The notes below the pieces were generated by a model that was not told where the DNA came from, searched no databases, and was given only the letters and a program-made list of their open reading frames with translations. Shown here in pieces: positions 1 through 40,939 of a stretch of DNA of 40,939 nt. The translations under genes and the position numbers were made by a program. The number at the start of each line of letters is the position of its first letter. The stretch's first letter is position 1. The stretch comes from Clostridioides difficile. Its GTDB lineage: Bacteria > Bacillota > Clostridia > Peptostreptococcales > Peptostreptococcaceae. The stretch covers positions 1 to 40,939 of the forward strand of contig NZ_OEZH01000080.1 of assembly GCF_900243075.1 (NCBI RefSeq). The letters run 5' to 3'.

Positions 1-40
1 TTTATATAAAATAATTAAAAATATACCTATTAAGGTAAGT

Positions 41-90
41 AAAAAAGAGCTCTCACAGAACAAATTTAATTTGCTAATGCGACAGCCCCT
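41..90 (-). terminator. Intrinsic terminator of the radical SAM / membrane protein pair
   Basis: Read on the minus strand, GGGGCTGTCGCA pairs with TGTGAGAGCTCT at 11 of 12 positions counting G-U pairs, and a run of six T follows. The 20-nt loop contains a short palindrome. It lies 23 bases past the stop of the radical SAM gene. The left arm resembles the hairpin arm at 27047-27061. Confidence 0.75.
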
Positions 91-112
91 TAATTTTTTG
101 TAATTTTACTTG

Positions 113-709
113 TTAGTTCTTATGTCTAACTCTTAATGGTATATCAAGTTTTTTTGCTAGTTGTTTAGATTCTTCTATTTCTTCTGAAGATATTTCATCT
201 ACTACTGAAAAAGCAACTTCTTTTATATATTTTTTGCAATCTCTAGCAAAATCTAACATATAATCAAATGATTTTTCTCCGAATTTTGGCTGAGTAACTC
301 TATTATAAGCTTCTTTATTTGGGGCATTAAGACTTATTGATACTGCATCTATAACATCTTTTAAAAGAATCGCTGTTTTTTTATTATGTATTAAATCACT
401 TAGACCATTTGTATTTATTCTTGTCTTTATATTGCTTTTTTCTTTTATAAACTTAGCTACTTCTATTAACTCATTTATTCTCATTAATGGTTCGCCATAT
501 CCACAAAATACAATTTCATCATAATCGTCTAAATTGTATTGGTTGAAAGCTTCTTTTACTTCTTCTATACTTGGTTCATGCTCTAACCATAGACTGCCAC
601 TATTTGCAACTTCATCTTTTTCATTTCTTATGCAAAAAACGCAACCACATGGACATGTGTTAGTTATATTTACATAGATACTATTTTCAATTGTATATAA
701 GATATTCAT
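113..709 (-). CDS. Radical SAM protein (TatD-linked type)
   Basis: A 198-residue radical SAM enzyme with a CxxxCxxC cluster motif at Cys19, Cys23 and Cys26 for the SAM-binding [4Fe-4S] cluster. An FCGYGEPL segment near residue 68 is the usual SAM-contacting GGEP-like motif, and SISLNA near residue 124 fits the barrel core. It is short for the superfamily and has no C-terminal SPASM cysteines. It resembles the small TatD-associated radical SAM family (recalled as TIGR04038); the substrate is unknown. It lies 26 bases downstream of the membrane protein gene and is probably cotranscribed, with a GGAGGG ribosome site before the ATG. Confidence 0.8.
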   Translation of the reverse strand: MNILYTIENSIYVNITNTCPCGCVFCIRNEKDEVANSGSLWLEHEPSIEEVKEAFNQYNLDDYDEIVFCGYGEPLMRINELIEVAKFIKEKSNIKTRINTNGLSDLIHNKKTAILLKDVIDAVSISLNAPNKEAYNRVTQPKFGEKSFDYMLDFARDCKKYIKEVAFSVVDEISSEEIEESKQLAKKLDIPLRVRHKN

Positions 710-735
710 AATTTTCCCTCCATAAATTTAAATTC

Positions 736-1263
736 TTAATTAAAATAACGTTTTTTAAAATCAAGTTTATCAAGTGCTATACCTAAAATTATAAAAACAA
801 TAAAACTTCCTATTGGTTGTAATAAACCAAGTAAGCTCATTACAAATGCACTTGTAAAGCTTCCAATAATTATCCCCTCAGCAAACATGTATAAAACTAA
901 TCCTACTATACCTGCTGCAACCGAAGCAACTATATTTCTTTTATTTATTATTTTGTCACTTTTAGAAGTGAAAAATAATACAAGTATTGGCTTTATGATT
1001 ATAGTTGGTATTACCCAGATGGCAGCACCTGTAGATAAATCAGCCAGACCAGCACCAATTGCAGAGGCGGCTATAGCATAATTTGTTGGCAAAATAGTTG
1101 CAGCAAGATAAATAAAAGCATCTCCTATATGAACATATCCATTGTTCCCACCAACTGGGATATGTAATATATACGCTATTGTCAGACATATTATGGATGC
1201 AAATAACGCTGAAGTAACAATATAGGTAGTTTTTTTAGAAGTAACCTTATTCATTTTTTCCAA
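736..1263 (-). CDS. Small integral membrane protein, ECF-transporter S-component-like
   Basis: A 175-residue protein with about five or six hydrophobic segments, a GGNNGYVHIGDAFIYLAA stretch after the first helix, and a short basic C-terminus. The pattern matches the TIGR04002 / ECF substrate-binding (S) component group, which bind small vitamins or precursors and borrow a shared energising module; no such module is encoded nearby. The start is taken as TTG at 1263, 7 bases after a GGGAGG site; the ATG four codons in is too far from it. It pairs with the radical SAM gene downstream, so a role in uptake of that enzyme's substrate or product is an inference only. Confidence 0.7.
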   Translation of the reverse strand: MEKMNKVTSKKTTYIVTSALFASIICLTIAYILHIPVGGNNGYVHIGDAFIYLAATILPTNYAIAASAIGAGLADLSTGAAIWVIPTIIIKPILVLFFTSKSDKIINKRNIVASVAAGIVGLVLYMFAEGIIIGSFTSAFVMSLLGLLQPIGSFIVFIILGIALDKLDFKKRYFN

Positions 1264-1617
1264 TATACTCCCTCCCTAAAAATCCACAGCTAACATAATT
1301 GTAATGTTTTCTTATAAATATATTAATATTAATCATACAATTTTCATAGTTTGTTGAGTGTTTTTTTTGCAAAACACAGATTGTACCCATTCAAATGTAT
1401 ATAAATAGAAAAGTAAAATAGAGGTAGAGTAGGAGTAGTTAGAATAAGGTAATATAAATGTAATTTGGAATGTATAAAAAGTGAACAAGTTTGATATAAA
1501 AAATAATATAAGAGAGTCTACTCAATATGTATTGAATATGACTCTCTTATATTTGGGAAATTAAAGGCTATTTTGTTAGATAATAGCTAATTAATGAAAA
1601 AATATATTTATAAAATA
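1264..1617. other. Intergenic region between ldhA and the membrane protein gene
   Basis: 354 bases without a supported gene. It holds the ldhA terminator (1496-1552). The remainder is AT-rich and must contain the minus-strand promoter of the 1263 gene, but I see no convincing -35/-10 pair and no recognisable riboswitch. Confidence 0.5.
1496..1552 (-). terminator. Intrinsic terminator of ldhA
   Basis: A perfect 13-bp stem, ATATAAGAGAGTC (1506-1518) with its complement at 1540-1552. A further CAATA/TATTG pairing sits inside the loop. On the minus strand the stem is followed by a T-rich tract (TTATTTTTT), 66 bases after the ldhA stop. Confidence 0.85.
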
Positions 1618-2616
1618 CTAATTTACTCTATTAGCAGCAGTTCCTGTGCTTATAACGTCTACAGCACTACTTAAACTAGAATAAACTATATTTTCTATCG
1701 CTGTACTAGTGAAGAAACCAAGGTGATGAGTGAATATAACTTGTTCCATAGAAAGAAGTTTGTTTATTTCTGGGTCAGTTAATTCACCTGGATTCATCTT
1801 TTTATTTAAGAATAATCCTTCAGTCTCGAATGTATCAAGAGCAGCAGCTCTAATTTTTCCTGACTCTAGTGCTTCTATTAAGTCCCCTGTCTTAATTAAA
1901 CCACCACGTCCAGTATTTACTATGTAAGCTCCATCCTTCATTATAGCTAGAGTATCTTTATTTATCATATGTTTTGTTCCATCAAGTAAAGGAGTATGTA
2001 ATGTTATAAGGTCAGCTTCTTTTAGAAGGTCTTCTAAAGAATCTTTATAAGTTAATATATCATTTAAATCACTATTTGGATATTGGTCAAATGCAATTAC
2101 ATTAGCTCCTAGACCTTTGAATAATTTTGCAGAAGTAGCACCTATTTTTCCTGTACCTATAACACCAACTGTAATAGATCTAACTTCTGTCCCAAGAAGT
2201 TCAGCTATCCAACGGTAGTCACCTTCACAGACTTTTTTCTTTACTAAAGGAGTTTTTCTTAAAAGATTCATAGCTTGAGTAACTGCTAATTCAGCTATTG
2301 CATTAGGTGAATAAGAAGGAACATTTGTAACAATAAGTCCATTTTCATTAACTAAATCAAAATGTATCATATCAACCCCTGCAGTTCTTGAAGCTATAAC
2401 TTTAACCCCAGCATCTTTTAAAGTTTCATAAATATAAGGGTTATCTATATAGTTAGTTTGTTGTATAGATATACCATCATATCCTTTAGCTTTAACTACA
2501 TTTTCTTCAGTCATATTTTCAGGATAAATATCCACTTGAACATCCTTATGTTCTTCAGACCATTTTTTTATTACTGGTTCTTCATAATCGCGTGCTCCAA
2601 ATACTAGTATTTTCAT
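1618..2616 (-). CDS. ldhA: (R)-2-hydroxyisocaproate dehydrogenase
   Basis: A 332-residue D-2-hydroxyacid dehydrogenase that reduces 2-oxoisocaproate, from leucine transamination, to (R)-2-hydroxyisocaproate with NADH. This is the first committed step of the reductive branch of leucine fermentation. The NAD site GTGKIG is at residues 154-159. The catalytic triad is visible as Arg237 (NTGRGGL), Glu264 (DTFETEG) and His297 (FTHHLG). Length is normal. A GGAGGG site precedes the ATG. It is transcribed away from hadA and has its own terminator. Assignment to LdhA rests on the family and on its place beside the had operon. Confidence 0.93.
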   Translation of the reverse strand: MKILVFGARDYEEPVIKKWSEEHKDVQVDIYPENMTEENVVKAKGYDGISIQQTNYIDNPYIYETLKDAGVKVIASRTAGVDMIHFDLVNENGLIVTNVPSYSPNAIAELAVTQAMNLLRKTPLVKKKVCEGDYRWIAELLGTEVRSITVGVIGTGKIGATSAKLFKGLGANVIAFDQYPNSDLNDILTYKDSLEDLLKEADLITLHTPLLDGTKHMINKDTLAIMKDGAYIVNTGRGGLIKTGDLIEALESGKIRAAALDTFETEGLFLNKKMNPGELTDPEINKLLSMEQVIFTHHLGFFTSTAIENIVYSSLSSAVDVISTGTAANRVN

Positions 2617-3003
2617 ATCAATACCCTCCTGTAATTATTAAATTATATGGTAATTTTTCATTTAGAAATAATATGTAGCATATAAGGTTATATTTTTTAT
2701 ACAAAATTTTTAAAGTTAAAAATTTAGTTTTGAAATTGTTTTCCCTGTTTTATTTTGATATTTAGTTATTTTTTATTTAATGTAATAATTGCTTGAAAAA
2801 TTTATCAAAGAAATTGTTATTTTTTAGATTAATTATTATTAAAAAATTATCTAAGTTTGAAATTAGTTAACTAACTTGCTGATTAATTACAATGATAACA
2901 TGTGTTTTTGAGTTTAGCAATGAAAACTTTTTTTGAAATGTCAAGCTTTTTCATAAAAAAATATATAAAAAAAACTTTTAAAAGCATGGAAAAAATAGCA
3001 AAA

Positions 3004-3020
3004 TGCAATGGGTAGTTGCA
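3004..3020. promoter_or_regulatory. Candidate upstream activator site
   Basis: TGCAA-N7-TTGCA is a 17-bp inverted repeat about 86-102 bp upstream of the -24 element, a usual distance for a sigma-54 activator dimer. The proposed partner is the activator encoded at 11239-12870. The match to any known operator was not tested. Confidence 0.4.
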
Positions 3021-3105
3021 AGATGCCACGATATGAAAGCAATCATTCAATTGTATATTGTTAAAAAACATTCAAATCAAGCGATATTTTGCTTAAATAT
3101 AAAGT

Positions 3106-3121
3106 TGGCACGATAAATGCT
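3106..3121 (+). promoter_or_regulatory. Sigma-54 (-24/-12) promoter of the had operon
   Basis: TGGCACGATAAATGCT matches the sigma-54 consensus TGGCACG-N4-TTGCW at all but one fixed position. The invariant GG (3107-3108) and GC (3119-3120) are 12 bases apart as required. The expected transcript start is near 3132, giving a leader of about 160 nt. Confidence 0.88.
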
Positions 3122-3292
3122 TAACAATATAGGTGTAAGACAATAAAACAATAAAAAATAATTTTAATAATTTTTAAGTTATTTTAGATAAGATTAGGAA
3201 CTTTGACATCAGATAGTTAATATCAGAAAAAAGTATTTTATGAGTGATTTAATCGAAATTTTATAATTGATACTATTAAGGAGGAAAACGTT

Positions 3293-4492
3293 ATGCTTTT
3301 AGAAGGAGTTAAAGTAGTAGAACTTTCAAGTTTCATCGCAGCACCATGTTGTGCAAAAATGTTAGGAGACTGGGGTGCAGAGGTTATTAAGATTGAACCT
3401 ATAGAAGGTGATGGAATAAGAGTTATGGGTGGAACATTTAAATCTCCAGCATCAGATGATGAAAACCCTATGTTTGAATTAGAAAATGGAAATAAAAAGG
3501 GTGTAAGTATTAATGTAAAATCAAAAGAAGGAGTAGAAATATTACATAAATTATTATCAGAAGCAGACATATTTGTAACTAATGTTAGAGTTCAAGCATT
3601 AGAAAAAATGGGAATAGCTTATGACCAAATAAAAGATAAATATCCAGGATTAATATTCTCTCAAATATTAGGATATGGTGAAAAAGGACCTTTAAAAGAT
3701 AAACCAGGATTTGACTACACTGCATACTTCGCAAGAGGAGGAGTTAGCCAATCTGTTATGGAAAAAGGAACATCTCCAGCAAATACAGCAGCAGGATTTG
3801 GTGACCACTATGCAGGTCTAGCATTAGCAGCAGGAAGTTTAGCAGCATTACATAAAAAAGGTCAAACTGGTAAAGGTGAGAGAGTAACAGTAAGTCTTTT
3901 CCATACAGCTATATATGGAATGGGAACAATGATAACAACAGCACAATACGGAAATGAAATGCCTTTATCAAGAGAAAATCCAAACAGCCCACTAATGACT
4001 ACATATAAATGTAAAGACGGAAGATGGATTCAATTAGCTTTAATACAATACAACAAGTGGTTAGGCAAATTCTGTAAGGTTATAAATAGAGAATATATAT
4101 TAGAAGATGATAGATACAATAACATAGATTCAATGGTTAATCATGTTGAAGATTTAGTTAAGATAGTTGGAGAAGCTATGTTAGAAAAAACATTAGACGA
4201 GTGGTCAGCTCTATTAGAAGAAGCAGACTTACCATTTGAAAAAATCCAAAGCTGTGAAGATTTATTAGATGACGAACAAGCTTGGGCAAATGACTTCTTA
4301 TTTAAGAAAACATATGATAGCGGAAATACAGGTGTCTTAGTTAATACTCCAGTTATGTTTAGAAATGAAGGAATTAAAGATTATACACCAGCACCAAAAG
4401 TAGGTCAACATACTGTAGAAGTATTAAAATCTTTAGGCTATGATGAAGAAAAAATAAATAACTTCAAAGATAGTAAAGTTGTAAGATATTAA
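3293..4492 (+). CDS. hadA: 2-hydroxyisocaproate CoA-transferase
   Basis: A 399-residue family III CoA-transferase. It moves CoA from isocaproyl-CoA or a related acyl-CoA onto (R)-2-hydroxyisocaproate, giving the substrate of the HadBC dehydratase. The catalytic Asp171 lies in FGDHYAG, as expected for the family's covalent aspartyl intermediate. The N-terminus (VVELSSFIAAPCC) and the GTGRGE-like GKGERVTVSLFHTA segment are typical. An AAGGAGG site precedes the ATG. It is the first gene of a seven-gene plus-strand operon driven by the sigma-54 promoter upstream. Confidence 0.95.
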   Translation: MLLEGVKVVELSSFIAAPCCAKMLGDWGAEVIKIEPIEGDGIRVMGGTFKSPASDDENPMFELENGNKKGVSINVKSKEGVEILHKLLSEADIFVTNVRVQALEKMGIAYDQIKDKYPGLIFSQILGYGEKGPLKDKPGFDYTAYFARGGVSQSVMEKGTSPANTAAGFGDHYAGLALAAGSLAALHKKGQTGKGERVTVSLFHTAIYGMGTMITTAQYGNEMPLSRENPNSPLMTTYKCKDGRWIQLALIQYNKWLGKFCKVINREYILEDDRYNNIDSMVNHVEDLVKIVGEAMLEKTLDEWSALLEEADLPFEKIQSCEDLLDDEQAWANDFLFKKTYDSGNTGVLVNTPVMFRNEGIKDYTPAPKVGQHTVEVLKSLGYDEEKINNFKDSKVVRY

Positions 4493-4530
4493 TTAGTAAT
4501 TCTAGATTTTTTAAAAGGAGAATGCTAAAG

Positions 4531-5331
4531 ATGTACACAATGGGATTAGATATAGGTTCAACTGCATCAAAGGGAGTAATCTTAAAGGATGGAGAAGATA
4601 TTGTAGCTTATGAAACAATATCTTCTGGTACTGGAACTACTGGACCATCAAGAGTTTTAGAAAAATTATATGGCAAGACAGGTCTTGCAAGAGAAGATAT
4701 TGAAAAAGTTGTAGTTACAGGATATGGAAGAATGAATTATTCAGATGCTGATAAGCAAATAAGTGAATTAAGCTGTCATGCTAGGGGAGTAAATTTCATA
4801 ATTCCAGAGACAAGAACCATTATTGACATAGGTGGTCAAGATGCAAAGGTATTAAAGTTAGATAATAATGGAAGACTACTAAACTTTCTTATGAATGATA
4901 AATGTGCTGCAGGTACAGGAAGATTTTTAGATGTAATGGCAAAAATAATAGAGGTTGATGTATCTGAACTCGGAAGTATATCTATGAATTCTCAAAATGA
5001 AGTATCAATAAGCAGTACATGTACAGTATTTGCAGAGTCTGAAGTTATATCACATTTATCTGAAAATGCAAAAATTGAAGATATAGTAGCAGGTATTCAT
5101 ACTTCAGTAGCAAAGAGAGTTTCTAGCCTAGTAAAAAGAATAGGAGTACAAAGAAATGTAGTTATGGTTGGTGGAGTTGCTAGAAATAGTGGTATCGTAA
5201 GAGCTATGGCAAGAGAAATCAACACAGAAATTATTGTACCTGATATACCTCAATTAACTGGTGCTTTAGGAGCAGCGTTATATGCTTTTGATGAAGCAAA
5301 AGAATCACAAAAAGAAGTGAAAAATATATAA
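4531..5331 (+). CDS. hadI: Activator (archerase) of 2-hydroxyisocaproyl-CoA dehydratase
   Basis: A 266-residue ASKHA-fold ATPase that injects one high-energy electron into HadBC at the cost of ATP. It works as a homodimer sharing one [4Fe-4S] cluster. The expected ligands are Cys125 (NDKCAAGTG) and Cys164 (SSTCTVFAES). GLDIGSTASKG is the first nucleotide-binding motif and IDIGGQDAKV the second. The start is set at 4531: the AGGAG site ends at 4520, only 1 base before an in-frame ATG at 4522 but 10 bases before 4531. Confidence 0.95.
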   Translation: MYTMGLDIGSTASKGVILKDGEDIVAYETISSGTGTTGPSRVLEKLYGKTGLAREDIEKVVVTGYGRMNYSDADKQISELSCHARGVNFIIPETRTIIDIGGQDAKVLKLDNNGRLLNFLMNDKCAAGTGRFLDVMAKIIEVDVSELGSISMNSQNEVSISSTCTVFAESEVISHLSENAKIEDIVAGIHTSVAKRVSSLVKRIGVQRNVVMVGGVARNSGIVRAMAREINTEIIVPDIPQLTGALGAALYAFDEAKESQKEVKNI

Positions 5332-5345
5332 AAAGAGGGATGAAA

Positions 5346-6572
5346 ATGTCTGAAAAAAAAGAAGCTAGAGTAGTAATAAATGATTTATTAGCTGAACAAT
5401 ATGCAAATGCATTTAAAGCTAAAGAAGAAGGAAGACCTGTAGGTTGGTCAACATCAGTATTTCCTCAAGAATTAGCAGAAGTATTTGACTTAAACGTATT
5501 ATATCCAGAAAATCAAGCAGCTGGGGTAGCAGCTAAAAAAGGTTCTTTAGAATTATGTGAAATGGCTGAATCTAAAGGATATTCTATCGACCTATGTGCA
5601 TATGCAAGAACAAATTTTGGTCTTTTAGAAAATGGGGGCTGTGAAGCTTTAGATATGCCAGCTCCAGATTTCCTACTTTGCTGTAACAATATATGTAACC
5701 AAGTTATAAAATGGTATGAAAATATATCAAGAGAATTAGATATACCTCTAATAATGATTGATACAACTTTCAATAATGAAGATGAAGTTACTCAATCAAG
5801 AATTGACTATATAAAAGCTCAATTTGAAGAAGCTATAAAACAATTAGAAGTTATATCAGGGAAGAAATTTGACCCTAAGAAGTTTGAAGAAGTAATGAAA
5901 ATATCAGCTGAAAACGGAAGATTATGGAAATATTCTATGAGTTTACCAGCAGATTCTTCTCCTTCTCCAATGAATGGATTTGACTTATTTACTTACATGG
6001 CTGTAATAGTTTGTGCTAGAGGTAAAAAAGAAACTACAGAAGCGTTTAAGTTACTTATAGAAGAATTAGAGGACAACATGAATACTGGTAAATCTTCTTT
6101 TAGAGGAGAAGAGAAATACAGAATAATGATGGAAGGTATACCTTGTTGGCCATATATAGGATATAAAATGAAAACATTAGCCAAATTTGGAGTTAATATG
6201 ACAGGTAGTGTTTATCCACATGCTTGGGCATTACAATATGAAGTTAATGATTTAGATGGAATGGCAGTAGCATACAGTACTATGTTTAACAACGTAAACT
6301 TAGACCGTATGACAAAATATAGAGTTGATTCTTTAGTAGAGGGTAAATGTGATGGAGCATTCTATCATATGAACAGAAGCTGTAAGCTGATGAGTTTAAT
6401 ACAATATGAAATGCAAAGAAGAGCAGCTGAAGAAACTGGATTACCATATGCTGGATTTGATGGTGACCAAGCAGACCCTAGAGCTTTTACTAATGCTCAA
6501 TTTGAAACAAGAATTCAAGGTTTAGTTGAAGTAATGGAAGAAAGAAAAAAACTTAATAGAGGTGAGATATAA
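5346..6572 (+). CDS. hadB: 2-hydroxyisocaproyl-CoA dehydratase, alpha subunit
   Basis: A 408-residue subunit of the radical dehydratase that removes water from (R)-2-hydroxyisocaproyl-CoA to give isocaprenoyl-CoA through a ketyl radical. Cys84, Cys117 and Cys346 are present and match the positions I recall as the [4Fe-4S] ligands. The fourth iron site stays open for substrate. The start is at 5346, because the first in-frame ATG (5340) overlaps the AGAGGGA ribosome site. The stop overlaps the hadC start by one base (TAATG), which suggests translational coupling of the two subunits. Confidence 0.95.
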
Positions 6573-7699
6573 TGGAAGCTATTTTATCTAAAATGAAAGA
6601 AGTAGTTGAAAATCCAAATGCGGCTGTAAAAAAATATAAAAGTGAAACTGGTAAAAAAGCTATAGGTTGTTTCCCAGTTTATTGCCCAGAAGAGATTATA
6701 CATGCAGCTGGAATGCTTCCAGTTGGTATATGGGGAGGACAAATAGAATTAGATTTAGCTAAACAATATTTCCCTGCATTTGCATGTTCAATAATGCAAT
6801 CATGTTTAGAATATGGATTAAAAGGTGCTTATGATGAGTTATCTGGAGTTATTATACCAGGTATGTGTGACACATTAATTTGTCTAGGACAAAACTGGAA
6901 ATCAGCAGTACCTCATATAAAATATATATCATTAGTACATCCACAAAATAGAAAACTTGAAGCTGGTGTAAAATACTTAATCAGTGAGTATAAAGGTGTA
7001 AAAAGAGAACTTGAAGAAATATGTGGTTATGAAATAGAAGAAGCAAAAATTCATGAAAGTATAGAAATTTACAATGAACATAGAAAAACTATGAGAGACT
7101 TTGTTGAAGTAGCTTATAAACATTCTAATACTATAAAACCATCAATAAGAAGTTTAGTAATTAAGAGTGGATTTTTCATGAGAAAAGAAGAACACACTAA
7201 ATTAGTAAAAGATTTAATAGCAAAATTAAATGCTATGCCAGAAGAAGTCTGTTCTGGAAAGAAAGTTTTATTAACAGGTATAGTAGCTGATTCTAAAGAT
7301 ATATTAGATATTTTAGAAGACAACAATATATCAGTTGTAGCTGATGATTTAGCTCAAGAAACAAGACAATTCAGAACAGATGTACCAGCAGGTGATGATG
7401 CGTTAGAGAGATTAGCAAGACAATGGTCAAACATAGAAGGATGTTCATTAGCTTATGACCCTAAGAAAAAACGTGGGTCACTTATAGTAGATGAAGTTAA
7501 AAAGAAAGATATAGATGGTGTTATCTTCTGTATGATGAAATTCTGTGACCCAGAAGAATACGATTATCCTTTAGTTAGAAAAGATATAGAAGATAGTGGA
7601 ATACCTACTTTATATGTTGAAATTGACCAACAAACTCAGAATAATGAACAAGCCAGAACTCGTATTCAAACTTTTGCTGAGATGATGAGTTTAGCGTAA
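6572..7699 (+). CDS. hadC: 2-hydroxyisocaproyl-CoA dehydratase, beta subunit
   Basis: A 375-residue partner of HadB in the same dehydratase family, carrying the second [4Fe-4S] cluster. Candidate cysteine ligands include Cys72, Cys78, Cys99 and Cys104 and those in the later [12 protein letters not shown] segment. The N-terminal [17 protein letters not shown] block is typical of the family. Its ATG overlaps the hadB stop by one base. There is no separate strong ribosome site other than the GGTGAG inside hadB. Confidence 0.95.
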
Positions 7700-7746
7700 G
7701 TTCATTAAAATAAATTTACTATAAAATATGAAAATTGGAGGAAGCT

Positions 7747-8880
7747 ATGTTATATAACAAAGAACAAGAACTTTTAAGAAAAGCAGTAAGAGATTTTGTT
7801 AGTAAAGAATTAGATACTTTACCAGCAGAAATGGATAAAACAGGTGTAATGCCTAAGGAGTTAATCAAAAAATTAGCTGAAACAAAATTTATAAGCAGTA
7901 ATATCCCAGAAGAGTACGGTGGTGGGGGAGCAGGATATGTTTCTTACGCTATAGTAATGGAAGAAATAGCTAGAAGATGTGCTTCAACAGCTACTTTTGT
8001 TACAGCTGGTTCTTCTCTTGCTTCATTACCAATACTTTATAATGGTACTGAAGAGCAAAAACAAAAATACTTAAAAGGTATAGCAACAGGTGAATTAATA
8101 GGAGCATTTGGTTTAACTGAGCCAGGAGCTGGTTCTGATGCAGCTGGACAACAAACAACAGCAGAATTAGTTGGAGACCATTACATATTAAATGGTAGAA
8201 AAACTTTCATAACTAATGGACCATTCTGTGATGTAGCTATAGTAATAGCAGTTACAGATAGAAGTAAAGGTCTTAGAGGTACATCAGCATTTATAGTAGA
8301 AAGTAAATGGGATGGTTTCTCAACAGGAGCTCATGAAGATAAGATGGGTATAAGAGGGACTGAAACTTCTGACTTAATATTTGAAAACGTTAAAGTTCCA
8401 AAAGAAAACTTACTTGGAAAAGAAGGTCAAGGATTTAAGATAGCAATGGGTACTCTAGAAGTAGGTAGAATAGGTGTTGCTGCCTTAGCTCTAGGAATAG
8501 CTCAAGGTGCTTTAGATGAAGCTGTTAAATATACAAAACAAAGAGTTCAATTTGGTAAGCCTATAGCTAAATTCCAAAATACTCAATTTACTATAGCTGA
8601 CATGGAAACAAAAGTTTGTGCAGCTAGAGGATTAGTTTACGATGCAGCACAAAAGAGAGATGCAGGAATGAGAGTTGCTCAAGAATCTGCTATGGCTAAA
8701 TACTATGCATCAGAAATTGCAAATGAAGTTGCTTATAAAGCATTACAACTTCATGGTGGATATGGATTCATAAAAGATTATGAAATCGAAAGAATGTACA
8801 GAGATGCTAGAATCGTATCAATATATGAAGGAACATCAGAAGTTCAAAAAATGGTAATTTCATCAAACGTATTAAAATAA
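7747..8880 (+). CDS. acdB: Isocaprenoyl-CoA reductase (acyl-CoA dehydrogenase family)
   Basis: A 377-residue FAD acyl-CoA dehydrogenase working in the reducing direction, turning isocaprenoyl-CoA into isocaproyl-CoA with the EtfAB pair encoded next. The family signatures GAFGLTEPGAGSDA (substrate/FAD loop) and QFGKPIAKFQ are present. The catalytic base is expected at Glu361 in IYEGTSE near the C-terminus. The ATG at 7747 is chosen over the in-frame TTG at 7735, because that TTG lies within the TTGGAGG ribosome site. By analogy with clostridial Bcd-Etf complexes the step may be electron-bifurcating; this is inference. Confidence 0.93.
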   Translation: MLYNKEQELLRKAVRDFVSKELDTLPAEMDKTGVMPKELIKKLAETKFISSNIPEEYGGGGAGYVSYAIVMEEIARRCASTATFVTAGSSLASLPILYNGTEEQKQKYLKGIATGELIGAFGLTEPGAGSDAAGQQTTAELVGDHYILNGRKTFITNGPFCDVAIVIAVTDRSKGLRGTSAFIVESKWDGFSTGAHEDKMGIRGTETSDLIFENVKVPKENLLGKEGQGFKIAMGTLEVGRIGVAALALGIAQGALDEAVKYTKQRVQFGKPIAKFQNTQFTIADMETKVCAARGLVYDAAQKRDAGMRVAQESAMAKYYASEIANEVAYKALQLHGGYGFIKDYEIERMYRDARIVSIYEGTSEVQKMVISSNVLK

Positions 8881-8912
8881 TAAATAATCTAATGAAATTG
8901 GAGGTATAGACT

Positions 8913-9698
8913 TTGAAAATATTAGTTTGCGTAAAACAAGTTCCAGATACTAACGAAGTAAGAATAAATAAAGAAACAGGTACTCTTATAAGAGATGGAG
9001 TTCCAAGTATATTAAACCCAGATGATGCAAATGCATTAGAAGAAGCTTTAAAAATTAAAGATGAGCATGATGATGTAACTATAACAGTTATAACAATGGG
9101 ACCTCCTCAAGCAGACTTTATGCTAAGAGAGTGTTTAGCTATGGGGGCTGATGATGCAATATTATTAAGCGATAGAGCATTTGGAGGAGCTGATACTTGG
9201 GCTACATCAAATACTATTGCAGCAGGAATATCTAAAGTAGGCGACTATGACATAATATTTGCAGGAAGACAAGCAATAGATGGAGATACTGCACAAGTTG
9301 GACCACAAATTGCAGAGAAATTAGACATTCCTCAAGTTACATATGTACAAGACTTTAAAATAGAAGGAAAAGACATAATAGTTCAAAGACAATTAGAAGA
9401 TGGATATGAATTAATAAAAGTAAGTACACCTGTACTTTTAACAGCAGTAAAAGAATTAAATTCACCTAGATACATGTCTGTTGATAAAATAGTAAAAGCA
9501 TATAAACATGATGTAAAAGTTTGGACAATTGATGATTTAGATGTAAATAAAGAAGAAGTTGGTTTAAAAGCATCACCAACTAAAGTATTTAGATCATTTA
9601 CTCCTGAGCCAAGAGGAAAAGGAGAAATCTTAGAAGGTAAAGCTGATGAAATAGCTAACAAAATAATAATCGGTCTAAAACAAAAGCACATTATATAA
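8913..9698 (+). CDS. etfB: Electron transfer flavoprotein, beta subunit
   Basis: A 261-residue ETF beta subunit with the family opening (KILVCVKQVPDTNEVRI) and a VGPQIAEKLDIPQVTYV motif. It passes electrons between NADH and AcdB together with EtfA. The start is TTG, 8 bases after a TTGGAGG site; no ATG lies near. It sits 32 bases after acdB and 18 before etfA in the same operon. Confidence 0.92.
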   Translation: MKILVCVKQVPDTNEVRINKETGTLIRDGVPSILNPDDANALEEALKIKDEHDDVTITVITMGPPQADFMLRECLAMGADDAILLSDRAFGGADTWATSNTIAAGISKVGDYDIIFAGRQAIDGDTAQVGPQIAEKLDIPQVTYVQDFKIEGKDIIVQRQLEDGYELIKVSTPVLLTAVKELNSPRYMSVDKIVKAYKHDVKVWTIDDLDVNKEEVGLKASPTKVFRSFTPEPRGKGEILEGKADEIANKIIIGLKQKHII

Positions 9699-9716
9699 GT
9701 TGGAGGAGTACAAACT

Positions 9717-10754
9717 ATGAATGATATAAAAGATTTAAGTTCTTATAAAAACGTATGGATATTTGCAGAACAAAGAGAAGGAAAAATAGCTCCAGTAGTT
9801 ATCGAATTATTAGGAGAAGGAAGAAAATTAGCTAAAGAAGTAGATGCAGATCTTTGTGCAGTACTATTAGGAAAAGATGTTGATGGATTAGCTAAAGAGT
9901 TAATCTCTTTTGGAGCAGACAAAGTTTATGTTGCAGATGATGCTCTTTTAGAAAAATATACAACTGATGCATATACAAAAGTAATAAAAGATGCAATAGA
10001 TGAAATAAAACCAGAAATAATGCTTTTTGGAGCAACTCATATAGGTAGAGATTTAGCACCTAGAATAGCTTCAAGAGTTGGAACTGGATTAACAGCAGAC
10101 TGTACTAAGTTAGAAATAGACCCAGAAGATAAGAAAATAAAACAAACTCGTCCAGCATTTGGTGGAAACATAATGGCTACAATCATTTGTCCAAACCATA
10201 GACCTCAAATGTCTACAGTTAGACCTGGTGTTATGGATAAAGCTGAAAAAGACGAAACAAGAACTGGTGAAGTTATAGCATTAGACTACAAAATAGCTCA
10301 AGATGATATAAGAACTACTGTTTTAGAAACAGTTAAAACTAAAAAAGATTTAGTATCTCTTACAGATGCAAATGTTATAGTATCAGGTGGTCTAGGATTA
10401 GGTGGACCAGAAGGATTTGAAATGCTTAAGAAATTAGCTGATAAATTAGGTGGAGTAGTTGGTTCTTCTCGTGCTGCTGTAGATGCTGGATGGATAGACC
10501 ATTCTCACCAAGTAGGTCAAACAGGAACTACTGTTAAGCCAAACCTATACATAGCTTGTGGTATATCAGGAGCAATACAACATTTAGCAGGTATGCAATC
10601 TTCAGATTTCATAATTGCTATAAACAAAAACCCAGCAGCTCCAATTTTAGAAATCGCTGATTATGGAGTAGTTGGAGATTTACATGAAATAGTACCAATG
10701 CTTATAGATAAATTAGATAGTGTTGATGATTTATTAGAAGCTATAAAAGCTTAA
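9717..10754 (+). CDS. etfA: Electron transfer flavoprotein, alpha subunit
   Basis: A 345-residue ETF alpha subunit. The C-terminal FAD-binding domain is clear: [50 protein letters not shown] and [10 protein letters not shown]. It partners EtfB to feed AcdB. A TTGGAGGAG site precedes the ATG. It is the last gene of the operon, with a strong terminator 150 bases downstream. Confidence 0.93.
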
Positions 10755-10903
10755 TAGACACAAAATATATAAATATTACTGATTGAATAAGCCTTATTAG
10801 TTAGTAACACAATGATTAACCCTTTGATAAGTTATTGCTAGCGTGTATTTGTCAGTTATTAAAAAGTCTGTTTGAATAAAATTTTATAATACAAGATAAT
10901 CTG

Positions 10904-10972
10904 GATAATCCTTATATGTATATTGCTTACAAATTGTGAGTTATATTCTATAAGGATTATCTTTGTTTTTTT
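10904..10972 (+). terminator. Intrinsic terminator of the had operon
   Basis: A perfect 13-bp stem: GATAATCCTTATA (10904-10916) with its complement (10949-10961), a 32-nt loop, then TTTGTTTTTTT. Confidence 0.88.
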
Positions 10973-11141
10973 AAAAATGAATCTTAAATTTAATTAAATT
11001 GTATTAAATAGACAAATAATTACTAAATATATGATAAAATACAATTAAAAGCAAAATGAAATTTTTAACAAACTATAATCATTAAAATTATATCTTAGTT
11101 ACGTTTTAATGAAAGAAACTACTTAAAAAGACAAATATTAT

Positions 11142-11191
11142 AAGGAGTTGATTATATGTGCTAATGGTATTTATTGTAAGCAAACAATAAA
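11142..11191 (+). promoter_or_regulatory. Possible leader with two-codon reading frame and hairpin
   Basis: Upstream of the activator gene, an AAGGAG site (11142-11147) stands 8 bases before ATG-TGC-TAA, a Met-Cys minigene (11156-11164). An 8-bp hairpin follows (TTTATTGT, 11170-11177, with ACAATAAA, 11184-11191) and then TTTTG. This could be a small attenuator or chance. The rest of 10973-11238 is AT-rich with nothing else I can support. Confidence 0.3.
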
Positions 11192-11238
11192 TTTTGTATG
11201 TAGTTCAATAAATTACTTAATGAAAGGTGCGAATATTA

Positions 11239-12870
11239 ATGGATAATAATTTAATAGGGCTTGTAGAACATGTAGAAAATCCAGCCATTTTATGTAAAGA
11301 ATCAGGCGAAATAATATACTGCAATCATCTAATAGATAGTATTTTTAGTTTTCTAGATATAAAAAAGCCTAAAAACATAAATGAATTAGATTCAAATTTT
11401 GACAAAACAGAAATACTGACAGATAGTAAAAAGAAAATAGCTTTCAGAGAGTTGAGGATGACTGCACATATATATAATATTAAAGATAACAATGATGAAA
11501 ATAATATAGTTTATTTATTTGAGAAGTCTCTAATATCTGATAAAGTAATTGAGGATATAATAGAGCATATAGATGAAGTTGTTGTTGTATTTAACAAAGA
11601 TGGGGTAATTGAAAAGATGAATACTGTTAGTGATGAGATATTACCCTTTAAAAGAACTGAAGTACTTGGTAGAAATATAACGGACCTTGTAAGACAAGGA
11701 TTAGTAGAAGAACCAATAATATTAAACATGCTTAAAGTTAAGAAAAAGATTTATAGAAATATCGTTTACCCAGATGGAAAGCTTATTGCATATACAGCAG
11801 TTCCAAGATGGGATGCCAAAGGAAAGCTTACAGGGGGAGTACTTACAGGAAGAGATATTTCAAGGGTTATCAAGCTTGAATCTCAGATAAGATATAGTGA
11901 TATATCAGAGGATACAGAGTATATAAGTCAAAGTAAGATTATGGATAATATAAAAAAAGTTGTTAAGAGAGCTGCAGCATCAGATTCTTCTATATTTATA
12001 AATGGAGAATCAGGTGTAGGAAAAGAAATAATAGCAAGAACAATATATAAGTATAGTTCAAGAAGGGAAAAACCTTTTATTGCAATAAACTGTGGAGCTA
12101 TACCAAATGAATTATTAGAGTCTGAGTTTTTTGGATATGAAGAAGGTTCTTTTACTGGGGCTAAGAAAAAAGGTAAAAAGGGGCTTTTTGAAGAGGCAAA
12201 TGGTGGAACTATTTTCTTGGATGAAATAGGTGAGTTACCAATGCAGATGCAAAAAAAATTACTTAGAGTTATACAAGAAAATACTATTACTAGAATAGGT
12301 GGAAGTAAACCTATAAAGATAGATGTTAGATATATAAGTGCTACTAATATTTCTCATGAAGACCTTAGAAATAACCTTAAATTTAGACAAGATTTGTACT
12401 ATAGATTGAGTGTTATTCCAGTAAAAATACCACCACTTAGAGAAAGAAAAGAAGATATAGTACCATTAGTAAATTATTTCTTAAAACTTTACAATGAAAA
12501 GTATAATAGAGAAGTAGAAGTTTCACCTAGGGTTATTGAATTATTGGAAGAATATTCTTGGCCAGGTAACATAAGAGAATTGAAAAATATAATTGAAAGA
12601 TTCGTAGTATTATCAGCTAAAAACGTAATTGGAGAAGATGAATTTAATATGCTTATAAATCTGGATATGATTGATAATGAAACAGATGATTTATCACCAA
12701 TAGTAGTAAATGGAATTATGAATCTCAATGATGCATATAAAATTGTAGACCAAATAATGATAAGTAAGGCTATAAATAAGTATGGTTCAATAACAAAGGC
12801 TGCTGAAGTTATAGGTATATATCCTTCTACTATTCATAGAAAGATAAAAAGTGGGCATATTCACGTTTAG
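11239..12870 (+). CDS. Sigma-54-dependent transcriptional activator (PAS, AAA+, Fis-type HTH)
   Basis: A 543-residue bacterial enhancer-binding protein. A PAS-like sensory region covers roughly residues 95-215. The AAA+ domain follows, with Walker A GESGVGKE (256-263), the sigma-54 contact loop GSFTGA (303-308; most relatives have GAFTGA) and Walker B GTIFLDEIGELP. A Fis-type helix-turn-helix closes the protein (ITKAAEVIGIYPSTIHRKIK). The start is ATG 11239, about 9-11 bases past an AAAGG site; the in-frame GTG at 11227 overlaps that site. Its place after the had operon, which has a -24/-12 promoter, makes it the likely activator of leucine fermentation. I recall the name LeuR for such a regulator but am not certain of it. 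Confidence 0.9.
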   Translation: MDNNLIGLVEHVENPAILCKESGEIIYCNHLIDSIFSFLDIKKPKNINELDSNFDKTEILTDSKKKIAFRELRMTAHIYNIKDNNDENNIVYLFEKSLISDKVIEDIIEHIDEVVVVFNKDGVIEKMNTVSDEILPFKRTEVLGRNITDLVRQGLVEEPIILNMLKVKKKIYRNIVYPDGKLIAYTAVPRWDAKGKLTGGVLTGRDISRVIKLESQIRYSDISEDTEYISQSKIMDNIKKVVKRAAASDSSIFINGESGVGKEIIARTIYKYSSRREKPFIAINCGAIPNELLESEFFGYEEGSFTGAKKKGKKGLFEEANGGTIFLDEIGELPMQMQKKLLRVIQENTITRIGGSKPIKIDVRYISATNISHEDLRNNLKFRQDLYYRLSVIPVKIPPLRERKEDIVPLVNYFLKLYNEKYNREVEVSPRVIELLEEYSWPGNIRELKNIIERFVVLSAKNVIGEDEFNMLINLDMIDNETDDLSPIVVNGIMNLNDAYKIVDQIMISKAINKYGSITKAAEVIGIYPSTIHRKIKSGHIHV

Positions 12871-13044
12871 TTGTTAGTTTAAAAAGATAATGTGAGTGAA
12901 GTTTTAATATGTTTTTTTAAATAACACTAGGGTATAACATACCATAACTATTATAAATATGCTATGAATATACATGTTTTTTAAAATTTAATTAGAATGT
13001 TATAAGATACATAAACGTTATAAAATACACCATTGATACAACTT

Positions 13045-13098
13045 AAAAGAGATGGCTTAAAAATAAATTTAATTATTTAAAGTCATCTCTTTTCTTTT
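13045..13098. terminator. Bidirectional terminator between the activator gene and fba
   Basis: AAAAGAGATGGCTT (13045-13058) pairs with AAGTCATCTCTTTT (13080-13093) with one mismatch. T-rich tracts lie on both outer sides. It can end fba on the minus strand and the activator transcript on the plus strand. The rest of 12871-13118 is empty. Confidence 0.8.
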
Positions 13099-13118
13099 AT
13101 AAATATTTAAAAGTTATA

Positions 13119-14045
13119 TTAGTTTATAGAGTTAGCAGAACCTAAAACATCATCTATCTTGCTTTCAACTACAGCTTGTATAGCATCTCTACCAGCACCA
13201 ATGTATTTTCTTGGGTCAAATTCTTTTGGATTTTCAGCTAAGAATTTTCTGATAGCAGCAGTCATAGCTAGTCTTAAGTCAGTATCCATGTTTATTTTAC
13301 AAACAGCCATAGAAGATGCTTTTCTTAACATGTCTACAGGTACACCTTTAGCACCAGCTATATTTCCACCAAATTCATTACATGTAGCAACAGCGTTTTG
13401 GTCAACAGCAGATGCACCATGAAGAACTATTGGGAAACCTGGTAATTTGCTTTGGATTTCTTCTAGTATGTCGAATCTTAATTTAGCTTCTCCTTTGAAT
13501 TTGAAAGCACCATGAGAAGTTCCTATAGCTATTGCTAATGAATCAACTCCTGTTCTTTCAACGAACTCAACTGCTTCAGCTGGTTGAGTATATTTGTGAA
13601 CATCAGAAGTAACATCATCTTCTGTTCCAGCTAGAACACCAAGCTCTGCTTCAACAACAACACCTTTAGAGTGTGCATATTCAACAGCTTCTTTAGTTAT
13701 TTTAACATTTTCTTCAAAGTCAAAATGAGAACCATCTATCATAACTGAAGAGAAACCAGCATCAATACAAGTTTTAATAGCATCCATATTTGGACCATGG
13801 TCTAAGTGAAGAGCTACGTCTACACCTATTTCATCAGAAGCAGCCTTAACCATTTCAACTAATGTATGAGGTCCAGCATATTTAACAGCTGACATAGAAG
13901 CTTGTATCATAACATAAGAATTTTTAGCTTTAGCAGCTTTTAAAACACCTTGTAATTGTTCTAAGTCACTTATGTTAAATGCACCTATAGCAAATCCACC
14001 TTCGTAAGCTTTTTTAAACATTTCTTTTGTAGTAATTAATGCCAT
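13119..14045 (-). CDS. fba: Fructose-1,6-bisphosphate aldolase, class II
   Basis: A 308-residue zinc-dependent aldolase that interconverts fructose 1,6-bisphosphate with glyceraldehyde 3-phosphate and dihydroxyacetone phosphate. Zinc-ligand and active-site motifs are visible: VALHLDHGPNMD near residue 80, MIDGSHFDFEEN near 105, VEAELGVLAGTEDD near 130, then GTSHGAFKF and PIVLHGASAV. An AGGAGGAG site precedes the ATG. It is a single-gene unit with a bidirectional terminator downstream. Confidence 0.95.
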   Translation of the reverse strand: MALITTKEMFKKAYEGGFAIGAFNISDLEQLQGVLKAAKAKNSYVMIQASMSAVKYAGPHTLVEMVKAASDEIGVDVALHLDHGPNMDAIKTCIDAGFSSVMIDGSHFDFEENVKITKEAVEYAHSKGVVVEAELGVLAGTEDDVTSDVHKYTQPAEAVEFVERTGVDSLAIAIGTSHGAFKFKGEAKLRFDILEEIQSKLPGFPIVLHGASAVDQNAVATCNEFGGNIAGAKGVPVDMLRKASSMAVCKINMDTDLRLAMTAAIRKFLAENPKEFDPRKYIGAGRDAIQAVVESKIDDVLGSANSIN

Positions 14046-14220
14046 TTTAAACTCCTCCTATTAACTTTTAAAATTTACCCATCACTTATATTATAACGTT
14101 AAATCAAAAAAAGTATATAGTAAATTGTAATAACTATAAATTACAAGTATAATGTTAAATAGAAGACAATAGGATTAGATAAAATAATAAAGAATATAAA
14201 CAATTTAGGAAACTTAGCTA

Positions 14221-14374
14221 TATAATGCTAACTATAAGGGTAGGAACTACCTTATTAGTTTGAAGATACTGATAACAATAGTTATCTTGACCAAGAAGCT
14301 ACCACTTCAAACGTTATCGAAGGTAATTAAGTGGATGATAATTCACTAAAAATTTAAAATAAAGGAGATAAAGT
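14221..14374 (+). promoter_or_regulatory. Candidate -10 box and structured 5' leader of the DUF1904 / rRNA modification operon
   Basis: TATAAT at 14221-14226 would start a transcript near 14233 (the -35 is weak). That RNA would begin with a hairpin in which AAGG-TAG pairs with CTACCTT. TTTGAAG (14259-14265) can pair with CTTCAAA (14305-14311) around GATAAC/GTTATC (14271-14286). CCACTT (14302-14307) can instead pair with AAGTGG (14329-14334), and these two pairings exclude each other. It does not match any riboswitch class I can recall. The rest of 14046-14220 must hold the fba promoter; I see nothing definite there. Confidence 0.4.
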
Positions 14375-14704
14375 ATGCCACAGATAAAAATAAGAGGAAT
14401 TAATGAAAATGATATATGTAAAATAAGTGAAAAAATGATAGATGATTTAGTTGAAGCTGTAAAGTGTCCAAGAGACTACTTTGAGATAGAATGTATAAAG
14501 TCAGTTGCAATAAGAGATGGTAAAGTAGCAGATGTATATCCTTTTGTTGAAATAGCGTGGTTTGACAGAGGACAAGAAGTACAAGATACAGTAGCAAGAA
14601 TAATAACTGATAGTATAAGAAATAATTTAGATGTAGAAAGTATGGATTTAGCATTTACAGTATTTGAAAAAGAAAAATATTATGAGAATGGAGAACATTT
14701 TTAA
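14375..14704 (+). CDS. DUF1904 family protein, tautomerase-like
   Basis: A 109-residue protein of the DUF1904 family. It opens Met-Pro, as tautomerase-superfamily enzymes do, where Pro1 becomes the catalytic base after Met removal. The substrate is unknown. An AAGGAG site lies before the ATG. Its stop overlaps the start of the pseudouridine synthase gene by one base (TAATG), so it leads an rRNA-modification operon. Confidence 0.75.
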   Translation: MPQIKIRGINENDICKISEKMIDDLVEAVKCPRDYFEIECIKSVAIRDGKVADVYPFVEIAWFDRGQEVQDTVARIITDSIRNNLDVESMDLAFTVFEKEKYYENGEHF

Positions 14705-15426
14705 TGGCTAAAAAGCAACGTATAGATAAAATTCTTTCAAATTTAGGATATGGAAGTAGGAGTGAAATAAAGAAATATTGTAAGCAGGGGTCTGTAGTAG
14801 TAAATGGAAGTGAAGTTTCAAATCCAGGAACTCAAGTAGACACTGAAAACGATGAGATATTGTTTAATGGAGAGGAAGTTATATATAGAGAATATATATA
14901 TTTAATGATGAATAAACCAGATGGATATGTATCAGCAACTACAGATAAATACGACCCAACGGTCTTAGATTTAATTGATTTATCATACTTAGCTTTTGAA
15001 CCATTTCCTGTTGGAAGGTTAGATAAAGACACAGAGGGATTATTAGTTTTAACTAATGATGGAAAGCTTTCTCATAGAGTTTTATCTCCTAAGAAGCATG
15101 TGCCTAAGACTTATTATGCAAAAATTGATGGAATAGTTACTGAAAAAGATGTAGAAGCTTTTTTAGAAGGTGTAGTGCTTGATGATGGATATAAAACTAT
15201 GCCATCACAGCTAAATATATTAAAGAGTGATGATGAGTCAGAGATAGAGCTTACAATACATGAAGGTAAGTTTCACCAAGTAAAAAGAATGTTTGAAAGC
15301 GTAGGCAAAAAAGTAGTATACTTAAAAAGATTGTCTATGGGTAATTTAAAATTGGATGAAAGTTTAGAGTTAGGTGAGTATAGAGAGTTAACAGATGAAG
15401 AAGTAAAATTGATTGAAGAAAGATAA
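14704..15426 (+). CDS. Pseudouridine synthase of the RsuA/RluB family
   Basis: A 240-residue enzyme with an N-terminal S4 RNA-binding domain (about residues 3-60, RIDKILSNLGYGSRSEIKKY) and a catalytic domain containing GRLDKDTEGLLVLTNDG. The Asp in RLDKDT is the nucleophile that rotates uridine to pseudouridine in rRNA. The size fits RsuA (16S position 516) better than the longer RluB, but the target cannot be settled from the sequence. It is translationally coupled to the DUF1904 gene, and rlmD follows 32 bases later. Confidence 0.88.
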   Translation: MAKKQRIDKILSNLGYGSRSEIKKYCKQGSVVVNGSEVSNPGTQVDTENDEILFNGEEVIYREYIYLMMNKPDGYVSATTDKYDPTVLDLIDLSYLAFEPFPVGRLDKDTEGLLVLTNDGKLSHRVLSPKKHVPKTYYAKIDGIVTEKDVEAFLEGVVLDDGYKTMPSQLNILKSDDESEIELTIHEGKFHQVKRMFESVGKKVVYLKRLSMGNLKLDESLELGEYRELTDEEVKLIEER

Positions 15427-15458
15427 TAAAGATACTATAGTAAATTGGAGGAATGTCT

Positions 15459-16814
15459 GTGAAGAAAAAAGATATTATAGAATTTGAAGTAGATAAGATG
15501 GAATTTGGTGGTACATCTTTAAGCCAAGTTGGAGATAGAGTTATTCATATGAAGGGTGGAATAAGTGGGCAAAAAGTAAGAGCTGGTGTTAAAAAGGTTA
15601 GAAGTAAGAAAGCAGAAGTTAAGATGATAGAATTATTAGAGGACTCACCACTTGAAACTGAAATACCTTGCAAGCACTTTAGAGAGTGTGGAGGATGTAC
15701 GCTATTGTCAGTACCATATGAAAAACAATTAGAAATAAAAGAAAAACAAGTTATGGACTTATTTTTAAAGCAAGACCTATTTGGATTTCAGTTTTTAGGG
15801 ATAGAAGGAAGTCCAGAAAACAAATATTATAGAAATAAGATGGAATATACTTTTGGAGATGAAGTAAAAAATGGACCTTTGACATTAGGTCTTCATAAAA
15901 AAGGAAAGCATATAGATATACAAACTGTTGAAGAGTGTATGTTAGTTGATGAAGATTTTTCAAAAGTATTAGTTTCTAGTGTAGAGTTTTTTAATGAAAA
16001 AAAGCTTCCTTATTATAGAACAATGAATCATAAAGGATATTTGAGACATCTTGTAGTTAGAAAAGGGATTCATACTAATGAGATTATGGTTAATATAGTG
16101 ACTTCTTCTCAAGAAGATTTTGATATGAATGAATTTAAAGATATGCTTTTAGGGATTGATTTAAAAGCTGAGTTGGTAGGGGTACTTCATACCATTAATG
16201 ACGGTTTAGCAGATGCAGTCCAATGTGATGAGTTAAGAGTGTTATATGGAAGAGATTATATACAAGAGGAGATTTTAGGGCTTAAGTTTAAGATTTCGCC
16301 ATTCTCGTTTTTCCAGACTAATACTAAGGGAGCTGAAGTTCTTTATAGTATTGCTAGGGATTTTATTGGAGATTACAATGATAAAGTTGTGTTTGATTTG
16401 TATAGTGGTACTGGGTCTATTGGACAGGTTATGGCTGGTGCTGCTAAGAAGGTGTATGGTATTGAGATAGTTGAGGAAGCTGTTGTTGCTGCTAATGAGA
16501 ATGCTAAGTTGAATGGGCTTACTAATTGTGAGTTTATTGCTGGGGATGTGGCTAAGGTTGTTAAGGATTTGAAGGACAAGCCTGATTTGATTATTGTTGA
16601 CCCTCCTAGACCAGGTATTCATAAGGATGCTATTAGGGATATTTGTGGATTTGGTGCTAAGGAGATTGTTTATATTTCTTGTAATCCTAAGTCTTTGGTT
16701 GTTGATTTGGTTGATTTTAAGGGGTATGGTTATGAGATTAAGATGGTTAAGTGTATGGATATGTTCCCAAATACGCCACATTGTGAGACTGTAGTGTTGC
16801 TACGTCGAAAATAA
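15459..16814 (+). CDS. rlmD: 23S rRNA (uracil-C5)-methyltransferase, RlmD/RumA family
   Basis: About 451 residues. An N-terminal TRAM domain is followed by a cysteine cluster, CKHFRECGGC, near residue 71 for a [4Fe-4S] cluster. A SAM-binding class I domain carries VFDLYSGTGSIGQV. The catalytic Cys lies in SCNPKSL, and VDPPRPG is also present. The GTG at 15459 fits the TTGGAGG site (7-base spacing) better than the ATG at 15453. Two oddities: the last five codons (LLRRK) come from an integrated element, and from about 16290 codon use switches abruptly to AAG, GAG, ATT and TTG in place of AAA, GAA, ATA and TTA. Confidence 0.92.
   Translation: MKKKDIIEFEVDKMEFGGTSLSQVGDRVIHMKGGISGQKVRAGVKKVRSKKAEVKMIELLEDSPLETEIPCKHFRECGGCTLLSVPYEKQLEIKEKQVMDLFLKQDLFGFQFLGIEGSPENKYYRNKMEYTFGDEVKNGPLTLGLHKKGKHIDIQTVEECMLVDEDFSKVLVSSVEFFNEKKLPYYRTMNHKGYLRHLVVRKGIHTNEIMVNIVTSSQEDFDMNEFKDMLLGIDLKAELVGVLHTINDGLADAVQCDELRVLYGRDYIQEEILGLKFKISPFSFFQTNTKGAEVLYSIARDFIGDYNDKVVFDLYSGTGSIGQVMAGAAKKVYGIEIVEEAVVAANENAKLNGLTNCEFIAGDVAKVVKDLKDKPDLIIVDPPRPGIHKDAIRDICGFGAKEIVYISCNPKSLVVDLVDFKGYGYEIKMVKCMDMFPNTPHCETVVLLRRK
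16778..16795 (+). repeat. Left attachment-site repeat (attL)
   Basis: ACATTGTGAGACTGTAGT within the last codons of rlmD (HCETVV). It matches 30459-30476 at 17 of 18 bases, with an identical 11-base core GAGACTGTAGT. Confidence 0.85.
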
Positions 16815-17205
16815 TGCTAGAAATCTTGAGCTTTAGACAGTTTCATAGACATATAATATTTAGATTAGAGGGTAATAAAATTAGGAATAAAGAATTGAAA
16901 AGGTGTTTTGATGTGTCTGTAGTTATATATATGGAGTGTGGGAATACGAAATAAAAAAAGTTTTAATTATAGAAATAGATATTAAATTTATAAATTTAAT
17001 ATCTATTTTTTATGTGAACATATATTTAATTTAAAGAATGATATTTCATAAAAAAAATTAAATATATTTTTAAAATATTTACAATAGAGTTATTTTTTAT
17101 TCGTATAATAATAGAAATATTTTAGCATAAGATGTATAATAAAGGAAAAAATACAGAATTAAAAAACATAAGATAGATAATTGGACTTGGGGGAGAGAAA
17201 TTATT
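16815..17205. other. Left end of the integrated element, no gene
   Basis: 391 bases of AT-rich DNA between rlmD and the Gabija-type operon. It contains the terminator at 16973-17011. A promoter for the OLD gene is expected in 17020-17190 but no convincing pair of boxes stands out. A GGGGGAGAG site lies before the ATG at 17206. Confidence 0.5.
16973..17011 (+). terminator. Intrinsic terminator after rlmD
   Basis: A 36-base perfect palindrome (AAATAGATATTAAATTTA and its complement, 16973-17008) followed by further T residues. It insulates the defence operon from rlmD transcription. Confidence 0.82.
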
Positions 17206-19290
17206 ATGCAATTGACAAAAATAATTCTTAGTAACTATAGGTGTTTTGGAGAAGAACCTACAACTATTGAAATTAATAATTTAACTGGATTTATAGGTCA
17301 TAATAGCAGTGGTAAAACTGCTTTATTAAGTGCACTTATGAAACTTTTTGGAGAAAAGTCTAGTGATAGAATTATTGAAAGATCAGATTTCCATATACCT
17401 GAAAGTATTGATCCAGATAGTATTTCTAAGAATGAATTATATATTGAAGCACAATTTGAGTTTCCTGAATTGGAGAGAGGTAAAGACAGCATATCTATAC
17501 CAGTATTTTTTAAAAATATGGTTGTTAGTGAACCAGGTGGGAAACCTTATTTAAGAATTAGACTTGAAGCAAATTGGGAGAAAAGCTCAAATCCTGAAGG
17601 AAGTATTGATTCAAATGTATATTATATAACATCTACAACAGAGGAGATAAATCCTGAAGATAAGCGTAATATCAAAAGATATGAGCTTGATCAAATAAAG
17701 ATGATTTATGTACCTGCCATTAGGAGACCAGATGAACAGTTAAAAAATGTCTCAGGAACAATAATTTCAAGATTATTAAATGGTATAAGTTGGTCAGAAC
17801 AAACAAAGGCAAGAATTAAAACGAAAGCAAGTGAAACGGAGGAAATTTTCTTTGAAGAAAAAGGGGTTGAATCATTAAAGAAATCACTCGAAACTCAATG
17901 GAATAGTTATCATAAGGATATTAGATATTCTAATCCAAAGATAAACTTCAATAGTACTGATTTAGAGACAATTTTAAAGAAAGTTGAAGTAACTTTTTCA
18001 CCTACAGGGACACATCGAGATTATCGGGTTGAAGAGCTTGGAGATGGGTTACGTTCTTTATTTTATCTTTCACTTGTAAATACATTTTTAGAAATTGAAG
18101 AAGAAATTCTAAAATCTATTAATGATGGTAAAGAAGAAGATATATTTACATTAATACCGCCTGTATTAACAATTGTTGCGGTTGAAGAACCAGAAAATCA
18201 TATTTCACCTCATCTTTTAGGAAGGGTAGTTGAAAAATTAAATCTTATTTCTACAAAAGAAAATTCACAGACAATATTGACATCACATTCACCAGCAATA
18301 GTAAAAAGAATTGAACCAACAGACATAAGGTATTTTAGGATTTGTAAGGAATATGAATGTACAAAAGTGAAGTCAATTATATTACCAAATGAAGAAAAGG
18401 AAGCAGAACAATTTAAATTTGTAAAGGAATCAGTATTAGCATATCCTGAACTTTATTTTGCAAAACTTGTTGTATTGGGCGAAGGTGATAGTGAAGAGAT
18501 CATTATTAAGAAGATGATTGAATTAAAAGCAGAATCTGTAGATTCATCAGAAATTTCAATAGTACCATTAGGTGGTAGGCATGTTAATCATTTTTGGCGT
18601 TTATTAAATGATTTAGAAATTCCATTTATTACTTTGTTAGATTTAGATAGAGAACGAGATGGAGGTGGTTGGGGACGTATAAAGTATGCAATACAACAAT
18701 TAATAAATATTGGTCATGATAAGAATGTATTACTTTATACATGTGAAGGAATTTCACAAGATAATGAATTTAAAGAGATGCATACTTGGGATGTAACTGA
18801 TACTGAAAATATGGCTAAATGGATTGAAATGCTAAAAGGTTATGATGTTTATTTTTCAGCTCCGTTAGATATAGATTTTGCAATGTTACAAAGTTTTAAA
18901 GATAAATATATTTCAGCATTAACAAGTGCGGAAGGTCCTAGGATAAAAGATCATGGAAAAATACAAGATATTGTGATCAATGAAGATACTGAAGATGAAT
19001 CATTGAAAACTGCTTATAAAGATAGAAGAGATAGTGATATTAAATCAACCTTAAAACAAGAAGGTGGCGATGGATCTACTTATACTGAGGGAGAGAAAGA
19101 ACTAATGATATGGTATTCATATTTCTTTTTAGGAAGAGGTAAACCAACTACTCATTTATCTTTATTTTCTAATAATACTGATATAGATTTTGAAAGTTTT
19201 CCATACTGTCTAAAGGAGTTTGTAAATAGTATTATTGAAAAGATGATAGATGATTCAGGGGGGGAAGAAAATGAAGAGGAATTGGGTTAG
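17206..19290 (+). CDS. OLD-family ATPase/TOPRIM nuclease, Gabija GajA-like
   Basis: 694 residues. The N-terminal ABC-type ATPase has Walker A GHNSSGKT (31-38), a signature-like ELGDGLRS near 277, Walker B VAVEEPENH near 326-332 and a switch His in LTSHSPA. The C-terminal TOPRIM domain has Glu426 in GEGDSEE and the Asp pair Asp479/Asp481 in LLDLDRERD, the metal ligands used for DNA nicking. A UvrD-like helicase gene overlaps its end by 20 bases, the arrangement that defines class 2 OLD proteins and the Gabija anti-phage system. It is longer than the GajA proteins I recall (about 580 residues), with extra sequence after the TOPRIM core, so it may be a divergent branch. Confidence 0.88.
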   Translation: MQLTKIILSNYRCFGEEPTTIEINNLTGFIGHNSSGKTALLSALMKLFGEKSSDRIIERSDFHIPESIDPDSISKNELYIEAQFEFPELERGKDSISIPVFFKNMVVSEPGGKPYLRIRLEANWEKSSNPEGSIDSNVYYITSTTEEINPEDKRNIKRYELDQIKMIYVPAIRRPDEQLKNVSGTIISRLLNGISWSEQTKARIKTKASETEEIFFEEKGVESLKKSLETQWNSYHKDIRYSNPKINFNSTDLETILKKVEVTFSPTGTHRDYRVEELGDGLRSLFYLSLVNTFLEIEEEILKSINDGKEEDIFTLIPPVLTIVAVEEPENHISPHLLGRVVEKLNLISTKENSQTILTSHSPAIVKRIEPTDIRYFRICKEYECTKVKSIILPNEEKEAEQFKFVKESVLAYPELYFAKLVVLGEGDSEEIIIKKMIELKAESVDSSEISIVPLGGRHVNHFWRLLNDLEIPFITLLDLDRERDGGGWGRIKYAIQQLINIGHDKNVLLYTCEGISQDNEFKEMHTWDVTDTENMAKWIEMLKGYDVYFSAPLDIDFAMLQSFKDKYISALTSAEGPRIKDHGKIQDIVINEDTEDESLKTAYKDRRDSDIKSTLKQEGGDGSTYTEGEKELMIWYSYFFLGRGKPTTHLSLFSNNTDIDFESFPYCLKEFVNSIIEKMIDDSGGEENEEELG

Positions 19291-21136
19291 TAAAGAAGAT
19301 TGGAGTCCAGCGGCTGGATTCAGACTAGAAGTTGAAGCGATGAATACAGTTATTAATGATAAGAATACACTTGTTGTAGCTGGTCCTGGCGCTGGAAAAA
19401 CAGAGTTATTAGCTCAGAGAGCCTGCTTTTTACTAGAGACTAATACCTGTAGATATCCTAAAAAAATCCTTGCTATTAGTTTTAAAAAGGATGCTGCTGA
19501 AAATTTAAAAGAGCGTTTAGAATTGAGATGTGGGAAAGAATTAGCTTCAAGATTTGAATCAAAGACCTATGATGCTTTTGCAAAAGAAATCGTAGATAGA
19601 TTTAGAAATAGTTTAGATGAAGCATATAGACCTTTAAATAATTACAATATAGCTGAAAATCGTGATGTTAGAAGAGCATTTGAGATAGCAGGATTAAATT
19701 TCAGAGGAAATCAAACTGAATTTAATAAAGTATATGGAAATAAACTATCGATAAATAAATTGCCTTTACATACAGATTTTGTAGATAAGATTTTTATAGA
19801 TGCTTGGAATGTACTACTTAAAGGCAACAAAGATAATAATTTTGTAAGTTCACTTACTTTTGGTATGATATCACGTTTAGCCGAATATTTGATAAGAACC
19901 AATAGGTATATTAAGAAAGCAATTGAAATGACTTATAGTCATGTGTTTTTAGATGAGTTTCAAGATACTAAATCTATTCAATATGATCTTGTTAAAGCTT
20001 GTTTTTTTAAAACAGAAACAATAATTACTGCTGTAGGGGATGGCAAACAACGAATTATGTTATGGGCTGGTGCTAGAAAGTCAATATTTGAAGATTTTCA
20101 AAATGATTTTTTAAGTCAAAAAAGAACATTAATTATGAATCATCGTTCAGCGCCAAGACTTGTAGAGATTCAAAAAGCAATGTATAACAGTTTGAATGAA
20201 GAGGCAATTGATTTAAAAACTAATGAAAAGTGGAATTATGAAGATGGAGAAGCGTATTTAAGACTTTTTGAGGATTATATAAAAGAAGCTGATATACTTA
20301 GTGAGGAAATAGTCGAATTGGTGGAAACAGGTATAGAAATTAATGAAATATGTATATTAGTAAAACAGAGCGTAGATATTTATTCAAAAGAGATTATAAA
20401 TAAACTTTCTGAACGTAATATTAAGGCGCGTAATGAAGCAGTATATCAGGAGATATTAAAAGAAGATATAATAAAGATACTGGTTTCGCTTTTTAGGTTG
20501 TCGTTAAGTGATAGAAATCCCGATGATTGGGATTATATTTACGATATTCTAGGTGAATTATATGGAATAGACGAAGGGTATAACCCCAAAATATTAAATG
20601 ATTTCATTACCAAAGTAGAATTAATGATTAATGATCTCAAGGTAAATTTAAATATTACTGATGAAAAACAATTTTCAGATTTAGTTGATTCTAAGGTTGA
20701 ATATATTTCATATGAAAAATTTGCATCAAAGTTTCAAAAATATAAATCTAAAGATTATTTTGATGATTTGGTAGATAAATTTAAAAAGCTGGTATGGATT
20801 GAATATAATGAAACTAAAGATTGGATTAAAGCGATTGATAACTTTGAAGGAAAAAATTCAATTCCAATAATGACAATTCATAAAAGTAAAGGACTTGAAT
20901 ATGATACTATCTTTTTTGTTGGGTTAGAAGATTCAGCATTTTGGAATTTTAAAAATCAACCAGATGAAGATAGATGTGCATTTTTTGTTGCATTATCAAG
21001 AGCTAAAAGAAGAATTGATTTTACATTTAGCTTAGATAGACCAGCAGGATTTTCGAATTCACAGAAGCATTATTGTATTAATGAATTCTACGAATTGTTT
21101 GATAATACTAAGATTGTAAAAAAGATAGAGTATTGA
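19271..21136 (+). CDS. UvrD/Rep-like superfamily 1 helicase, Gabija GajB-like
   Basis: 621 residues. The SF1A helicase motifs appear in order: Walker A GPGAGKT (38-44), ISFKKDAAENLKER (Ia), LDEFQDTKSIQYDL (II), GDGKQRIMLWAGA (III), MTIHKSKGLEYD (V) and VALSRAKRRI (VI). The start is ATG 19271, preceded by a GGGGGGAAG site; the earlier in-frame ATG at 19250 lies ahead of that site. It overlaps the nuclease gene by 20 bases, so the two proteins are surely made together. In Gabija the helicase partner senses or processes DNA ends and the nuclease cuts. It is longer than typical GajB (about 500 residues). Confidence 0.87.
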   Translation: MKRNWVSKEDWSPAAGFRLEVEAMNTVINDKNTLVVAGPGAGKTELLAQRACFLLETNTCRYPKKILAISFKKDAAENLKERLELRCGKELASRFESKTYDAFAKEIVDRFRNSLDEAYRPLNNYNIAENRDVRRAFEIAGLNFRGNQTEFNKVYGNKLSINKLPLHTDFVDKIFIDAWNVLLKGNKDNNFVSSLTFGMISRLAEYLIRTNRYIKKAIEMTYSHVFLDEFQDTKSIQYDLVKACFFKTETIITAVGDGKQRIMLWAGARKSIFEDFQNDFLSQKRTLIMNHRSAPRLVEIQKAMYNSLNEEAIDLKTNEKWNYEDGEAYLRLFEDYIKEADILSEEIVELVETGIEINEICILVKQSVDIYSKEIINKLSERNIKARNEAVYQEILKEDIIKILVSLFRLSLSDRNPDDWDYIYDILGELYGIDEGYNPKILNDFITKVELMINDLKVNLNITDEKQFSDLVDSKVEYISYEKFASKFQKYKSKDYFDDLVDKFKKLVWIEYNETKDWIKAIDNFEGKNSIPIMTIHKSKGLEYDTIFFVGLEDSAFWNFKNQPDEDRCAFFVALSRAKRRIDFTFSLDRPAGFSNSQKHYCINEFYELFDNTKIVKKIEY

Positions 21137-21189
21137 TTAAGATGATAAAAACTTTAGTATATTATATTTTAAGATATTAGTTATATAAG

Positions 21190-21225
21190 TAGACATTGAA
21201 TTTATGTATTTGATGTCTATTTTTT
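21190..21225 (+). terminator. Intrinsic terminator of the Gabija-type operon
   Basis: TAGACAT (21190-21196) pairs with ATGTCTA (21213-21219), directly followed by six T. Confidence 0.78.
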
Positions 21226-21259
21226 ATATAAAAATATATTAAAGAAAGGATGAATTTGC

Positions 21260-22075
21260 ATGAAGAAAAAAACAAAAATATCTAAAAAGATTGTAAGTTT
21301 TATTATGGTTTTTATAACTATAGTTACTACTATACTTACATCATCAGTTTCAGCTTATGCTAGCGAGTTGGATATGAGTGAACAGACAGGCTTTAATTAT
21401 TTAGGTATTAGTCCAATTACAGGAAGAAAAATTAATCATAACATTTATCGTATGAAGATGGATAATAAAATTGTATTTTGTGTAGAGCCAGGAATTAAAA
21501 CTTCAAGTGGAGGAGGATATATATCGGAGGAGTTAGGAGATAAATTTATATCTACAACACTTCCAAATTATCATAAAAGAAAAGCTGAAATACTTGAGAA
21601 GGTAAATAGACATAATATATTACCTTCATGGAATAATGAAAAAGTTGCAGTTAAAAGTGGAGAAACAATTGAGTTAGAAGATAAGAATGGTATTATTAGA
21701 GAAATGCAATTAGAATCAAATAATACTGGAACAGATATATTACTTGAAGAAAATACTTTGAAAATTACAGCAAATAAAAATTCTAATTCAGGAGTTATTA
21801 GTTATATAAAGATTCCTAAAAATGAGGTTGGAACATCAATAGTTTATCGTAAGCATAACTATCAAAGCTTATCAGAATTTCATATGGAAAGTTCGATGAG
21901 TGCAAATTTAAATATAAATGTAATCAAGTTAGGAATTGTTAAAGTAAAAAAGATTGATGAAGGCACAGGAAAGGAATTAGCAAATGCAAAACTTAGATTT
22001 GAGTATGATGGTGATAGTAAAGAAATTATAACGGGTTCTAATGAAATTGCTAGTATAGAAGATATTATTGGTTGA
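21260..22075 (+). pseudogene. Truncated thioester-domain surface adhesin
   Basis: 271 residues with a signal peptide (basic start, hydrophobic stretch to about residue 34, SAYASE), part of a thioester adhesin domain (VFCVEPG, then YHKRKAEILEKVNRHN and PSW), and the beginning of a SpaA-type domain (GIVKVKKIDEGTGKELANAKLRFEY). In intact relatives a long segment lies between CVEPG and the second half, and many SpaA domains plus an LPxTG anchor follow. Both are missing here, so an internal deletion and a C-terminal deletion are inferred. The frame stops at a TGA exactly where relaxase-like sequence begins. Such adhesins are cargo at this place in C. difficile conjugative elements. Confidence 0.72.
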
Positions 22076-22588
22076 TTAAAAAGTGAAGTATACTTTTGTA
22101 TCTATGAAAAAGACTATGAGCAATATATAAAATTAGATATACCTATTGATGAAGCAAAAATAAAAAATAGATTTGAAATAAGGTTAAAAAATGAAAGAGC
22201 ATATCATGCAGCAGTTGATTTGTTAGCAAATAGAGATGAAGAAAAGACAGCATTTTCAATTATTAATCGTTATATACGTTTTGTTGATAAAGATGATGAA
22301 AAAATTAGAAGTGAATGGAAAACTAATGATCAGTGGAGTTATTTTATTGGTGAAGGTAGAGCGAAGTTAAAACTAACAACAAATCCAGAACCATATAATA
22401 TTCAAAAAACTTTAAATTGGTTATCAAGACAAGTTGCACCAACGTTAAAAACAATTAAAAGGTTAGATAGTTTGAACAACTCAACATTAATTGAGGACTT
22501 AATAAGGTATGCAAGACTAACAGATAAACATAAAAAAATAATTGAACAAAATTCAGTAAATGTTGAAGACATTATTTATGATGAATAA
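22076..22588 (+). pseudogene. C-terminal fragment of Tn916 Orf20-type relaxase
   Basis: About 170 codons resembling the end of the Rep_trans-type relaxase (Tn916 Orf20, MobT): VYFCIYEKDYEQY, KNRFEIRLKNERAYHA, IINRYIRFVDKDD, LKLTTNPEPYNIQKTL, RQVAPTLKTI and a KHKKIIEQNS ending. It lacks the N-terminal catalytic part. It is in the same frame as the adhesin fragment, separated by one TGA. An ATG at 22220 could restart a 122-residue piece, but without a convincing ribosome site. Confidence 0.8.
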
Positions 22589-22640
22589 AAAAATGTAATT
22601 AGTATTGCAGATTTTAATATAAAAGAAGGGAGATATACGA

Positions 22641-22862
22641 ATGAATTTTGGTCAAAATTTATATAATTGGTTTTTATCAAATGCACAATCATTGGTATTA
22701 ATGGCTATAGCTATAATTGGTGTATATTTAGGATTTAAGAGAGAGTTTTCAAAACTTATAGGATTTTTAGTAGTTGCATTAATTGCAGTAGGGCTTGTGT
22801 TTAATGCAGCAGGAGTTAAAGATATATTATTAGAGCTATTTAATAAAATAATAGGTGTGTAA
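22641..22862 (+). CDS. TcpD-family conjugation membrane protein
   Basis: A 73-residue protein with two membrane segments (LVLMAIAIIGVYLGF and LIGFLVVALIAVGLVF) separated by a KREFSK turn. It matches the TcpD family found in Tn916/pCW3-type conjugation modules and would sit in the mating-pair channel. An AAGGGAG site lies ahead of the ATG. In this remnant it is separated from tcpE by the restriction-modification cassette, and the following 239 bases hold no gene. Confidence 0.72.
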   Translation: MNFGQNLYNWFLSNAQSLVLMAIAIIGVYLGFKREFSKLIGFLVVALIAVGLVFNAAGVKDILLELFNKIIGV

Positions 22863-23101
22863 GGATTAAAAGAGAATAGAAAATTATGAGTATATGATGA
22901 AGGGTTCTAATAAGTTTTATTAAAATATATATTGAAAGACAAGTAGAGCTATTTCGAGTTATTACATGTAATGCTAATATATATAACTGCATTTTGGAAA
23001 TTAAATACATAATTAGAAATAGCAAATTTTATAGGTGACTTATTAATATGTTTACTTATTGTATACTATTTGATATATTTAATATGAGGTGATTCTTGAA
23101 A

Positions 23102-23338
23102 ATGGACATAGTGAAAGTTTTTGCTAACAATGTGAGAAAATATAGAAATAAAAAAGGTCTATCACAAGAAGCTTTTGCTGAAAAAGCTGGATTGCATAGA
23201 ACTTATATTTGTGCTATTGAAAGAAAAAAGAGAAGTATTGCTTTAGATAATGTGCAGAAAATTGCTGATGCGCTTGAGATTGAGACTTACTTACTATTTA
23301 TAGAAGGTGAGGAGAAAGAATGTCTAAATTACCAATAG
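23102..23338 (+). CDS. XRE-type HTH protein, probable RM controller
   Basis: A 78-residue single-domain helix-turn-helix protein (FANNVRKYRNKKGLSQEAFA, then HRTYICAIERKKRSI). Size and sequence resemble controller (C) proteins of type II restriction-modification systems, which delay endonuclease production after entry into a new host. The start is ATG 23102, about 9 bases past GAGGTGA; the in-frame TTG at 23096 is too close to it. It overlaps the methylase gene by 19 bases, so all three genes of the cassette form one operon. Confidence 0.78.
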   Translation: MDIVKVFANNVRKYRNKKGLSQEAFAEKAGLHRTYICAIERKKRSIALDNVQKIADALEIETYLLFIEGEEKECLNYQ

Positions 23339-26259
23339 AAAAGCTTATAGAAAATTTAGGTTTTTCAGGGTCAAAGAATCTTGTGAATATAGATATGCTT
23401 ACAAAATTAGATATATCTAAACATGATGTAAAAACTTTAAAAGTTATAAATCCTTATGCAATTTATTTAGTAAATAGTAAGCCATTTATATTATTTATAG
23501 AGTCTTCTTTTGAAGAAAAAAAATTACAACAAATTAGTAAGCTTATATGGAATGCTCAAATACCAATTGCTTTTATATGCGATTCTAATTCTGTTAAAAT
23601 ATTTAATGGAAAAGCTTTGGATTTAAAGTCATATTTAATTGAGGAAATATATAATCAATCTATTGAGGATTTTTCGGAAGAATCTGAGTTTTCTTATTTG
23701 AAAATATCTGATCCATTATTTTGGGATCAATACACTAAACAATATACCAAAACGCATTTAAATGATTATTTGCTAGATAATATTACTTCATTGACAAATA
23801 AATTAAAGAAAAAATATAAGGTGAAATTTGCAACAAAGCTTGTTCTAAGATTAATATTTATTAGATATTTAATCGATAGAGGTGTCGATATAGCTTATAA
23901 AAATTTTAATCATGATATTAAAGCTTCACAAAAAGAACTGCTAAAGATTACTAAAAACAAAGTTGAATTATATGAACTGTTTAAATACTTAAAAGAAAAG
24001 TTTAATGGTAATTTATTTGAGTTAAATGACGAAATTAATAATACTTGTTTAACAGATGAAGTGTTTATTTTACTATCTGATTTTTTATCAGGTAAAATAA
24101 GTATTGACAATGGACAAATGTCTTTATTTTCAATGTATGACTTTAATATCATACCAGTTGAACTAATTAGTAATATATACGAAATTCTTTTAGGAAAAGA
24201 AATTCGTAATAAAGATAACGCATTCTATACTCCGAATTACTTAGCAGAATATATTTTAGATAAAACAACACTTGAATTTCTGAAAAATAATAGGCAATAT
24301 AAAATTCTAGATCCTTCTTGTGGATCAGGAGTATTTTTAGTAAATAGTTTTAGACGTATTATTGATATGAATTTGGGTGATAAACTTTTTTGTGAAGATG
24401 ATAAACTTTTAAAAGAACTTTTATTATCTAATATTTATGGAATTGATATCAATGAAGATGCTATCGATGTTACTATTTTCTCGTTATATCTAACTATTTT
24501 AGATTATAAAGACCCTAAGACATTATCAAAATTTAAACTGCCTAATTTAAAAGGGTGTAATTTAATAGCGAGTGATTTTTTTGATGATAATAAATTGGAG
24601 AGTTTAAAGGAAATTAACTTTGATTTTATCATTGGAAATCCGCCTTGGGGAAGTGTCTCAGATGGATTACATTTAGATTATTGCAATAAAAATGGCTATA
24701 ATGATATGCAACAAAACAAAGAAATCAGTAGAAGTTTTATTTTTAGAGCAAAAGATTTTAGCTCTAGAAATACAGTATGTTCTTTTGTAGTGCATTCTAA
24801 AATACTATATACTCAAAAAAAGCCATCAAAAAAATTCCGTGAATTTTTGCTTAAAAAAAGTCAAATATTTAGTGTAGTTGAAATGTCATCTGTAAGAAAA
24901 TTAGTGTTTAAAAATGCAGACGCTCCTGCAGCAGTTATATCATTTAAGTATAACGAAAGTGAAGAAAATTTAAATAATAGAATCATCTATACATCTTTAA
25001 AACCAAATGTATTTTTTAAATTATTTAACATTATTGTAATTGAAAAATATGATGTTAAATATATTTCACAAAAACTATTATTGGAGAATGATTGGGCTTG
25101 GAAAACTATTGTGTATGGATTCAGTAAAGATATAGATATAATTATGAATATCAAAAAAAAATATCAAACTGTAAATGAAATTATTTTGAAAAACAGTTTT
25201 GTTCATGGAACAGGGATACAAATCAATGGTAATGAAAGCCATGATGCGACACATTTAAAAGGAAAGTGGTATGTTGATTCAAAGAAAGGAATAGATTCAT
25301 TCTATGTTGATATAAATAAAGGGAAAGAACTTACTCAAGATAAAATGAGAAGACCTAAGGCTAATCAGCAAGAAATATTTATTCCTCCATATGTATTATT
25401 AAAAAAGGGAGTTGACACGAAAACATATAGATATAGAGCAGCATTTTCAAATGATGCATTTGTATATTCAGATGCAGTTACAGGAATATGTGGAAAAAAA
25501 GATAATTTAACTACACTTTATTGCTTGACTGGTATGCTTAACTCTTCTTTTTACTCATACTTAAATATAATGCTAGGTACATCAATTGGAATAGAAAGAG
25601 AACAAGGATTTTCAACGGAAATTTTTACGTATCCAGCAATAGAAAGCGATGAAATTGCTAATCTGGTAGTAAAAATACAAGAAGCGACTAAATTAGAAAA
25701 AACAACTATGTTCTTGAATGAAAAAAATAGTTGTAAGTATATCAAACAATTAGATAAGTTAATTTTGAAGTCTTTTAATTTAAATGATGATAAATTTATT
25801 GACTATGCAATAAATATTCAAATTCCTGAGCTTACAAATTCTAAGTCAACTAACATATATAGAAAAATAACTAAGGAAGATTTAATTAATTATAGTGAAT
25901 GTTTCAAAGAACAGTTTTCATCGATATATCGTAGGGTTGGGAAAAGTATTTCAATTTCGGTATATCCAAAAATATTAAATCGTTTTACAGTATTTGAACT
26001 AGAAGTAACAGATGAAAAAACAGATAGAGAGATTATGGTTAAAGCAGAAGCTGATAATAATATGGAGTTGTTTACGAAAATAATTAGATATGATTATAAT
26101 GATGTTTTTCATCAAATTAGAGATATTATTCATTTTGGAGAAAATTCATTTTATATCATAAAGCCTAATTGCTATAAATATTGGCATCCTGCTATCGCAG
26201 AAATGGATCTTGCTGATGTTTTGGATCAGATTTTATCTGATACAGGGGGTGAAGAATAA
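23320..26259 (+). CDS. N6-adenine DNA methylase of a restriction-modification system (Eco57I-like)
   Basis: 979 residues. The SAM motif I DPSCGSGVFLVNS starts at residue 331 and the catalytic motif IV NPPW is at 440-443 (a variant of NPPY), preceded by YTPNYLAEYILD. The region after about residue 600 (KGKWYVDSKKGIDSF, then GICGKKDNLTTLY, LNSSFYSYL) fits a target-recognition domain. The first 130 residues look like a degenerate type IIG nuclease or binding domain; I see no clear D-ExK set. The stop overlaps the nuclease gene by one base (TAATG), which points to a split arrangement in which the methylase supplies target recognition. Function as RM is inferred from context. Confidence 0.83.
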   Translation: MSKLPIEKLIENLGFSGSKNLVNIDMLTKLDISKHDVKTLKVINPYAIYLVNSKPFILFIESSFEEKKLQQISKLIWNAQIPIAFICDSNSVKIFNGKALDLKSYLIEEIYNQSIEDFSEESEFSYLKISDPLFWDQYTKQYTKTHLNDYLLDNITSLTNKLKKKYKVKFATKLVLRLIFIRYLIDRGVDIAYKNFNHDIKASQKELLKITKNKVELYELFKYLKEKFNGNLFELNDEINNTCLTDEVFILLSDFLSGKISIDNGQMSLFSMYDFNIIPVELISNIYEILLGKEIRNKDNAFYTPNYLAEYILDKTTLEFLKNNRQYKILDPSCGSGVFLVNSFRRIIDMNLGDKLFCEDDKLLKELLLSNIYGIDINEDAIDVTIFSLYLTILDYKDPKTLSKFKLPNLKGCNLIASDFFDDNKLESLKEINFDFIIGNPPWGSVSDGLHLDYCNKNGYNDMQQNKEISRSFIFRAKDFSSRNTVCSFVVHSKILYTQKKPSKKFREFLLKKSQIFSVVEMSSVRKLVFKNADAPAAVISFKYNESEENLNNRIIYTSLKPNVFFKLFNIIVIEKYDVKYISQKLLLENDWAWKTIVYGFSKDIDIIMNIKKKYQTVNEIILKNSFVHGTGIQINGNESHDATHLKGKWYVDSKKGIDSFYVDINKGKELTQDKMRRPKANQQEIFIPPYVLLKKGVDTKTYRYRAAFSNDAFVYSDAVTGICGKKDNLTTLYCLTGMLNSSFYSYLNIMLGTSIGIEREQGFSTEIFTYPAIESDEIANLVVKIQEATKLEKTTMFLNEKNSCKYIKQLDKLILKSFNLNDDKFIDYAINIQIPELTNSKSTNIYRKITKEDLINYSECFKEQFSSIYRRVGKSISISVYPKILNRFTVFELEVTDEKTDREIMVKAEADNNMELFTKIIRYDYNDVFHQIRDIIHFGENSFYIIKPNCYKYWHPAIAEMDLADVLDQILSDTGGEE

Positions 26260-26933
26260 TGGGAGGATTTAAAAATTCTTCACTAAACTTTTATTTAAAG
26301 CAAGGGCTTTATGAAATAATTATAGATGGATTAATAGACTGTTGTTTACTTATGAGCAAATCATGTATTGAACAATCTAGAAAAATATTAAATCACGAAG
26401 AAAAGATAAGAACGCATTTAGTTGAAAATTATTTAGAAAATGATATTGAAAGAAGAAAAACATCTTTATCTAAACAACATCTAAGATTTGAAGTCGAAGC
26501 ACAAGAAAATTATGACAACAAAAATGAATCTTATGAGGGTAGGGTTGATATAAAAGTTATCTCTAAAGACACTTTAGCGGATAGAAGGGCTTATTATATC
26601 ATTGAATGTAAAAGGATAGATGGTAAGGAAACTTTAAATAAAAAATATATAACCGAAGGTGTACAGCGATTTATTACTGAGAAATATTCTTCGCATTATG
26701 GCAAAAATATAATGCTTGGATTTATAGTAAAAGATATAAATATCCAGAGCAATATACAAAAAATTAATTCACTGAATCAGAACATATTATATACATATAT
26801 AGATACAGATATGTTGACAGTTAGAAGTGATTCTGAAAATAATTATGCTGTTTGTGAAAGTAAATATAAAGTAAAATCTAAACCACTATTGTTAAATCAT
26901 ATTTTTTATAACTTTTCGAGTATAATAAGATAA
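26259..26933 (+). CDS. PD-(D/E)xK nuclease, probable restriction subunit
   Basis: A 224-residue protein with a PD-(D/E)xK-type core: Asp97 in YEGRVDIKV, then Glu116 and Lys118 in YIIECKRIDG after 18 residues, and Glu93 nearby. It has no methylase or helicase motifs. It is translationally coupled to the methylase by a one-base overlap, so it most likely cuts DNA for that system. I do not recognise a named restriction enzyme, and it could instead act on modified DNA. A terminator follows at 27028. Confidence 0.7.
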   Translation: MGGFKNSSLNFYLKQGLYEIIIDGLIDCCLLMSKSCIEQSRKILNHEEKIRTHLVENYLENDIERRKTSLSKQHLRFEVEAQENYDNKNESYEGRVDIKVISKDTLADRRAYYIIECKRIDGKETLNKKYITEGVQRFITEKYSSHYGKNIMLGFIVKDINIQSNIQKINSLNQNILYTYIDTDMLTVRSDSENNYAVCESKYKVKSKPLLLNHIFYNFSSIIR

Positions 26934-27027
26934 TCTTATGAATATAAAATATTACTATGTTAAAATTATAGTTTGGTTTTGATAATATTATAAAAATAAG
27001 TTTAAGAATAAAATATAAAGGAAAAAA

Positions 27028-27070
27028 GGGGCGTAGCACTATTTTTTAGTGCGACAGCTCCTTTAATTTT
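27028..27070 (+). terminator. Intrinsic terminator of the RM operon
   Basis: GGGGC (27028-27032) pairs with GCTCC (27057-27061) and GCACTA (27036-27041) with TAGTGC (27047-27052), with a small internal loop and then TTTAATTTT. It shares the GCGACAGC arm with the hairpin at 41-90. Confidence 0.75.
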
Positions 27071-27093
27071 AAAATCGGTAAGGAGGAGTGTAT

Positions 27094-27510
27094 TTGAAAA
27101 AAATTAAGTCATATACAGGGATTTGGAATGTGGAGAAGGTTATATATGCAATAAATGATTTTCAGCTTCCATTTCCAGTTACTTTTACGCAGATGACATG
27201 GTTTGTATTAACACTTTTTATAATTATATTATTTGGTAAGTTACCTCCATTATCTATGATAGAAGGAGCATTTTTAAAGTATCTTGGCATACCAATTTTT
27301 ATAACTTGGTTTATGTCTCAAAAGACTTTTGATGGAAAGAAACCATATGGATTTTTAAAGTCAATAATACTATATTCATTAAGACCTAAAATAACATACG
27401 CAGGAAAAAACATTAAATTTAAAAATAAAATTATTGATGAAAATATAACTATAGTAAGGAGTGAATTATATGTTCCCGATAAAATATATAGAGAACAATC
27501 TTGTATTTAA
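27094..27510 (+). CDS. TcpE-family conjugal transfer membrane protein (Tn916 Orf17-like)
   Basis: 138 residues with two membrane segments (MTWFVLTLFIIILFG and LKYLGIPIFITWFM) and a C-terminal basic tail, matching the TcpE/Orf17 family of Tn916-type conjugation modules. The start is taken as TTG 27094, about 7 bases after AGGAGG; the GTG at 27088 is too close. It overlaps the VirB4 gene by 41 bases, as in Tn916. Confidence 0.8.
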   Translation: MKKIKSYTGIWNVEKVIYAINDFQLPFPVTFTQMTWFVLTLFIIILFGKLPPLSMIEGAFLKYLGIPIFITWFMSQKTFDGKKPYGFLKSIILYSLRPKITYAGKNIKFKNKIIDENITIVRSELYVPDKIYREQSCI

Positions 27511-29917
27511 TAAGGAAGGAGAATGTTTTGCATATTATGAATTAATACCATATAATTATTCATTCTTATCAGCTGAACAAAAATTTATTGTACATGATAA
27601 TTTTAGGCAATTAATATCACAAAGTAGAAATGGTAAAATTCATGCACTTCAAATAGCCACTGAAAGTTCTATAAGAGCTACACAAGAAAGGTTAAAGAAA
27701 AATATTACAGGAAAATTAAAAGAAATTGCTTATGAAAAAATAGACGAGCAAACAGAGGCACTTGTTTCTATGATTGGCGATAATCAAATTGATTATCGTT
27801 TTTTTATTGGGTTTAAGCTTTTAGTTACAGAGAAAGAAATGAATATAAAGAGTATAAAAAAGTCAATATTAGCTAATCTATCAGATTTTATATATGATGT
27901 TAATAATAAATTGATGGGAGACTTTGTCAGTATAAATAATGATGAAATTATGAGATTTTTAAAAATGGAAAAGTTATTAGAAAATAAAATCTCAAGAAGA
28001 TTTAAAGTTAGAAGGTTAGATAAAAATGATTTTGGATATTTAATTGAACATAATTATGGAAAGAAAGGCACAGCTTTTGAAGATTATCAATACCATTTAC
28101 CTACAAAGAAACTTAAAAGAGAAACATTAGTAAAGAAATACAATCTTATAAAGCCAACTAGATGTCTTATAGAAGAGAAGCAAAGATACTTAAAAATTAT
28201 ACATGAGGATTCAGAAAGTTTTGTAGCTTATTTTACTATTGAAAGTATTATTGGAGAAATGGATTTTCCATCTAGTGAGATATTCTATTATCAGCAACAA
28301 CAGTTTGCATTTCCTATTGATACTAGTATGAATGTGGAAATTGTAACAAATAAAAAGGCTTTAACTACAGTTAGAAATAAGAAAAAAGAATTAAAAGATT
28401 TAGACAATCATGCTTGGCAGTCAGGGAATGAAACAGTAACAAATGTAGTAGAAGCATTAGAGGCTGTAAATGAGCTTGAAAATAATTTAGATCAAACAAA
28501 AGAATCAATGTATAAGTTAAGCTATGTAATTAGGGTATCAGCAGATAGCATTGATGAATTAAAACGCCGTTGTGATGAAGTTAAAGATTTTTATGATGAT
28601 TTAAATATAAAATTAGTACGCCCAATGGGAGATATGATAGGATTTCACAATGAATTTATACCTTCAAGCAAAAGGTATATAAATGATTATATTCAATATG
28701 TAACTAGTGATTTTCTAGCAGGATTAGGGTTTGGAGCAACTCAACAGCTTGGAGAGAACGAAGGAATATATATTGGATATAGTTTAGATACAGGAAGAAA
28801 TGTATATCTTCAACCATCTCTTGCAAGTCAAGGAGTAAAAGAATCTGTAACTAATGCGTTGGCAGCAGCATTCCTTGGATTTTTAGGAGGTGGGAAATCA
28901 TTTGCTAATAACTTACTTGTTTACTATTCAGTATTGTTTGGAGGGCAAGCTGTTTTGGTGGATCCAAAAGCTGAACGTGGCAAATGGAAAGAAAATTTAC
29001 CAGATATATATCATGAAATAAATATTGTTAATTTAAGAAGTGATATAGAAAATAAGGGAATGCTAGATCCTTATGTAATTATGAAAGAAGTAAAAGATAG
29101 TGAAAGTTTAGCTATTGATATATTAACTTTTCTTACAGGAATAAGTAGTCGTGATGGAGAGCAGTTTCCTATACTTAGAAAAGCAATCAGAAATGTTACT
29201 CAAGGCAAATGCAGAGGACTTTTGAAGGTAATAGATGAATTAAGGAAAGATAATTCTCAAATATCAAATAATATTGCAGATCATATTGAAAGTTTTACAG
29301 ATTATGATTTTGCACAATTACTTTTCTCAGATGGAAATATTAAAGGCTCAATTAATCTAGAAAAACAAATGAATATAATACAAGTTGCAGATCTTGTTTT
29401 ACCGGATAAAGATACTTTATTTGAAGAATATACAACAATGGAAAGTCTTTCAGTAGCTATGTTGATAGTAATTAGTACTTTTGCATTAGATTTTATCCAT
29501 ACAGATAGAAGTACTTTTAAAATAGTAGATTTAGATGAAGCTTGGACATTTCTTAATGTAGCACAAGGAAAAACTTTATCTAATAAATTAGTTAGAGCAG
29601 GACGTGCTATGAATGCAGGAGTGTATTTTGTAACTCAAAATGCAGGTGATGTATCAGATGAAAATTTAAAAAACAATATTGGATTAAAATTTGCATTCAG
29701 AAGCACAGATATCAATGAAATTAAGAGAACACTTGAATTTTTTGGAGTTGATAAGGAAGATGAGAATAATCAAAAAAGGTTAAGAGAGTTAGAGAATGGA
29801 CAGTGTTTAATACAAGATTTATATGGACGAGTTGGGGTAATACAAATACATCTAGTTTTTCAAGAACTCCTTACTGCATTTGATACAAGACCACCTATAA
29901 GAAAAGAGGTGGATTAA
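27470..29917 (+). CDS. VirB4-like conjugation ATPase (Tn916 Orf16-like)
   Basis: An 815-residue cytoplasmic ATPase that powers the conjugative type IV secretion channel. Walker A is GFLGGGKS (470-477), Walker B is in KIVDLDEAW near 685-692, and a FVTQNAGDVSD switch segment follows. The start is ATG 27470, 8 bases past AAGGAG. The gene appears complete, although the rest of the machinery is missing. Its stop overlaps the next ATG (TAATG). Confidence 0.88.
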   Translation: MFPIKYIENNLVFNKEGECFAYYELIPYNYSFLSAEQKFIVHDNFRQLISQSRNGKIHALQIATESSIRATQERLKKNITGKLKEIAYEKIDEQTEALVSMIGDNQIDYRFFIGFKLLVTEKEMNIKSIKKSILANLSDFIYDVNNKLMGDFVSINNDEIMRFLKMEKLLENKISRRFKVRRLDKNDFGYLIEHNYGKKGTAFEDYQYHLPTKKLKRETLVKKYNLIKPTRCLIEEKQRYLKIIHEDSESFVAYFTIESIIGEMDFPSSEIFYYQQQQFAFPIDTSMNVEIVTNKKALTTVRNKKKELKDLDNHAWQSGNETVTNVVEALEAVNELENNLDQTKESMYKLSYVIRVSADSIDELKRRCDEVKDFYDDLNIKLVRPMGDMIGFHNEFIPSSKRYINDYIQYVTSDFLAGLGFGATQQLGENEGIYIGYSLDTGRNVYLQPSLASQGVKESVTNALAAAFLGFLGGGKSFANNLLVYYSVLFGGQAVLVDPKAERGKWKENLPDIYHEINIVNLRSDIENKGMLDPYVIMKEVKDSESLAIDILTFLTGISSRDGEQFPILRKAIRNVTQGKCRGLLKVIDELRKDNSQISNNIADHIESFTDYDFAQLLFSDGNIKGSINLEKQMNIIQVADLVLPDKDTLFEEYTTMESLSVAMLIVISTFALDFIHTDRSTFKIVDLDEAWTFLNVAQGKTLSNKLVRAGRAMNAGVYFVTQNAGDVSDENLKNNIGLKFAFRSTDINEIKRTLEFFGVDKEDENNQKRLRELENGQCLIQDLYGRVGVIQIHLVFQELLTAFDTRPPIRKEVD

Positions 29918-30003
29918 TGAAATCGAAAGTATTTAGAAATTTAAGCTGGATAACTATTTTAATAGTAGTACTTTTACTATTTTTTATTTATATAAATTTA
30001 TAG
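29917..30003 (+). pseudogene. N-terminal stub of VirB6-like membrane protein (Tn916 Orf15-like)
   Basis: A 28-residue frame starting on the VirB4 stop: basic start, then a membrane segment (ITILIVVLLLFFIYINL), then TAG. Position and opening match the VirB6-like protein that normally follows VirB4. The sequence turns into serine recombinase at about 30000, so the stub marks a deletion junction. Confidence 0.6.
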
Positions 30004-30479
30004 ATTTAGAGAAACAAATAGATACATTAGATAAGAAAAGAAAAAAACTCATAGATATGAGATTAGAAGATATAATTGATAAGGAATCATATGAAGAAAA
30101 GTATGATGATTTAACAGTTGAAATAAAGAAACTTAGTAAAGAGAAAAAAACTCTTAAAGCATCATTAATAAATGAAAAGAGTATAAAAGCAAGACTTAGA
30201 GAATTTAGAAAGACACTTGAAAGAAATGAAGTGTTAGAAAAATTTGATAGATATGTATTTGAAAGTATAGTAGATAAGGTTATAGTTGGAGTTATTAATG
30301 AAGATGGTATAGTTGATCCTTATAAAATAACTTTTGTTTATAAAACTAGCTTTGATGATAAACAAGATGGACATAAATTTATAAATAAGAGTCCGTTAGA
30401 AACGTATTCAAAAGATAACAACGATAATAAAAAGAAGTGTTCATATACTAATAATGAGACATTGCGAGACTGTAGTTAA
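30003..30479 (+). pseudogene. C-terminal fragment of a large serine recombinase
   Basis: About 158 codons of the coiled-coil and C-terminal tail of a large serine recombinase (TndX/TnpX-like): MRLEDIIDKESYEEKYDDL, KKLSKEKKTLKASL, RFDRYVFESIVDKV-like segment and GIVDPYKITFVYK. The N-terminal catalytic domain with the Ser nucleophile and the zinc-ribbon domain are missing. The frame ends within the right attachment repeat, which fits an element-encoded integrase lying at the element edge. Confidence 0.82.
30459..30476 (+). repeat. Right attachment-site repeat (attR)
   Basis: ACATTGCGAGACTGTAGT, 17 of 18 bases identical to 16778-16795 and in the same orientation. Confidence 0.85.
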
Positions 30480-30495
30480 ACTTATTAGAGAATAA
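30460..30495 (+). pseudogene. Displaced original 3' end of rlmD
   Basis: Read from 30460 in the frame of the left copy, the sequence gives HCETVVKLIRE then TAA. The first six residues equal those at the left junction (HCETVV), after which rlmD now ends LLRRK. This is what insertion near the end of a gene leaves behind. Confidence 0.8.
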
Positions 30496-30560
30496 CAAGG
30501 TTTCAGACTTTTATATTGTGTCTTAAAAGTAGATTTGCCACCTATTTGCCACCATAATTA

Positions 30561-30799
30561 GGGTCTTTAAAATAAAGTGTGTATTCTTCTAAAGGAGTGA
30601 TAATTAAAATATCAAATATCACTATACAAGATGCACACTTTTTATGTTTAACAAAAACGAAATATTAAAAAAACTTATTGAAGAATATGATGTCAAAGCA
30701 ACTACAGATATTCAAGATATGCTAAAAAATTTATTTACAAATACAATTCATCAAATATTTACATTGTCGAATTTTAACGGTTTAAACATAATATATTGA
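30561..30799 (+). mobile_element. Remnant of an IS256-family transposase gene
   Basis: An ATG at 30644 opens a 51-codon frame (MFNKNEILKKLIEEYDVKA, then IQDMLKNLF) that resembles the N-terminus of IS256-family transposases and stops at a TGA at 30797. The rest of the transposase and the right end are missing. GGGTCTTTAAAATAAAGTG (from 30561) may be the left terminal repeat. The remnant fills most of the gap before the YHYH gene and may have supplied sequence near its promoter (TATAAT at 30804-30809). Confidence 0.6.
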
Positions 30800-30842
30800 C
30801 TGATATAATAAAATCATAGAATATTTTAGGGGGAAATAGATT

Positions 30843-31877
30843 ATGTTTAAGAAAAAGTTAATAGCTGTTGCAGTGAGTATAACTATGATTAGTGTAGGGA
30901 GCTTTTCATATGCTCATTCAGGAAGAACTGATTCATCAGGAGGGCATCGTGATAATAAAAATAAGTCTGGATTAGGAAGTTATCATTATCATTGTGGTGG
31001 TTATCCAGCTCATTTACATAATAATGGCAGTTGTCCTTATACTGGAGGAGGAAGTAGCTCTGGAACAACAACTTCGGTTAATAATGAAGAAAAGCAAAAG
31101 AAGTCTGTTGGAGAAAAAGGATATAATCAAGGATATGAAGATGGGTATAAAGGAAATTATAGTTCATCAAGCTATAGTGGAGATTATAGTGATACATATG
31201 AATCAAAATATTCAGAAGGGTATGAAAAAGGTAAAGCTAAATTAGAAGAGGAAGAAAAGTTAGCTAAAGAGACTGGATATAATTTAGGAATTACAGGTGC
31301 TAAATCTAATAATACATATGAAAAAGAAGCTTTAAAAAATGCTTATGATACCGGATATTCAACTGGATACAATGAATATAAGACTAAAAAGATAGAAGAA
31401 TATAAAGCTAAAGGGATAGAGGACAGCAATAAAGATAAAGAAAAAATGACATTTGAAGAAAATATAGATTCTGAATTTATAGATGCTTATAATAATGCTT
31501 ATGATGAAATACAAGAACAATTAAAAAATGATTACACTACTCAAGGATTTGAGAGTGCTATCAAAGGAGAAAAATTTGACACATCAACTATAGGTAATGT
31601 TAAATATGCTAATTGGTTTAAAGAAGGATATGATAAAGGTAAGGTTAAGTTACCTAAAGTAAAAGAAAGTGTATATAATCAAGGCTATAATGAAGAAGAT
31701 TTTAGTGTGCCAGATGAAATGAAGTCTATTGAAACTAAATTAAAAGGTGTATATGATGAAGGCTTAGAAAAAAGAGAAGAAGAGAAGAGTAGAAATGCTA
31801 CTTATGGGGTTGGAGCTGGAACAGCAGCTGTAGTTGCTGGAGTGGTATATAAAAAGAAAAAGCGTAAAAAGATATAG
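30843..31877 (+). CDS. Exported YHYH-domain protein with Gly-Tyr repeats
   Basis: 344 residues: a signal peptide ending near residue 24 (SFSYAHS), a YHYH domain at about 25-65 (SGRTDSSGGHRDNK, SYHYHCGGYPAHLH, CPYTG) with clustered His and Cys that could bind metal, then a long hydrophilic region with repeats of the type GYxxGY. Examples are GYNQGYEDGYKG, YSEGYEKGK, DTGYSTGYNEYK, KEGYDKGK and VYNQGYN. A C-terminal hydrophobic helix (VGAGTAAVVAGVVY) is followed by KKKKRKK, which suggests it stays membrane-anchored. Function is unknown. A GGGGGAAA site precedes the ATG. Confidence 0.78.
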   Translation: MFKKKLIAVAVSITMISVGSFSYAHSGRTDSSGGHRDNKNKSGLGSYHYHCGGYPAHLHNNGSCPYTGGGSSSGTTTSVNNEEKQKKSVGEKGYNQGYEDGYKGNYSSSSYSGDYSDTYESKYSEGYEKGKAKLEEEEKLAKETGYNLGITGAKSNNTYEKEALKNAYDTGYSTGYNEYKTKKIEEYKAKGIEDSNKDKEKMTFEENIDSEFIDAYNNAYDEIQEQLKNDYTTQGFESAIKGEKFDTSTIGNVKYANWFKEGYDKGKVKLPKVKESVYNQGYNEEDFSVPDEMKSIETKLKGVYDEGLEKREEEKSRNATYGVGAGTAAVVAGVVYKKKKRKKI

Positions 31878-31963
31878 ATGTTAGATATACCAATGATGAC
31901 AAGTGTATGACAAATATAATTTTAAGTATAAATATTTGAAATATAGAAGGGAATGTTATATCT

Positions 31964-32167
31964 ATGGGATTTAATTTTAGAAAAAGTATAAATCTAGGTG
32001 GAGGACTCAAATTAAATTTAGGTAAGAAGAGTGTAGGTATAAGTGCTGGTGTCAAAGGTGCTAGAGTGTCAGTTAACTCAAAAGGAAGAAAATCAGCTAC
32101 ATTGAGTATACCTGGAACTGGAATATCGTATACAAAAACTAGTACAAAGAAACGTAAACCTAAATAA
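31964..32167 (+). CDS. DUF4236 family protein
   Basis: A 67-residue basic protein with the DUF4236 pattern (MGFNFRKSINLGGGLKLNLG, then GVKGARVSVNSKGRK and IPGTGISYTK). It is probably a small beta-rich fold; function is unknown. It is common as a stand-alone module or at the start of longer proteins. It lies 86 bases after the YHYH gene, with a long hairpin directly downstream. Confidence 0.8.
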   Translation: MGFNFRKSINLGGGLKLNLGKKSVGISAGVKGARVSVNSKGRKSATLSIPGTGISYTKTSTKKRKPK

Positions 32168-32176
32168 ATATTTGAA

Positions 32177-32219
32177 ATACTAAGAAATAGACTGTTACAA
32201 ATAGTCTATTTCTTAGTAT
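32177..32219. terminator. Long hairpin after the DUF4236 gene
   Basis: A perfect 17-bp stem, ATACTAAGAAATAGACT (32177-32193) with its complement (32203-32219), loop 9. No long T run follows, so termination may be partial. Confidence 0.55.
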
Positions 32220-32265
32220 ATAGATTTAAAAAGTGACAAAATTTTGAAATATAACCTAATTTCAT

Positions 32266-32282
32266 AAAGGAAAATATCCTTT
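32266..32282. promoter_or_regulatory. Inverted repeat upstream of cwp27
   Basis: AAAGGA-N5-TCCTTT is a perfect 17-bp inverted repeat about 55 bases before the cwp27 start, just upstream of a TATAAT (32293-32298) that may be the -10 box. It could be an operator; no regulator is known to me. Confidence 0.3.
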
Positions 32283-32337
32283 CATGTAGAATTATAATAT
32301 TTAAGTAATATTATAAAATTTATAGGAGGATTTCATT

Positions 32338-33498
32338 ATGAAGTTAAGCAAAAAACTATTAACAATAGGGATGTCTGTTTCATTATTGATTGCTAGTTGT
32401 CCAACATCAAACGCTCTTAGTTCTATTAGTTCAGTAAAAGGAGCAAATAAGTATGAAACAGCAGGTTTAATAGCAGATAAACAAAATTATGATACTGCAA
32501 TACTTATTAATTCTGAAAATGGATTATCTGATGGATTGTCAGCAAGTGGATTGGCAGGAGTTAAAAATGCACCAATATTATTAACTAAGAAAGATACAGT
32601 ACCTTCAGAAACATTAAAAAGATTAGAAAAAGTAAAAGAAGTATATCTAATTGGAGGAGTAAATTCGATAGGAGCATCAGTTCAGAAAGTATTAAGTGAT
32701 AAAAAAATAAATATAAATAGAATAAGTGGAACTGATAGAATAGATACAAGTCATAAAGTTGCAAAAGAAATAGGAAGTGTAAGTGCTGTTAAAAAAGTAA
32801 TATTAACTAATGCTTTTAAAGGCGAACCAGATGCTATGAGTGTTGCTTCTATAGCAGTTAGAGATAAATCTCCAATAGTATTAACTGATGGAAATACTAC
32901 AAGTTTTGCTACAGATGGATTAGAAACTTATGCAATTGGTGGAAAAGTTAGTATGAATGATAAGTTAATAAATGAAACTAAAGCAACAAGAATAGGTGGA
33001 GTAGATAGATACGATACAAATAAACAAATAATAAATAAATTTTATAATGGCTCAAAAGAATTTTACATAGCAAGTGGAACTGATTTAGTTTATTCTTTAG
33101 TTGGTTCTACAATTGCACAAAAAACACCTATAGTGTTAGTTGGAAATGGAAGTAATAAGAGTATATTAAAAAATGCAAGTAAAATAACTGCTATTGGAAA
33201 TATTGATGATGTTGTTATAAAACAATGTTTAAATATAACTAATAATGTTGGGGATTCAAATACAGGTATTGTAAAAGATACTACTTCAAATAATACAAAC
33301 AAACCAAGTAATAAGCCTAACTCTAATAATTCTGGATTAACTGATAAAAGTACAGTATATGTAACTCCTAATGGAAAATCATATCATCTAACAAAAAATT
33401 GTTCTACACTAAAAAGAAGTAAAACAATAAATAAAGTAACATTAAAACAAGCTAAGTCACAAGGTAAAACAGATCCTTGTAATATTTGTGTGAAATAA
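32338..33498 (+). CDS. cwp27: Cell wall protein with CWB2 repeats (probably Cwp27)
   Basis: 386 residues. After a signal peptide come CWB2 (cell-wall-binding type 2) repeats over about residues 33-300, with repeated elements such as LSDGLSASGLAG, VYLIGGVNSIG, RISGTDRIDT and RIGGVDRYDTN. In C. difficile these bind the S-layer anchoring polymer PSII. A Ser/Asn linker follows, then a C-terminal module of about 45 residues with TVYVTPNGKSYHLTKNCSTL and PCNICVK, a likely zinc-binding knuckle. The signal peptide contains IASC, a possible lipobox. The symbol is from recall of the gene after CTn2 in strain 630. Confidence 0.85.
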   Translation: MKLSKKLLTIGMSVSLLIASCPTSNALSSISSVKGANKYETAGLIADKQNYDTAILINSENGLSDGLSASGLAGVKNAPILLTKKDTVPSETLKRLEKVKEVYLIGGVNSIGASVQKVLSDKKININRISGTDRIDTSHKVAKEIGSVSAVKKVILTNAFKGEPDAMSVASIAVRDKSPIVLTDGNTTSFATDGLETYAIGGKVSMNDKLINETKATRIGGVDRYDTNKQIINKFYNGSKEFYIASGTDLVYSLVGSTIAQKTPIVLVGNGSNKSILKNASKITAIGNIDDVVIKQCLNITNNVGDSNTGIVKDTTSNNTNKPSNKPNSNNSGLTDKSTVYVTPNGKSYHLTKNCSTLKRSKTINKVTLKQAKSQGKTDPCNICVK

Positions 33499-33519
33499 TA
33501 CATTAGCCAAACATATATT

Positions 33520-33551
33520 AAAAAAGACAATTAGTTAAGATTGTCTTTTTT
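33520..33551. terminator. Bidirectional terminator after cwp27
   Basis: AAAAAGACAAT (33521-33531) pairs with ATTGTCTTTTT (33540-33550) around an 8-nt loop. The A and T ends provide a T run in both directions. It can also end the minus-strand gene at 33574. Confidence 0.85.
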
Positions 33552-33573
33552 ATTGAAGAAATATGAATTTATA

Positions 33574-33825
33574 TTACATATTATTAAAAAGTAAATTATT
33601 AATTATAAAAGTAATAAAGACGATAAGTATTAAAATTCCAATAAACATTTGTATTTTTTTATTATTTTTATAATTTATCCATATCATGATGCTTAATAAA
33701 TTTATGAATAATAAAGTTATAACTATTAATGGTATTTTAATTATATTTAATAATTCTAAAATTACTAATATCATTGATATTATTGAAATTATTGATGTTA
33801 AATCAGATAAGGATTTCTTTTTCAT
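33574..33825 (-). CDS. Small membrane protein, unknown function
   Basis: 83 residues with three hydrophobic segments (IISIISMILVILELL, PLIVITLLFINLLSIMIW, MFIGILILIVFITFIINNLL), a basic N-terminus and a short KNNKK loop. A GGAGGT site 7 bases before the ATG supports it as real. I do not recognise the family. It stands alone, convergent with cwp27. Confidence 0.6.
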   Translation of the reverse strand: MKKKSLSDLTSIISIISMILVILELLNIIKIPLIVITLLFINLLSIMIWINYKNNKKIQMFIGILILIVFITFIINNLLFNNM

Positions 33826-33927
33826 GAGATACCTCCAGTTTATGTTATATATTTATTATAAAACATACAATAGGGAGTTTGAAATTATATTAATATTTAT
33901 TTGGATTATAAGTATGACTTTCTAGAA

Positions 33928-34080
33928 TTAATAAACTATTTTGAATAAGTTGGATATACCTATAAAACCATTTATAAAGATATCTGTATTATATTTAGAT
34001 AATTCTTGATAATTAGGATTTTCATTAAAATAACGAACATTAATATCTAAGTCTAAAAATATACAATTTTTATCTATTTT
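33928..34080 (-). pseudogene. Possible C-terminal remnant of an unknown gene
   Basis: About 50 codons without a start, bounded by a stop on each side. They read like real protein (IDKNCIFLDLDINVRYFNE, then LSKYNTDIFINGFIGISN). It begins inside the last codons of the RpiR regulator in another frame. It could be the tail of a gene cut off when the carbohydrate operon arrived; chance in AT-rich DNA is not excluded. Confidence 0.3.
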
Positions 34081-34891
34081 CTATATCTTCATGAACAAAT
34101 GAAAGTGTATCTTTCAATAGTGCATATTTCACTGAATAATCAAGATTAAGAAAATGAGAATGTAAAACATCAATAATCACTAAAATTACAAACTGGGGGG
34201 ATATGACATCTCCTACATCAAGATTTTTCGTTACAGCAGCTTTTAAGACTTCATCACAATATTCCCTCATTCTATATTTATAATTACAAGTTATCAATAT
34301 CGTCTTTGCACCTTTTTCTTTTGCCATTTTCAAATATTGTTGTAAATTAGCACCACTAACACTAATACATATAAGTAAAGATTGATCATTAATAATCACG
34401 GAGTTCATTTTCATTATATGTTCATCTGTAACATATTCCACACGCAGACCAAGTCGCATAAATCTGATTTTGAAATCACGTGCACACATTCCAGAGCTAC
34501 CAATTCCATATATGTATACATATTTAGCTTGTACCATCATATACGCAATCCTATTCATTTGCTCATCCTTAATTAGCGAATAACTTTTATTTAGTAACTC
34601 CTGATAAGTAGTGAATACCTCTTTTGTAATACTAGCGATATTTTCATTATCATCAACTATATTATTTTCATATGCAAATATAAATTGACGATATCCTGAA
34701 AATCCACATTTCTTTGAAAATCGTGATAAGGCTGCTTCTGAAACATATAATTTAGTCGATATTGTCTTTGCTTTAAAGTCTTGTTTTTTCTTATTTTTAA
34801 TAAAAAAATCTGCAATTCTTTTTTCTGTCGGTGATAAATCTGTATAAACAGATTCTAATATTGGAACAATACTTTTATTATATTGATTCAT
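34070..34891 (-). CDS. RpiR/MurR-family transcriptional regulator
   Basis: 273 residues: an N-terminal HTH_6 domain (LSPTEKRIADFFIKNKKK, then YVSEAALSRFSKKCGF) and a C-terminal SIS sugar-phosphate domain (VYIYGIGSSGMCARDFKIR, LLICISVSGANLQQYLKMA). Such regulators sense a phosphosugar and control neighbouring transport and catabolic genes. It lies 60 bases downstream of the DUF4127 gene, past a hairpin, so its expression may be set partly by read-through. The AGGAGG site lies just past that hairpin. Likely targets are the two palindromes at 39853-39915. Confidence 0.88.
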   Translation of the reverse strand: MNQYNKSIVPILESVYTDLSPTEKRIADFFIKNKKKQDFKAKTISTKLYVSEAALSRFSKKCGFSGYRQFIFAYENNIVDDNENIASITKEVFTTYQELLNKSYSLIKDEQMNRIAYMMVQAKYVYIYGIGSSGMCARDFKIRFMRLGLRVEYVTDEHIMKMNSVIINDQSLLICISVSGANLQQYLKMAKEKGAKTILITCNYKYRMREYCDEVLKAAVTKNLDVGDVISPQFVILVIIDVLHSHFLNLDYSVKYALLKDTLSFVHEDIENR

Positions 34892-34901
34892 AATACCTCC
34901 T

Positions 34902-34945
34902 AAAAAAGCTCATGTCTATACTATAACAGACAGAGCTTTTTTTTT
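34902..34945. terminator. Hairpin between DUF4127 and rpiR-type genes
   Basis: GCTC (34908-34911) pairs with GAGC (34933-34936) and GTCT (34914-34917) with AGAC (34928-34931), flanked by A6 and T9 that extend the stem. On the minus strand six T follow. It probably lowers read-through into the regulator. Confidence 0.65.
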
Positions 34946-34951
34946 CGATAT

Positions 34952-36451
34952 TTATTTCAATTCTATGCCAATTTCAAACATTCTTTTCCATGGCATATAA
35001 ATATTTTCTATTTTAAACTTATATTTATTAAAAAACTCAAATGACTCAAAATATTGTTGACATCGCTTACGAATTTCTTGTTCTACATACTTTTGTTTAT
35101 CTTTAAAATCATAATAAGAAAGTCCTATAGTTGGAAGAACATCATTAACTATAATTTGTCTTACATATGCTTGGTAGATACCATCTTCTATATATCTATA
35201 AGCTAAATGATACAAAGTTTCTTTAGATATACTATCAAGACTAAATGTTGCCATAGATAAAACAGTTCCTAAAGAATTGCAGTTAGTATTCCATCCAGCA
35301 TATCCATATAATTTATCCATAAGGCCGTGCTCATCTAGATATCTAAGTAATGTCAAGTCACTTCCATTGGAAAATGCGCTATCACAAAGTGCTACTTTCA
35401 TACCACGATTTACGTATGATTCAATGCGTTGCACAAAATCCATAAGATTACGGTGACTTGTGTAAGTTAAATCTTGACTCTCTAATTGATTAAATGACTC
35501 TTGCATGATTTTTCCACACGTATTATACGCAAGAATGATATCTGCCTCCTTTTCATCTTCAACAAGTTCTCCATTTATAACACGTACATGGTGCTTTAAA
35601 CTCTCCATGATAGGTCTATCTTCATATAGCGGGGTAATATATTTACCCATAGTCGAAGAAAAAAATGGATATACTTTTAAGGTATAATTATTATAATGAT
35701 TCCAAGCTTTAGCAATCAATGAATTACCTACTTCATCTGCTCCTGGATATACATAAATATGTCTTTCTAGTTTTTCTTTATTTATAAATGAAACTACTTC
35801 TTTTTGAGCAATTGATGTATAACCAAATTCACTAGAATCATCCTGTGGAATAACTAAAATATCAATAAATTTGTCTTTTACGAGTTCTGCTACATGTAAA
35901 TTATAAGAAAGATTGAATTCACATCTATTTTCATAGTCTTGAATATATTCTGGAGGTATTTTTATACTTTGAAGTTTATTTTCTTCTTCTTCATTGATTC
36001 CAATACGTTCTTTTTTATTTAAAAGCCATGCTCGTGTAAATAAATTTTCTCCATATTGTCCATAATAATCTGGTTCTTCCTCACTAGAATCATAGTGTGG
36101 ACATCGCATTATGCACTGAAATGCATATATAACAAGTTGTGGATATAGTTTTCTAAGTTGTTTTAATTTTTCAATACGCTGATAAACTACTTCTTTTGTC
36201 TCGGTATGGATACGAGATGGTAATAGGCCTCCATATAGTAACATATCTAAAGAAATCACTGCGTATTGACAGTTTTTTGACTGTTCTAATACAAACTCCC
36301 ATAATCCTCCTATATCTGCAGGATTTTTCTTTTTGGGCAATAATGACTGAGGAGGAATAATAAGCTCTACATCTTTTCTAGAAGCAGTTATAAGTGATGG
36401 AAACTTTATATTACAAGGGCGTTCATCTAGTGGTACATACAGAATCTTCAT
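34952..36451 (-). CDS. DUF4127 family protein, probable sugar-processing enzyme
   Basis: 499 residues with the family opening (MKILYVPLDERPCNIKFP), then ISLDMLLYGGLLPSRIH, IPQDDSSEFGYTS, YPGADEVGNSLIAKAWN and ALCDSAFSNGSD. The conserved Asp and Glu clusters (DERP, QDDS, ADEV) resemble metal or acid-base centres. There is no signal peptide, so it acts in the cytoplasm. No reaction has been assigned to the family as far as I know. Its start overlaps the PTS IIB stop by one base. As no phospho-glycosidase is present, it may cleave or convert the phosphorylated sugar brought in by this PTS; that is inference. Confidence 0.75.
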   Translation of the reverse strand: MKILYVPLDERPCNIKFPSLITASRKDVELIIPPQSLLPKKKNPADIGGLWEFVLEQSKNCQYAVISLDMLLYGGLLPSRIHTETKEVVYQRIEKLKQLRKLYPQLVIYAFQCIMRCPHYDSSEEEPDYYGQYGENLFTRAWLLNKKERIGINEEEENKLQSIKIPPEYIQDYENRCEFNLSYNLHVAELVKDKFIDILVIPQDDSSEFGYTSIAQKEVVSFINKEKLERHIYVYPGADEVGNSLIAKAWNHYNNYTLKVYPFFSSTMGKYITPLYEDRPIMESLKHHVRVINGELVEDEKEADIILAYNTCGKIMQESFNQLESQDLTYTSHRNLMDFVQRIESYVNRGMKVALCDSAFSNGSDLTLLRYLDEHGLMDKLYGYAGWNTNCNSLGTVLSMATFSLDSISKETLYHLAYRYIEDGIYQAYVRQIIVNDVLPTIGLSYYDFKDKQKYVEQEIRKRCQQYFESFEFFNKYKFKIENIYMPWKRMFEIGIELK

Positions 36452-36747
36452 TACATTAATTCAAGCGCTTGATTTAGTGCTTTCTCTCCATTAATTGTTC
36501 CATAAACTCTCATATCAATTACAGCCACTGGTTTTCCTGGAAAATTACCCTCTACTTGATTAAGAGCAAACTTTAATTGTGGTCCAACAAGAACGCAATC
36601 AACTTCTTCATCCAGCACAGCAGCTTCACTATTCGATAAAGCCCATATTTTAACGTCTAGTTCTCTTTGTTGAGCAACTTTTTTCATTTTTTCTACTAGT
36701 ATAGACGTAGACATGCCTGCATTGCATACTAATAATATTTTTTTCAT
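36451..36747 (-). CDS. PTS lactose/cellobiose-type IIB component
   Basis: A 98-residue phosphocarrier. The phosphorylated cysteine is Cys8 in ILLVCNAGMSTSILV, the standard P-loop of the family. It takes phosphate from IIA and gives it to the sugar passing through IIC. Length is usual. It overlaps the DUF4127 gene and the IIA gene by one base each. Confidence 0.92.
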   Translation of the reverse strand: MKKILLVCNAGMSTSILVEKMKKVAQQRELDVKIWALSNSEAAVLDEEVDCVLVGPQLKFALNQVEGNFPGKPVAVIDMRVYGTINGEKALNQALELM

Positions 36748-37076
36748 TATTTTAATTCCTCCTTATATAAATGTATGAATTTTTGTGCTATGAACTTTAA
36801 TGTTTCTGCATTCATAAGTTGGTCTTCTGCATGCACAAGCAATAAAGAATATTGACCAATATTTCCTTGAGCCTCTTTTTGAACTAATTTAGTATGTTCT
36901 TTATGCCCTGCAATCAAATAACTTTCAGCTTCTTCTATAAGTTTGTCAATATTATTAAACTTTCTTTGTTCACATAATTGTATAATTTCCATATACAAAG
37001 ACTTTGCTGCACCTACTTGGGATATAATAGCAAATGCAGTATGTTGTTCTTCATTCATTTCTAATTCTTCACTCAT
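36747..37076 (-). CDS. PTS lactose/cellobiose-type IIA component
   Basis: A 109-residue all-helical phosphocarrier. The phospho-accepting residue is expected at His82 in LLVHAEDQLMNAE. The N-terminal AFAIISQVGAAKSLYMEII is typical. Its start overlaps the end of the HAD gene by four bases. Confidence 0.9.
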   Translation of the reverse strand: MSEELEMNEEQHTAFAIISQVGAAKSLYMEIIQLCEQRKFNNIDKLIEEAESYLIAGHKEHTKLVQKEAQGNIGQYSLLLVHAEDQLMNAETLKFIAQKFIHLYKEELK

Positions 37077-37834
37077 TTTAAAATTCTCCTTTCTATATCT
37101 TCTAATGCTTCTAATATAGAATTCATTTTTTGAGCAGGTCCACTATAGCTCTCATTCCCTACATAATAAGCCAAATTGCTTTTTTCAAACATCGAGTAAT
37201 CATTTTCTGAATCACCAATAGAGATAATTTTGCTATTTGGATACATCTCCTTTATTTTATTACCTTTGTTAACATATTTTTGTAAAATTTCTAATGATGT
37301 ATTGCTTGTTTTAATAGCCTCTAGATACTTATAATTCTCATTAACATGACTTTGTAACTTTTCAATTTCAGAAAGTTCACCAATAATAAGAAATAATACT
37401 ATTGGCTGATATTCAATGATATTTTTAAAGTCCTCAACAATTTTACTTGAGTCATAGTATTCTTTTGGAAAATCTTTGTCTCTGTCACTATGCCAATAAC
37501 GATTACTTACAGTATTTAATTCAACACGAATATTAAGATTACGTAACTCATTATAAAGTTTTTTTGCTTCTTCTTTATTTAGCAGTTTCGCCTGAACTTC
37601 TTGTTCATTTTGAATTACTGCTCCATTTTGAGAAATTCTACAATCAATTTGTAAGCCATACTTATGGTCAATATAGTACGCATCATGATCCAAACGTCCT
37701 GTATTTGCCATAAGGCGTACACCATATGTTTGGAACTTTTTTAATAAATTAATTGTACGTTCACCACCAATAACCTCATTATTAGAATCAATCAGTGTCC
37801 CGTCAAGATCAAACATTAATATAGTATTCATCAT
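37073..37834 (-). CDS. HAD-superfamily phosphatase, Cof-type (IIB)
   Basis: 253 residues with motif I DLDGTLIDSN near residue 9 (Asp nucleophile), a cap domain, and motif IV ISIGDSENDYSMFE near 210. It probably removes phosphate from a sugar phosphate in the cytoplasm. Its position inside the PTS operon, with four-base overlaps on both sides, points to the imported sugar or an intermediate as substrate. Confidence 0.85.
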   Translation of the reverse strand: MMNTILMFDLDGTLIDSNNEVIGGERTINLLKKFQTYGVRLMANTGRLDHDAYYIDHKYGLQIDCRISQNGAVIQNEQEVQAKLLNKEEAKKLYNELRNLNIRVELNTVSNRYWHSDRDKDFPKEYYDSSKIVEDFKNIIEYQPIVLFLIIGELSEIEKLQSHVNENYKYLEAIKTSNTSLEILQKYVNKGNKIKEMYPNSKIISIGDSENDYSMFEKSNLAYYVGNESYSGPAQKMNSILEALEDIERRILK

Positions 37835-39093
37835 TCGCTCACCTGCTTATTAGATAATTTTACAAATGGCATATAAATTAACACAGAAATAATAAAAATT
37901 ATGAATGTTGTAATTATCGCACCAATATTTGCTCCAGAAGCAAGATATGCACTGATAATCGGTGGAGTTGTCCATGGTATAAGAACATACGTATGACCCA
38001 TAAAGCCAACTATAGTTGAAATCGTTCCTATACCAATACCAAGCATACTTGTCAGAATCATCGGAATAATCAAAATAGGATTCATAACAACTGGAAGACC
38101 AAACATAATCGGTTCTGAAATATTAAATAAAGCAGGAAGAAAACCAAGTTTAGCAATTTCTTTTTGGTCAGATCGCTTACTAACAAGGAATATAGCCACT
38201 ACAAGAGCAAGCATATTTCCTGCTCCTCCCATAAATGCAACTGAATCAAGAAATGGTTTTGTCATAATAGAAGTCATTGCTTGATTAGATGCAATTGCAT
38301 TTGCATTTGCTGTAAGACTTGCTAAATAAATAGGTTCTAAAATTGGATTAAAAATGAACGCAGAGTGTACTCCCATACCCCATAATAACATATATAAGAA
38401 GTAGATAATTGCTAAACCAATTGGAGAACTTACTATATTAGTAAATGGTTGTTGTATTATTTTGAATACAAGATCATTTAATGGTTCTCCTGATAAATTT
38501 GTAATCATGCGAATCAGACCAAAAACAATAACTGCAAGCATTACTGGAATTAATTTATTAAATGAGCGAGCAATTGAAGGTGGAACGCTCTCTGGCATCT
38601 TAATAACTAATTGATGAATTGATGATAATTTTCTTATTATTTCAACCGTAAAAATAGCACAAATGAAAGACATGAACATACCAGCAGCACCTGTATATTG
38701 TGTATTGATATATTCTATACCAAGATCTGCATCAAAAGTTACAGGCATCAATATAAATAAACATACAACTGCAATGGCAGGTACAATAGTTGTTTCTTCT
38801 TTATAATGTTCACATAAGGCCTTAGCTGTTGTAAACGTTAGTAATATAGCCATAATTGACATTGTAGCTGGAGCTATTGCTCCCCCAAACTTTGTTAGTT
38901 CTGTAAAAGGCATACCAAATAATTTATTAGTAAAACCATTTTCACCAATAATTACATTATTAATAAGTGTAAAAAATGAGCCAACAATCATAATTGGCAT
39001 TATTGCAACAAATCCGTCACGAATTACTGCTAGATATTTATTTGCTGATAGTTTATTGGCAAGTGGAAGTAATAATCGTTCTAATTTTTCCAT
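37831..39093 (-). CDS. PTS lactose/cellobiose-type IIC permease
   Basis: A 420-residue membrane permease with about ten hydrophobic segments. Family elements include RDGFVAIMPIMIVGSFF near the N-terminus, LWGMGVHSAFIFNPILEPIY, GGAGNMLALVVAIFL and the loop FNISEPIMFGLPVVMNP. It imports and phosphorylates a disaccharide or amino sugar with the IIA and IIB components. NanE in the same operon hints at an N-acetylated amino sugar. The start is well placed, four bases after the nanE stop region. Confidence 0.9.
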   Translation of the reverse strand: MEKLERLLLPLANKLSANKYLAVIRDGFVAIMPIMIVGSFFTLINNVIIGENGFTNKLFGMPFTELTKFGGAIAPATMSIMAILLTFTTAKALCEHYKEETTIVPAIAVVCLFILMPVTFDADLGIEYINTQYTGAAGMFMSFICAIFTVEIIRKLSSIHQLVIKMPESVPPSIARSFNKLIPVMLAVIVFGLIRMITNLSGEPLNDLVFKIIQQPFTNIVSSPIGLAIIYFLYMLLWGMGVHSAFIFNPILEPIYLASLTANANAIASNQAMTSIMTKPFLDSVAFMGGAGNMLALVVAIFLVSKRSDQKEIAKLGFLPALFNISEPIMFGLPVVMNPILIIPMILTSMLGIGIGTISTIVGFMGHTYVLIPWTTPPIISAYLASGANIGAIITTFIIFIISVLIYMPFVKLSNKQVSE

Positions 39094-39097
39094 AAAT

Positions 39098-39781
39098 TTA
39101 TTCTCCTCCTAACATTATAATTTCGTCACTAAATCTTTTTGTTATCACTTGTGGCCTAGTAATTATAGAACCTACCACCACACTATGACATCCTAATTCA
39201 AGAACACGTTTTGCCTTTTCTGGAGTATCTATGTTTCCTTCTGCTATAACAGGATGTTTAACCTTGGATAAAATCTTACGAATTATTTCGAAATCGTTTT
39301 CTTCAACTTTAAAACCTCTTGTTTGTTTTGTGTAACCTACTAGTGTTGTCCCAATATAGTCAAATCCAAGCTTATCAGCAACTAAGGCTTCTTCTAAACT
39401 TGCACAATCTGCCATAAACTGCTGATTAGGATGCTTCTTCTTAACAAGACTAAAAAATTTATCAATGGACATGCCCCCATAGCGTGTATTACATGTTGCA
39501 TCCATAGCAATCACATCTACATTCGCTTCTACAAGCGAATCTACTTCTTTCATTGTTGGCGTTATATACACATCACTGTCATCTATCTCGCGTTTAATAA
39601 TCCCGATAATAGGCAATGATACTATACGTTTAATTTCGGTAATATCAGATACAGAATTAGCACGTATCCCCACTGCTCCTCCTTGCTTTGCCGCAAGTGC
39701 CATTCTTCCCATAATAAATGAAGAATAAAGCGGCTCATTATCTAGTGCCTGACATGAAACTATCAATCCTTTTGGTAACAT
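39098..39781 (-). CDS. nanE: N-acetylmannosamine-6-phosphate 2-epimerase
   Basis: A 227-residue TIM-barrel enzyme converting ManNAc-6-P to GlcNAc-6-P. The expected catalytic residues are Lys63 (GIIKRE) and Glu181 (VIAEGNI). [21 protein letters not shown] and [11 protein letters not shown] are typical. The start at 39781 (MLPKGL) follows a GGAGGG site; a longer frame extends upstream to 39880 but would cross the promoter. It is first in the operon. No other sialic-acid genes (nanA, nanK) are visible here. Confidence 0.92.
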
Positions 39782-39806
39782 TGTATCCCTCCTTTGTAAT
39801 AAACCA

Positions 39807-39835
39807 ATTATATCACCCGATATATGTGCAAACAA
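39807..39835 (-). promoter_or_regulatory. Sigma-A promoter of the nanE-PTS operon
   Basis: On the minus strand, TTGTTT (39835-39830), a 17-base spacer, then TATAAT (39812-39807). The transcript would start near 39800, about 20 bases before the nanE ATG. Confidence 0.75.
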
Positions 39836-39852
39836 TAAAATCCGACATATTA

Positions 39853-39915
39853 GAAAGAACTTTCGATATTTTATTACCAAAAATAATCTATATGCTTAAA
39901 ATTGAAATTACTTTC
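39853..39915. promoter_or_regulatory. Pair of GAAAnnACTTTC palindromes, candidate RpiR sites
   Basis: GAAAGAACTTTC (39853-39864) and GAAATTACTTTC (39904-39915) share one pattern with centres 51 bp apart, about five helical turns. They lie 18 and 69 bases upstream of the -35 box of nanE. Placement upstream of the promoter would suit looping or activation. Confidence 0.45.
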
Positions 39916-40181
39916 AAAAAATATAGTAAAATTAATATTAACTTTTAATTTTTATGTAAATATCAATTATTAAAATATGTCTCTTTCCATACTTATTTGA
40001 TGTGATAAAACTTCTCTGAATTAAATAATTTTATACCCATTTTAAACTAAATCGCCTTTTTCTATTAACTTTATCTAATTTATTGTACTATTTCCAGAAA
40101 TACAGGCATCAGTTCATTTAGTCAAGGTAATCCTTGTAAAAATTAAATGATAATTCGTAAATATGATAGCCAGGAGATTGA
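39916..40181. other. Intergenic region, no gene
   Basis: AT-rich DNA between the operon's regulatory region and the interrupted frame at 40182. The one visible structure is a nested hairpin at 40115-40149: CATTTA with TAAATG outside, CAAGG with CCTTG inside. It is not obviously a terminator. Confidence 0.4.
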
Positions 40182-40595
40182 TTGAATGATTCTTGGGCTT
40201 GTGGGTTTGAAGACCCTATTGTATATAATATGAAAGCATTAATCCAAGAAAAGAAATACATGAATAGAGAAATCCAATCTATCAGTAGAAACTTTGATAG
40301 ATTGGATTTAAAACTTTATTCTTTAAATGAAAATATAAGTTGTTTTGAAAAATGATTTTTGATTGATATAAAAAATAAATGGAGTTATGAAGAATTACTA
40401 GAAGAAAAAGGGGTTAAATTATATGCTGAAGAATTAGCATATGACAAGTATCAATATTCAATACCTGAAGTATTGAAGGAACTAAAATTAAATAAAATTA
40501 TTTTTAAATATAACATAGATATAGATGATGGTATGCTTACAGAATTTAGTTCATGTGGAATAAGATATATCAAAGATAACATTTATATATCTTAA
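40182..40595 (+). pseudogene. Unknown gene interrupted by an in-frame TGA
   Basis: A TTG at 40182, 5 bases after AGGAG, opens a frame of 57 codons (MNDSWACGFEDPIVYNMKAL, then NREIQSISRNFDRLDLK) ending in TGA at 40353-40355. The same frame continues from 40356 for about 80 codons (IDIKNKWSYEELLEEKGVKL, IPEVLKELKLNKIIFKY). The second half has only a TTG start with no ribosome site. The simplest reading is one gene of about 138 codons with a nonsense mutation. The family is not recognised. Confidence 0.45.
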
Positions 40596-40657
40596 TTCTA
40601 AAATCTTATATAGCAACATATGTGATTCATATTAAAATTTTATGTTTCCAATATTTA

Positions 40658-40666
40658 TGATATAAT
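40658..40666 (+). promoter_or_regulatory. Extended -10 promoter of the small toxin-like gene
   Basis: TGATATAAT is an extended -10 element (TGn-TATAAT). A matching -35 is weak. Transcription would start near 40673, leaving a leader of about 83 nt. Confidence 0.6.
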
Positions 40667-40725
40667 GAATACAGCAAGGAATAAATATTTGAAAAAGCTA
40701 TGAGTGGTGTTTCCATAGAAGTTTC

Positions 40726-40751
40726 TTCACTTTCTTATGAGAGGAGGTGAA
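40726..40751 (+). promoter_or_regulatory. Hairpin that sequesters the ribosome binding site
   Basis: TTCACTTTCTT (40726-40736) pairs over all 11 positions, counting G-U, with GAGGAGGTGAA (40741-40751), leaving an ATGA tetraloop. The whole Shine-Dalgarno of the 40756 gene is inside the stem. Confidence 0.7.
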
Positions 40752-40755
40752 AACT

Positions 40756-40932
40756 ATGGAAAATCTAATGATGAGTATTATAGCTGGTGTTATAGCCAGT
40801 TACATTTACGATAAATTAAAGAGCCACTCTGAGCGACCAACTGAACTATACCCACTGTTTTATACAGTAAAAAAATGTAAAAGTAGTTATAAAGTACTAG
40901 TGTCACTCATTAGTACTTTTTTATTATATTAA
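40756..40932 (+). CDS. Small hydrophobic protein, probable type I toxin
   Basis: 58 residues: a hydrophobic helix (LMMSIIAGVIASYIY) then a basic hydrophilic stretch (DKLKSHSE and KKCKSSYK). Size, topology, very strong GAGGAGGTGA site and long structured leader match the membrane toxins of C. difficile type I toxin-antitoxin pairs. The start is ATG 40756; the in-frame GTG at 40747 lies inside the ribosome site. Oddly, the reading frame runs through the terminator hairpin at 40891-40922 and its stop (40930) lies beyond it. Either the original stop has been lost, or the terminator is weak. Toxicity is inferred, not shown. Confidence 0.62.
   Translation: MENLMMSIIAGVIASYIYDKLKSHSERPTELYPLFYTVKKCKSSYKVLVSLISTFLLY
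40891..40922 (+). terminator. Intrinsic terminator overlapping the toxin-like reading frame
   Basis: AAAGTACTA (40891-40899) pairs perfectly with TAGTACTTT (40911-40919); the T run spans 40917-40922. Confidence 0.7.
40924..40929 (-). promoter_or_regulatory. Candidate -10 box of an antisense antitoxin RNA
   Basis: TATAAT on the minus strand would start an RNA near 40916, antisense to the 3' end of the toxin-like gene. The -35 would lie beyond the window, so this cannot be completed here. Confidence 0.35.
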
Positions 40933-40939
40933 TATAATG

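Follow-up and report, generated by a model that had tools for sequence, protein, structure and literature searches.

Do the two overlapping genes at 17206-21136 of a 40,939-nt stretch of Clostridioides difficile DNA (the window; all features below lie on its + strand) make up an anti-phage system, is that system of a new kind, and what carries it? The evidence set out below points, with a probability put at about 0.8, to a complete two-gene Gabija anti-phage system of the long-protein type that sits as cargo close to attL in a decayed ICE inserted in rlmD.

The gajA-gajB gene pair

The gajA gene (17206..19290) encodes a 694-aa ABC ATPase with an OLD-like TOPRIM nuclease. The protein matches PADLOC model PDLC00090 with 870.6 bits, nearly the whole model being covered, and Pfam recognizes AAA_15 and OLD-like_TOPRIM in it. 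The initial annotation had described an OLD ATPase with intact Walker A, Walker B and TOPRIM acidic residues. These residues (G31, N33, S34, G36 and K37 in Walker A, E327-E328 in Walker B, and E426, G456, D479 and D481 in TOPRIM) are invariant, along with H361, in a 22-row alignment comprising the C. difficile GajA and 21 of its 24 relatives; omitted were L017 (a near-duplicate of L022), L023 (truncated) and L024 (a fragment). The gajB gene (19271..21136) encodes a 621-aa UvrD-like SF1 protein with Pfam domains UvrD-helicase and UvrD_C. It matches PDLC00103 with 731.6 bits, again over nearly the whole model, in a scan that used the longer ORF 19250-21136. This mechanically called ORF starts at 19250 and has 628 codons for amino acids. 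The start was set at 19271 because the ATG there is preceded by a purine-rich GGGGGAAG stretch and agrees with the start of the profile, residue 12 of the long ORF meeting PDLC00103 position 3. With this start the genes overlap by 20 nt, as originally proposed for the nuclease gene and a complete UvrD-like helicase gene. The assignment of the pair to class 2 OLD, that is, to Gabija, is likewise upheld by the curated models. A class 1 OLD, which is a single-gene nuclease, was ruled out since gajB overlaps gajA.

Both proteins had been described as 110-120 residues longer than the familiar forms, and the measured excess is close to this: about 116 residues for GajA, relative to the 578-aa short GajA of B. 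cereus, and 122 to 128 for GajB, relative to PDB chains of 493-499 aa. The best PADLOC models, however, are themselves long (659 for GajA, 612 for GajB), and full-length GajA relatives measure 659-695 aa. Relatives of the pair, 41-86% identical, come from Firmicutes, Bacteroidetes and Acinetobacter and share its size and gene pairing. GajB adjoins GajA in 23 of 24 relative loci, the remaining one stopping at a contig edge. Lengths and gene gaps were computed for 23 relatives, with the GajA start taken as the start of the tblastn match, and the GajB alignment comprised C. difficile and 22 of the 23 relatives having GajB (L017 omitted).

When the long GajA is aligned with two short-form GajA proteins other than that of B. 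cereus VD045, identity is ~18% (102/557 and 101/549 aligned residues). The surplus residues fall into seven stretches of at least 5, mostly after the TOPRIM core, the largest (558-605 and 619-640) lying after the TOPRIM DxD. The motif EKELMIWY belongs to a conserved long-form segment missing from both short forms compared. Pfam revealed no domain beyond the ATPase and TOPRIM. Scattered insertions, the absence of an added Pfam domain and the length of models and relatives leave the suggested divergent subtype, marked by its size and equipped with additional sensing or regulatory domains, unsupported; the caution about divergence is fair as regards the low identity to short-form GajA. By sequence, the pair is a member of a known long-protein Gabija subfamily and its size is not new, and no trait was found that separates it from the relatives of PDLC00090/PDLC00103.

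An element inserted at the 3' end of rlmD

The element extends from 16796 to 30476, inside the 3' end of rlmD (rlmD/rumA, 15453..16814; NCBIfam rumA, 277 bits), whose 3' end it re-supplies. It lies between two 17-bp cores, attL (16779..16795), within the last rlmD codons, and attR (30460..30476), identical to attL at 16 of 17 positions. Homology to six of seven congeners stops at 16795, sequence from 30459/30460 on directly follows rlmD in five of the seven, and an empty insertion site is found in five of the seven.

To the right of gajAB lies a surface-protein fragment (21260..22075), which has no Pfam match of its own and is 77% identical to L071 5577-6530, its homologue in congener G005; in the latter, the thioester domain TED scores above the cut-off and SpaA just below. 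A deletion junction at 22063, within this fragment, accounts for the loss of ~5.7 kb. Next comes a piece from the C-terminus of a Rep_trans replication initiator (22220..22588; Pfam positions 110-201 of 201); G005 has a 395-aa Rep whose end is 93% identical to it. Conjugation functions are represented by a TcpE-family protein (27088..27510; Pfam, 119 bits) and an 818-aa VirB4-like AAA_10 ATPase (27461..29917; Pfam, 525 bits), the latter 78% identical to L072 over 816 aa. A 140-aa piece at 30057..30479, with the attR core at its end, gave no Pfam match. It is 91% identical to L071 19350-19769, downstream of a Resolvase/Recombinase ORF (18300-19106), and this homology to sequence following the G005 recombinase ORF is the one ground on which it may be the C-terminal remnant of a serine recombinase, a class whose C-termini presumably look like it. 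ORF scanning yielded only these fragments, TcpE and VirB4, and no complete integrase with a conjugation module. The losses comprise most of Rep, ~5.7 kb at 22063 and the whole recombinase except for one piece. The element is a decayed ICE inserted in the rlmD 3' end; the early description of a broken conjugative element with the pair at its left end is confirmed. Comparison of the whole element with plasmids by megablast gave no match; the viral_contigs scan returned six pattern matches and no relative. The element carries a second defence gene, encoding a 979-aa type IIG restriction enzyme-methyltransferase (23320..26259; PADLOC PDLC03603, 386 bits).

Terminator hairpins and the cargo slot

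The presence of terminators on both sides of the pair, another of the original claims, is confirmed. Two copies of a 67-nt repeat, one upstream of gajA (16963..17029) and one between gajB and the surface-protein gene (21177..21243), form hairpins followed by T-runs, with energies of -14.7 and -14.9 kcal/mol (z -4.9 and -4.4). Chance structure was ruled out for either, as 0 of 200 shuffles were as good. A GC-requiring terminator scan of 16700-23400 found none because the stems are AT-rich, and Rfam gave no match over the 40,939 nt. The left and right hairpins are 81% identical over 67 nt, with an alignment score of 45, where the best of 500 Markov-resampled controls reached 27; by this sequence measure both terminators are copies of one hairpin. 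The right one closely resembles the lone hairpin of G002 (86/103). On the left side, the hairpins in G005 and G044 barely resemble the C. difficile one (scores of 22 and 13, versus 45 for the C. difficile pair), and that of G005 is weak (z -1.9, with 12/200 shuffles as good).

The Gabija cassette occupies a cargo slot just inside attL. A conserved left flank, from attL to the slot (16796..16959), can be aligned to G005, G002, G007 and G044; its end was placed from a query running to 17000 and from whole-stretch comparison, one query having ended at 16962. Among 297 genomes searched with the left flank, 53 gave a match. Those accepted as homologous are the source genome, G005, G044, G002 and G007, the rest being mostly short and AT-rich. 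G067 gave a match of 135 bases at 69% and is not among the accepted homologues. A surface-protein search of 297 genomes of the order gave matches in 17, of which 13 lie outside the genus and are weak (E 5.8e-16 or worse). The slot comparison covers four loci (C. difficile, G005, G002 and G044), three of them with defence genes in or beside the slot. Where C. difficile has gajAB, G005 has a Lamassu/ABC-3C cassette and G002 has nothing; gajAB is not present in the seven congeners. In G007 the left flank is present along with an adhesin gene, cargo is lacking, and the adhesin is a different one. At 1e-5, blastp did not match the gene preceding the left flank in G044 to either RlmD. The small number of loci, the unlike left hairpins of G005 and G044, the weakness of the former and this G044 gene count against the slot reading. 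Cargo may be exchanged by recombination at the terminator hairpins. The Gabija system itself is ordinary; more interest attaches to the surrounding slot, whose three states among close relatives (empty, Gabija, Lamassu) amount to a natural experiment.

Function and comparison with known systems

The genes could instead serve DNA repair or upkeep of the element. Structure comparison gave both proteins folds like those of solved GajA and GajB; SMC heads score as high as GajA, and the best structural matches of the long GajB are UvrD, PcrA and Rep, ahead of GajB itself. In addition, a profile of long GajA gives 69 bits to Thermus class 1 OLD, more than the 54 bits of B. cereus GajA. Repair-helicase models, however, stay far under their cut-offs (117.5 bits vs 965, 114.5 vs 1144 and, for AddA, 47.6 vs 707.65), so that GajB was rejected as an AddAB/RecBCD or UvrD repair helicase and the pair is not placed with AddAB-like repair proteins, a placement named beforehand as damaging to the Gabija assignment. 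The absence of the pair from the congeners and the presence of another defence cassette at its site in G005 also argue against a role in repair or upkeep, which we consider highly improbable. It is somewhat less far-fetched, yet still quite improbable, that gajAB is intact-looking but silent cargo. Such silence would suit the decay of the element; against it, neither frame is interrupted and every catalytic residue is retained, dN/dS is 0.22-0.27 (an average across donor lineages), and a promoter-like site upstream of gajA (17112-17140) matches at 10 of 12 positions, though such sites are common in the region without being enriched (36 observed vs a shuffle mean of 47.2).

The possibility that gajAB is a defence system unlike B. 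cereus Gabija in mechanism, sharing its name through gene pairing (with, for example, an unwinding GajB or a different trigger), is unlikely but deserves mention. The low identity to short forms, the long-form EKELMIWY segment that the two short forms compared lack and the UvrD-like size of GajB favor it; so does the account of B. cereus GajB, in the available part of PMC10681800, as lacking UvrD helicase elements and not unwinding DNA. On the other side, domain order, active-site residues and pairing are all the same, and PADLOC files both proteins under Gabija.

On the preferred reading, gajAB as a Gabija system, the pair would act against phage. Sequence and models show that GajA combines an ABC ATPase with a TOPRIM nuclease and that GajB is a UvrD-like ATPase. 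Gabija is marked by a 4:4 GajA-GajB complex, nucleotide-inhibited DNA cleavage and protection from phage. By analogy with B. cereus Gabija, helices inserted in the GajA ATPase might build a GajA-centred oligomer. Nucleotide binding might restrain the nuclease until infection lowers nucleotide levels or GajB engages phage DNA, whereupon the TOPRIM centre at E426, D479 and D481 would cut DNA and the phage would be stopped or the cell killed. In the portions of the literature consulted, Gabija biochemistry concerns one short-form pair, that of B. cereus, and it is not automatically transferable to the long GajA because of the ~18% identity to short-form GajA. Doron et al. reportedly defined Gabija by gene pairing in 2018. 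The long form is widespread under the same name as the short one, and tests on it would reveal the reach of the Gabija mechanism. A bolder and doubtful proposal makes the long subfamily a Gabija branch of distinct function, its GajB, of UvrD-like size, perhaps unwinding DNA and its post-TOPRIM EKELMIWY segment altering substrate choice, and gives the host ICEs, as a family, a slot just inside attL reserved for defence cargo, with a terminator hairpin as right border, in which Gabija, Lamassu and perhaps other systems are exchanged.

Among known systems, Gabija of B. cereus VD045 has the same ABC ATPase and TOPRIM nuclease with E/G/DxD followed by a UvrD-like partner, and differs in the lengths given above, whereas the long-form PADLOC models and their relatives agree in length, in pairing and in a near end-to-end match. 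The element resembles the serine-integrase ICEs of rumA/rlmD (streptococcal ICEs and CTn5 of C. difficile), as described in the available parts of PMC4701971 and PMC4320837, in its rlmD 3' insertion, its short direct repeats and an attR at the end of the integrase, here the putative remnant; it differs in having only the presumed recombinase piece, the Rep fragment, TcpE and VirB4. Within the limited set of papers searched, no title dealt with Gabija in elements inserted at rlmD. The slot is reminiscent of the defence hotspots of Pseudomonas genomic islands, which, in the part of PMC12629846 available, have conserved borders and exchangeable systems including Gabija; those hotspots belong to another element family and host group, and the right border of the C. 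difficile slot is a terminator hairpin.

The gajAB pair and its long-form relatives

The gajA ORF (17206-19290, forward strand) encodes 694 amino acids. A mechanical ORF call starts gajB, in the same orientation, at 19250; an ATG at 19271 is preferable because it is preceded by a GGGGGAAG stretch and agrees with the profile start. From this choice, which yields a protein of 621 amino acids, follows the 20-nt overlap between the two genes reported in the initial annotation. The Walker A and Walker B motifs of GajA, H361 and the TOPRIM residues E426, G456, D479 and D481 are invariant in a 22-row alignment. In a pairwise alignment, the TOPRIM residues match E379, G409, D432 and D434 of B. cereus GajA, the active site of that enzyme (PMC10781630), whose nuclease activity is abolished by the E379A change (PMC8136825). 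GajB retains a GPGAGKT motif and a DEFQD box; the A and T of the former and the F of the latter are nearly invariant in the GajB alignment.

Both proteins are longer than their B. cereus counterparts (GajA, 578 amino acids; GajB, 493-499 amino acids in PDB chains), as had been remarked. The accompanying suggestion that the size reflects extra domains was not supported, as this is the normal size for a widespread subfamily and no added domain was identified in the long GajA or GajB. A scan of genome contigs yielded 24 relatives in Firmicutes, Bacteroidetes and Acinetobacter; full-length members measure 659-695 amino acids, one locus being truncated at 574 and another a fragment. GajB adjoins GajA in 23 of the 24; the remaining locus (L015) stops 409 nt past the GajA ORF. 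Among plasmids, 145 records match, 47 with a query coverage of 80% or more, all with less than 60% identity. An unannotated record from human faeces, deposited as unverified bacteriophage sequence (MT839996.1, L098 250-2256), encodes a GajA with 52.7% identity to that of the window.

The short form was represented by two plasmid pairs, from Paenibacillus (591 and 505 amino acids) and Lactococcus (572 and 502 amino acids), whose best PADLOC models are the short PDLC00081 and PDLC00122. Relative to these, long GajA carries seven insertions of at least 5 residues, the largest (558-605 and 619-640) lying downstream of the TOPRIM DxD, and long GajB nine. Identities between long and short GajA amount to 102 of 557 and 101 of 549 aligned residues. 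The motif EKELMIWY (positions 630-637, within segment 619-640) is invariant in the 22 aligned long forms and was not found in the two short-form GajA proteins compared. In a search with the long-GajA profile, Thermus OLD (69.3 bits) ranks higher than B. cereus GajA (54.0 bits); thus, the shared name Gabija spans real divergence.

The nearest relative, from Lachnoanaerobaculum gingivalis, is 86% (GajA) and 83% (GajB) identical, with dN/dS values of 0.27 (685 codons) and 0.22 (620 codons), respectively; donor genomes may account for much of the time that these values cover. At E 0.001, GajA is matched in 10 of the 71 family genomes searched, at best with E 1.8e-7 besides the window's own, and in none of the 7 congeners. 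This distribution fits a recent arrival.

Delimitation and content of the element

At the rlmD locus, homology at the DNA level stops at 16795 in six of seven congeners; in the seventh (G002) it continues into a related element remnant. Sequence from 30459/30460 onward directly follows rlmD in five of the seven (G001, G003, G004, G006 and G007). Neither arrangement is seen in G005 at this locus. A 17-bp core, CATTG(T/C)GAGACTGTAGT, occurs at 16779-16795 (attL) and 30460-30476 (attR), with no further copy in the window. Junctions and cores together thus delimit the element as 16796-30476 (about 13.7 kb). The C-terminus of RlmD is supplied anew by the element. In G004, whose rlmD site is empty, a 381-aa ORF (L055 8326-9471) a short way downstream of that site has, by eye, the look of a phage-type integrase.

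TcpE, VirB4 and a type IIG enzyme were identified in the element, together with fragments of a surface protein and of Rep_trans (its C-terminal part). A further piece of 140 amino acids is homologous to what follows a serine recombinase ORF in G005. Relative to G005, about 5.7 kb is absent at 22063. The description of a broken conjugative element proved accurate. A second defence unit (23320-26933) consists of the type IIG restriction enzyme-methyltransferase (PADLOC, 386 bits) and a 224-aa ORF with a sub-threshold PDDEXK_9 match; G005 has other DNA at the corresponding place. The related G005 element includes a Mom-family protein (Pfam, 196 bits; L071 8839-9690), in the part deleted from the window copy.

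Directly right of attR lies a repeat of about 200 bp (30550-30759) with at least 16 further matches in the same genome; among the matches listed, several copies are at contig ends and more occur in congeners. It has no Rfam match in a search of the window and no marked fold (z -0.6). The last 100 bases (40839-40939) recur at five or more further sites of the genome, of which some lie at contig ends, so that the contig probably ends within a repeat.

States of the cargo slot

The left flank that follows attL can be aligned to G002, G005, G007 and G044, the last from another genus of the family. When the query extends to 17000, the alignment stops at 16950-16957 in G005, G007 and G044 and continues in G002; when it comprises the entire window, homology to G005 ends at 16959. 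On the right side, the slot is bounded by a terminator hairpin followed by a surface-protein gene. In the window, gajAB is flanked by two copies of one hairpin (81% over 67 nt), whose alignment scores 45, whereas none of 500 Markov-resampled controls exceeded 27. Their folds (-14.7 and -14.9 kcal/mol; z -4.9 and -4.4) confirm the terminators proposed for both sides of the pair. Hairpin z values elsewhere are -5.7 (G002), -4.5 (G005, right) and -1.9 (G005, left).

In G002 (L070, about 1043-1100), the left flank leads to a single hairpin and a broken surface-protein gene, without gajAB. Shortly downstream of this rlmD element remnant, a 1015-aa protein (L070 1929-4976) matches the Mokosh model MkoC (944 bits); the site thus gathers defence genes in G002 too. 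The G005 slot, at a second RlmD paralogue, holds three genes, with PADLOC matches to LmuA (144.5 bits) and LmuB (313.8 bits) and Pfam matches to CTD7 (below its cut-off), MC3 and DUF3732; together they form a Lamassu/ABC-3C cassette (L071 1845-5576). Its G044 counterpart (L109 1762-5501), 90.9% identical in DNA over 3747 bp, has the left flank on one side and a hairpin of this type on the other. Such identity between two genera indicates that the slot content has recently moved as a whole. About 5 kb beyond that cassette, G044 carries a second GajA/GajB-type pair (L109 10304-14340; PDLC00080, 743 bits; PDLC00131, 663 bits), whose GajA shows 22% identity to that of the window across 496 residues.

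Three slot states are thus seen across four loci: gajAB in the window, empty in G002, and Lamassu/ABC-3C in G005 and G044. Recombination at the hairpins would be the simplest route of cargo exchange. The left hairpins of G005 and G044 bear hardly any likeness to the window's, suggesting that cassettes bring their own left border.

Comparison with known systems

The domain make-up, catalytic residues, pairing and cargo position of gajAB are evident from the sequence. By analogy with B. cereus Gabija, the GajA nuclease would be inhibited by nucleotides and released during infection (PMC8136825), the two proteins might form a 4:4 assembly (PMC10781630), and GajB could have a regulatory role (PMC10957863). 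PMC10681800 describes B. cereus GajB as without UvrD helicase elements, with no unwinding seen. As for the element, its insertion at rlmD corresponds to that of serine-integrase ICEs in rumA, in which attR is located within the integrase gene (PMC4701971); CTn5 of C. difficile is a known rumA insertion (PMC4320837). The present analysis adds the precise limits of the element and a defence cargo slot observed in three states; gajAB itself is Gabija-type, belongs to a long subfamily already known, and resides in a decayed ICE of a known kind.
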